Positions 1 through 41,953 of a stretch of DNA of 41,953 nucleotides are shown here, piece by piece. The number at the start of each line of letters is the position of its first letter. Within the stretch, counting starts at the first letter, position 1. The notes beneath the pieces are model-generated. The model worked only from the letters and a program-made list of their open reading frames with translations, had not been told where the DNA came from and did no database searches. The position numbers were made by a program, and so were the translations under genes. The stretch comes from a virus. The DNA is taken from the IMG/VR virus record IMGVR_UViG_3300035698_008725, positions 1-41,953 of that record; one strand, given 5' to 3'.

Positions 1-50
1 ACGAATTTATAATTAATTTGAGGATTATCGCTGATAACTAATATCTTCAT
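1..50 (-). CDS. Start of an unidentified gene, cut by the left edge
   Basis: An ATG at 48-50 opens a frame that stays open to base 1 and begins MKILVISDNPQINYKF. A GGAG Shine-Dalgarno sequence lies 9 bases upstream of the ATG, and a TATAAT hexamer lies about 50 bases upstream. The N-terminal beta-strand pattern (KILVISDN) is common in Rossmann-like and receiver-like folds, but sixteen residues are too few to assign a family. The start looks real because ribosome site and promoter-like hexamer are both correctly placed. Confidence 0.55.
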   Translation of the reverse strand, partial: MKILVISDNPQINYKF

Positions 51-99
51 TCTCTAATCTCCACTACATTGAGATGTTATGACGCCTATGTACTATTCT

Positions 100-130
100 A
101 TTATACACTCTTATTTGCAAGAATGAACAA
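100..130 (-). promoter_or_regulatory. Possible sigma70-type promoter for the left-edge gene
   Basis: The minus strand carries a perfect -10 hexamer TATAAT at 100-105. The best -35 candidate is TTGTTC at 125-130 with a long 19-base spacer, so the match is only partial. It overlaps or follows the last codons of the HExxH gene and precedes the ATG at 50. Confidence 0.35.
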
Positions 131-132
131 AT

Positions 133-474
133 TCAATCGTCAGTTTCAGCCGCGACAGCCTCCAACTCATATGGAATTTTACTATATCGGAAACCTGCAA
201 ATATCCATTGGACTACATATACTACTAACCAGGGTGGAATTGATATCCACCACCAGCCAAAAAGTCTAAACCGTGAATACTGTTCGACATGTTTTAACTC
301 ATGCTTCATGAACGTTTCGGTTATCTGGGTTCTGCGGTAGACAAAGTATATATTCCTACCGAGGGTTATTCCCCCTTGACCAGAAAGTGTACGTACCCAC
401 TTTTGATTGTAGTGAAAGCGTACGTCAAAATCTTTGTAGCCTTCACGTTCTGCTAAATGTTCCATGTGTGCCAT
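133..474 (-). CDS. Small membrane-associated HExxH zinc-peptidase-like protein
   Basis: The 113-residue product contains HELKH at residues 58-62, an HExxH zinc-protease motif, in the context MKHELKHVEQY. A very hydrophobic stretch follows (about 72-94, WWWISIPPWLVVYVVQWIF), and then PYELEA (about 101-106), whose glutamates could supply a third zinc ligand. The HELxHVxQ pattern recalls the small DUF4157-like proteins of bacteria; this is family resemblance, not proof of activity. The ATG is preceded by GAGG at good spacing. It follows the endolysin gene across a terminator-like hairpin, so a role in lysis or envelope processing is possible but inferred. A non-enzymatic membrane protein is the main alternative. 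Confidence 0.6.
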   Translation of the reverse strand: MAHMEHLAEREGYKDFDVRFHYNQKWVRTLSGQGGITLGRNIYFVYRRTQITETFMKHELKHVEQYSRFRLFGWWWISIPPWLVVYVVQWIFAGFRYSKIPYELEAVAAETDD

Positions 475-484
475 AACTTACCTC

Positions 485-520
485 GAAGAAACAACCGCCC
501 ATAAAATGGTATATGAGCGG
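485..520 (-). terminator. Rho-independent terminator after the endolysin gene
   Basis: On the minus strand CCGCTCATA (512-520) pairs with TATGGGCGG (495-503), a 9-bp stem with one G-T pair and an 8-base loop. It is followed by the T-rich run TTGTTTCTTC (485-494). It sits in the 78-base gap between the endolysin stop and the next start, where transcription of the structural block could end. Confidence 0.55.
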
Positions 521-552
521 CGTTTATCTCTTTCTACGACTAGGTAGATGAG

Positions 553-972
553 CTAAAGAACTAATTCAATATGGGGCATGTCGATAAAACTTTGGTCTTT
601 AATGAAAGTGTCGTTATCAAAATCTCCGCCCCATCTAATAGGTATCTCTAACGTATGAGCAATACCCTTAACAATACCCGCAAGTAAGATAAATCGGTCC
701 GTATTCTGCCAATCAATCCCACCTTTACCGTTACGCATGTATGGATCCCATGGTGCGATATCTACCGCGATCGACGGATCCTGATTGTGTTTACTATCAG
801 GCCACTGTTTAGTACTGGCACCATCTTCAAATGCCTTATTCTGCGCTTCTTCAATTCTATACCCACAAACGATAGAAAAGTCCATCACTTTAATTGCTTC
901 GTGCATTATAGTTTGTAGATCAGGATGCAACGTTGCAAGACGTTTCTGTGAAGCACTTCCAAAGCTTGGCAT
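553..972 (-). CDS. Endolysin: M15 L-alanyl-D-glutamate peptidase
   Basis: The 139-residue product matches the VanY/CwlK-type M15 zinc peptidase family, which includes the phage T5 endolysin. Visible motifs are GYR at 37-39, SKHNQDPSIAVDIAP (60-74) with putative zinc ligands H62 and D71, and DMPHIEL (131-137) with catalytic D131 and zinc ligand H134. These enzymes cut the L-Ala-D-Glu bond in the peptidoglycan stem peptide. No signal peptide is visible, so release to the wall would need a holin, which is not recognised here. The length is typical of a single-domain M15C endolysin without a wall-binding module. The gene ends in TAG and is followed by a terminator-like hairpin. Confidence 0.85.
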   Translation of the reverse strand: MPSFGSASQKRLATLHPDLQTIMHEAIKVMDFSIVCGYRIEEAQNKAFEDGASTKQWPDSKHNQDPSIAVDIAPWDPYMRNGKGGIDWQNTDRFILLAGIVKGIAHTLEIPIRWGGDFDNDTFIKDQSFIDMPHIELVL

Positions 973-986
973 ACTATTCTCCTTAC

Positions 987-3449
987 TTACCAGGCCATAA
1001 CAATTCGAGATGCTGAAGAACCCCCATATGGGTCATTCGCCCCAATACCCCAAACATAGATGTTTCCTGCGCTAATACAATAAAGCCGATTAGCGTCAGA
1101 ATTAACTTCATAACTTTCAACTAAACTGTTAGGATAACCCGCAGCGTCTGTAATACCATTGTCACTGCTAAGCTCCGTAAGCGCATTATCCCATATCTCG
1201 CCATCGTATCTATAAATAGTGTTAGATGGTAATTCACGAATCTTACCTAACATATTCCAATCACTAACATAAGCAGTAGCACCATCACTAATATCGATCT
1301 CCGTTTCAAATAGATCAATACGGAATCGAATACCGGTTAAATCGGCATTGGTAAATCCGGCAGTACTAAATTCCCATACAATTGGGAATTGAACACCAGT
1401 AGTAGTTACTGTGCCATCATATGCAGGACGAACTGCAGCTTTTGACGGGCTAATACGTATGTGTAAAGGCTTATCAGAATCTGAATTCTTCACACGATTA
1501 ATAATCACGTGGAATCGATATGTTTCATCAGGTACCAAATTCATACGATTGGTACATAATAATCTACTGAGCTTAGTTGCAAATCCTGCAGTAGCATTCT
1601 CATCAATGATATACGTATTCTCGCTACCATCTGAATCATTATCCGTATCTCCTGGAGGAGGCGGGGGTGGCGGTGGATCAATCTCATCATCATCGCCAGG
1701 AGGAGGTGGTGGAGGTGGGGGAGGCGGAGGCCAATCAAAACCACCTCCACCGCCGGGATCCATACCTACGGGAGGCGGTGCATTGTCTTCTGAACCAGGA
1801 ATATTAACTACAGAAAGATCTCGGACTGCAGGGAATTTCGCAAACCATTGATCAGGCGGAGAGGGTTCCCCAATAGAATGATTTCCCCTTTCAACGACTG
1901 GAATGTTCGAGTATTCCTTTGCTACGTATTCAACATTAATGAATTCAGAATTTGCAATTTCTTCATCGCCGCGGAATACTTTAAAATTACGAATTAACGC
2001 ATTTGCATTCATTCTCCAACTTTCACGGCGCAAAGCAGCTTTGACTGCGGCAGCGACAGTACCTTCAATTCTAAATTCACCATCAGTGGTAGTAGCAAGG
2101 TCATCCGCGTTAAAAGTAAACGTATGCCGAAGTGTTTGCTTATTTGGATCGAGATTAAACAACGTCTGCGTATTATTTACAAATGTAGCTCTAGGTGAAT
2201 TTGCATCAATTCCAGTTCCAGCATTACTCTTAAAACCGACTTTCAATGGGCCAGAACCTTGCGCGGTAAGTATACCAAGCTGGCGAGATAACGCGCGCGC
2301 GGAACATTGATAACCGTATTCCCATCTAATTGTATAAATTTCACCCGGAAGAAATTCAAGCGCATTCGTTTGTATAGAAAACTTGATAGCTAATAAAGGA
2401 TTTTCTGGTGTATTGTTACTGAATCTATCGCCACCATCAAGTATCGTATGCGTAGTATAATCATTCTCTGCAGCACCCGTGGCAGTATTGATAAATGTCT
2501 CACCAGGTTCCGCAGAATAAGGTACAAGCTGACGTACGCTCGTTACCAAATTATCAGTATGCGCATCAGACGTTGAAGAGTAATTAGCATTCCAACACGT
2601 AACATATATGAAGTTATCTACACTGTGCGTAAGCATACTTGAAGGTACACCCTTTAAGTGCTTACTACGAGTAAAGCGGGGTTGTCCGGTTAAAGTAACA
2701 TCAATTCCTTCACCATTGAATATATTCTGTCCTTCATCGGCATTCGTACAAAATAAAATGTTATCTCGAGCAGCAATATATTCCGGCTCAGTCGCAGTTG
2801 CTGAAAGTTCAGCAAACTTATCCCACTTCAATGAAAGGGTATCAGTGTTATACTTAAAGACCGCGCCTAAATCACCAAAAGAAACTGAGACATATAATTC
2901 ATTGTTCAATACATAGAAATTGTTACACTGTCCAATCCCGTCAAAACCTGTGGCAAAATCTCCTACCAAAGTCCACGTACGCGTAAGTGGGTCCATTGCA
3001 GAAACCCCACCTTTATGTGCTAAAAACACCTTCTTATTATAATATTTCAGATCCCTAATATTACCTTCAACACCTTGAAATGTACCATAAGCTTTACTTA
3101 AGATCTTATCCCAATCATCCTGAGGGTCTCCCGTGATATTATAGAAGACTTCTCCGGTAGCATTGTTGGCAATATATAACCGATCATATTCAGTATCTGC
3201 GGCGAATCCCGTAATATTGTACGATGTAGCGACAGGCAATCCAGTATACGAGGCATTCCACCCCTGCGATGAACCATCAGCAGGAAGTTTCTTCCGTAAA
3301 CGCACAGAGGCTGCGTCAGGAACGGTAGATCCCGAAGGTGCAGCTGAACCGGATGCGGTGATTGCCCAAAGATTATTATTAGCCGCTAACCAACCTATGC
3401 ATTCTTCGTTATAATCTTCAACATTACGAGTGATATTTAACCAACTCAT
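987..3449 (-). CDS. Large tail/adhesin protein with Gly/Pro-rich hinge
   Basis: This 820-residue protein has no family I can name. The N-terminal third shows short beta-strand repeats of a propeller-like kind (for example YVSVSFGDLGAVFKYN). The middle (about 370-510) and the part after about 615 look like two beta-sandwich segments. Between them, at about 563-605, lies an extreme hinge: a glycine run, eleven consecutive prolines, an acidic spacer and eight more prolines. It lies between a tail protein gene and the endolysin, at the end of the fibre cluster, so a receptor-binding or fibre-tip role is the best inference. The polyproline run would probably need EF-P for translation. Confidence 0.6.
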   Translation of the reverse strand: MSWLNITRNVEDYNEECIGWLAANNNLWAITASGSAAPSGSTVPDAASVRLRKKLPADGSSQGWNASYTGLPVATSYNITGFAADTEYDRLYIANNATGEVFYNITGDPQDDWDKILSKAYGTFQGVEGNIRDLKYYNKKVFLAHKGGVSAMDPLTRTWTLVGDFATGFDGIGQCNNFYVLNNELYVSVSFGDLGAVFKYNTDTLSLKWDKFAELSATATEPEYIAARDNILFCTNADEGQNIFNGEGIDVTLTGQPRFTRSKHLKGVPSSMLTHSVDNFIYVTCWNANYSSTSDAHTDNLVTSVRQLVPYSAEPGETFINTATGAAENDYTTHTILDGGDRFSNNTPENPLLAIKFSIQTNALEFLPGEIYTIRWEYGYQCSARALSRQLGILTAQGSGPLKVGFKSNAGTGIDANSPRATFVNNTQTLFNLDPNKQTLRHTFTFNADDLATTTDGEFRIEGTVAAAVKAALRRESWRMNANALIRNFKVFRGDEEIANSEFINVEYVAKEYSNIPVVERGNHSIGEPSPPDQWFAKFPAVRDLSVVNIPGSEDNAPPPVGMDPGGGGGFDWPPPPPPPPPPPGDDDEIDPPPPPPPPGDTDNDSDGSENTYIIDENATAGFATKLSRLLCTNRMNLVPDETYRFHVIINRVKNSDSDKPLHIRISPSKAAVRPAYDGTVTTTGVQFPIVWEFSTAGFTNADLTGIRFRIDLFETEIDISDGATAYVSDWNMLGKIRELPSNTIYRYDGEIWDNALTELSSDNGITDAAGYPNSLVESYEVNSDANRLYCISAGNIYVWGIGANDPYGGSSASRIVMAW
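1650..1760 (-). repeat. Low-complexity tract encoding polyproline and polyglycine
   Basis: The plus strand here is a G-rich tract (GGAGG, GGCGG and GGTGG units) whose complement encodes proline runs of 11 and 8, separated by an acidic linker and preceded by five glycines. The G-rich strand has many GG and GGG tracts and could form quadruplex structure. It is the most compositionally biased stretch in the window. Confidence 0.7.
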
Positions 3450-3462
3450 TTAGCGTACCCCT

Positions 3463-4485
3463 TTAGCGACGACGACGGTATATAATACTTGCAGTGCATG
3501 ACGTAATGGATGCACCTGCGGAAGCAATAAGTACCCTTAATGTATGCCCCGCATAATATACTAAAGACAATGTTTGTGATGTCCAACCATCAAATGTCGC
3601 AGTGGGTGGAGTAGTAGACACATTAGAAATTAACTTCTGCTGAGAAATTTCGGCAGACGAACCAGAATACAGATGTACAGTAACTCCCCCACTGGATCCC
3701 TGACACATTATCTGGAATGAATCGATAGTACAATTACGTTCAATACGTCCAGCAAATACGTGGGCATCTTGCGGATATAAAAATCCAATTTGCTTTTCTA
3801 ACTGCTCAGTTAAATCTATTTCATGTTGATCCGTAAGATCTTCAATAGTACCTACCCGACCATCTTCTACAGTAAACGCTGGACGATCATCAAAAACAGA
3901 ATACCATGTACTATTACTTACACTATAATATCCAGTACCTGTAGAATCTTGTAAAATACTTCCACTAACATTAATGGTCATCGAAGCCAAAGTAAGGCCT
4001 ACTGAAGTTCTAATCGCATCGACAGATATTGTATAACTATCATATACTCGCGAATAGAAAGGATTTCCCGCATCATCATACTGAGGAGTACCATACAATG
4101 GAGTATGTACCAAATTAACATAATATGTCCCAGCTGAAGTGATTCCTGTAGGTAAATTTACCCTACTCGGTAATACTGGCCGATATAAGGGGTCAGCACC
4201 TAAACTACCACTGATAGTAGTGGCTGCCGGAATAATAATTATCTGTCCATCCGATGTAACGCAAGTTCCGGGACTTACTTCGAAAGAGGTACCATCGGCA
4301 GTGACTACCTTAAGAGAAGTATCTGCAGTGAGATCGGAAGCGACTACACCAGGAGTTTTCATAAACGATTGCAGATAATCTCGGAAAGCTTTCGTCCGAG
4401 AGTAACTTATCATATTAAGGTCTTTGGCGGTCACATGTTGATCATCGAAAAACTGTGCGCCGTAACCGTCAAGTGTATTTGCCAT
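3463..4485 (-). CDS. Tail fibre or baseplate-associated protein
   Basis: The 340-residue product begins with a conserved-looking segment (residues 5-40, DGYGAQFFDDQHVTAKDLN) and then beta-rich sequence (TSFEVSPGTCVTSDGQIIIIP). This arrangement is typical of phage proteins that anchor fibres to a baseplate. The C-terminal hundred residues form a beta-sandwich-like segment (IDSFQIMCQGSSGGVTVHLYSG) ending in a basic RRRR tail. It sits inside the fibre cluster, 13 bases before the next gene. The precise role is inferred from context, and no enzymatic motif is visible. Confidence 0.5.
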   Translation of the reverse strand: MANTLDGYGAQFFDDQHVTAKDLNMISYSRTKAFRDYLQSFMKTPGVVASDLTADTSLKVVTADGTSFEVSPGTCVTSDGQIIIIPAATTISGSLGADPLYRPVLPSRVNLPTGITSAGTYYVNLVHTPLYGTPQYDDAGNPFYSRVYDSYTISVDAIRTSVGLTLASMTINVSGSILQDSTGTGYYSVSNSTWYSVFDDRPAFTVEDGRVGTIEDLTDQHEIDLTEQLEKQIGFLYPQDAHVFAGRIERNCTIDSFQIMCQGSSGGVTVHLYSGSSAEISQQKLISNVSTTPPTATFDGWTSQTLSLVYYAGHTLRVLIASAGASITSCTASIIYRRRR

Positions 4486-4517
4486 AATTTGCCTCTATAT
4501 TATTAGAACATCGTTTC

Positions 4518-6035
4518 CTATTCAAGACCACCTTCATCCCATCTATAAGGCGGCGGACCATTACTTACAAAGTACGCTATAAAATATAATAGGTCGGCTA
4601 TGTCAGTAGACCCATCATCATTTAGTTCTATTCGACGTACCGGATCAGGTGCAGGACCGTCGGCGAACATATATGCAACCATATATGTAAGGTCGGGATA
4701 CTCAATAATACCGTCACCATCTGCGTCACCTGGTACATATGAACCGCCCCAAATATCAGTCATATCCATTGGTTCATAAGGCTTATCTATACCCGTCTCA
4801 ACGTTAGAGACTGTAGTAAATTGTCCAGGATTAAGTGAGGAGTACAATAAACTCTCATGGTGATCAACATACCCCTTGATCGAGAATTGATGCAATTCAA
4901 AATCTCCAGAACCACTAGCCCATACATGGCAGCGCCATTGATAATATCTTGGCACAGATCCGATCGGAATAACCTGTCCTAAAGTTATAGGCGAGAACGT
5001 ATTTGCAGTCAGATCAGGAATAGTTTCACCTGTCCGTATTTCAAACTTATACTGTGCAGCGTTATACGTACGTACAACCCAGTCATACTTCCACGCATAG
5101 TTATCATAACCGAGCGGCGGAGTAACTTCAGTCATATCGAGGACACTGCCCGGAGTAGTAGAACTCGTTACTGTATCAGGAACAATCGTACCATCAGAAG
5201 AAGAAAAATTAGTGCAATACACTAATAGATCTCGCGCTTCAGGAAAACCTACGGAAGAACCTCGTCCCATGAGGAACGTTTTATAACTCTGCGTAATACT
5301 ACGATAGACCATAGCATCAGAAGTTACAGTAATTTCCTCATTTCCTAAAATAGTCGCGTCAGAATATACGGCATCTGCAACATACGCGTCCGACAATACA
5401 TCTCGACGTTTATCAGTAACCTCCGCATTAGAAAGTACTGAAGCAATTCCCGTATAAACGATCGGCGGAATAATATACGCATCAGATAATACCGTAGTAG
5501 ACCCACTTGGTTCATAAACTTCGGCATCAGAGTAAACGGATTTAGTATCTTGCTGAACGGCTGGACCAAGAATTTCCAATTCCATAGTCGCGACAGCACC
5601 AGCTCTACCATGATTAGAATCAAGAAACAGCTTAACATATCGAGCAGACTGAGGCGTGATTGGTTGATAATCACGTTCAACAATTAATCGGCCATGAAAA
5701 TAGTACGTTTCAAACCGAATTTGACTATCAACTACAACATTAGCAAATGACCCAGATACGGTATTACTGAGTGCAATCCGGTAATCTTTTACGCACCACC
5801 CATTAAGTCTGGCTGATCCCCAAAGAGCACATCCCGTTATTTCACGCGACGCACCGAGATCTATAATAACGTACGCAGGAAGACCATCAGTTCTATATTC
5901 AGTATAATAGTCTTCGCCTAACGCTACCGCTGCTTGATTTATAGGTAAACCATCTATGAGATTTGCGGCCGTTCCAACGGTTGCGTCAGCGTAAACAACT
6001 GTACCGTATGTGGGTGCTATATTGTAATTAGCCAT
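4518..6035 (-). CDS. Tail adhesin with discoidin (F5/8 type C) and dockerin-like domains
   Basis: Residues about 25-157 resemble an F5/8 type C (discoidin/CBM32-like) carbohydrate-binding domain: AYVIIDLGASREITGCALWG, then DYRIALSNT and SARYVKLFL. Residues about 165-245 hold six copies of a short SDAxV/SNAxV motif (SDAEVYE, SDAYIIP, SNAEVTD, SDAYVAD, SDATILG, SDAMVYR). Residues 436-495 form a dockerin-like pair of calcium loops: DADGDGIIEYPDL with D at loop positions 1, 3, 5 and 12, then ELNDDGSTDIADLL, each followed by YxxAYxF(A/S)xGPxP. Type I dockerins bind cohesins in bacterial surface and cellulosome-like assemblies; the partner here is unknown. Position in the fibre cluster suggests host adhesion. 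Confidence 0.7.
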   Translation of the reverse strand: MANYNIAPTYGTVVYADATVGTAANLIDGLPINQAAVALGEDYYTEYRTDGLPAYVIIDLGASREITGCALWGSARLNGWCVKDYRIALSNTVSGSFANVVVDSQIRFETYYFHGRLIVERDYQPITPQSARYVKLFLDSNHGRAGAVATMELEILGPAVQQDTKSVYSDAEVYEPSGSTTVLSDAYIIPPIVYTGIASVLSNAEVTDKRRDVLSDAYVADAVYSDATILGNEEITVTSDAMVYRSITQSYKTFLMGRGSSVGFPEARDLLVYCTNFSSSDGTIVPDTVTSSTTPGSVLDMTEVTPPLGYDNYAWKYDWVVRTYNAAQYKFEIRTGETIPDLTANTFSPITLGQVIPIGSVPRYYQWRCHVWASGSGDFELHQFSIKGYVDHHESLLYSSLNPGQFTTVSNVETGIDKPYEPMDMTDIWGGSYVPGDADGDGIIEYPDLTYMVAYMFADGPAPDPVRRIELNDDGSTDIADLLYFIAYFVSNGPPPYRWDEGGLE

Positions 6036-6043
6036 AAATTATC

Positions 6044-6622
6044 CTAATACCATTCACCGTATAATGCCAACGAAACATTCGTATTGATACCTTGCTTCTG
6101 TGGCTGCGCCGAAAGACCTACGTAATAATCGTGAGTCATTTGTCCGGCTGCTCCAGAATATGGAGATAACATAAGTGGTGAAGTACTCCCACTCATAACT
6201 GTCCAGTTAATATCCCCTCTTTCGAAACCCATTACAGTTGCGTTACTCATACCCGTTGCTACTAAACTACCGGATACATCTGATGAAATCGAACCACTAT
6301 ACGCAAGGAGCTTAACCGCCTGAACTCGCGAAGCGGATCCTGACGTAAAGCTAATATGTAAAGTGCACTGCGTTGGAGTAAATGAAGTGATTACAGCCGA
6401 GCCACTACCTATATCACCCATTCCGAGAGAATTTGATATATATTTGATATTGGGCAACTCACCCGAATTCAATGTACCGTCAATATTGGTTACAAATGTA
6501 CTACTTTGGTAATTATTCAACACAATAGAATCGCCAAAATTCGTACCAAAGAAGCCTATACGTGCAGTATCGGAAACAGTGACCGCGTCATTGCCCCCCT
6601 TTACTGTGATTGTAATAGCCAT
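6044..6622 (-). CDS. Small beta-rich virion protein, unidentified
   Basis: The 192-residue product starts MAITITVKGGNDAVTVSDTA and is rich in Ser, Thr, Gly and beta-branched residues throughout, with no enzyme motif and no membrane segment. That composition, and its position 3 bases after one fibre gene and 8 before the next, fit a tail or fibre structural protein. I do not recognise a family. A small adaptor between larger adhesins is one possibility. Confidence 0.45.
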   Translation of the reverse strand: MAITITVKGGNDAVTVSDTARIGFFGTNFGDSIVLNNYQSSTFVTNIDGTLNSGELPNIKYISNSLGMGDIGSGSAVITSFTPTQCTLHISFTSGSASRVQAVKLLAYSGSISSDVSGSLVATGMSNATVMGFERGDINWTVMSGSTSPLMLSPYSGAAGQMTHDYYVGLSAQPQKQGINTNVSLALYGEWY

Positions 6623-6625
6623 TTA

Positions 6626-8533
6626 TTAATCTCCTAAAATGGTCGCTAGTCCATCATAACTCGAGTCGATAGTAGCTTTCCTGTTAACTATCATCCCATT
6701 TCTTATTGTATGTACTGTCGCATCATAATCTGCAATACTAAACTGCTCTGTAGTAGTTTGTGCAATATAATATTGTTCATACATTACATTTAATTTCGTA
6801 TGTGCCGGAGCAACCGCTTGCATTGCGGCTTCAATCGAGGGTTCCCGTTCACTTTGACTTTCAGGTAACCAAACAATAATGTCTGCAATAATATCCTGAC
6901 GTGTGGACAACTTCGTATTCGTGCCTAACTTAGTAAACGATAAACTACCACTTGCAAAAGGTTCAATCGAACCCAACACCGCAGGAAGTGTCGGAGTAAT
7001 TGCAGGATTAAACGGACCAAGCCATTGGTTAGTTACTTCATAATAAATCCACGCACTATAATAATAGTTCACATGAGAAGTATTAGGATGCCATAATGCA
7101 CGTTGAATACATTGAGGTTGTACTAAATCTCTTACAACATACGGAGGCGTGTTTGGTGTTTGATGGGGCGTCCCATCAGTTGAATACTGAATCGTAATCT
7201 TACAATCACCCGCAGTACTATCTGAACATGTTGGACAAGCTCTACCTACATCCCATTGAAGTAGTGTACCTGTAGCATCGCCTAACATTTGCGCAGTGAA
7301 ATTATTTATGCCCGCGCCACCACAGACCCAAAGAACCGGAATATCCGTATCAACAGAATAGGTAAGTAGCTTACATGTATTCGACTTTATATATGAAAGT
7401 ACACTTATACCGCGAGCATTACCCGCGTATGCAACGACTGATATAGGTTTTTGGTGCCGGAATTGCGTAGCATTAGAGTCTAATGCTATGCGATTCAAAT
7501 ACGGTTTTGTAATTACTCCATCAGAACTAATAGATAAAGACATTCCATACATTGGATATGGATCGGTTAGAACATGATATACTACTACAAAAACATCCGC
7601 ATCAGTCACGCCACTGTTAAATATATTTACACGGCCAGCATTATCAGGGTCATCATCAGCTGTGAAAGTGTAATAGTCTATGCGATATCCGTTAATAATA
7701 CCAGCAGCATCTATACTATGAGTAATTATTCCCCCGCGAGCGCCGACGGTACAGGCGATAGCGACTACTGTATCCGAGATTTTTGTAATTCTGGGAAAAG
7801 CAATGCCCCCTATATCTGAACTGTCCACATTTTCGATATCTATTGCCCCCTCTGATGTTATAGTACCGTCAGAGGCTATTTCTACAGTGATAATTGTCGC
7901 TGATGTACTACTACCATGAGTAATTACATATATATCATCGACAAAATGTATGATTTGAGGATAGTTTACAGCACTGGATACAGTATATGCTACAGAATCA
8001 ATTACTGATATGGTGCCAGCTCCGTCAACGCCCAAAGTCCATAGCCACCCATCATCCCCTTCAGTCCACCTGGCAACTACTGCAAAAACGCCGCTCGACA
8101 CTTTAAGTATATCTGGAGTATAAAACCCGCCTTGATCGATCAAGCCTGTATGAGGTGCAAAAACATTTGTATGAGTTAATGCTAAATTCCCGGCCTCGTC
8201 TACAGAAATTGTAGCGGCTACACCATCTCTTAATGCATATATATCTGTATATCGCCACTGACATACTGCTATTACAACACCCTCTGATACTTGGGCTGCA
8301 GATATATAAATTGTAGTTGAAATATTAGGATGCCATTCCAATGAACTTATAGGCGCACTAATATTACCCGCGCTATCTATAGTGACGCTATACACATACC
8401 CATCTGTTCCATCACCGGTACTAAAAGCTAAATAGATGTCACCGATACCTGGAACTACACTTGCGTAATATCCATTACCCTCGTCGGTTTCGTAGATTTG
8501 AGTATCTATTACTGCAAGATCACCTTTAGCCAT
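6626..8533 (-). CDS. Propeller-like tail protein with repeated D-x-x-G-x-I motifs
   Basis: The first 380 residues contain about six spaced repeats of a strand-turn motif: TIDSAGNISAP, SVDEAGNLALT, GVDGAGTISVI, EIASDGTITSE, SIDAAGIINGY and SISSDGVITKP. The spacing of about 50 residues suggests blades of a beta-propeller. The C-terminal part (about 380-635) holds a Cys cluster (CPTCSDSTAGDC, near 430) and a mixed alpha/beta tail. Its ATG overlaps the stop of the Asp-box wedge gene in a TAATG junction, so the two are probably translated together. A receptor-binding role is inferred from the fold pattern and location. Confidence 0.5.
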   Translation of the reverse strand: MAKGDLAVIDTQIYETDEGNGYYASVVPGIGDIYLAFSTGDGTDGYVYSVTIDSAGNISAPISSLEWHPNISTTIYISAAQVSEGVVIAVCQWRYTDIYALRDGVAATISVDEAGNLALTHTNVFAPHTGLIDQGGFYTPDILKVSSGVFAVVARWTEGDDGWLWTLGVDGAGTISVIDSVAYTVSSAVNYPQIIHFVDDIYVITHGSSTSATIITVEIASDGTITSEGAIDIENVDSSDIGGIAFPRITKISDTVVAIACTVGARGGIITHSIDAAGIINGYRIDYYTFTADDDPDNAGRVNIFNSGVTDADVFVVVYHVLTDPYPMYGMSLSISSDGVITKPYLNRIALDSNATQFRHQKPISVVAYAGNARGISVLSYIKSNTCKLLTYSVDTDIPVLWVCGGAGINNFTAQMLGDATGTLLQWDVGRACPTCSDSTAGDCKITIQYSTDGTPHQTPNTPPYVVRDLVQPQCIQRALWHPNTSHVNYYYSAWIYYEVTNQWLGPFNPAITPTLPAVLGSIEPFASGSLSFTKLGTNTKLSTRQDIIADIIVWLPESQSEREPSIEAAMQAVAPAHTKLNVMYEQYYIAQTTTEQFSIADYDATVHTIRNGMIVNRKATIDSSYDGLATILGD

Positions 8534-11442
8534 TAACTTATCCTCGTCAAGTCCATAAGTAGTCGCGGATCGTAAATAGGTCCGACGTCAACTGTATTAT
8601 TGTCATTCACTAATATCACATATCCTACTGCAATCGTATTCGCAACAGTACTGCCACTTGTGAACGTTGCATGAGATCCTTGCCACAAATTATCTCGCCA
8701 TGAGGGGGAATCTGTAAATCTCCAAACACCCGGGTTAATTGATTCAATCGGACCCGTAGTAGATTTCAGCTTCCACTGCGGAGTTATATACGAATTTCGT
8801 ATATCTGGATTAACTAATGTAAATGCATTAGCCATCCGATTAATCGCCTGGTGCGTACCACCATGAACCGCGGCATCTAACATAAAGTCAAGTTGTTTCC
8901 GATATCCGGGAATTGATGCGCGTTGCAATGACGATCCAGATACTCCTGCACCAGTTATCGCATAGTGAATAGTATTATCTTCAATGAAATCTGAAGAATA
9001 CCATGCACGTTCAACAAATGAATACAGGTCTAAAGGAGACTGCGCATAACTTGCAAATGCCTGAACCCCAGTAGTTGTAAAAGGTAAATCTGGAATTTTT
9101 AAATATTCAACCCACTTATCTGTAGTAGTATTCAGATAATATATTTCACCATTATCTAATGACACTACTAAAAATGTTCCGTGTATATGCATAGCATTAA
9201 TCGTAGTAGCAAACGCAGGATAAGTACTCCACGATGTACCATCGTATTTACGGACTATATAACCCTCAGTATCATTAATAATTGTGGCGTATAACAAATC
9301 ATCATAAGAGAGCATACTGACAATAGTATCACCAGTATTAGCCGGTGATGTAGCAGACGAAGTCGAAAAATTAGTACCATCATAAGTAATCATATAATGT
9401 GTAGGTGCACCGCCCCACTTATAAATTTTACCATTTGCAGGATCAGTATTACCACAGAACGCATAAGCACATTGAGTACTTAAAGATAAAACTTCACCTG
9501 CACCCGGTATCTGATAAAGTCCAAAGGTCCCACCATCATCATTTGAACTCCACAATTCACCATTAGCTAATCCTAAATATAACGTACCGTTGTACGACAA
9601 AATAGTATTAATATCATCAAGGAATCCACGAACATATCGGATATCCCAACGAGCACCATCGCTAGAACGTACTAATTGATTATTTGAATTAGTCGCATAC
9701 AAATATCCATTGTGCGACTCTAACTTATAACCTACAACTAATCCTGCGGTACCTAATCCACTCGGGGCAGATTCCCACGTAATCCCATCAGAAGACCTAA
9801 TAATGTTATCATTACTATCACCTGCAGCATATAGATACCCATCAAATTCTTTGAGAGCGAATCCGCCCTTATCTTGAACTGTGGCAGGTCCATAAGTAAC
9901 GTGTGTCCAATCTACACCATTGGATGTTCTATATACTGAACCACTTGGATCGCAAGCTGCGTATAAGTGCCCACCGAATGTCTCTAAATCGTTGACATTT
10001 GAAGGAACTACTGAACCGGATGTCCAATCACCTGTAAAATGGGGTGACGTACCTCGCGCAATAGCGTTTTGATCAGTACCTACATATAAGAAACTTCCCG
10101 ATTCTTTACAGCATAATAGACCAGGACTTCCTTGCTCATTTGTCAGATCGCCCCACGTAGCCCATGAATCTCCATCGTTCGCAGAACGTAACAATAATCC
10201 AGATGCACCCGTGGCTGCAAATATTATACTGCCAGAAGTAGTGAAATCATATATAGATGTAGCCGTACCTCCAGATGCAGCATTTGTAGTCTCTGTCCAT
10301 TCTTGATACGTTACGTCTTGAATTATATCCGCCCATATCTTATTATCATATACCGCAAGTGCTTGAAATTGATAATCAAGTGTTCCCACAGTATCTTGTA
10401 TGTGTTGCGCAAAGCCTACTTCTTCACATGCAAGTGTGTCAGCATTACATTTGATAAGATACGGATATCGTTGATCCCTATCAGGGAGAGTAATAGCACC
10501 ATCATTATTCGCAATTAAACACATACCGAAGTAGATGGCATCATGAAATATTACAGAATTAAGAGGTACTGTATACTCTGAAAGTTCACCAACACCCGTA
10601 GGCGGTATTCCTGGAACATTTTCTGCTGGAGCTGGATAAAAAAGGATATCTGAATAAGTTATATCAGAATATCCAGAAAAAATGTTAAAATTATCCGCGG
10701 ACGCCTTACCTATTATAACCTCAAACTCACCAAGATAAGCGCCCCCCCCGTTAAAAGGATTAGGATAATACTTGACTGAACGTTGGGAGAATTCTATCCA
10801 ATATAAATACTCTTGATCTGCATAGACCCCTCTACCAAGATATGGTCTATATACCGTAAGTTCTTCTGCGGGAATATCGTTACTCGTCTTCAACGTATTG
10901 TTACTATAAGCTAAAAAGGGAGTCCATATATCATCAATAGGATCATAAATACAAGCACGATAATATGTTTGGTTAGTCGTAGTTGCACCAACATTCGTAA
11001 GGAGCTTACAACTACTTATAAATTTATCATCAAATACTACAGTATGTCCAATATCTCGGTCAAATGCCCAAGTACCTGACATAGGTGCAGAATATGTCGC
11101 CCAGTCATCTTCAGTTACAACATTTTGAGTTACCTTCAATGCAGGAGTAGTAAGCTTATATGCGCCACTTCCCGATATATACCGATCCTCTACATATGTC
11201 TGATCCGCATATTTACCTTGATCGAAATACGTACCAAAATTATTGTATAACGCAGAACTTTCACATGTTGCAATGAAGAGATTATTACGTACTGTTTCAA
11301 TCGCAGTAGAGCCAGAAGCAAACTCAATACCATACATCCGTAAGACATTGCGTAACTCGGTTTCAGTCGAATAAGATGTCGTATAGTATGACGTTATTGA
11401 CTGTAATAAACTCTCTAGATATTGATTGTACGAAATCGCCAT
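8533..11442 (-). CDS. Baseplate wedge-type protein with Asp-box propeller insert
   Basis: The 969-residue product follows baseplate J directly, where a gp7/gpI-like wedge or tail protein usually sits. The helical N-terminus (YNQYLESLLQSITSYYTT) and the C-terminus (about 860-969, YRKQLDFMLDAAVHGGTHQA then WRDNLWQGSH) look like baseplate-attachment parts. The centre carries Asp-box-like motifs (S-x-D-x-G-x-T/S-W) near residues 420 (SANDGDSW), 508 (TSNGVDW), 552 (SSDGITW), 595 (SSDGARW) and 637 (SSNDDGGTF), mostly about 43 residues apart. This is typical of a sialidase-type beta-propeller. No full sialidase active site is evident. The propeller is probably an adhesin domain. Confidence 0.6.
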   Translation of the reverse strand: MAISYNQYLESLLQSITSYYTTSYSTETELRNVLRMYGIEFASGSTAIETVRNNLFIATCESSALYNNFGTYFDQGKYADQTYVEDRYISGSGAYKLTTPALKVTQNVVTEDDWATYSAPMSGTWAFDRDIGHTVVFDDKFISSCKLLTNVGATTTNQTYYRACIYDPIDDIWTPFLAYSNNTLKTSNDIPAEELTVYRPYLGRGVYADQEYLYWIEFSQRSVKYYPNPFNGGGAYLGEFEVIIGKASADNFNIFSGYSDITYSDILFYPAPAENVPGIPPTGVGELSEYTVPLNSVIFHDAIYFGMCLIANNDGAITLPDRDQRYPYLIKCNADTLACEEVGFAQHIQDTVGTLDYQFQALAVYDNKIWADIIQDVTYQEWTETTNAASGGTATSIYDFTTSGSIIFAATGASGLLLRSANDGDSWATWGDLTNEQGSPGLLCCKESGSFLYVGTDQNAIARGTSPHFTGDWTSGSVVPSNVNDLETFGGHLYAACDPSGSVYRTSNGVDWTHVTYGPATVQDKGGFALKEFDGYLYAAGDSNDNIIRSSDGITWESAPSGLGTAGLVVGYKLESHNGYLYATNSNNQLVRSSDGARWDIRYVRGFLDDINTILSYNGTLYLGLANGELWSSNDDGGTFGLYQIPGAGEVLSLSTQCAYAFCGNTDPANGKIYKWGGAPTHYMITYDGTNFSTSSATSPANTGDTIVSMLSYDDLLYATIINDTEGYIVRKYDGTSWSTYPAFATTINAMHIHGTFLVVSLDNGEIYYLNTTTDKWVEYLKIPDLPFTTTGVQAFASYAQSPLDLYSFVERAWYSSDFIEDNTIHYAITGAGVSGSSLQRASIPGYRKQLDFMLDAAVHGGTHQAINRMANAFTLVNPDIRNSYITPQWKLKSTTGPIESINPGVWRFTDSPSWRDNLWQGSHATFTSGSTVANTIAVGYVILVNDNNTVDVGPIYDPRLLMDLTRIS

Positions 11443-11447
11443 AATCT

Positions 11448-12872
11448 TTAAGTCCTAACAGTTATTGTAAATGTTCCTGCAACTGCATAGGAATCCGCAG
11501 GAATAATGAGGTTACCCGAAGAATCCTGTACAAGAGTACCTGTTACAGAACTTTCTGCAAACGTAGTTAACGGAACAGTTACGTCATCGACTCCGGTAGT
11601 GTTCGCAATTACGGCAAGTACATCAGATTGTTGCACTTCTTCCCCAATCGTGTAACTATTAAGGAATGCAGTCAACGTAGTATTTACTGAAGTAGATACG
11701 CCCGTAGCAGTGTATCCAGGTAATGTTCTAATTGTACATGCAACATCAACTTGTCGAGGTATTGCACTCTTAACCAATAAGTCAGCGCCTAAAACCTTAC
11801 GAGAATCATCTTCCATATATACTTGCAATGACTCAATCAGTGAGTTGTATGAATAAACAATAGTAACTTCTTCACCTGCAGTTAATCCAGTGAATACGAA
11901 CTTATCTGACCCTCTCGTAGATCCCGCAAACTTGCCCACATCTCGAGTAATAGTATAATGAGTATCAGCTATTAATGTTCCAGTGGTACTACCTATGAGT
12001 GAAAAACTATCCGAAGCCAACAAATCAATAGGTTGCTTAGATACTACAAATTCAAACGGAGCACTCACAGATACAGTATATATCTCGGAAGGCGCTTCAG
12101 CTGAGATAAGACCTCTTACATAAATATCAACTGCGCCTACATCTGTACGACGTAATTCTTCAACACCTTGTCCTGCAGACGCAATTCGTGCATCGAGTAC
12201 ATCAGTAATTCTAGTAATGGTTTGATAATACCCATCAGTAGTACCTACATTATTTCCAGTAATTACAGATTTTAATCGCGCACGGAAACTCGTTAAATTT
12301 TCAAAATCTGCGCCATTCGTAAAGGCGTTAAAATTATACACACCCGCAACACCTGCTACAGGATCTAAAACGGCAGCAATCGCGCCAGCAGTTACATTCC
12401 CATCTATGCCAGCTACTACGGCTCTAACTGATGCATTCGCTTCATATCTACCTGTCTCACTATTGAAATTCGTTGGACCTAAAGTAACTACCTGCGAAGT
12501 TACATATTGTTGTGATGTACCATCAGGTGCGGCTTTACTTGCAACCGTCGTACCTCGGGGAATTGTAATAGTTTCCGCAGGTGTCTCAAATGAATAAAAC
12601 GAAGCAATACCAGTAGTTTTAAGGGGACCTCTACGGCGTAATTGAAAATTCCGTCCTAATTGTTCGACATCAGAAGTACCTGCCAAATCAGGAGACTGGG
12701 CATTCGCCGTACGATTTAAGTCCAGATATAAACTTTCGAGTTCTTTCGAAGGGGCATCTATGACTACGTCACGCGTAAACGTACCTGGACTAGTATCCAC
12801 GTTAGGTCGTTCAGCGTGCAAAAACCTACGCATTGCATTTACAATGGTCAAAAAGCTCTTAATTACTGCCAT
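11448..12872 (-). CDS. Baseplate J-like protein (gp47 / P2 gpJ family)
   Basis: The 474-residue product has the usual features of the baseplate J family: an N-terminal segment with PNVDTSPGTFTRDVVIDAPS, a strand block ETITIPRGTTVAS (about 100-115), the DGNVTAGAI motif (about 155-165), and NGADFENLTSFRARLKSVI (about 188-205). It ends in a beta-rich C-terminal domain. These proteins form the wedge ring that contracts the sheath upon host binding. The length is normal. It lies between a gp25-like gene and the large wedge-type gene, the canonical order gp25-J-I. A GAGGG ribosome site precedes the ATG. Confidence 0.9.
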   Translation of the reverse strand: MAVIKSFLTIVNAMRRFLHAERPNVDTSPGTFTRDVVIDAPSKELESLYLDLNRTANAQSPDLAGTSDVEQLGRNFQLRRRGPLKTTGIASFYSFETPAETITIPRGTTVASKAAPDGTSQQYVTSQVVTLGPTNFNSETGRYEANASVRAVVAGIDGNVTAGAIAAVLDPVAGVAGVYNFNAFTNGADFENLTSFRARLKSVITGNNVGTTDGYYQTITRITDVLDARIASAGQGVEELRRTDVGAVDIYVRGLISAEAPSEIYTVSVSAPFEFVVSKQPIDLLASDSFSLIGSTTGTLIADTHYTITRDVGKFAGSTRGSDKFVFTGLTAGEEVTIVYSYNSLIESLQVYMEDDSRKVLGADLLVKSAIPRQVDVACTIRTLPGYTATGVSTSVNTTLTAFLNSYTIGEEVQQSDVLAVIANTTGVDDVTVPLTTFAESSVTGTLVQDSSGNLIIPADSYAVAGTFTITVRT

Positions 12873-12893
12873 AGTGTATCCCTCAAATGCTAC

Positions 12894-12923
12894 TGGTTAC
12901 AATTTAATTTAGTTCTGTAACCA
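12894..12923 (-). other. Short hairpin before the baseplate J gene
   Basis: TGGTTACA (12894-12901) and TGTAACCA (12916-12923) form a perfect 8-bp stem with a 14-base AT-rich loop in the 59-base gap. No T-run follows on the minus strand, so it is more likely an mRNA structure or processing site than a terminator. Confidence 0.35.
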
Positions 12924-12931
12924 CTATTACA

Positions 12932-13528
12932 TTACCCACTTAATATAACGGTCCCCGTAAGCTCTTTAATGCTTCCAGCTATCGTTGTTATAGTTACCGC
13001 ATAATCTAAACTCTCTGGATCAGCAGGATCCTCATAAATCTCAATACTATCAATACTGGAAATCTGTGCGTCCCCCGCTAAATTAGGTACACCCCTCTGC
13101 GCGTTCATCAATTCCATCAAACTTTTAGAGAGTTCAAATTTAATGACACCCTTAATTTCTGAGATAGGAGATTCGCCCAAATACTGAGGAACGTTGATAG
13201 CCACTTCTGGATGAAAGTCATTACTCTCGGTAATCACAAATTTTTCCAATGTCTGAGTAAGCTTATCTACGGTACTTACCTCTAAAATCTTACCTGCTTC
13301 ATTGAAGCATATATCATAATAATACCCGATACCTAAACATCTGGGACACTTTCCTAAAGTGTACTTCCCTGTAGAAAGGGTATGATTACATGTGTGCTTT
13401 AATTTCGCGTCAAACGCCGTAAAATTAGATACAACATTCCCCGTAGCATCCGTAACGTCCGCGTATGTAAATATCGTAGGATCAATGATTACTGCATCAG
13501 AACTAACTGTAATTGTATCAGTCGCCAT
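12932..13528 (-). CDS. Probable gp25-like baseplate wedge protein with zinc-finger N-terminus
   Basis: The 198-residue product starts with the shared virion motif DTITVSSDAVI (residues 4-14). A putative zinc site follows: C47-x-H49 and C61-x2-C64 in the context CPRCLGIGYYYD. The C-terminal two thirds (EVAINVPQYLGESPISEIKG and later KSLMELMNAQ) resemble the gp25/GpW wedge fold, and the gene sits just before baseplate J, where gp25 normally is. The wedge assignment rests on that context plus weak similarity. The zinc segment is an addition not usual in gp25 proteins and resembles one in the neck protein at 25824-26750. Confidence 0.5.
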   Translation of the reverse strand: MATDTITVSSDAVIIDPTIFTYADVTDATGNVVSNFTAFDAKLKHTCNHTLSTGKYTLGKCPRCLGIGYYYDICFNEAGKILEVSTVDKLTQTLEKFVITESNDFHPEVAINVPQYLGESPISEIKGVIKFELSKSLMELMNAQRGVPNLAGDAQISSIDSIEIYEDPADPESLDYAVTITTIAGSIKELTGTVILSG

Positions 13529-13537
13529 AACATTCCC

Positions 13538-13729
13538 TTAGAATATTCTAAAGCCTCCATCATCTTGTCCACCGGTCTGAGGAGTAGTATCAGTATTCCT
13601 CATAGTAGGTTGAATTCTCCGCGGCACCGCATATTCACTCTCAATCTGTGCCTGCGAAATAATGCGGGCATCTGATGTAACATCATGAGTGATGTGTGCA
13701 TCCGAAGTAACTGTAATCGTATCAGCCAT
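13538..13729 (-). CDS. Small protein with two SDAxI motifs
   Basis: This 63-residue protein opens with DTITVTSDAHI (residues 3-13) followed by DVTSDARI (about 16-23), and then a polar, probably disordered tail (TDTTPQTGGQDDGGFRIF). It lies 9 bases upstream of the gp25-like gene, whose N-terminus carries the same motif. I do not recognise a family. It may be a small linker peptide of the baseplate. The 109-base gap on its other side (13730-13838) holds no gene and no convincing promoter, only AT-rich sequence. Confidence 0.5.
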   Translation of the reverse strand: MADTITVTSDAHITHDVTSDARIISQAQIESEYAVPRRIQPTMRNTDTTPQTGGQDDGGFRIF

Positions 13730-13838
13730 AAGTGTTACCTAATAAACGATGTGCAGTAATGGGGTATCATCAACTACACAAAAGCTTATATTGAAAATTG
13801 TATTCTCCAATTATTCGTAAATCGTTTTATCTACTTCT

Positions 13839-14366
13839 TCATCCAAGTGCGTCTACGGCATCAAGTACCTTTATGTGCTTATCAACTGAATCAATCTGAG
13901 CGTTCACGGTCGTCGCTGCGTTATTCGCGAAATCCTGAGACTTTATCATTTGTTGTGCTTCAAAATTTAGGCCATTCAATATATTCTCCGCATCACGATA
14001 TCCACCTAACGAAATACCTTTCACTCCTGCTAATGACAACAACGTAGTGATCAATTTCGATACCTCTGTACAGTCATCAAATTCTGGTCCAATATTCAAA
14101 AGACTTAACACACGTTTTTGCTGACTAAGAATAGATCCTGCGACATCAAATGCCTTATTAATCTCTACTGACTTACGAGCAGCAATCTTAGACTTAAACG
14201 CATAAGTAGCCAACTGCGCCTGTAATGCCCTCTTCGATCTATTCAACTGCATACGTAATGCCTGCCGTGCAGGACTGGATAACCCCACCAGTGCTTTAAT
14301 GAAGCAAGCAGATATTCCGATCTCATCGGATATCTTACGTATTTGTGGAACAGTAATATCAGCCAT
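13839..14366 (-). CDS. Helical baseplate-region protein, unidentified
   Basis: The 175-residue product is almost entirely predicted helical by composition (RQALRMQLNRSKRALQAQLA at about 34-53, and a C-terminal DSVDKHIKVLDAVDALG), with few aromatic residues and one pair of cysteines. Its ATG overlaps the stop of the preceding gene in a TAATG junction, suggesting coupled translation. The location between the spike and the wedge genes suggests a baseplate assembly or structural role. No family is recognised. Confidence 0.5.
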   Translation of the reverse strand: MADITVPQIRKISDEIGISACFIKALVGLSSPARQALRMQLNRSKRALQAQLATYAFKSKIAARKSVEINKAFDVAGSILSQQKRVLSLLNIGPEFDDCTEVSKLITTLLSLAGVKGISLGGYRDAENILNGLNFEAQQMIKSQDFANNAATTVNAQIDSVDKHIKVLDAVDALG

Positions 14367-14593
14367 TACGAAACCGTTCCTACTCCTGTACCTGTTTGCG
14401 CGGCAGCTGACCCCGTGGTAACAACTGTCGTATTTACAAGTGCATTATTCTTTATATAGGTCACAATTGCGCTTGCTAAAAGATCTACGCGCTCTTCAAT
14501 CAAAGCTTTAGTGGTATCGTCCATACCATCAACACTATCTAAAGCAAACGCGGTAAGGATTGCACTCTTCATACCTGTTCCCGTCAACGGCAT
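14366..14593 (-). CDS. Small virion-region protein
   Basis: This 75-residue protein has a short helical core (about 20-50, including TKALIEERVDLLASAIVTYI) followed by a Ser/Thr/Gly/Ala tail. The pattern resembles small phage proteins encoded next to the baseplate spike, but no family can be named. Its start lies inside the last codons of the GIY-YIG gene (10-base overlap) and its stop overlaps the next start. An internal ATG at residue 8 is an alternative start. Confidence 0.45.
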   Translation of the reverse strand: MPLTGTGMKSAILTAFALDSVDGMDDTTKALIEERVDLLASAIVTYIKNNALVNTTVVTTGSAAAQTGTGVGTVS

Positions 14594-15291
14594 TTTGAAT
14601 CTCTCCCCTGTTTCATTCCTTTACTTATTTTCTTCCTTTGGGCCATGGATCGTACTTTACCTTTATTAGCTTGACTAATCTTCCTTTTAGTCTCTTCTAA
14701 TCTTTTCTTACCATACATATGATTCTTCTCACCTCTCATCGCGCTACTAATTTTATCACGAGTTTCAACAGAAACTTCACGATTCTGGTGGGCTTCGCAC
14801 AATTTTTGCTTATGCTCATCAGAAAATTTTCTACCTTTAAATGCAGCGGATATTTTCTGACACGTCTGCATAGAGGATTTCTGCCCTTTTAAGGAATTGC
14901 TAATTTTTTGGCGCGTTTCCGAGGAGGATTTTCTACCTTTAAGTGCACTGCTAATTTTACGTTTAGTTTCTTTAGAAGGTGATGGGCCTTCTCCGCCATC
15001 TGTTAGGTTACAGAGACTTCCTTCTTTCAAGTCTCTTCTACCGATGTACTTAATCCAATAACGTTCCCATCTAAAAGCCCCTTTTTCAGTAAGATTAGTA
15101 TGGAGAAAATGTATCTTGACATTATCACTACCTACTTTATTGATCTTGTTTTTGAGGAAAGAGTTAGTAGTACTTTTACTTAAATGCCCACTTACTTTAT
15201 ATCTACTATCTTTCCCTTTTCCTACATAAAAAGGGACATTATTCTGATCCAAATACATATAAACAAAGTATTTTTTAGATTTAATTTTCAT
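14584..15291 (-). CDS. GIY-YIG homing endonuclease with NUMOD3 repeats (copy 1)
   Basis: The 235-residue product starts with a GIY-YIG-type nuclease domain: VYMYLDQNNVPFYVGKGK (about 10-27), a conserved RWERYWIKYIGR block (about 74-85), and EGSLCNLTDGGEG (about 90-102). Four or more NUMOD3-like DNA-binding repeats follow (KETKRKISSALKGRK, SETRQKISNSLKGQK, ETKRKISQANKGKV). Such free-standing enzymes cut phage DNA at a specific site and spread by repair. Its ATG overlaps the stop of the spike gene (TAATG) and its end overlaps the next start, so it sits in the operon without breaking either gene. It is a close paralogue of the gene at 26738-27472. Confidence 0.85.
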   Translation of the reverse strand: MKIKSKKYFVYMYLDQNNVPFYVGKGKDSRYKVSGHLSKSTTNSFLKNKINKVGSDNVKIHFLHTNLTEKGAFRWERYWIKYIGRRDLKEGSLCNLTDGGEGPSPSKETKRKISSALKGRKSSSETRQKISNSLKGQKSSMQTCQKISAAFKGRKFSDEHKQKLCEAHQNREVSVETRDKISSAMRGEKNHMYGKKRLEETKRKISQANKGKVRSMAQRKKISKGMKQGRDSKCR

Positions 15292-16529
15292 TAGCCCGCC
15301 TTAGTTATCTTTGAAATATCTCTTCCGGGAGTCAAAGGCGAGGGCACAATAGGTGGGCCTGTAGGTGCACCCATATTCCCAATATGTGTATGAGTATTAT
15401 AAAACGTCTTAAGAAACTGCTCCAATACTACAGGTTGTTCTTTTGCATTACCTGCAACCTTGATATCCTCTGCCGTAAACGTCATATTCGTAGCATTAAC
15501 GCGAACATCATCAATAACGTGGATATCTGCATCACCATTTACACGAATATTGGAATCTCCTTCGACATTCACCTTAACATTCCCATTTACCTTAACCGTG
15601 AGATTACCCTCTTTATCAACCACAAATTCAAAACCTTGATCTGCCTTAGTTTTAAGCTGAATCATAATTTCTTTTGGCTTATCATCAGATGTTTTGGCAT
15701 ATGTATTATCAGTTTTAGTAACTATGCCATCATCAGTAACTCGCGTACCTAATGTAAGTTCAACAAGAGGATCGGCTACTTCAGGTTCCGTAAGTGAATT
15801 AGCATCAGCCTTCTCTAAAATACGTAAACGGAACTCTGTTAGCGCATCTTCATCTTTTGCGCCAGCCACTCCTACGCCTAATGGCGAACCTTCCGTTGAA
15901 ATAATGTCCTCAGTTTGCTTATCAGCAGACGCGGCAGATTTAGTTGAACGTTTAACTAATCCAAAATCAAGAATTCCAGCTTCCGTGATCGCACGATAAT
16001 TCATAGAATTCTGTTGAATAATATTACTACGTCGATCTAATCGCCAATAGTCGCCTTCTGCAGTCTTTATAAGGACATCACCTACATTGGACATATGCAT
16101 ATATGTACCAGTGGGAGAAGGTTGCGCATACTGATTACCTTGATTTTCCTCCGACTTCTCCAAATAAGAAAAGAACATCTTTTCGCCAACGCTTAATTTC
16201 AAAATTGATGGTGCAACTTGATCATCAAGTCCACGAGGAGTACCTACTAAATCACGGTAACCTACAGGAATATATGCTAAAATATATGCATCAAACCCTA
16301 TACCAAATCCTACTAATACAGCACTACCTATTGTAGGTAATTCAAAAATTCCCTGTCCTGGAGGACATAATAAAACATCTTGACGTACTCCAGGATGATC
16401 AAGCCACTCAATATTTACGGTACCCTTAGCAGCATTAGTAGCCATTACTACCGCGGGACGTAAATACGTACCTGGATGAGGTTTTTGAGTAAGCGGAGAA
16501 GTAAAGTCCGGTGAATGAAATGATCGCAT
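15291..16529 (-). CDS. Baseplate central spike protein (gp5 C-terminal / P2 gpV-like)
   Basis: The 412-residue product has an OB-fold-like N-terminal domain (VMATNAAKGTVNIEWLDHPG and then IGSAVLVGFGIG). A beta-helix-type stretch of short alternating repeats follows at about 310-360 (NLTVKVNGNVKVNVEG, NIRVNGDADIHVIDDVRV). It ends with a THTHIGNMGAPTGPP segment near residues 378-392, resembling the HxH tip or PAAR-adjacent segment of phage spikes. This protein pierces the outer surface of the host. No lysozyme domain is present. I chose the ATG at 16529, which overlaps the hub stop in a TAATG junction; a TTG at 16547 would lie inside the hub gene. Confidence 0.75.
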   Translation of the reverse strand: MRSFHSPDFTSPLTQKPHPGTYLRPAVVMATNAAKGTVNIEWLDHPGVRQDVLLCPPGQGIFELPTIGSAVLVGFGIGFDAYILAYIPVGYRDLVGTPRGLDDQVAPSILKLSVGEKMFFSYLEKSEENQGNQYAQPSPTGTYMHMSNVGDVLIKTAEGDYWRLDRRSNIIQQNSMNYRAITEAGILDFGLVKRSTKSAASADKQTEDIISTEGSPLGVGVAGAKDEDALTEFRLRILEKADANSLTEPEVADPLVELTLGTRVTDDGIVTKTDNTYAKTSDDKPKEIMIQLKTKADQGFEFVVDKEGNLTVKVNGNVKVNVEGDSNIRVNGDADIHVIDDVRVNATNMTFTAEDIKVAGNAKEQPVVLEQFLKTFYNTHTHIGNMGAPTGPPIVPSPLTPGRDISKITKAG

Positions 16530-18571
16530 TAGCTTTTCTCTTCCCAAATAGAAGTCATACCGAATGGACGAACTCCGGGATCAGGTGTAATAGGTACATT
16601 CTCACCCAGACTTAAGGTAGTATCCAATTGTGCCGAAGTAACCTTATCACTTGCCGATCCACTAATGGACGCCTCTGAGGACATTTTATTCGGAATACCA
16701 TAATCTAAAATTTCTGGTAAGATTTCCCAGGGTTTTCTACCATACTTCAACTGCAACGTAGTAGTAAATGATTGACCATACGTAAATTTATGTGAAATCC
16801 CCGTAATATAGTATATCATATTTCTATGGGGAATATATACGGGCATATGTACCCGCAATTCGGGCCGCCCTAATATAGTCATTGATCCTACAAATCTTCC
16901 CGAGTTTACCCTTAACATCCACGACTTCGCAAAGTAAAAACAATCTCGAGTATTCGTAATATATGGATGACTTATACTCAGCATACGTCTACCATATTTA
17001 CGTAATAAACTACTGTCTTCATAGAAACCAGTCATCTTCATAATCTGTGCAACAACCTCGGAATAATTAGGTTGCCCTGCTACATAAAGTGAAGTTACTA
17101 CATCCTTATCACTTTCTGTAAATTGATGAGTTATAATATCCTCTTCACGAATAACGTACGTCGCAGGATCCGCATTAGTTAAAATATGATAATTATGATA
17201 TCTCGGTTGATGATACCAAAGATCACCAAATTGATCCGCATAGAATTCATAGTTAGATAACTGTGCAACTTCATTCGCGATCTCTAAATGACTCCGATAT
17301 TCATTTTGCCAATTTTGAAAAGACGCGCCAAAAATCTTTTTATAGACAGATAAGTCTCGAAGACCTTTAGGGGCAACTTCAAATGGAAGAATTTGTATAT
17401 GTGCTCTACCGGGTGAAAAGAATAATTGATCTAACTTATCATTCGCTACATCTTCTGACCATTCCTTTGCCTGAAACTGTAAACCGTTAATTACTGCTTG
17501 TTTGGAAACGGTTTTCCCTGTGGTACTACTGTCCGCAGAATATTTCGCATTATATACAAAATGACCTGCACCATGAATAGCTTGTTCTTCAGTATCTTCT
17601 CCGCCCAATATGAGGGTCTTAATAATTTCCCAGCCCTGTTGACCTGAAAAACGATTTTGCCATATTTTAAACTGTCCGCCAGCAGGAAGAGCATTTTCAA
17701 AAAGGGACGGATTCATGTTTGCTTGCGTAATATGCATCAACTTAGAAACGTCAGTACCTTGAATACGTAACATATTAGCCTTACCATCGTACTCATCACT
17801 AACACTATCTACAAAGCCCGTAAATGCAACGATCATATCTCCATCATCGTTAACAGATTTGAATCTACGCGTTAACAGACATACCATCAATTGCATAGGT
17901 ACAAAAACACATCTACCATTCTCTAATTGGCCGCCGTGTTCTTCATAAAATGCGGATTGAAGCGTAGCACTCTCTAATAATTTCTCTACTTCAATGGATG
18001 TAAGAGTAACGTCATCATTAATCCGCTCATTATCGGAAGTTTCGCCAGTTTTAACCTCAGTATGGGCACCATCAGTCTTAGGATCATTCGAAATAATCTT
18101 GTATTTATAGTCATCCCCATCTTGATACAAAATACTTGTCTGAGAACTGTCCCCCTCAGGCGGATAAGGATAAATCCGTTGAAATACTTTGTTATTAAGA
18201 AAATCTTGCACACTTTCCCAAGTCGTTACAGAACCCTCCTCTGCAATAACAACCCGTTCAGCATCGACTGCGCTAGTAAATACGCCAGCAGATCCATCTT
18301 TCAAATTATTGATCTCAGCTTCAATATTATCGGCAACAAAATATTTGTTATTTTGATTATTTATCCGAACATTAAACTTCCCAAGATGTCCAGTACTACC
18401 GAGAGCAAGTTGTATATCGGTAATATCACTGATATCTGGTATCGTTGTAAATGCACTGGATAAACTACGGATAGGATCACCATTCTCATCTATGGACACA
18501 AATACAAGTAGTGCTTCCGGATAGAAATTGTCTACTACGTAGTCGTCAATATGTTGTGTTGCTTTACTCAC
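16529..18571 (-). CDS. Baseplate hub protein (gp27 / gpD-like)
   Basis: This 680-residue protein lies between the tape-measure side and the spike, the usual position of the hub protein that holds the spike. It has the long mixed beta layout of hub proteins: an N-terminal segment with IQLALGSTGHLGKFNVRINN (about 53-72), a central AFTGFVDSVSDEYDGKANML motif (about 248-267), and a late block VHMPVYIPHRNMIYYITGIS then LQLKYGRKPWE typical of tail-hub C-termini. The GTG start overlaps the previous gene by 8 bases and has a weak ribosome site, consistent with coupling. The assignment rests on context and these patterns. Confidence 0.6.
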   Translation of the reverse strand: MSKATQHIDDYVVDNFYPEALLVFVSIDENGDPIRSLSSAFTTIPDISDITDIQLALGSTGHLGKFNVRINNQNNKYFVADNIEAEINNLKDGSAGVFTSAVDAERVVIAEEGSVTTWESVQDFLNNKVFQRIYPYPPEGDSSQTSILYQDGDDYKYKIISNDPKTDGAHTEVKTGETSDNERINDDVTLTSIEVEKLLESATLQSAFYEEHGGQLENGRCVFVPMQLMVCLLTRRFKSVNDDGDMIVAFTGFVDSVSDEYDGKANMLRIQGTDVSKLMHITQANMNPSLFENALPAGGQFKIWQNRFSGQQGWEIIKTLILGGEDTEEQAIHGAGHFVYNAKYSADSSTTGKTVSKQAVINGLQFQAKEWSEDVANDKLDQLFFSPGRAHIQILPFEVAPKGLRDLSVYKKIFGASFQNWQNEYRSHLEIANEVAQLSNYEFYADQFGDLWYHQPRYHNYHILTNADPATYVIREEDIITHQFTESDKDVVTSLYVAGQPNYSEVVAQIMKMTGFYEDSSLLRKYGRRMLSISHPYITNTRDCFYFAKSWMLRVNSGRFVGSMTILGRPELRVHMPVYIPHRNMIYYITGISHKFTYGQSFTTTLQLKYGRKPWEILPEILDYGIPNKMSSEASISGSASDKVTSAQLDTTLSLGENVPITPDPGVRPFGMTSIWEEKS

Positions 18572-19559
18572 CTAAATTACTTTCTGCGGATGCATTCCGC
18601 AGTTCCAAAATCTTCTTAAGGGTTTCATCATTACGAATAATTTGATTCGAAGCGCGCGTAGTAGCCGAGGTCAATGAACCTGCATCGTAGTGGATCAAAA
18701 ATTTTAGTTGATAGAAAAGTTGAAATGGATGTGTACCCTTTTCTTCAAAATTGAACTCTGCAAAGTGTCCTACATATGTTCTATCACGAAATTCAAGAGC
18801 AATTAATTGCCCTACGCTAGTACTTTGAGATTGATCATTTTGATCATCATCATACCACTGTTCTAATATGCGAAATGCTCGCAATGCCGGAGAATTCAAC
18901 ATTGTAGGCGCTTCTTCTACTACTTGCGGAAGAAAAGGTATACCAAAAATCTTACCCACTTGAATCTTTGGATCTGGTGTAATATTTCCAGTAGTACCTT
19001 CTAAATTAATTTCACCGATATCGGGACCCCAGTGCTGGAAGGCCCATCCTGCGCGAGTACGTAATTTCTGAAAGAATTTCTTCTTACGTATTCGAATAGT
19101 CGTAGGATTAACATGAAATGTAATTGATTTTAAAGAGGCTTTCTTTACAATAGATACATCAATATATGGCTTTCTACCTACATCAGTAGTTGACGGATAA
19201 TCGTCATACGGAATACCAAAAATACCTGTACTTGAAGTTTCCAAAATGTAGATCTTGGACGAAAGCGAATCCAAATCATGGATAACTCTATTATATGGAA
19301 CAAACTGACCATCAACTACAAATTCTATCTGAGATAATCCTTGATATGTTCCAACATCAAAAAATTTTTGTGGTGAGGGTCCCCGCCATGCAGCAGTACC
19401 ATCAGGAAGATTGACCGTCCCTTGATATCTATCCAGATATTGAGAATACTCATCATACGTATTCTTATAACCTCTAACACTGATCGCCGGAGTATCAGTA
19501 CTATATGAAGGCGGGGCCGGAAGCCGATAGAATTTGAGTTTTTCTTTTTTACTTACCAT
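18564..19559 (-). CDS. Distal tail / baseplate hub-connecting protein
   Basis: The 331-residue product follows the tape measure by 2 bases. Its core VNPTTIRIRKKKFFQKLRTR (about 152-171), followed by GWAFQHWGPDIGEINLEGTT, is the pattern seen in tail proteins with a P-x-x-I and 'W-G-x-x-x-x-x-I-x-L-x-G-x-T-G' signature that link tail tube to baseplate hub. A second conserved-looking block is FRDRTYVGHFAEFNFEEKGT (about 257-276). The C-terminus is charged and helical. No catalytic motif is present. An assignment to LysM-type tail proteins is possible, but no LysM domain is visible. Confidence 0.55.
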   Translation of the reverse strand: MVSKKEKLKFYRLPAPPSYSTDTPAISVRGYKNTYDEYSQYLDRYQGTVNLPDGTAAWRGPSPQKFFDVGTYQGLSQIEFVVDGQFVPYNRVIHDLDSLSSKIYILETSSTGIFGIPYDDYPSTTDVGRKPYIDVSIVKKASLKSITFHVNPTTIRIRKKKFFQKLRTRAGWAFQHWGPDIGEINLEGTTGNITPDPKIQVGKIFGIPFLPQVVEEAPTMLNSPALRAFRILEQWYDDDQNDQSQSTSVGQLIALEFRDRTYVGHFAEFNFEEKGTHPFQLFYQLKFLIHYDAGSLTSATTRASNQIIRNDETLKKILELRNASAESNLGE

Positions 19560-19561
19560 AA

Positions 19562-21475
19562 TTATTGCTGTTCCATCATACCTGTCCCTAAAGTACCTGC
19601 AGCTGTTTCGGGTGACGGACCATCGGGCTCATACCGGATGTCAATTTGTAACTTACCTTTTGCTTCTTCTAAATCAATAGATTTATCCACATACATCGGA
19701 CGTTCTAAATTAGGATTTTCGGTAAAATACTTATATAATGCATCAGTACTTATACCGCCGTGCTTTTCTTTAAATAAATTCTCGCTAGCTATCGACTCTT
19801 GAGAATATTTACCCGAGCCATGCGCACGGCTCATAATATCTACCATTGCATCTGTCCGGGCAAGAGGCGCCATTCCCATAGACGCGACATCTTGTATAAA
19901 TTCGAATGTCTTTTTGCCTCCTCCGAGAGTTTCGGAAATGAACCCAAGTGCAGTAGTCCAAAATGCTGCAAAATCACTATACCACTGTTGATTAAGATCA
20001 GCCTGCTCGTTAGCAAATTTTGCAATATCTTTCTGATCACTTGCAGCTTCCCCCATTATCTCTGCCGCGGCGAACATTCGCTCATCTGCAGTCATTAAAA
20101 TATTTTGCAAATCTTCAAAAGACATCTCACCGGACGCCAGCGCGGGCCCCGCTTTCTTAAATTCCCGCCAAGAAGGTATTCCAATAGCTTGAGCAGTCTG
20201 CTCAGCCGCCCCAAATCCTGACGCCTTTTCGACGTTTAAGAGTTTTTTGTAAGAACCTTCCATCGCTTTAACATACAAACCTTCCGAAACTTGATCTCTA
20301 TCAGACAAAACATTTGAAGCTTCATAAGCACTAATATCCGCGAATTTTTTTCCTGCTCCATACTTAGCGCCGGTTATCTCATCTAACTTCTCTATAGTCG
20401 TCGGATCCATTTCAGCACTCATTTCCTGGGCAAACGCAGCAGTCAATACTCTTCCTTGAAAACCTCCTGCAGTGAGTTGCTGACCCATCGCAAGATTAAC
20501 CATTTTCGACTGCAACTCCATAGTCATAAAACCCTTATTTACTGCATTTTCAAATACACTAAATGCATCTGCAGTAGATATTGCAGTGACTCCAACAGTG
20601 GCAAATGTTTTCGCTAACTCGAAAATCATATTACCATATCGTTCCATCGGCAAACCGCTCTGTTTTATAGTCGCTAATAAACTTTCAACTTGATCATTTA
20701 TCCCTCCCGCAGACCGAATATTGAAGGTTTCAGCAAGCTCCTTAATTTTATCAGCAATATCAACCGGAAAAGCTACATCATATTTTACCAACTGCTTAAA
20801 GGTTGAACCCGTTGCGCCGCCCATTTCTTTCATTAAGTCGCCGCCGCCTTGGCCGCGCGCTGCGCGAATAGCCTCATTTAACTTGGGTGCCGCTTCCGCA
20901 CCGGCAGCACCTGCGGTTTTCCAACCAGCAGCCAATGAATTGAAAGATTCTCTAATTGATACATTACTTGCCCCAAAAGAACGTTGCAAATTAGCTTGTT
21001 TAACCTGGGCCTGATCAACTACCTCAGCAAGTTTAACTACTACGGCAATTGCCAACTGTACAGCAGATACCCAACCGGCAAACGTTGTAGCGGAAACCTT
21101 CATAGATTTGCCAAACACATTCATAGAACCATCTAACTGATTCACAGAAGTAGACGCATCTACAGCAGCGGCACTAAATTGAGTAATTCCCCCGCCTACA
21201 CCACTAGCACCTAATTTGGTCGTTAATGCTTCAGCAGCTTTAGTAAGACCGGTCTTCGAACGTACAAGACGCTTTATAGTCCCTTCTAACTTCTTCGCAT
21301 CTTTTTCGAGGATCTTATATTGATCACTTTCAGCTTTGAGCCCTTTCTGTAATTGTTTAAGACTCTTTAAATATTGCTGAAGTTTCTTAACATCATGAGC
21401 AGAGGTGGCCGCACCTTTCATGATATCCTCACGACCTCCGGCCGGATTACTTCCAAGAGAATTAGGTTCTTGCAA
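19562..21475 (-). CDS. Tail tape measure protein
   Basis: The 637-residue product has an N-terminal coiled-coil region (KKLQQYLKSLKQLQKGLKAE, about 30-49), an Ala/Gly/Val-rich hydrophobic segment (GWVSAVQLAIAVVVKLAEVV, about 133-152) and long helical stretches. These are the usual features of the protein that sets tail length and lines the tail. It lies downstream of the two chaperone-like frames and upstream of distal tail and hub genes. It is short for a tape measure, predicting a tail of about 95 nm by the rule of roughly 1.5 angstroms per residue. I kept the TTG start at 21475 because GAGGAGG lies 7 bases upstream; an ATG at 21421 with GAGG is an alternative. Confidence 0.8.
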   Translation of the reverse strand: MQEPNSLGSNPAGGREDIMKGAATSAHDVKKLQQYLKSLKQLQKGLKAESDQYKILEKDAKKLEGTIKRLVRSKTGLTKAAEALTTKLGASGVGGGITQFSAAAVDASTSVNQLDGSMNVFGKSMKVSATTFAGWVSAVQLAIAVVVKLAEVVDQAQVKQANLQRSFGASNVSIRESFNSLAAGWKTAGAAGAEAAPKLNEAIRAARGQGGGDLMKEMGGATGSTFKQLVKYDVAFPVDIADKIKELAETFNIRSAGGINDQVESLLATIKQSGLPMERYGNMIFELAKTFATVGVTAISTADAFSVFENAVNKGFMTMELQSKMVNLAMGQQLTAGGFQGRVLTAAFAQEMSAEMDPTTIEKLDEITGAKYGAGKKFADISAYEASNVLSDRDQVSEGLYVKAMEGSYKKLLNVEKASGFGAAEQTAQAIGIPSWREFKKAGPALASGEMSFEDLQNILMTADERMFAAAEIMGEAASDQKDIAKFANEQADLNQQWYSDFAAFWTTALGFISETLGGGKKTFEFIQDVASMGMAPLARTDAMVDIMSRAHGSGKYSQESIASENLFKEKHGGISTDALYKYFTENPNLERPMYVDKSIDLEEAKGKLQIDIRYEPDGPSPETAAGTLGTGMMEQQ

Positions 21476-21477
21476 CG

Positions 21478-22137
21478 CTATTCCTCCTCCTCAATCACTA
21501 CAATATCTCCTTCACAAGAAGAGGACTGTTTTGCGGCAACTTCTTTAGCTTTCGCACGTAAAGATGCATCATACCCCTCGTCATCAAAGAAAGCATTCTC
21601 TCGAGTATTCTCTTCATTCTCTTTAATCTTCGAGTACAATTCCTTATCTAACCACGGTTTAGCCGCCTCAAATACATCTGTGATCAATTTCATTTTACTT
21701 GACTGTGCGTCCGAGGCGCAAAAAGTAATCCAATAACGTTGGATTAAATTCAATTTCTTATCAATGGAAAGTACATGGGCGGGGGTACTATGAGTATATG
21801 CAATCCATAAACTTCGCGATTCATTGCTCGTAGAAAATTCCTTAACATCATCTAACAATATCCGCAAAGTATCTTGTTGAAACATCGCATACGCATTTCG
21901 TATATCATAGAAATACACCCCGGGAAGCGAAGTAAACGAAACTTCTTGTCCTGAAGGTGTACGACATCGTACAAAGGTTGAGAGAAACTCCACGTAATCT
22001 GAAATAGTATCCCGCGAATCAATAGGTTCATCAGTAAAAATGAACTTCAAAGAAATATTCTTTACATGAACTAACTTAGATGGAAATTTCCCATTAATTA
22101 AAGTATCACGTAGTTGTTGACGTATCGGGAGAGTCAT
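21478..22137 (-). CDS. Second tail-assembly-chaperone-like frame
   Basis: From the ATG at 22137 this frame gives 219 residues starting MTLPIRQQLRDTLINGKFPS. The product is globular up to about 175 and then becomes acidic and charged (SKIKENEENTRENAFFDDEG) with a four-glutamate end. It overlaps the preceding chaperone-like gene by 32 bases in the +1 frame and ends 2 bases before the tape measure. In many phages the gene pair between tail tube and tape measure is joined by programmed frameshifting, so this frame may be translated as an extension of the upstream protein, from a site near 22127, rather than from its own start. The ribosome site for the ATG is weak. The frame is also open back to 22206. 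Confidence 0.6.
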   Translation of the reverse strand: MTLPIRQQLRDTLINGKFPSKLVHVKNISLKFIFTDEPIDSRDTISDYVEFLSTFVRCRTPSGQEVSFTSLPGVYFYDIRNAYAMFQQDTLRILLDDVKEFSTSNESRSLWIAYTHSTPAHVLSIDKKLNLIQRYWITFCASDAQSSKMKLITDVFEAAKPWLDKELYSKIKENEENTRENAFFDDEGYDASLRAKAKEVAAKQSSSCEGDIVVIEEEE

Positions 22138-22648
22138 CAAGTATCTGCTCTTCTTCTTCACCAGCAGCGGCCGCATCAGAAGAATTTTCGTTGAATTTTG
22201 TCGCATCTAATTCATCGGGAATAACACTCTTCCCCAATAATTTGGCTACATACGTATTGGACAATTGATCATACATGTACGTTAATCTACTAACTATGAC
22301 TTCACTTAATTGTTCAATAAACAATACTTTGTACTCATACGAAGTAATCAACGTGTTCCCAGCAAGATTATGCCGTTTATTATACTCTTCCACATCTTCT
22401 GCAGTAGCTACCTCAAAACCATTAATAGCTTTGATAGATTTTGCTAAAAGATGAATTTTTGTCAAATACGCAAGCTCTAAAGAAGAAACATTGCCAGTAA
22501 CCTTTGAGATATCTACCATATCTCGCATATTTAACAGCTGCATAGTTACTTGCCACTCACGGACCTCGCTACCTTCCCAGGTTTCGAATGGCGTAACAGT
22601 TTCAACAAGTCCTCGGGTACGTACACCCAGATCTTCTAACATATTCAT
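22106..22648 (-). CDS. Tail assembly chaperone, first frame (gpG-like)
   Basis: The 180-residue product sits between tail tube and tape measure, the standard location of the tail assembly chaperone that coats the tape measure protein. It begins with a mixed segment (ETWEGSEVREWQVTMQLLNM, about 22-41) and has a long helical middle. It ends in a disordered acidic tail (AAAAGEEEEQILDDSPDTST), which resembles gpG-type C-termini. GGAG lies 8 bases upstream of the ATG at 22648. The stop TGA at 22106-22108 lies inside the next frame. The function is inferred from position, size and the overlap. Confidence 0.65.
   Translation of the reverse strand: MNMLEDLGVRTRGLVETVTPFETWEGSEVREWQVTMQLLNMRDMVDISKVTGNVSSLELAYLTKIHLLAKSIKAINGFEVATAEDVEEYNKRHNLAGNTLITSYEYKVLFIEQLSEVIVSRLTYMYDQLSNTYVAKLLGKSVIPDELDATKFNENSSDAAAAGEEEEQILDDSPDTSTTT
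22124..22132 (-). promoter_or_regulatory. Candidate +1 frameshift site (TCT CCC GAT)
   Basis: In the overlap of the two chaperone-like frames the first frame reads TCT CCC GAT. A proline tRNA moving forward one base from CCC to CCG would enter the second frame at P-I-R-Q-Q. The needed shift is +1 (or -2), not the -1 of lambda G-GT. No stem-loop or stop codon directly follows, so the site is hypothetical. Confidence 0.3.
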
Positions 22649-22672
22649 GTACCGTCTCCACTCTTAATTACT

Positions 22673-22726
22673 TCACTTTTTACGCAAACGCGCGGTCTGT
22701 TCCCTAACACGTCTACGGCTAAACAT
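22673..22726 (-). CDS. Possible 17-residue basic peptide
   Basis: In the 125-base gap between tail tube and chaperone genes, ATG at 22726 opens MFSRRRVREQTARLRKK before TGA. Nine of the 17 residues are Lys or Arg. A purine-rich AAAGGG lies 17 bases upstream, too far for a normal ribosome site. It may be chance, a leader peptide, or a small DNA- or RNA-binding peptide. Confidence 0.2.
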   Translation of the reverse strand: MFSRRRVREQTARLRKK

Positions 22727-22773
22727 AGTACATCGTCGCGCAACCCTTTCTCTTCTTTGTATATTACAAATAG

Positions 22774-23253
22774 TTATATGACCCTTGTGCTTTGAACAGT
22801 CATATCTTCAACAATCAATAGACCTTCAGAGGAAATAGTCTTTCCCCATTCAACGACCCAACAATCTTCATACGTTTGCGTACGCAAACGTGTACCAGCA
22901 GTATCCGCGGTCGCGGGGCCAGTCACCTGATTATTAGGCACGTTCGTAGGTTTCCAAACAGTTTCGATCACATTAATCGCACGGACTTGTTTCTGAATAT
23001 CCTGAGAAACAATCCCAAAGAAATCGAGTAAGGTATCCTCATACAAGCGTACTTTATTCATAGTAACTTGATACGTAGGAACACCTGGAACGATTTCGGT
23101 AATCTCGCCACCATTAGTAGCGATCTCACGTACGTGTTCGTGTGTTCGGGTTTGACGCGGGGTGAAGTTTCTAAGCGTACCTACAGGAATATTACCAATC
23201 TGTATCTCGTACGAATAAAATACCTCTGCCCGTGTTTGTGGAAGTCTAGCCAT
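22774..23253 (-). CDS. Tail tube protein
   Basis: The 159-residue product directly follows the sheath gene and has the size and layout of myovirus tail tube proteins. It has an N-terminal strand region (SYEIQIGNIPVGTLRNFTP, about 14-32), a TYQVTMNKVRLYEDTLLDFF block (about 60-79), and a late WVVEWGKTISSEGLLIVEDM block (about 132-151). These proteins stack into the inner tube through which DNA passes. GGAG-type bases precede the ATG in the 21-base gap after the sheath gene. No anomaly is seen. Confidence 0.8.
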   Translation of the reverse strand: MARLPQTRAEVFYSYEIQIGNIPVGTLRNFTPRQTRTHEHVREIATNGGEITEIVPGVPTYQVTMNKVRLYEDTLLDFFGIVSQDIQKQVRAINVIETVWKPTNVPNNQVTGPATADTAGTRLRTQTYEDCWVVEWGKTISSEGLLIVEDMTVQSTRVI

Positions 23254-23274
23254 TAGTTTATCTCCTTATCCCAT

Positions 23275-24675
23275 TTACACGTAAATGTAAAATTCCACAT
23301 TAATGTAATTTAATGGATACAAGAACTTAACTGAACCGGTCACGTTAATTCGTGTAGGTTCAGCAGAATCTTGTGCCGCAGTTATCGCAACTTCACCAGT
23401 GGTAGGATCATTCTTTGTTCCGTATGAAGAAAGTAAACCATCCCTCACAAGCGAATTCCAAATTGCCGCAACAGTAGCAGCCACACCAGCAGGAGTACTT
23501 TCATTAATGACAATACCCTTACCTATGTATGCTTCATTTAACTTGTTACGAGTAATTCTACGTACTAAATCATCCGCAGCGACCACGGAAATTTCCCGGT
23601 TATCCGCAGTTGAAGTATCAGTAGTGATTGCGTGCCGTACCTTATTAACTCCAGACTTTGCATAAATCACGCAAACTCCTTCGTTAGCCATACGATTCAT
23701 ATCATATGGTTCGTACTGTTCATCAGGAATGGTAAAACCAACAATTATCTTACCAGTTATAGGAGTAACAATCTTATCCTGCCCGGTAATGAGACCTGAC
23801 AATGCTGAAGCAACATATTCTCCGCCGAGAGTAAGAGTAGATCCCGCAGAAACACGAGTAACGCTAACGTCAGGAGCTACGAGAATAGCTCGCTTGTTAT
23901 CAAAAGCATCTGCCTTATCTACAAATTGTTGTACTGTTATAGTACCAGTATCTGCACCAAGAATACATTCACGTTCATGGCCAATATCAGGATTGGATTC
24001 ATTCTCGCAATGAGACAAAACCAACGTCTGAATTGCTGAACCACTTGTAATCGGAACCACATAAGCAATATTGGATTTCTTCCGCAGCTTAGTTAATGCA
24101 GTAGTCCAATTCGCGCTAGTTGCTTCATTACCTTGAACCTGACAACACATAACAGCAGGTGCGCCATTCTCAAGAGCCATCGAAGCGGCTACGGTGATTT
24201 TACCTGTAGTAATTGATTCTACGCCATAGAAAGCTTTAATGTCGTTCGAATCTACGAATACCGTCGGAGCATACTGTGTAGCAGGTACTACTGGATACGT
24301 ATACGAAACATAATACGTTTCACCTACGCGTGGGCCTGTGGTACCCGCACCGGCAGCACCGCCCCAATAAATTGCGCCGCCTGATCCTGATGCAGTATAG
24401 TAATTACTCTCCCATGAATCATATCCCACCCCGGCACCTGGATAGGGAGAGGCTATAAGACTTGAGATAGTTGAAACACTACCACTAGTAGGTAGTAAAT
24501 CAAAAGTACCTGGATACGAACCGCTATAAGCAGCGCGCGTAACTGGATAATCGGTAATAACTCTACTAGTAGGCCCAGTCCCCATAATGCAGGGAATGCG
24601 CGCATCTTCATCAATATTGATTATGCGACTATTTGCAATACTAGTAACACGTACACTAGGTGGTGTATAAGCCAT
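23275..24675 (-). CDS. Contractile tail sheath protein
   Basis: The 466-residue product matches the phage tail sheath family (T4 gp18-like). It starts MAYTPPSVRVTS and has a central LSGLITGQDKIVTPITGKII block and a NEGVCVIYAKSGVNKVRHAI block (about 330-349). Its C-terminal domain contains VRRITRNKLNEAYIGKGIVI and ends in LYPLNYINVEFYIYV, the strand that interlocks neighbouring subunits. Residues about 55-130 are an extra Gly/Ser/Tyr-rich insertion, probably exposed on the surface. I chose the ATG at 24675, 7 bases after a strong GGAGG; an upstream TTG at 24690 would include the ribosome site in the coding region. This gene identifies the phage as a myovirus. Confidence 0.9.
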   Translation of the reverse strand: MAYTPPSVRVTSIANSRIINIDEDARIPCIMGTGPTSRVITDYPVTRAAYSGSYPGTFDLLPTSGSVSTISSLIASPYPGAGVGYDSWESNYYTASGSGGAIYWGGAAGAGTTGPRVGETYYVSYTYPVVPATQYAPTVFVDSNDIKAFYGVESITTGKITVAASMALENGAPAVMCCQVQGNEATSANWTTALTKLRKKSNIAYVVPITSGSAIQTLVLSHCENESNPDIGHERECILGADTGTITVQQFVDKADAFDNKRAILVAPDVSVTRVSAGSTLTLGGEYVASALSGLITGQDKIVTPITGKIIVGFTIPDEQYEPYDMNRMANEGVCVIYAKSGVNKVRHAITTDTSTADNREISVVAADDLVRRITRNKLNEAYIGKGIVINESTPAGVAATVAAIWNSLVRDGLLSSYGTKNDPTTGEVAITAAQDSAEPTRINVTGSVKFLYPLNYINVEFYIYV

Positions 24676-24735
24676 TGTTATACCCTCCAATAAAATATTT
24701 TGACCACATTTAAATTCTACCTTTTATTAACATAC

Positions 24736-25824
24736 TTACGACCCATAACTCGTTATACCATCAGTATTTATTTCCTCAAGTACTGGTAAGACAAAGTCTT
24801 CTACCCAGCTACTATACACAGATACACTTACGTCAATCGAAAATAATCGATCAGCGCCACGAACCCGTACAGACTCCGAACCTTTGTCTACGTCTTTAAT
24901 ATAGATCCCTTCGTCAGTTAGGTCACTTACGAAGTCGTAGTTCATTCCAGTCTCATTCGCACTTGTACCCATCTTCGCTTTACGCTGGGGATTTGAATGT
25001 TTAGCCAAGTGAAAATACACAAAGAGTAGGTCCGCAATTTTTTGAGTGGTTGCCAAATCTTTGGATTCTATAAAGACTCTAATAGTACTATCGAGTCCCC
25101 CACCAACTCTATAATACACGGGACCATTTACCCGAGCGTATGCTGTCTGATCAGTATCTGAAGTCCAACTACCAGATACGCCGGTAGAAAGTTGAATAAA
25201 CGGCGTAATGTCAGAATCTGGAGAACTGTCAAGAAGCATACTGTAAGATGCCCCAGCAGAACCACTCGTATGTGCCGATACATAATAATTAGTATCCGCA
25301 GCAAGAGTTATTGTAGGGGTCAACGAAGTAGAAGCCCATTCACTAGTAGTAAATTCTTTACCTGTAATACTACCACTAGCAAGAATATTGGAGGGGGCAC
25401 TACCTGATTGGTTCCATAGACGTACTACTATATCATTTTCATATGGCCCAATATATTTCAAAGCAAGATCAACTGAACGTAAAGGCATTGTATACGTCAC
25501 AGACTTTACGCCGAACGCTACTAATTCATCATTAGAGAGATCCACAGAAGATCTTGGTTTTGATCCAACCTGTAATATATCCCAGTAATGTCCAATTCTG
25601 CTATCAATTGCCCAATGATCGTCCGCCGTACCTTCGGCAAACAAGACTACTAAAGGATATTTTTCTGCATTCCACGGATACTGTTCAAACGCATCTGGAG
25701 AATTCTCGCCCGACAAAGACATAACTTCTACGTCGGTGTTTTCCCAACCAGTATTCAGTGCAAAAATCTTATTTACGAATTTCGTTAAATTCCTTTTTAT
25801 TGATCTAGGTTGCTGGAATTGCAT
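24736..25824 (-). CDS. Probable neck / tail-completion protein with inserted beta-sandwich
   Basis: The 362-residue protein lies directly upstream of the sheath. The N-terminus (RNLTKFVNKIFALNTGWENT) and the C-terminal part (LFSIDVSVSVYSSWVEDFVL, about 330-349) look like one tail-terminator fold. It is split by an inserted domain at about 105-235 that has an Ig-like or 'choice-of-anchor'-like pattern (VVRLWNQSGSAPSNILASG, then LAADTNYYVSAHTSGSAG). The role as tail terminator is inferred from position. The start overlaps the stop of the neck gene in a TAATG junction. The inserted domain could decorate the collar. Confidence 0.55.
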   Translation of the reverse strand: MQFQQPRSIKRNLTKFVNKIFALNTGWENTDVEVMSLSGENSPDAFEQYPWNAEKYPLVVLFAEGTADDHWAIDSRIGHYWDILQVGSKPRSSVDLSNDELVAFGVKSVTYTMPLRSVDLALKYIGPYENDIVVRLWNQSGSAPSNILASGSITGKEFTTSEWASTSLTPTITLAADTNYYVSAHTSGSAGASYSMLLDSSPDSDITPFIQLSTGVSGSWTSDTDQTAYARVNGPVYYRVGGGLDSTIRVFIESKDLATTQKIADLLFVYFHLAKHSNPQRKAKMGTSANETGMNYDFVSDLTDEGIYIKDVDKGSESVRVRGADRLFSIDVSVSVYSSWVEDFVLPVLEEINTDGITSYGS

Positions 25825-26750
25825 TATGATATTTCCGCATCAGAAGTTATCGTTACGGTATCCGTGTACACTTGCTTAACTGCATCCGGCGCCAATTGAT
25901 ATCTGATATCACTTTCCTCGATCCGTACAGTTTCAAATTCTTGGTGCATCAATATACCGCGCCAGCGGCTATCACTCTTATTAACTATTTCCCATACAAC
26001 GCCTTCGTTACGTCCCATCGTACCAATAATAATATCATAATTATTTACGTAGGGTGCATTATACGCTATCCAATGGCGCAGATCCCGTCTTTTTACTCTA
26101 CCAATTTGTTCTACGGGACGTTCTTCGGCAACCATAGGAACTCTTACCAAAACAGTATTAGTAGGGTTATATTTGGTAGCCAGCGTAGTATACTGCGTGA
26201 ACGCCGCAGGATAACCAGTACCTCTACAAAGCGGACATTCTCTATTGGGATATCCTGTTGATCTATCTACACAGGAACAAATATTCCGATACGAATAGGA
26301 TACATTACCTGGAGTAAAGTCTCCATTGAACCACACTTTAACGGCGCCTGCCGTGTCGGAATCGACACCCGTTACGTTCTCTAATGAATATTCGGTATCA
26401 TAAACTAAAGAGTCCTTATCAAATACTCTTGTGAGTTCAGTAGCATCGTTAAAGAGTCGAAATGCGCCATCTTGTGTCCGAGAATTGGGGTGAACATCTT
26501 CACCATCACCCGGTTCCCAAATATATGCAGAGTATTGCGTAGAAGTAGTTTCCCACGAAGTGATAGACTTACTGCGAAATTCCCCTCGGTTTTCGCGCTG
26601 AAACACAAAGAACGGCTCTCCCCCCACGCGTATCTGCAGGGTGTGAGATTCTCGCATGTAGTCCGTAACTTCTGCGTCAAGCCCTAAAGAACAGTCGACA
26701 TACAACTCCTCACCACTACTCAAAGGATTTCCTGAATTTACGATCGGCAT
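25824..26750 (-). CDS. Head-tail neck protein with CxC-CxxC zinc motif
   Basis: The 308-residue product has a zinc-binding-like cluster at C158, C160, C172 and C175 (ICSCVDRS and ECPLCRGTGY). After this lies a conserved-looking region NYDIIIGTMGRNEGVVWEIV (about 237-256) followed by WRGILMHQEFETVRIEESDI, a pattern resembling head-tail joining proteins. It ends in the shared motif DTVTITSDAEI. It sits between the connector gene and the tail-completion gene. The function is inferred from position and fold pattern. Its start overlaps the GIY-YIG gene end by 13 bases and its ribosome site (GGAG) lies within that gene. Confidence 0.5.
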   Translation of the reverse strand: MPIVNSGNPLSSGEELYVDCSLGLDAEVTDYMRESHTLQIRVGGEPFFVFQRENRGEFRSKSITSWETTSTQYSAYIWEPGDGEDVHPNSRTQDGAFRLFNDATELTRVFDKDSLVYDTEYSLENVTGVDSDTAGAVKVWFNGDFTPGNVSYSYRNICSCVDRSTGYPNRECPLCRGTGYPAAFTQYTTLATKYNPTNTVLVRVPMVAEERPVEQIGRVKRRDLRHWIAYNAPYVNNYDIIIGTMGRNEGVVWEIVNKSDSRWRGILMHQEFETVRIEESDIRYQLAPDAVKQVYTDTVTITSDAEIS

Positions 26751-27472
26751 TTTCTACGTCTCTCCCATACACGTTTTGCCGATTCCTGCATTTTCCGACA
26801 AGTTTCAGGAGAATGTGCACGTCCTTTCTGCGCCTTGCTCATTTTCTGTTTAGTCTCATCAGAAAATTTCCTTCCTTTATTAGCTCTACTAATCTTTTGT
26901 TTTGTTCCCTCTGTATGGATTTTTCCATACATAGGGTTATTTTTTCCTACAAACTGCCCTCTACTCGTTTTACTTATTTTCCGCCTAGTCTCTTCAGACC
27001 GGGGAATACCCTTATTCCACGGAGACCTACCTAAAACCGTTTCACGCATTTTACATAGTGCATCAGAAGAATAAGTCTTACCTGCGAACGGATTCAGATG
27101 AGTCTTCTGGTAGATTAATTGAGCATTACTTATTTTCTTACGAGTTTCTTCAGAACATTTTCGTCCACTAGAACCATCTCCTCCTTCTGTAAGATTACAG
27201 AGAGATCCTTCTTTTAGATCTCTACGGCCAATGTACTTAATCCAGTACTTCTCCCAACGAAAAGCCGCTTCTTCAGCAAGATTAATATGTAGGAAATGGA
27301 TTTTAATATTATCTACACCTACTTTACGAATCTTATTTTTAAGGAGGCTATTTCTGTGATTAGTACTTAAATGGCCAGAGATATTACTAGCTCTATTATC
27401 TTTCCCTTTTCCAATATAAAAGGGCACACCATCCAAAGTTAAATACATATAGACGTAAAAATCATTCGGCAT
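26738..27472 (-). CDS. GIY-YIG homing endonuclease with NUMOD3 repeats (copy 2)
   Basis: The 244-residue product has the same layout as the gene at 14584-15291: a GIY-YIG-type domain (VYMYLTLDGVPFYIGKGKDN, then RWEKYWIKYIGRRDLKEGSL) and several NUMOD3-like repeats (SEETRKKISNAQ, SEETRRKISKTSRG, DETKQKMSKAQKGRA). The two nuclease domains match at most positions over about 85 residues, so they arose by duplication; the repeat regions differ more. A NUMOD3-style GKNNPMYGK element is visible near residues 150-165. It lies next to the plus-strand tRNA and overlaps the neck gene start by 13 bases, leaving that gene intact. Confidence 0.85.
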   Translation of the reverse strand: MPNDFYVYMYLTLDGVPFYIGKGKDNRASNISGHLSTNHRNSLLKNKIRKVGVDNIKIHFLHINLAEEAAFRWEKYWIKYIGRRDLKEGSLCNLTEGGDGSSGRKCSEETRKKISNAQLIYQKTHLNPFAGKTYSSDALCKMRETVLGRSPWNKGIPRSEETRRKISKTSRGQFVGKNNPMYGKIHTEGTKQKISRANKGRKFSDETKQKMSKAQKGRAHSPETCRKMQESAKRVWERRRKCRS

Positions 27473-27490
27473 TAATATAGTTCCATTTGA
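27471..27490 (-). repeat. 20-base intergenic repeat, copy 1
   Basis: The minus strand reads TCAAATGGAACTATATTAAT and runs into the ATG of the GIY-YIG gene. It matches 36420-36439 at 19 of 20 positions. No other copy was seen. It may be a phage regulatory element or a remnant of a shared insertion. Confidence 0.5.
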
Positions 27491-27547
27491 TTGTTATTCA
27501 ACGACTTACAACGATCCACATCAATTCTATGAACTATTATAGAGTAT

Positions 27548-27631
27548 GCCCCTGTGGTGAAACTGGTAAACACAGCTGCCTGATAAGCAGCCGCCTGGCA
27601 GGGCTTATGGGTTCGAATCCCATCAGGGGCA
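27548..27631 (+). tRNA. Class II tRNA, Leu-like body with GAU (Ile) anticodon
   Basis: All cloverleaf parts are present on the plus strand. The acceptor stem GCCCCTG/CAGGGGC is perfect; the D-arm GTG-AAACTGGTAAA-CAC closely resembles bacterial tRNA-Leu D-arms; and the anticodon stem GCTGC/GCAGC is perfect with loop CTGATAA, giving anticodon GAU. The 15-base variable arm can form GCCT-GGCA-GGGC, and the T-arm is ATGGG-TTCGAAT-CCCAT. The discriminator base is A, and CCA is not encoded. A long variable arm defines class II (Leu, Ser, Tyr), yet GAU reads Ile codons AUU and AUC, and loop bases U36-A37 match t6A-type tRNA-Ile. It is the only plus-strand gene, 18 bases from a head gene. No clear plus-strand promoter is visible. 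Confidence 0.85.
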
Positions 27632-27649
27632 TATTCCATATAATTATCC

Positions 27650-28429
27650 TTACGCAAACTTGCTGGTGCCACGGAGGGCCCTGGAAAGTGACCTCGGGAA
27701 ACCAGTGGTTGAACTGAACATTCCTCGAACATTGACGTGATCCAACGCATATTTCATCCGCATTGCTTTCAAATCTGTACTATATTTTTGCATCATCGTA
27801 TTAAAAATTCCTGCATACTTTGCACTACGATCACGAGTCAATGAAATACCATTATCATTATAGATGAAATGCTTCCCAGCTTCGTATATCCCTAATGCAG
27901 TGAGTCCATTTATAAGCGCCCCCTGTTCAATAATAGCCCAATATGGTTGAGGAATACCTGTAAACGTGTGAAAAGTGATAGCAGGGGGATAAGCATTCCA
28001 CCAATTCAAACCGTCTTGCAGGAAATCAAGAATCTCTCGATCCCGCGGAAATTTATTCGCAAATCCGCCCATATCCGCGTGCATATACAGTTTAGATCGC
28101 ACCCGCTCCGCCATCTGCGCCTTAATAATAGATTCGCGACGATCCTCAATTTTAAACACATTTGGAATATCTTGAGTAGCTTCGAGACCAAGTGCGTCAG
28201 ATTTCCACCAAACTCCATAGTAACCATAAGACCAAGTAGAGTTAGGACTAATTTCTATCCAGTATTTGCCACCGCCGGCATGCGTAGCTGTTTGGTTTTG
28301 TACAAGAATACCACCTGTTTGATATTGCACAGTAGCGTCAACGCTTCCAGAAGGTTGTACAGGATCACCGTTCTGATCCTTGAACTCTGTCCAAACACGC
28401 TCAACCTGATCACGATATACGATCTGCAT
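27650..28429 (-). CDS. Probable head-tail connector/adaptor protein
   Basis: The 259-residue product begins with a small beta domain (RVWTEFKDQNGDPVQPSGSV, YYGVWWKSDALGLEATQ). It continues with a helical half containing FPRDREILDFLQDGLNWWNA (about 127-146) and AIIEQGALINGLTALGIYEA (about 163-182), the layout of neck or adaptor proteins that close the portal. It lies three genes downstream of the MCP hairpin group and just before the neck gene, separated by the tRNA and a GIY-YIG gene. The C-terminus is basic and Ser/Arg-rich. Family membership is inferred. Confidence 0.45.
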   Translation of the reverse strand: MQIVYRDQVERVWTEFKDQNGDPVQPSGSVDATVQYQTGGILVQNQTATHAGGGKYWIEISPNSTWSYGYYGVWWKSDALGLEATQDIPNVFKIEDRRESIIKAQMAERVRSKLYMHADMGGFANKFPRDREILDFLQDGLNWWNAYPPAITFHTFTGIPQPYWAIIEQGALINGLTALGIYEAGKHFIYNDNGISLTRDRSAKYAGIFNTMMQKYSTDLKAMRMKYALDHVNVRGMFSSTTGFPRSLSRALRGTSKFA

Positions 28430-28431
28430 AC

Positions 28432-28863
28432 TTATTCATCCTGTATTATATATGAGCCATTCGGAAGAATTGCTAAATATCTCTTTATATTTCGACCAGC
28501 TAAATTCGCCTGAAATCCGAGCGCAGTAAAATTTACGGCAGGAGTACCAGGAAAAGTATCTGGAGCCAAAGCAGCCGCATGAGTACCAAAATGGACGGTT
28601 TCTCGTACAAAATAGATTGGTCGAATATTATCTAAAGAATCGATATCAACACCAGAAGCAAAGAAATGGATAGGATCATTTTCCCCTACATAAGCAGAAA
28701 ATCTTCCATCCTCCATTCTAACCCTGAAAACTTTGTCGTCCATAATTATAGATAAACTCTCAAGATCATCCAACCGTGCTAGTACTTTACCGAATAGAAT
28801 TTCTTTGCCATCTTCGTTAATCGCATTAAGTATATCACCATTACTAAACTGTGCTTGCCACAT
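28432..28863 (-). CDS. Unidentified head-region protein
   Basis: The 143-residue protein has a beta-rich N-terminal half (QFSNGDILNAINEDGKEILF, then RVRMEDGRFSAYVGENDPIHFF) and a C-terminal half ending YLAILPNGSYIIQDE. It resembles a small beta-barrel with a ligand loop, but I do not recognise a family. AGGA lies 6 bases upstream of the ATG, and the gene ends 2 bases before the connector gene. The 111-base gap upstream (28864-28974) is AT-rich and shows no gene or strong promoter. Confidence 0.45.
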   Translation of the reverse strand: MWQAQFSNGDILNAINEDGKEILFGKVLARLDDLESLSIIMDDKVFRVRMEDGRFSAYVGENDPIHFFASGVDIDSLDNIRPIYFVRETVHFGTHAAALAPDTFPGTPAVNFTALGFQANLAGRNIKRYLAILPNGSYIIQDE

Positions 28864-28974
28864 TTCCTGTCCTTTTCCATATAGAATTAGACGCGAAACC
28901 GATTGAATTCATTTCCGCATCTAATAATTTGTTGGTTAGTATTGTATTACTACCATAATATCGCTAATTTAAAG

Positions 28975-29496
28975 TTACGTTCTGTCGTAGGTAAGTGAAA
29001 TTGTCTTCTGATTCACCGGTCCTGCAGCAATCCCAGATGCGGTCTGTATCTGAAATACCATCATCGAAGAACGAGCACCTGACGCATATCCCGGAGTACT
29101 TTGATAATCAGCCTGCGCTAAAGTATTATCAGTATAATTAGGTAAACATATATTATTAGCACCAGGTAAAGACGTCGGAATAGCGGCAACTCCTAAAATA
29201 GTTTGCGTAGGAGAACCAGATTTCGTATGACTCCCTGAAAATACAAGGGACTCGCCTGTAACATACGCACCAGCAGATTTATATAATTTTGCGTTAGCTA
29301 CAGAGGTAAACGACCCCGACCATTGCGCCTTCCAATATTTTACATAACTATTAGAAGCTGCCGCAATGGGATTACTAGCGGGAGTTAAGTCTATGCTATC
29401 AGCAGAACCAAAATTAAGATTAGTTGCTAATCCCGTGCCTTGCGCTGCTGCTGCCGCCGCACCATTGTATTCAACCCATGTAACCGTTACGGCCAT
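28975..29496 (-). CDS. Beta-rich virion protein, unidentified
   Basis: The 173-residue product has the Ala/Ser/Thr/Gly-rich composition of phage surface proteins. It starts MAVTVTWVEYNGAAAAAAQG and ends in a strand SLTYDRT. Residues about 50-95 (YVKYWKAQWSGSFTSVANAK) suggest a jelly-roll-like decoration domain. It lies between small head genes. It could be a head decoration or collar protein; the evidence is composition and position only. Confidence 0.4.
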   Translation of the reverse strand: MAVTVTWVEYNGAAAAAAQGTGLATNLNFGSADSIDLTPASNPIAAASNSYVKYWKAQWSGSFTSVANAKLYKSAGAYVTGESLVFSGSHTKSGSPTQTILGVAAIPTSLPGANNICLPNYTDNTLAQADYQSTPGYASGARSSMMVFQIQTASGIAAGPVNQKTISLTYDRT

Positions 29497-29512
29497 TTAT
29501 CTAGTCTCCTTA

Positions 29513-30178
29513 TTATTCTGCCACTTCTTGCTGTGCGATTTCTGCACCAGCACGGGCTTCATCGGCGTCTTCAGCCGCATCAAGTTTTAGCTTTGCTTCT
29601 TGCTGCCTTTCATTAAATTCATCAGCAGGTACATCCATACTGACATTCATAGATAATTCGGACACAGACATCGCATCTTGACGTCCCATAGGTACAGAAT
29701 CCATCTCTCTTTCAACTTTTGCGGCCGCGTCATCTTTCTTTGAAAATTTGTGATCCACTCTGTGGATTTCATCTTTGCTGACTTGTACCTGCTCCTCAAT
29801 GAGCCTGCGTGTCTCTGCGGTAATATTGGAACGTGTTTGTATTTCCATATTAGTCCGCTTAACATCCCGTTCTGCTTGAGTATATTGTGCCGCGATGTGT
29901 GACGCAGTTTCCGGACGTAACGTTTGAATTGTCGAAGGTGATACTGTGTCTACAGTTAACTTATCATCTTCAGAACATTTTACCAAATGACCTACTTTCA
30001 AACTAGTAGCTAAACTGGAACATCTATCAATAACTTCGGGCAGGAACATATCACTCAAATTGACACTCTCGTGACAATCAATAGAAAGTGTTCTACCATC
30101 AATATCCAGTAGCACTTGGTGACCCTCCTGGGCAACTACAATAACGTCTTCTATTTTCTTTTCTTCTTGCTCTACCAT
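29513..30178 (-). CDS. Acidic, partly coiled-coil head-region protein
   Basis: The 221-residue product has an N-terminal beta segment (DVIVVAQEGHQVLLDIDGRT), a long charged helical middle (about 95-150, AERDVKRTNMEIQTRSNITA) and an acidic C-terminal helix rich in Glu, Ala and Lys (KLKLDAAEDADEARAGAEIA). The pattern suggests a rod-like or disordered virion component or assembly factor. It follows the 62-residue gene by 6 bases. No family is recognised. Confidence 0.45.
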   Translation of the reverse strand: MVEQEEKKIEDVIVVAQEGHQVLLDIDGRTLSIDCHESVNLSDMFLPEVIDRCSSLATSLKVGHLVKCSEDDKLTVDTVSPSTIQTLRPETASHIAAQYTQAERDVKRTNMEIQTRSNITAETRRLIEEQVQVSKDEIHRVDHKFSKKDDAAAKVEREMDSVPMGRQDAMSVSELSMNVSMDVPADEFNERQQEAKLKLDAAEDADEARAGAEIAQQEVAE

Positions 30179-30184
30179 TACACT

Positions 30185-30373
30185 TTACTCCTTCTCAAGA
30201 TCCTCAACAATACTTGTAACACCATTCCAGGCATCTGATGTTATATCTCTAATCGTCTGCTTATACGCTTTACACTGGCCTTCTTCAAGACCCATCTGTT
30301 CTACAGTGTTATATAACTGCGCCCTTTGACGATTCATGATCTTATCTAATTTATCTTTCGTCTCTTGAGCCAT
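30185..30373 (-). CDS. Small helical protein after the capsid gene
   Basis: The 62-residue product appears wholly helical and charged (KLDKIMNRQRAQLYNTVEQM), ending in a basic/acidic EDLEKE tail. It lies just after the hairpin that follows the capsid gene, with AAGGAAGG about 9 bases before its ATG. It may be a small assembly factor. No family is recognised. Confidence 0.45.
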   Translation of the reverse strand: MAQETKDKLDKIMNRQRAQLYNTVEQMGLEEGQCKAYKQTIRDITSDAWNGVTSIVEDLEKE

Positions 30374-30404
30374 TTATCAAAACCTTCCTTTATCTTCTTT
30401 TAGA

Positions 30405-30432
30405 ATGGAGCGGGGAATTAACCCCGCTCCAT
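30405..30432 (-). terminator. Strong hairpin after the major capsid gene
   Basis: ATGGAGCGGGG (30405-30415) and CCCCGCTCCAT (30422-30432) make a perfect 11-bp GC-rich stem with a 6-base loop in the 92-base gap after the capsid stop. No T-run follows on the minus strand, so it may be a partial terminator or an mRNA-stabilising structure that lets the capsid be expressed above the downstream genes. Confidence 0.6.
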
Positions 30433-30465
30433 AATTATAAATCATTCTACGAATACTATCCTAGC

Positions 30466-31437
30466 TTAGGACGGGTATCCGGAGAACGTTCCTCTCGCAA
30501 CAGAATTGGCGTTAACCAACAGCATACCGAGCTCTTCATAACCGACATAGCCGATTAATGCTTCTTTCGGAGTGTCATCCGGAAGGAGGATAAGATCAGT
30601 ACGAATAGGTAGTACACCAGTAAATCTCGGCTCAGAATAACAATAAACCCAGTTATTCGGAACCAGACGAGATACGATAAGATCAATGCCCCACAACGAA
30701 CCAACTAGGCCTGTCTGCCAGATTTCACGCTGAGTTACAGGATCCACATCGGTGGATGTCCATGCACGTAGGTGCGAATACGACTTGAAATTCATCAGAT
30801 ACGCATACGCAGGAAGGTCCCATTTCATAATCTCAGCGGACAGCTGATTCATGAAATCCTTAGAACAACCACCAGTCGAAGTGATAATTGGGTTCTTTGT
30901 AGTGTTCGCAGCAACGGTCGTTTCGGTCAGTGCTAAGAACTGAGTATCCTCTTCGATCTGCACAGCGATACGAATCCGCTCTTGCATACGATCAAGGACA
31001 TTGAAACGACGTTGCTGAATTTCTTTCAACCGAATTGCCGCAGGCGCAAAGATTTCCCACGTAATCGGCTCGATATATTCGCCTTCAACGATGAACTGGA
31101 CAGATTCGCCCTTCTTCGTTACCGTAGCGGCAAAAGCGTTAATATCGCGATCGTATCTCGCAATTTGACCCTGACCAAGAACGTCGATCTCGAAGAATCT
31201 ACGTGCCATGCCCTGATAATCAAGTTGCGTACGAATCGGAATAGCCATCTGAGCTCCAAGAGCTTGACGACCTGCTTCTGTTTGTAGAAGCGTAAAAATC
31301 TGATCGGCTTCACTAGCATCAGTATACTGAGTGTAAGGATCAGTGGTAGAGAAATCAGCTCGCTTCTCTACACCAAAGCCTGCATTAGGAGCAGTCTTTT
31401 CGAACCCCGGAGGGTATGAACTAGCTTGCTTACGCAT
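30466..31437 (-). CDS. Major capsid protein (HK97-type fold)
   Basis: The 323-residue product has the layout of phage major capsid proteins. A charged N-terminal arm is followed by GQIARYDRDINAFAATVTKK and a PITWEIFAPAAIRLKEIQQR (about 122-141) block, a helical spine with NVLDRMQERIRIAVQIEEDT, a central A-domain stretch (LRAWTSTDVDPVTQREIW), and a late YVGYEELGMLLVNANSVARG segment. It follows the protease/scaffold and decoration genes, the standard order, and is followed by a strong hairpin. AGGAGG lies 11 bases upstream of the ATG, the same spacing as in the decoration gene. Confidence 0.8.
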   Translation of the reverse strand: MRKQASSYPPGFEKTAPNAGFGVEKRADFSTTDPYTQYTDASEADQIFTLLQTEAGRQALGAQMAIPIRTQLDYQGMARRFFEIDVLGQGQIARYDRDINAFAATVTKKGESVQFIVEGEYIEPITWEIFAPAAIRLKEIQQRRFNVLDRMQERIRIAVQIEEDTQFLALTETTVAANTTKNPIITSTGGCSKDFMNQLSAEIMKWDLPAYAYLMNFKSYSHLRAWTSTDVDPVTQREIWQTGLVGSLWGIDLIVSRLVPNNWVYCYSEPRFTGVLPIRTDLILLPDDTPKEALIGYVGYEELGMLLVNANSVARGTFSGYPS

Positions 31438-31457
31438 AATAAGTAATACCTCCTAGG

Positions 31458-32012
31458 TTATCCGAAAAGGATAACGCCTAATGTGTAACTGTTACCGGCT
31501 GCTGGTACTTTGGTGACAAAACCAATTGGAATCGGCGGAAGATCTACACCACCTGCGGTAGGACTAACGGTCGTAGTCCACTTACCTGCAGCACTCGCGT
31601 ACAACAGATCCATAAGACTAGCGCTTTCCACATTACCCAGAGTAGAACCCTGTTCATAGGTCTTGGTAGCAGTACCGTGAACGATTTCAAACTCACTGTG
31701 ACCATGTAAGAGAGTAACTTTAGATCCACTCGGTTGCGACATTCCCGTGACAGCGGAAGAATAATCAGCCGAATTTTCTAGAGCAACACCCATAATAGCC
31801 GAACCTGATGTGGAGCAGAGTGAAACATACGGGGCAACACCGTTGCCTATGTTAGTTCCAGCAGTAGAAATTACGAATAAGTTCCCTGCGTACCACGTTC
31901 CAGTTGGAGCTTGATTGCTGTTATAAGGATCTCCGCCGATTGCAGCAGACGCGACATTGAATGTCTGCTTAATACCGAAGAAACCCCTAAGGGTGATTGA
32001 GGGAGAGGACAT
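31458..32012 (-). CDS. Probable head decoration protein
   Basis: The 184-residue product is beta-rich and Ser/Thr/Gly-rich (TGTWYAGNLFVISTAGTNIG, then SKVTLLHGHSEFEIVHGTAT) and lies between the protease/scaffold and the capsid gene, where lambda gpD-like decoration or head-stabilisation proteins are encoded. AGGAGG precedes the ATG by 11 bases. The function is inferred from context and composition. A second capsid component is the alternative. Confidence 0.6.
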   Translation of the reverse strand: MSSPSITLRGFFGIKQTFNVASAAIGGDPYNSNQAPTGTWYAGNLFVISTAGTNIGNGVAPYVSLCSTSGSAIMGVALENSADYSSAVTGMSQPSGSKVTLLHGHSEFEIVHGTATKTYEQGSTLGNVESASLMDLLYASAAGKWTTTVSPTAGGVDLPPIPIGFVTKVPAAGNSYTLGVILFG

Positions 32013-32032
32013 AGGTTATAAAACCTCCTAAC

Positions 32033-32046
32033 GTTAAACGTTTAAC
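32033..32046. promoter_or_regulatory. Perfect palindrome GTTAAACGTTTAAC
   Basis: A 14-base perfect palindrome lies in the 38-base gap between the scaffold/protease stop and the decoration gene, just upstream of its AGGAGG. It could be a protein-binding site or a small hairpin. No function can be assigned from one copy. Confidence 0.35.
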
Positions 32047-32050
32047 AATA

Positions 32051-35000
32051 TTACCTACGGTTCGTGCGCAGATAACCTTTCTCACGACATTCTTCAAGTT
32101 TGCCCGTACGAGCTAATTGATTTTCGAGTGTATTTGAAAAGAACTTAGACATATCCGGCAGTTTATTTGGATCTACTGACGAATCGGCGTGCATTTGCGG
32201 AACGACTGCTTCGGAAGCTCTCTTGGAAATTTGAGCTTTCTGTGATGCGGTCAACGCAGCATTACTTTCCACGGCCGGCTGAATTCCATCAGGTGCGACG
32301 TTTTCAGCATCGGTATGTTCCATCCGAATCTTATCAACGGCATCTAACGAATTGTGCACAACACCGTTACTCATATCTTCGGCTTCCGGAATCTGATAAG
32401 CTTGAAGAGCCTTCAGATTAACAACAGGAAGCTTCTCTAAATGCGCTTTAACGGCCTTGATACTGTTCTCATCGTACTGGATATATTCCATTGCCTGTTT
32501 CTGTACGTTCGGCAGATCAAACGGAATAAGTCCACGGGAAGCTGAAACACGGGCTAGGTGCAACGCGTGCTTAGCAATAAGGTCGGATTTCGTTGAGGCT
32601 ACATTATCAGCAAGTTTCTGCTCGAGTGCAGCAACTTTCTTCTGAGCCGTTACCAGGTCTTGAGCATAGCCCGGATCGCCATAGGCTTTAGCATAGTAAG
32701 CCTTGTCGCTACCATCTGCGCCTTTACCATGACCATCTTTCGGATCTGGGCGAAGACCATCACGCGGTGTGTTGGAATCCTTCGCAGTCTCGTCAGTATC
32801 GTACAGCGGATTAACTTTCTCAGTCTTTCCAGGTGTGATACCTTCCAACTGAGCGAATTTACCATTCATCATCTTCCGAGTAGCTTCAACACCTTGAGAT
32901 GCAACAGTCGTTACAACCTCATCCAGGTAAGCATCAGAAGTGAAATGGTCAAACTGATCTTTACCTGCATCATCATCGGTGACGTCACCAAATCCGGAGG
33001 TAAATGCTTCAACTGAACCATCATCTGCGACTTTTACGACGCCATAGAAAGTTTTTGTAGGTTCCCAGGTGTTCGCAAAACGCTTCGCAAAGATCGTAGG
33101 AGCGTTCGTTGACTTACCAACTTCCGGATTATCGGGAGTCTTTTCCCCGACCGGGCCAGTAAGTAACTCGACTCTGCCATCAGGAACGTTGAACTCTGTC
33201 TGTTCCTCTTTAGACTTCATCTTCTCGAATTCGGGATACATGTCACTCCACCAACGCTTCATCTCATGGGATTCAATTGCGCCAGGGTCTCCATAATCGC
33301 CCGGGTCTCGAGCACCCGTAGGTGGTTGTGCTGCGGCCTCTTTAGCCTTTGCCGACTTAATACCTTGATTCCGTGATGCCTCAACCGTTGGGGCTTCAGG
33401 GATTTCAGGTGTTTCAGTTACAGGATCATCGCCATCAGTTACAGGAGCAGGAGCAGGATCTTCTCCTTCCTCTGCAACCTTACTCGGCAATGAAGAACCG
33501 GCAAAAACGTCCCCAAGGTCGCGCAAAAGCTGAATATTTGCTTTAGACAGCAGTAAGCTTGCGTCTTTGGACATTTCGTCTCCTCCTTCAGAATCGACTT
33601 TCTTATTATCATCTTCTTTATCATCATCTTTATCATCATCTTTATCATCATCTTTATCGTCGGCATCACCGTCTTTATCATCGTCGTCTTTCTTCTCAAA
33701 AGGCGACTTATTATCTGAGTCATCAGATTTTTCTTTCTTCTTATCAGCTTTTTCTTGATCGTTTGCCTTATCCTTAGCAGGACGACCTTCCTCAGCATAG
33801 AGGAATTCACAAGCAGCCTGTAATTTAGCTACAGCGTCTTCAACTGCAGATTCGGCATCTTCAATTAGTGAATCTGCTTCAGCAGCAACTTTCTGTGCCG
33901 CAATGGCTTGACGCTTACCCCAACGAAGTTTGTTGGCAAGTGCATCAATAGCTTCACCTTCACTAGTGCCTACCATTGATTTAGCTTGTTCTAAATCACC
34001 TAAAATCATCTCAAGATCTGCTTTAGTATTCTCTAAAGTGGTACGTAAATCACTCTCAGAACCGACATCAATAGAAATTGCCATACCCATATCGTCATCA
34101 GGAGGACCACCTAAACCTAAACCTGGGGGACCATCTTCTCCCGGGGGACCACCAAGACCCTTACCTGGGGGCCCATCTTCTCCTGGAGGACCCGCGCCTT
34201 CACCAATACCGGCGAGAAAGTCTTCAGGGGCTTCTAGAGCAAGTTTCGTCCGCGCATATAGAGTATTTGCAGATTTCGAAAGTTCAGCAATTCTCGCAGA
34301 GCGATCATTGAGATCTTTTTTCGCAACGATTGCGTCAATAAAAATAGTTCCCATAGGCCTACGTTCCTTCTCCCTCTCAATCTGTTTACTGCCGTTAGCA
34401 GCCCAATCCTTAAATCGTTCGGTTTCTTTTTGTCTAGGATTGCCAACGGTTACTTCTTTATCTCCAGTAAATTCAGACGTGGTCGGAAGATTTCCTTCTG
34501 CAGCAGTTTTACTGGTATCATTTTTAGGGTGGGTTTTCGCCATAGCGCACACCTCTCCTTTGTTATTTGCGGATAATCCACTCAACTGTTCACAATTTGG
34601 GCAAATGGAAAACTTACTAAATTTGTAAGTATTTTCAGATACGTGTGCGTGTGACTTTCTATTATATGCACCATGACAAATCATACACTTATAATAAATC
34701 TCTTCAGGAGTACCAATTATCCCAGCCTTGCGCCGAACACGAGTACCTGCAAAAGTACGTGTAAGTAATTCATCAGGATTTGCGATTTGATAAAATCCCG
34801 CATCAGAAGAAGGTAAAAGATCAACACCTTCTTTAATTAAGTAAGGTGCGTGAATTTTACGGGTCAATACCTCGTGAACGTTTCCGGTCTGTAATGCACT
34901 CTTAGCAATTTCACCATTACGTTCGAACAATAAATGTTCTTCATCAGTCCATTGGTCTAAAGGATTACCGATTTGGACTGCAAACGCATTTAATACGTCC

Positions 35001-35962
35001 CCGTAAAAACCGTCTGAAACCTTAAAAACAACTTCAATCGGTTGACTGTCGGCAGAATAAATAATCGGCATCAACTGATGAAAAGCTGGCTTAGACATAC
35101 TCGCAATTTTTTCTAACTTATATCCACGATGAAATGCCGGATTAGCTACAACGGATAACTCAAAAAAGCTGAGACCATAATTAGTTTCAAACGCCTTAGC
35201 ATAAACCATTTTACGCCCACCACTAGCAACTGCCTTAATATCTTGGGCGCGGGAAAGGATGAAAGGTAACCATTCTCTTTTAATGGTACCCTTCTTAATA
35301 AGATCGGAAATTTGACTGGCTGGAACAAGAACACTTTGGCCCTTGCTGAATCGAATATGGGGACAATAATTTTCTTCTACGTATGCACGGTTTCCACAAA
35401 CGGTACACTCACTATAATCAATGTTGGTCCCCATGGAACAACCTACGGGTGAATCCGTCTCAAGCATCCTAGCTATCTTTGGCGATAATTGCCTATCAAT
35501 AGCCATAAGAACTTCGATACTACCATCTTCATAGGGCGTTCTACCAGCTAGAATTTGGCCGCGTTCATTATCATCAAGAATTTGCCATTCTTTATTGCCA
35601 TACTTGGAAGTATTGAAGCGGTTCAAATAAGCACTGTGTAAGTTACCTATAGCGTTGTTAATATTATCACTACTATGTTCAACAAAGGCGTGCTTACCAA
35701 TAAACGATTGATATCCATAACCTGCTCTGCTATCCAAAAATTGGTCATATGGGAAAGCATCAGCATTAGCATTTGGACCATCTACACAAAGACACCCAAT
35801 TGCTTTGAATCGAGCGTATACAAAATCAGGATTAAACTTAACAACTTTTTGAACAGTATGTTCCGCCGCAGTCGCAGTTAAATTCCCTACAACTTGATCG
35901 AACTCTTGCTCGGTGGTAATAACTGAAGCAAGTTTAAGAGATGCGAACTTTCTTAAAGCCAC
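32051..35962 (-). CDS. Prohead protease fused to scaffold-type protein
   Basis: The first 300 of 1303 residues look like a prohead maturation protease: GKHAFVEHSSD near 90 (candidate histidine), PVGCSMGTNI near 173 (candidate serine) and FFELSVVANPAFHRGY near 267-282, a hallmark of these enzymes. A zinc-like cluster CTVCGNRAYVEENYCPHI follows the serine, and a second one (CMICHGAY and CPNCEQ) lies at about 428-455. Further on come a collagen-like GPPGEDGPP tract (about 587-617), a helical Ala-rich part (640-740), a Lys/Asp tract (about 745-800) and a long polar scaffold-like C-terminus. It would direct head assembly and then cleave itself away. The GTG start overlaps the preceding stop (TAGTG) with GGAG upstream. 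Confidence 0.7.
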   Translation of the reverse strand: MALRKFASLKLASVITTEQEFDQVVGNLTATAAEHTVQKVVKFNPDFVYARFKAIGCLCVDGPNANADAFPYDQFLDSRAGYGYQSFIGKHAFVEHSSDNINNAIGNLHSAYLNRFNTSKYGNKEWQILDDNERGQILAGRTPYEDGSIEVLMAIDRQLSPKIARMLETDSPVGCSMGTNIDYSECTVCGNRAYVEENYCPHIRFSKGQSVLVPASQISDLIKKGTIKREWLPFILSRAQDIKAVASGGRKMVYAKAFETNYGLSFFELSVVANPAFHRGYKLEKIASMSKPAFHQLMPIIYSADSQPIEVVFKVSDGFYGDVLNAFAVQIGNPLDQWTDEEHLLFERNGEIAKSALQTGNVHEVLTRKIHAPYLIKEGVDLLPSSDAGFYQIANPDELLTRTFAGTRVRRKAGIIGTPEEIYYKCMICHGAYNRKSHAHVSENTYKFSKFSICPNCEQLSGLSANNKGEVCAMAKTHPKNDTSKTAAEGNLPTTSEFTGDKEVTVGNPRQKETERFKDWAANGSKQIEREKERRPMGTIFIDAIVAKKDLNDRSARIAELSKSANTLYARTKLALEAPEDFLAGIGEGAGPPGEDGPPGKGLGGPPGEDGPPGLGLGGPPDDDMGMAISIDVGSESDLRTTLENTKADLEMILGDLEQAKSMVGTSEGEAIDALANKLRWGKRQAIAAQKVAAEADSLIEDAESAVEDAVAKLQAACEFLYAEEGRPAKDKANDQEKADKKKEKSDDSDNKSPFEKKDDDDKDGDADDKDDDKDDDKDDDKEDDNKKVDSEGGDEMSKDASLLLSKANIQLLRDLGDVFAGSSLPSKVAEEGEDPAPAPVTDGDDPVTETPEIPEAPTVEASRNQGIKSAKAKEAAAQPPTGARDPGDYGDPGAIESHEMKRWWSDMYPEFEKMKSKEEQTEFNVPDGRVELLTGPVGEKTPDNPEVGKSTNAPTIFAKRFANTWEPTKTFYGVVKVADDGSVEAFTSGFGDVTDDDAGKDQFDHFTSDAYLDEVVTTVASQGVEATRKMMNGKFAQLEGITPGKTEKVNPLYDTDETAKDSNTPRDGLRPDPKDGHGKGADGSDKAYYAKAYGDPGYAQDLVTAQKKVAALEQKLADNVASTKSDLIAKHALHLARVSASRGLIPFDLPNVQKQAMEYIQYDENSIKAVKAHLEKLPVVNLKALQAYQIPEAEDMSNGVVHNSLDAVDKIRMEHTDAENVAPDGIQPAVESNAALTASQKAQISKRASEAVVPQMHADSSVDPNKLPDMSKFFSNTLENQLARTGKLEECREKGYLRTNRR
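33621..33656 (-). repeat. Three tandem 12-base repeats encoding DDDK-type units
   Basis: The plus-strand unit TCATCATCTTTA occurs three times perfectly in tandem, with degenerate copies on both sides. It encodes repeated Asp/Lys units in the scaffold part of the protease fusion. Such repeats can change in copy number by slippage. Confidence 0.7.
34100..34195 (-). repeat. Collagen-like tandem repeat in the scaffold protein
   Basis: Two 14-residue units, PPGEDGPPGKGLGG and PPGEDGPPGLGLGG, are followed by PPDDD; the DNA repeats with a 42-base period. The Gly-Pro-Pro spacing is collagen-like but too short for a stable triple helix alone, so it probably acts as a rigid linker between protease and scaffold parts. 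Confidence 0.6.
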
Positions 35963-36384
35963 TATTCTCCGCCCTTTTGCTTTTTCATCGAGAGTTTAGA
36001 TGCAGGGAGTTCGGATTTACCATCAGCATCGTCAGGACTGAATGTGGGACAACAATCTTTATCGGTATACTTGTGAGCATCTTTCGGAGCATCAACCAAG
36101 TCCCGTTCATAATCAATGTGATTACGCATGTTTAACATATCAGCCCTCTGAATTATATGGATAAAATTCTCACTGGAAACTTGGAGTGTCTTTTTACCTG
36201 ACGCGGTAATCAACGAAACAGAAGTATCATTGTCAACAGTATTTACTAAACTGACAATACCTGTAATATCATCGTCGGCTCCGGTGACTACAATTAAGTC
36301 ACCTTGACTGATGTCTGAATGGTTTACAGAAGCCCGCTTTACGGCCTTAAATAAAAGCTGGGCCACGTGTTCAATTGCGCGCAA
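35962..36384 (-). CDS. Unidentified protein before the protease/scaffold gene
   Basis: The 140-residue product has a beta-rich core (GDLIVVTGADDDITGIVSLV, about 28-47) resembling a small barrel, then a helical and polar C-terminal half with CC at about 111-112, ending in KKQKGGE. It starts at TTG, with TGGAG at good spacing, and its stop overlaps the protease/scaffold start (TAGTG). It is the first gene after the promoter at 36510-36538. The family is unknown. Confidence 0.45.
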   Translation of the reverse strand: MRAIEHVAQLLFKAVKRASVNHSDISQGDLIVVTGADDDITGIVSLVNTVDNDTSVSLITASGKKTLQVSSENFIHIIQRADMLNMRNHIDYERDLVDAPKDAHKYTDKDCCPTFSPDDADGKSELPASKLSMKKQKGGE

Positions 36385-36419
36385 TATAATACTCCAACCT
36401 ATATGGATAACTTACGAAA

Positions 36420-36439
36420 ATTAATATAGTACCATTTGA
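36420..36439 (-). repeat. 20-base intergenic repeat, copy 2
   Basis: The minus strand reads TCAAATGGTACTATATTAAT, differing at one position from the copy at 27471-27490. It lies 36 bases upstream of the TTG start at 36384, downstream of the promoter. Both copies lie in the longer non-coding gaps. Confidence 0.5.
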
Positions 36440-36509
36440 CGGTAAAGGGACCGACCAGATTAAGAGAAATTCGCCGATTCTAATTAATACTGGGCTAATT
36501 ATTAGGATT

Positions 36510-36538
36510 ATCATATATAATCCCACATTTTCTATCAA
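36510..36538 (-). promoter_or_regulatory. Sigma70-type promoter for the head gene block
   Basis: The minus strand carries TTGATA (36533-36538), a 17-base spacer and TATGAT (36510-36515), each one base from consensus. It begins 4 bases after the stop of the fibre gene at 36543 and drives toward the protease, decoration and capsid genes. It is the best promoter match in the window. Confidence 0.7.
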
Positions 36539-36542
36539 CTTC

Positions 36543-36668
36543 TTAAAAAATTGTCTTCCACGTATCGCCAATATTAATCTGCATACCACTTACAGTCTTC
36601 CAAGTATCTCCAATATTAACCTGAACTCCCTCTACACTCTTCCACGTGTCACCAATATTGATCTGCAT
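36543..36668 (-). repeat. Three 42-base tandem repeats encoding INIGDTWK units
   Basis: The last 126 bases of the gene (stop included) contain three in-frame copies of a 42-base unit, the last truncated by the stop codon, encoding (M/V)Q(I/V)NIGDTWK(S/T)(V/I). The copies differ at several third-codon positions, showing selection on the protein. Confidence 0.7.
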
Positions 36669-37844
36669 ACTTGGAGTTTCTATCTCTCCTATCTCATAAG
36701 TAATAATATTATAAGATGCTTGCGTATAAGCACCCCTGGCGCCGGTCGTTTGTTTCAATGACGCGCCTATAACTGATCCGTCGGCCGGTTCAGAGAGTGC
36801 ACTTGATTTCTGTATCTCCATAGTACTTGAGGTACTTGAAACTTCCGAGATAGCGATCTGGGCGCCATCATCAAATAAAATAGCCTCTCCACTTGTTGCC
36901 CTGACCCTATATAAACACGCTTGATGATATATAGATTTAGTAACCCCATCCCAATAATCTGTAGAAGCATCAAAAGTTGCTATATAGGGTGCTTCTTCTG
37001 AGTAAGCCGCAGCACCATCAAAAAATCCTCCACACTGGATGTCCAAGTTCGTAACGAATTTACTTACATCGACTAAATCAACTACGATATAACAATTAGC
37101 AATGTAGGCGGCTGCTGCAGCATTACTAATTTTAATGTAAGTTCGATATGTCTCGCCATCAGTAATCGTACCCGAAACATCTAAACTTTTGTAAAAATAG
37201 TATGAAGTAATAGTCGAACTAAAATTCGTCAGCGAGTCCGTTTCACCTAAGTTATCTACTTTAACGGCCGCCTGGATACCGGCAGTACCACTTTTAAAAG
37301 TTATATGACAATGAACTTCATCTATGGTCGCGAATTTGCTCGCATCCCATAACCATTGTTTATCGTCGCGGCCTAAATTCGCATATATTGTACTAGTGGT
37401 AAATGTGGAGCCGCCTATCGAAATAAATGACCTTGTTTTTGTTGGATTTTCTTGAACAATAATTAATCTTGTAGCGCTGGCAGTAGCACTTGTCCCACAC
37501 TTCTTTTTCCAACTAATTCGCATTGTTGCTTTACTTGCAGGCATACTTCCTAATACATCCGTACTTCTTCTAACTTCGTAAGAAGTCCCTGTATCTTGCC
37601 ATTCATCGATTTGAGTGCTATTCGTTACATCATATAATTCCCATTTAACTCCAGGAATTTGGTTAGGCGTACATCCTGTAGGATCAGTATATGCAACAAT
37701 CTCCGCATAAACTTCAGTAACATTATCATATTTAGTTGGATCCCATTCAAAATAACCTCCTGAACCATCGTCGGGGCCGTAAGCGGCGCCGGCAACAGAT
37801 CTTTGACTTTGAAGTCCAGGAATAAATGTGGTAATCTTAGACAT
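36543..37844 (-). CDS. Fibre-like protein with C-terminal INIGDTWK repeats
   Basis: The 433-residue product is made of beta-sandwich-like segments, with two similar halves (ATMRISWKKKCGTSATASAT then FISIGGSTFTTSTIYANLGR). It ends in three 14-residue repeats: MQINIGDTWKSVEG, VQVNIGDTWKTVSG and MQINIGDTWKTIF. The repeat type (INIGDTWK) is seen in phage and bacterial surface proteins. The 8-base overlap with the upstream gene suggests co-translation. It may be a fibre or whisker; no catalytic motif is seen. Confidence 0.5.
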   Translation of the reverse strand: MSKITTFIPGLQSQRSVAGAAYGPDDGSGGYFEWDPTKYDNVTEVYAEIVAYTDPTGCTPNQIPGVKWELYDVTNSTQIDEWQDTGTSYEVRRSTDVLGSMPASKATMRISWKKKCGTSATASATRLIIVQENPTKTRSFISIGGSTFTTSTIYANLGRDDKQWLWDASKFATIDEVHCHITFKSGTAGIQAAVKVDNLGETDSLTNFSSTITSYYFYKSLDVSGTITDGETYRTYIKISNAAAAAYIANCYIVVDLVDVSKFVTNLDIQCGGFFDGAAAYSEEAPYIATFDASTDYWDGVTKSIYHQACLYRVRATSGEAILFDDGAQIAISEVSSTSSTMEIQKSSALSEPADGSVIGASLKQTTGARGAYTQASYNIITYEIGEIETPSMQINIGDTWKSVEGVQVNIGDTWKTVSGMQINIGDTWKTIF

Positions 37845-38334
37845 GACTAATTGACGCGGCAGGTTCGGAAGTTCTCCAAGTTAACGGAGTTTTGATCGCT
37901 TCTTCCATAAGCGATCTTTCTTCTTCGGTCAGCACCCGGGAGAAAAACCACCTTTGTTTATTTATGTAAGTTCCATCTTCTAAATGTCCAGTTGCGGTTG
38001 GAAAGTATCTAATGTTCAAATCAAGATCATTATCTACGATTACTTGAACGATTGCGGCTTTTCGGTCATAACAATTAATAGTTTCAATCAAAATACTTCT
38101 TTCTTCGTCGAAATTCATATCAGCATATTTTTCAACTAGTCCTTCAATAAATTGTCTAACTTTACTAATTCGCAAATCTGTCGTATCATCGGGAAAATAA
38201 ACATGGACTATATTCCGAGATCCCACCATTCTATAAGCCATTCCATAACCATTCATCATTTCCCAAAAAATATGATTGATATCAATTCCATTGATCACCT
38301 GTTCGTCAGTTAATATGATTTCAGTTTCTCTCAT
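37837..38334 (-). CDS. Unidentified protein; upstream in-frame His-rich stretch
   Basis: From the ATG at 38334 (AGGA 9 bases upstream) the product has 165 residues: MRETEIILTDEQVINGIDIN, then a mixed alpha/beta region with SKVRQFIEGLVEKYADMNFD and a C-terminal helix TEEERSLMEEAIKT. I do not recognise a family. The same frame is open upstream to 38529 and includes a striking HHHEHHHKHHH segment directly before the ATG, beyond the end of the methyltransferase-like gene. A longer product, starting at ATG 38454 or made by frameshifting from the upstream gene, is possible. It overlaps the next gene by 8 bases. Confidence 0.5.
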   Translation of the reverse strand: MRETEIILTDEQVINGIDINHIFWEMMNGYGMAYRMVGSRNIVHVYFPDDTTDLRISKVRQFIEGLVEKYADMNFDEERSILIETINCYDRKAAIVQVIVDNDLDLNIRYFPTATGHLEDGTYINKQRWFFSRVLTEEERSLMEEAIKTPLTWRTSEPAASISHV

Positions 38335-38404
38335 TTTACATATCCTATGATGGTGCTTATGATGGTGCTCATGATGATGCTTATGAGACTTATAAGACTT
38401 ATTC

Positions 38405-38866
38405 TCATGATGCGGGCGACCTAACTTTTTCAGTCGGGATAATTGGAATAACATATCTATAATAATGTCCAAATCTATAATTTTCTTTTGGGAATTTCTC
38501 GGGATAGACCAATTCTTGTCGGTCATCAAAAAGTAAATCGACTTTTCTTTCTATTTTAATATCCTGAACAAAGCCGTGGATTAATTTAGTCTTTTTTCCT
38601 TTTGCCCATTCTTCTGCCTTTTCAAAAATTCCATCATTTGCCTCTATTAAAATATGTTCATCACACATACATTCAAATATCTCTGCGGTATATCCTAATC
38701 CAAAACCTACTTCAATGACAGATTTTACGTTTAGTTCATCGATCATTTTTGCAACAAGCTTTTGTATGTACCGTCTTTCGAAAACATGCATAATCGCAAC
38801 GTCATTTAAGAAGAGACCTTCTTTCGTGTACACCATTTTTGCCTTTTTAAATTGCCCTTTTTCCAT
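38405..38866 (-). CDS. Small SAM-dependent methyltransferase-like protein
   Basis: The 153-residue product contains VIEVGFGLGYTAEIFE (about 50-65), a class I methyltransferase motif I, followed by HILIEAND (about 71-78), the acidic residue at the end of strand 2. A helical cap precedes motif I. The later strand region is short and the frame ends at RSPAS, so the domain is shorter than usual for this fold. It may be truncated by, or fused through, a +1 shift at 38423-38433 (GAA AAA GTT) with the following His-rich frame. Its role in a fibre cluster is unclear; modification of virion or host molecules is possible. Confidence 0.55.
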   Translation of the reverse strand: MEKGQFKKAKMVYTKEGLFLNDVAIMHVFERRYIQKLVAKMIDELNVKSVIEVGFGLGYTAEIFECMCDEHILIEANDGIFEKAEEWAKGKKTKLIHGFVQDIKIERKVDLLFDDRQELVYPEKFPKENYRFGHYYRYVIPIIPTEKVRSPAS

Positions 38867-38867
38867 C

Positions 38868-40757
38868 TTATGCAGTGTACTGAATGTAAACTGTCCCTAT
38901 TGGAAAACCCGAGGCTGCAGGAGGTGTAGCATCTGTATTGTAAAGCACCATCGGAGTATAAGCAACATCTACGGTACTATTATCCCCAGTACTTATAAAT
39001 CCCGTAGCAGTAATAACATTAGTAGTTACATCACCTACACTAGTGACTCCTTGAAGACTTTGTGCGCAACTACCTGATACGTCATCTACGTACGTTTTAG
39101 CAGCATAGTTTAATTCAAGATTATACCCAATACTACCTGATACTGTATCTACGTACTCTCTAGTGTTAGAGATTTGATTGTTAAGATCATCACCGATCGA
39201 TCCGGATACCGTATCTACGTACTTTTTAGTAGCGGCATCTTGATCGTCTGTAGGATCAACCACAGAAGTAATCTTTGTACTGCTCATACTTAATGTATGA
39301 CTTAATACAAAAGTACCTGGAGCATCATCCCACTTTAAATAGGCACCGGCATTTGCGCCAGCTTCATAGAAACTTACCTGTGAGTCCCCTTCAGGACCTT
39401 CATTATTGATGTTAAGGTTTCCACCAACAATACAGTTACCGGTCATCGAGGTATATCCCCGGACTGTGAGATCTTCAGAAAACTCAAATTTTACTGACGC
39501 ATCTGACCATTTTAACGACGCACCGGTAGAACTTCCACCTTCATAAACATACCAGTATACATCACCTTCGCCACCGTTAAAGTTATAGAATGCGGTGTTC
39601 GAATTACTACGAATACTACCATCAACACTTAATGATCCAGATATTTGGAGAGTACCAGTATAATCCCGAGTACCATCTACTAAAGAGTATTGTGTATGGT
39701 CATCACCATCTAAACCGGCTAAATTGCCATGGTCATCTATAACTGAATCTTTGAATGCGTAATTAGCCGCAATATCTACACCAATACTTCCTGATACTGT
39801 ATCTACGTATTCTCTAGTGTTAGAGATTTGATTATTAAGATCATCCCCAATTGAACCTGATACCGTATCAACATAAAGCTTATTAGCAGCATCACCATCT
39901 GCTGTAGGAATAGCAAGATGAATAATCTTCTGGTTACTAAACATATCTATAGACCCTGAAGTGATTCCAAGATTATAGAACATTGAACCGGACGCATCTA
40001 TCTGAATACCATGATCAGTAAATGATCCCCGTTCAACTACATCGTCGAGAGTATCAGTACTTGCCCCACTATTATCATCTACGTACTTTTTGGTGGCAGC
40101 GTCATAGTCCGCAGTAGGGGTGGCAAGATGAATAATATTATGATTAAACATCTCCAATGAACCAGAGGTAATACCAAGATTATACATATAAGATCCGGAC
40201 GCATCCACCTGAATACCGTGATTAGTATAAGAACCACTGGTAGTAACTTGTTGAAGTGTCAGAGACGTACTACCAAAGGAAGCGTCATCGAGAACGGTAC
40301 CTATATAATGATAGATCCGTATCTTTATGGGGGTGGTCCAACCTTCAGCGGTAGGATCCCCTTCGAACCACAAGAAGCCATTGTCATAGTCAAACGTCCA
40401 TACACTGGCATCTGACGAAACTATCTCATCATCGTTATTATCATATACGGCTACAAAATAACTGGAACCAAATCTAGGCGGAATAAACCCAGTTAATTGT
40501 GTTCCACTTATTGCGGCCCAACCACGATGATCACTTACAGATAAATCTTCAGTCAACGTCAACGTGTCATATACTTTAACTACCGTAGTATCCGCAACTG
40601 GAGGAGTAGCAGGAATAGCATCTGTCCAGACTTCAGTATCATGGAAAAATGCTAATCGACCAGGATTTTCATTGTACCACTGTTTATCAGCATCAGTCAT
40701 TCGGAAGCCCGCAAGCTTCTTGAATGAGTATGATCTCATATTAGCGTCTGAAGACAT
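38868..40757 (-). CDS. Tail fibre protein with KYVD repeats
   Basis: The 629-residue product has an N-terminal domain (about 1-160, FKKLAGFRMTDADKQWYNEN, SVSDHRGWAAIS). A fibre shaft follows with phage tail-fibre repeats of the DAATKKYVD type near residues 217, 289 and 508 and repeated YVDTVSGSIG segments. The ends of the repeat blocks carry IDASGS-YNLGITSGS-MF units. The C-terminus (VYIQYTA) is short. Such repeats form trimeric beta or coiled rods in host-recognising fibres. The ATG overlaps the stop of the upstream fibre gene. Receptor specificity cannot be read from sequence. Confidence 0.75.
   Translation of the reverse strand: MSSDANMRSYSFKKLAGFRMTDADKQWYNENPGRLAFFHDTEVWTDAIPATPPVADTTVVKVYDTLTLTEDLSVSDHRGWAAISGTQLTGFIPPRFGSSYFVAVYDNNDDEIVSSDASVWTFDYDNGFLWFEGDPTAEGWTTPIKIRIYHYIGTVLDDASFGSTSLTLQQVTTSGSYTNHGIQVDASGSYMYNLGITSGSLEMFNHNIIHLATPTADYDAATKKYVDDNSGASTDTLDDVVERGSFTDHGIQIDASGSMFYNLGITSGSIDMFSNQKIIHLAIPTADGDAANKLYVDTVSGSIGDDLNNQISNTREYVDTVSGSIGVDIAANYAFKDSVIDDHGNLAGLDGDDHTQYSLVDGTRDYTGTLQISGSLSVDGSIRSNSNTAFYNFNGGEGDVYWYVYEGGSSTGASLKWSDASVKFEFSEDLTVRGYTSMTGNCIVGGNLNINNEGPEGDSQVSFYEAGANAGAYLKWDDAPGTFVLSHTLSMSSTKITSVVDPTDDQDAATKKYVDTVSGSIGDDLNNQISNTREYVDTVSGSIGYNLELNYAAKTYVDDVSGSCAQSLQGVTSVGDVTTNVITATGFISTGDNSTVDVAYTPMVLYNTDATPPAASGFPIGTVYIQYTA
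39127..39238 (-). repeat. Direct repeat within the tail fibre gene, copy 1
   Basis: About 112 bases match 39781-39892 closely at an offset of 654 bases, encoding a REYVDTVSGSIG-type block plus the preceding NNQISNT segment. The two copies differ mainly at wobble positions, so recent duplication followed by drift, or gene conversion, is likely. Confidence 0.6.
39781..39892 (-). repeat. Direct repeat within the tail fibre gene, copy 2
   Basis: Second copy of the 112-base repeat at 39127-39238, encoding the same DLNNQISNTREYVDTVSGSIG-like shaft unit. Recombination between copies would shorten the fibre shaft by about 218 residues in frame, because 654 is divisible by three. Confidence 0.6.
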
Positions 40758-41953
40758 TACCAGCCCGCCTCATAAAGTTCAGTTATAGGTTCATTCATAT
40801 TCTTCATAAGGATACGTACGATATACATATAACCACTATTTGCAGTGGTCTTCGAACCTACCGTCCAATTAATAGTAAGTACATCTCCTAATTGAGAATA
40901 ACTCGTCATTACGCCATCACCATGAGCGCCCGTAAATGATCCGGCATTATATGCAACGCTCATATCTAACCAACCAGTTTCAGTAGGTAAGCGTAATTCT
41001 AAATCAACATCTACTCCCAAATCGGCCCATACAATTCCAGTGATCTTCAATGAACCTGCAAAATGGGGTGCACCACTTTCGTACATAGTTCTAAAATAGA
41101 CTTGCTCTTCAACAAAACCTGAATAATCAGTAGATCCTCCTTGAGCCGGTAAATACCCAGATGACCAATTAGTAACGGGGTATATCACTTGACCACTAAC
41201 TACTTGTGCGTTGCCATCAGTTAATACCGCAGTTGAATCCCATTGTCCTGTTACCCCGGCGGGGACAGTATCAAAAGATCCAGAAGGCTGTCTACGATTT
41301 TCATCGTTAAAATAATCTCTAACAGTAGTAGAATTTGTACCATATGTATCTATAAGACGATTTGCCGACGCAGTCTGTATAGTAGTACCACTTCCTTTAG
41401 GATCACGTGGATTTACGGTAAGTCTAGCGTCCAGACTTATTTCATTTGCATCATTTATGGTTATAGTCTTGCTAAAAAATCCGAGAACATCATCCCAGTA
41501 AGGTATGGGTGAATGTACATTATCAACTGATGCATCTACCCACGCCATATCTAAAGTGTTTATACCTGTCATAGTAAAACGTATTGGACTATCAATGTAT
41601 GTATATTCAAATACCCTATCACACGAACCAGATACGTCAAATGTGGCATCGGTAGTATAGAATTGTACCCCTGAAAGATATCGAACAACTTTAGAATTTT
41701 CTGCAATAGTAGGCGTCTCTACACTATAAGGTCGGCCAGATTCAGGATCATAATATAATTGGGTTTCGTTAGTGGCATCCGATCCGTGCTTCATTGTGAA
41801 GTTATGCTCGCCGCCCGCCATATCACTATTACCGTAGGTAGCACCGATTTGCAATCTTGCAGTACCTTTCTGCCACATCGGAAAATCATTATACCATCCA
41901 GCAGTCAATACATCAACATAACCAGTCGCACTCTCATCTGGAGGATAACTTTG
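40757..41953 (-). CDS. Fibre-like protein, 5' end cut by the right edge
   Basis: The frame is open through base 41953 with no stop, so the protein continues outside the window; a TTG at 41908 is not a convincing start. The visible 398 residues are beta-rich. They include DLELRLPTETGWLDMSVAYN near 315-334 and a final helix-like MKNMNEPITELYEAGW. A segment with DPKGSGTTIQTASANRLI suggests a hinge. It lies directly before the KYVD fibre gene (TAATG junction), so a fibre or adaptor role is inferred. Confidence 0.55.
   Translation of the reverse strand, partial: QSYPPDESATGYVDVLTAGWYNDFPMWQKGTARLQIGATYGNSDMAGGEHNFTMKHGSDATNETQLYYDPESGRPYSVETPTIAENSKVVRYLSGVQFYTTDATFDVSGSCDRVFEYTYIDSPIRFTMTGINTLDMAWVDASVDNVHSPIPYWDDVLGFFSKTITINDANEISLDARLTVNPRDPKGSGTTIQTASANRLIDTYGTNSTTVRDYFNDENRRQPSGSFDTVPAGVTGQWDSTAVLTDGNAQVVSGQVIYPVTNWSSGYLPAQGGSTDYSGFVEEQVYFRTMYESGAPHFAGSLKITGIVWADLGVDVDLELRLPTETGWLDMSVAYNAGSFTGAHGDGVMTSYSQLGDVLTINWTVGSKTTANSGYMYIVRILMKNMNEPITELYEAGW

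Follow-up and report, generated by a model that had tools for sequence, protein, structure and literature searches.

The window and its tRNA gene

The stretch of DNA analysed, here called the window, is a viral record of 41,953 bp that carries a tailed-phage structural module, with nearly all genes on the minus strand. Its major capsid protein matches phrog_2522 (E 5e-52) and its baseplate wedge protein matches phrog_6 (E 1.5e-39), while the match to a tail sheath is weak. Of the named capsids, that of Bacillus phage G comes closest (38 % identity) and, judged from its sequence, the window is likely to be a fragment of a jumbo phage. ARAGORN found one tRNA in the window, at 27547-27632 on the plus strand, and called it Ile (gat). 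The Rfam model RF00005 matched 27548-27631 over the full model with 62.5 bits (gathering score 29; E 2.4e-11). The following features lie at this locus:

26738..27472, minus strand: free-standing GIY-YIG/NUMOD3 homing endonuclease gene (phrog_314, E 3e-33; NUMOD3, E 2.3e-26)
26751..27649, no strand: insertion hotspot, flanked by two minus-strand genes that are conserved (comparison with relatives L002-L007)
27473..27547, no strand: A+T-rich spacer of 75 bp, 28 % GC, between the endonuclease start and the tRNA (sequence)
27548..27631, plus strand: gene for a class II tRNA with a Leu-type body and the anticodon GAU (ARAGORN; Rfam RF00005, 62.5 bits; 50.1-56.8 bits on the Leu profile, 21.8 on the Ile profile)
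27557..27573, plus strand: Leu-type D arm, 3-bp stem GTG/CAC and 11-nt loop AAACTGGTAAA with A14, A15, G18G19 and A20a (sequence; 19-mer matches; Leu determinants)
27575..27591, plus strand: anticodon arm GCTGC-CTGATAA-GCAGC, stem with five of five pairs (sequence)
27592..27606, plus strand: long variable region C-GCCT-GGCA-GGGC-TT, 15 nt (sequence and ARAGORN structure)
27631..27631, plus strand: discriminator A73, no CCA encoded (sequence; identity review)

The acceptor stem GCCCCTG/CAGGGGC, as read from the sequence, has seven Watson-Crick pairs out of seven, and the T arm ATGGG-TTCGAAT-CCCAT has five out of five. The variable region forms a 4-bp stem GCCT/GGGC (one pair being U-G) around the loop GGCA, followed by TT, and its U48 can pair with A15. 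An earlier note on this DNA had described a perfect cloverleaf with a long paired variable arm. Indeed, all cloverleaf pairs are intact and the 15-nt variable region is paired, which places the tRNA in class II (intact cloverleaf, variable region of at least 10 nt with a stem). The anticodon GAU (27582-27584) is followed by A37 and A38, so that the loop CTGATAA contains U36-A37-A38, in agreement with the earlier reading of this loop. In the minimum-energy fold of the free single strand, the D and T arms were not retained, while the arms of the acceptor, the anticodon and the variable region were. Unmodified tRNAs commonly lose the D and T arms in such folds.

A leucine-type body

The Leu-like D arm and discriminator A that had been noticed before were both found: A73 is read directly from the sequence, and the D-arm 19-mer TGGTGAAACTGGTAAACAC has exact matches in 79 viral contigs, mostly in tRNA-Leu genes. 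Fifty ARAGORN tRNAs that contain this 19-mer carry Leu anticodons (40 UAA, 5 UAG, 4 CAA and 1 GAG), and the window tRNA is the only one with GAU. The nearest bodies are those of phage tRNA-Leu(CAA) in loci L072, L074 and L083, of which the first 28 nt are identical to the window tRNA. Phage tRNA-Leu (CAA/UAA) with this D arm, such as those in the same three loci, thus share its body; however, the latter have Leu anticodons and lie inside tRNA clusters, whereas the window tRNA is encoded by a lone gene. The best-covering phage blastn matches to the tRNA alone were tRNA-Leu genes as well (71-76 % identity). A blastn search with the locus matched no isolate phage.

A comparison of the body with Leu and Ile models had been proposed in the earlier note. 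It was made with small home-made sequence profiles, built from phage tRNAs of the fetched loci, instead of per-isotype covariance models, and assigned the body to Leu and not to Ile: the window tRNA scored 56.8 bits for Leu, 21.8 for Ile and 17.7 for Ser. It still reached 50.1 bits when Leu tRNAs chosen by the same D arm were left out of the Leu profile. With the anticodon masked, the gap widened (Leu 52.5, or 45.7 without the same-D-arm Leu tRNAs, vs Ile 10.7 bits). As controls, E. coli tRNA-Leu(UAA) and tRNA-Ile1 were sorted correctly, the latter scoring 51.0 bits on the Ile profile on which the window tRNA scored 21.8. In E. coli, the determinants of Leu identity are A73, A15-U48, G18G19, A20a and the contacts between D and T loops (PMC9976931). 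Every Leu determinant that was checked against this source is present in the window tRNA, as is C2-G71, an antideterminant against SerRS. By its body the molecule is therefore a tRNA-Leu, while its anticodon is GAU and neither UUR nor CUN.

An isoleucine-type anticodon loop

Among the class I Ile-GAU tRNAs of the sample, no loop is as frequent as CTGATAA (6 of 15). Two positions, 34 and 36, separate it from CTTAAAA, which is the most frequent loop of class II Leu tRNAs (33 tRNAs), and it may have arisen either by two point changes in the anticodon or by transfer of an Ile anticodon arm. The major Ile determinants GAU, A37/A38 and A73 are all present, together with the minor determinant C4-G69. 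A73 is common to Leu and Ile identity (identity review). However, the other features of a tRNA-Ile(GAU), which are a class I body, U12:23, C29-G41 and G16, are replaced in this class II tRNA by G12-C23, U29-A41 and C16. The combination of a Leu body with an Ile anticodon loop, as pointed out earlier, is thus supported by the isotype profiles and by the published determinants of both identities.

The meaning of AUY codons

AUU and AUC together account for 631 of the 13,004 codons in 34 window genes (48.5 per 1000), and AUU is the commonest Ile codon of this phage. Ile-to-Leu ambiguity, which had been suggested for this tRNA, would in its strong form mean that AUY codons stand for Leu. This was contradicted by a code test in which window codons were aligned with those of relatives at ≥50 % identity. 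ATT and ATC codons aligned with Ile in fractions of 0.71 and 0.73 (about 72 %) and with Leu in 0.05 and 0.05, no higher than the reverse control (Leu 0.09/0.10). A reassignment of AUY to Leu is rejected, and in this phage AUY codons have kept the meaning Ile.

The insertion hotspot and the endonuclease

The endonuclease gene and the tRNA gene are divergent and 75 bp apart, and the spacer between them is the only place for a plus-strand promoter of the tRNA. The two minus-strand genes that flank the hotspot are conserved in relatives whose capsid proteins are 84-95 % identical to that of the window. In L002, L003, L004 and L006 the site is nearly empty (about 20-30 bp), and in L005 it holds a NUMOD3 fragment and another ORF. 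L007 has the endonuclease only, with a match to NUMOD3 and weakly to GIY-YIG; the distance from the upstream stop to the endonuclease start is 26 bp there, vs 177 bp in the window, where the tRNA is included. A tRNA at this site was found in the window and in none of the six relatives L002-L007. The endonuclease without a tRNA in L007, together with the empty sites, identifies the region as an insertion hotspot in which endonuclease and tRNA are separable. Another GIY-YIG/NUMOD3 endonuclease gene lies at 14584-15291 of the window (minus strand), and its product is 52 % identical to that of locus L282.

The position of the tRNA next to a homing endonuclease gene had been counted as a further oddity. 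The neighbour is real (phrog_314, NUMOD3; 75 bp away), but it is less odd than was stated, in view of the insertion hotspot and of the documented association of the homing endonuclease SegB with phage tRNAs (PMC13096335). As with SegB, a homing endonuclease gene adjoins a phage tRNA (PMC13096335). Unlike the SegB type, the two genes of the window are divergent, L007 has the endonuclease alone, and there is no sign that they move as a unit.

A tRNA was found within 3 kb of relatives of this endonuclease at 2 of 80 loci. In one of these, L282, a class II tRNA-Leu(UAA) lies 1.45 kb from the endonuclease relative. G515, the contig that carries L282, derives from the metagenome that also yielded L005 and L007. 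Its tRNA cluster includes ordinary class I Ile-GAU and Ile-UAU tRNAs and is colinear with the cluster of G001, the sister phage (Met-Pro-Leu-Trp ... Arg-Lys-Asn). As G515 gave no capsid match, cluster order and a shared endonuclease are the grounds for regarding it as kin of the window. If the window phage has a tRNA cluster of its own, this must lie beyond the ends of the fragment.

Distribution of class II GAU tRNAs

Among 2.9 million viral contigs, the patterns used recovered a class II GAU tRNA of this type from the window only; since they cover only Leu-type D arms with GGTANACRC and a T arm GGTTCRANTC, all counts from these scans are lower bounds. Fourteen viral contigs from a first scan (Leu D arm plus CTGATAA) were rejected, none having a class II GAU tRNA. 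In two of them, L027 and L031, the match overlaps a genuine Ile-GAU tRNA, which has a short variable loop and a D stem of 3 bp that resembles that of Leu tRNAs; the others have no tRNA at the pattern site. Broader scans of viral contigs found no second class II GAU tRNA. When 84,980 genomes were scanned, four class II tRNAs were obtained, one of which was read by ARAGORN as UAC. The three with GAU belong to a Microscillaceae MAG (L170, A73), which also encodes Leu tRNAs with UAA, UAG, CAA and GAG, a Woesearchaeota MAG (L173, G73) and a MAG titled 'bacterium' (L172, G73). Within the clades of these genomes the pattern is a singleton (1 of 15, 1 of 288 and 1 of 200). Class II GAU tRNAs thus appear as sporadic genes, and no conserved lineage was found. 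In the open-access literature no published Leu/Ile chimera tRNA of a phage was found.

Several other unusual genes were seen in these scans. L172 (CSMAG_44) has tRNA-Leu genes that look archaeal, despite its title. In Streptococcus oralis a class II tRNA (L171:1200-1288), with a loop that can be read as UAC or GAU, has a D-Ala-D-Ala ligase gene and a serine recombinase next to it. The Leu-like D arm of the window tRNA recurs in lone class II tRNAs with a GTT (Asn) anticodon in L039, L040, L046, L054, L060, L067, L068, L069, L082, L089, L090 and L101, and in others with an anticodon called att in L058 and L061. The GTT tRNAs have an encoded CCA and G73 and are nearly identical across several viral contigs; G73 instead of the Leu-type A73 was found in eight of nine distinct class II Asn sequences. 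Such a discriminator is in line with the identity of Asn (or Ser), not with that of Leu. No close isolate-phage match was found for the two GTT tRNAs that were searched. Furthermore, phage tRNA-Leu with Leu-type D arms but variable loops of 4-5 nt, in which the long arm is lost, were seen in L371 (G001), L368 (G515), L035, L064, L087 and L031, and Cys, Met and Pro anticodons occur in class II-like tRNAs of a 353-kb viral contig (L109).

Comparison with known systems

A Leu body with an Ile anticodon is less of an oddity than it had seemed, since the nematode nev-tRNA-Ile(UAU) provides a precedent (PMC4300185). This tRNA was charged solely with Leu in vitro and is found mature in vivo, where no misincorporation was detected (PMC4300185). 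Like the Caenorhabditis nev-tRNA-Ile(UAU) and nev-tRNA-Gly(CCC), the window tRNA has a long variable arm of the Leu type but an anticodon that is not one of Leu, and the codon is not reassigned; leucylation has been demonstrated for the nev-tRNAs and is predicted for the window tRNA (PMC4300185). However, nev-tRNAs are eukaryotic and nuclear and UAU reads AUA, whereas the window tRNA is a single-copy phage tRNA of which GAU would read AUY. Allo-tRNAs, serine-accepting class II tRNAs, also have non-cognate anticodons, among them Ile UAU, but they have an 8/4 or 9/3 acceptor branch and Ser identity (PMC7609411). The window tRNA, with its 7-bp acceptor stem, 5-bp T stem (7/5), A73 and Leu identity, falls outside this type. 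From its sequence it can be classed as alloacceptor-shifted and nev-tRNA-like.

Charging and possible function

LeuRS ignores the anticodon, whereas IleRS reads it. The preferred explanation, which is given an about even chance, is a mobile phage tRNA-Leu of the UUR type with an anticodon that is now GAU; if expressed, it would be charged mainly with Leu and cause at most low-level mistranslation. A tRNA-Leu of this type (UAA or CAA) would have been carried into the intergenic hotspot that also holds the GIY-YIG/NUMOD3 endonuclease, and the change of its anticodon to GAU would have left body and anticodon in disagreement (alloacceptor shift). If the gene is transcribed, the anticodon-blind LeuRS of the host, for which all determinants are present, would be expected to charge it mainly with Leu. 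IleRS would be a weaker competitor, because 12:23, 29:41 and position 16 are not the Ile ones. The leucylated tRNA would then compete with ordinary tRNA-Ile at AUU and AUC codons, where Leu would be inserted at a low, tolerated rate. The window tRNA would thus be a recent or decaying passenger and not a recoding system. The presence of all major Ile determinants (GAU, U36-A37-A38 and A73) argues against this reading, and so does the high cost to be expected of efficient leucylation at high expression, because AUU is the commonest Ile codon. Nevertheless, charging with Leu is the better-supported prediction, compared with charging with Ile or with both.

A working Ile tRNA on a class II scaffold, in which IleRS would read GAU, t6A37 and A73, tolerate the long arm and so supply AUU/AUC codons, is unlikely. 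The Ile determinants of the loop, A73 and C4-G69 are consistent with it, as is the abundance of AUY codons, and the class II tRNA-Asn(GTT) with the same Leu-like D arm and an Asn-type G73 suggests that such bodies can adapt to an anticodon-reading synthetase. However, the minor determinants at 12:23, 29:41 and 16 are missing while those of Leu are present, an ordinary class I Ile-GAU already occurs in the colinear cluster of G515, and Leu was the only amino acid with which nev-tRNA-Ile was charged in vitro (PMC4300185).

It is unlikely that the gene is a relic or a silent passenger, brought in near the endonuclease as a single plus-strand gene that is neither transcribed nor of any effect. Such a gene would be in keeping with neighbours on the opposite strand, with its absence from the same site in six relatives, with the singleton status of cellular class II GAU tRNAs within their clades, and with the finding that no sigma-70 consensus promoter occurs on the plus strand of the 75-bp spacer. 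However, phage promoters may not match sigma-70, and an A+T-rich TATTAT lies just 5' of the gene. Moreover, the intact cloverleaf pairs and the covariance model score of 62.5 bits indicate that visible decay has not begun.

A counter-defence tRNA that spread with the endonuclease and would resist or replace host tRNAs cut by a defence, its class II body being a poor substrate, is very improbable. A tRNA is near only 2 of the 80 endonuclease relatives, L007 has the endonuclease at the same site without a tRNA, and no defence that targets tRNA-Ile-GAU so as to favour a class II body is known to the authors. A sequencing or assembly error that turned a Leu anticodon into GAU is hardly credible: although the tRNA is known from one metagenome contig, with no second copy in the collections, two substitutions (34 and 36) separate it from common UUR-Leu loops and jointly give the exact standard Ile loop, for which a single error is insufficient.

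Significance

Shigella phage Sf14 encodes 26 tRNAs, among which 13 unique tRNAs show anticodon/isotype conflicts of unknown meaning (PMC12482277). The window tRNA likewise illustrates that it can be misleading to call the isotype of a phage tRNA from nothing but its anticodon. A stronger version of the preferred explanation, in which a leucylated GAU tRNA is made by the phage during infection, puts Leu at AUU/AUC codons at a measurable level (a statistical proteome) and perhaps belongs to a wider class of phage tRNAs that combine class II bodies with non-Leu, non-Ser and non-Tyr anticodons, is quite improbable. In the open-access literature no biochemical test of phage tRNAs of this class was found. 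The window tRNA offers a natural test of an anticodon-blind LeuRS against an anticodon-reading IleRS, in a bacterial setting with well-mapped Leu determinants. To our knowledge, no phage tRNA is known so far to cause sense-codon ambiguity. The window tRNA would be the first if it is charged with Leu and used; if it is charged with Ile instead, class II tRNAs would be shown to be accepted by IleRS.
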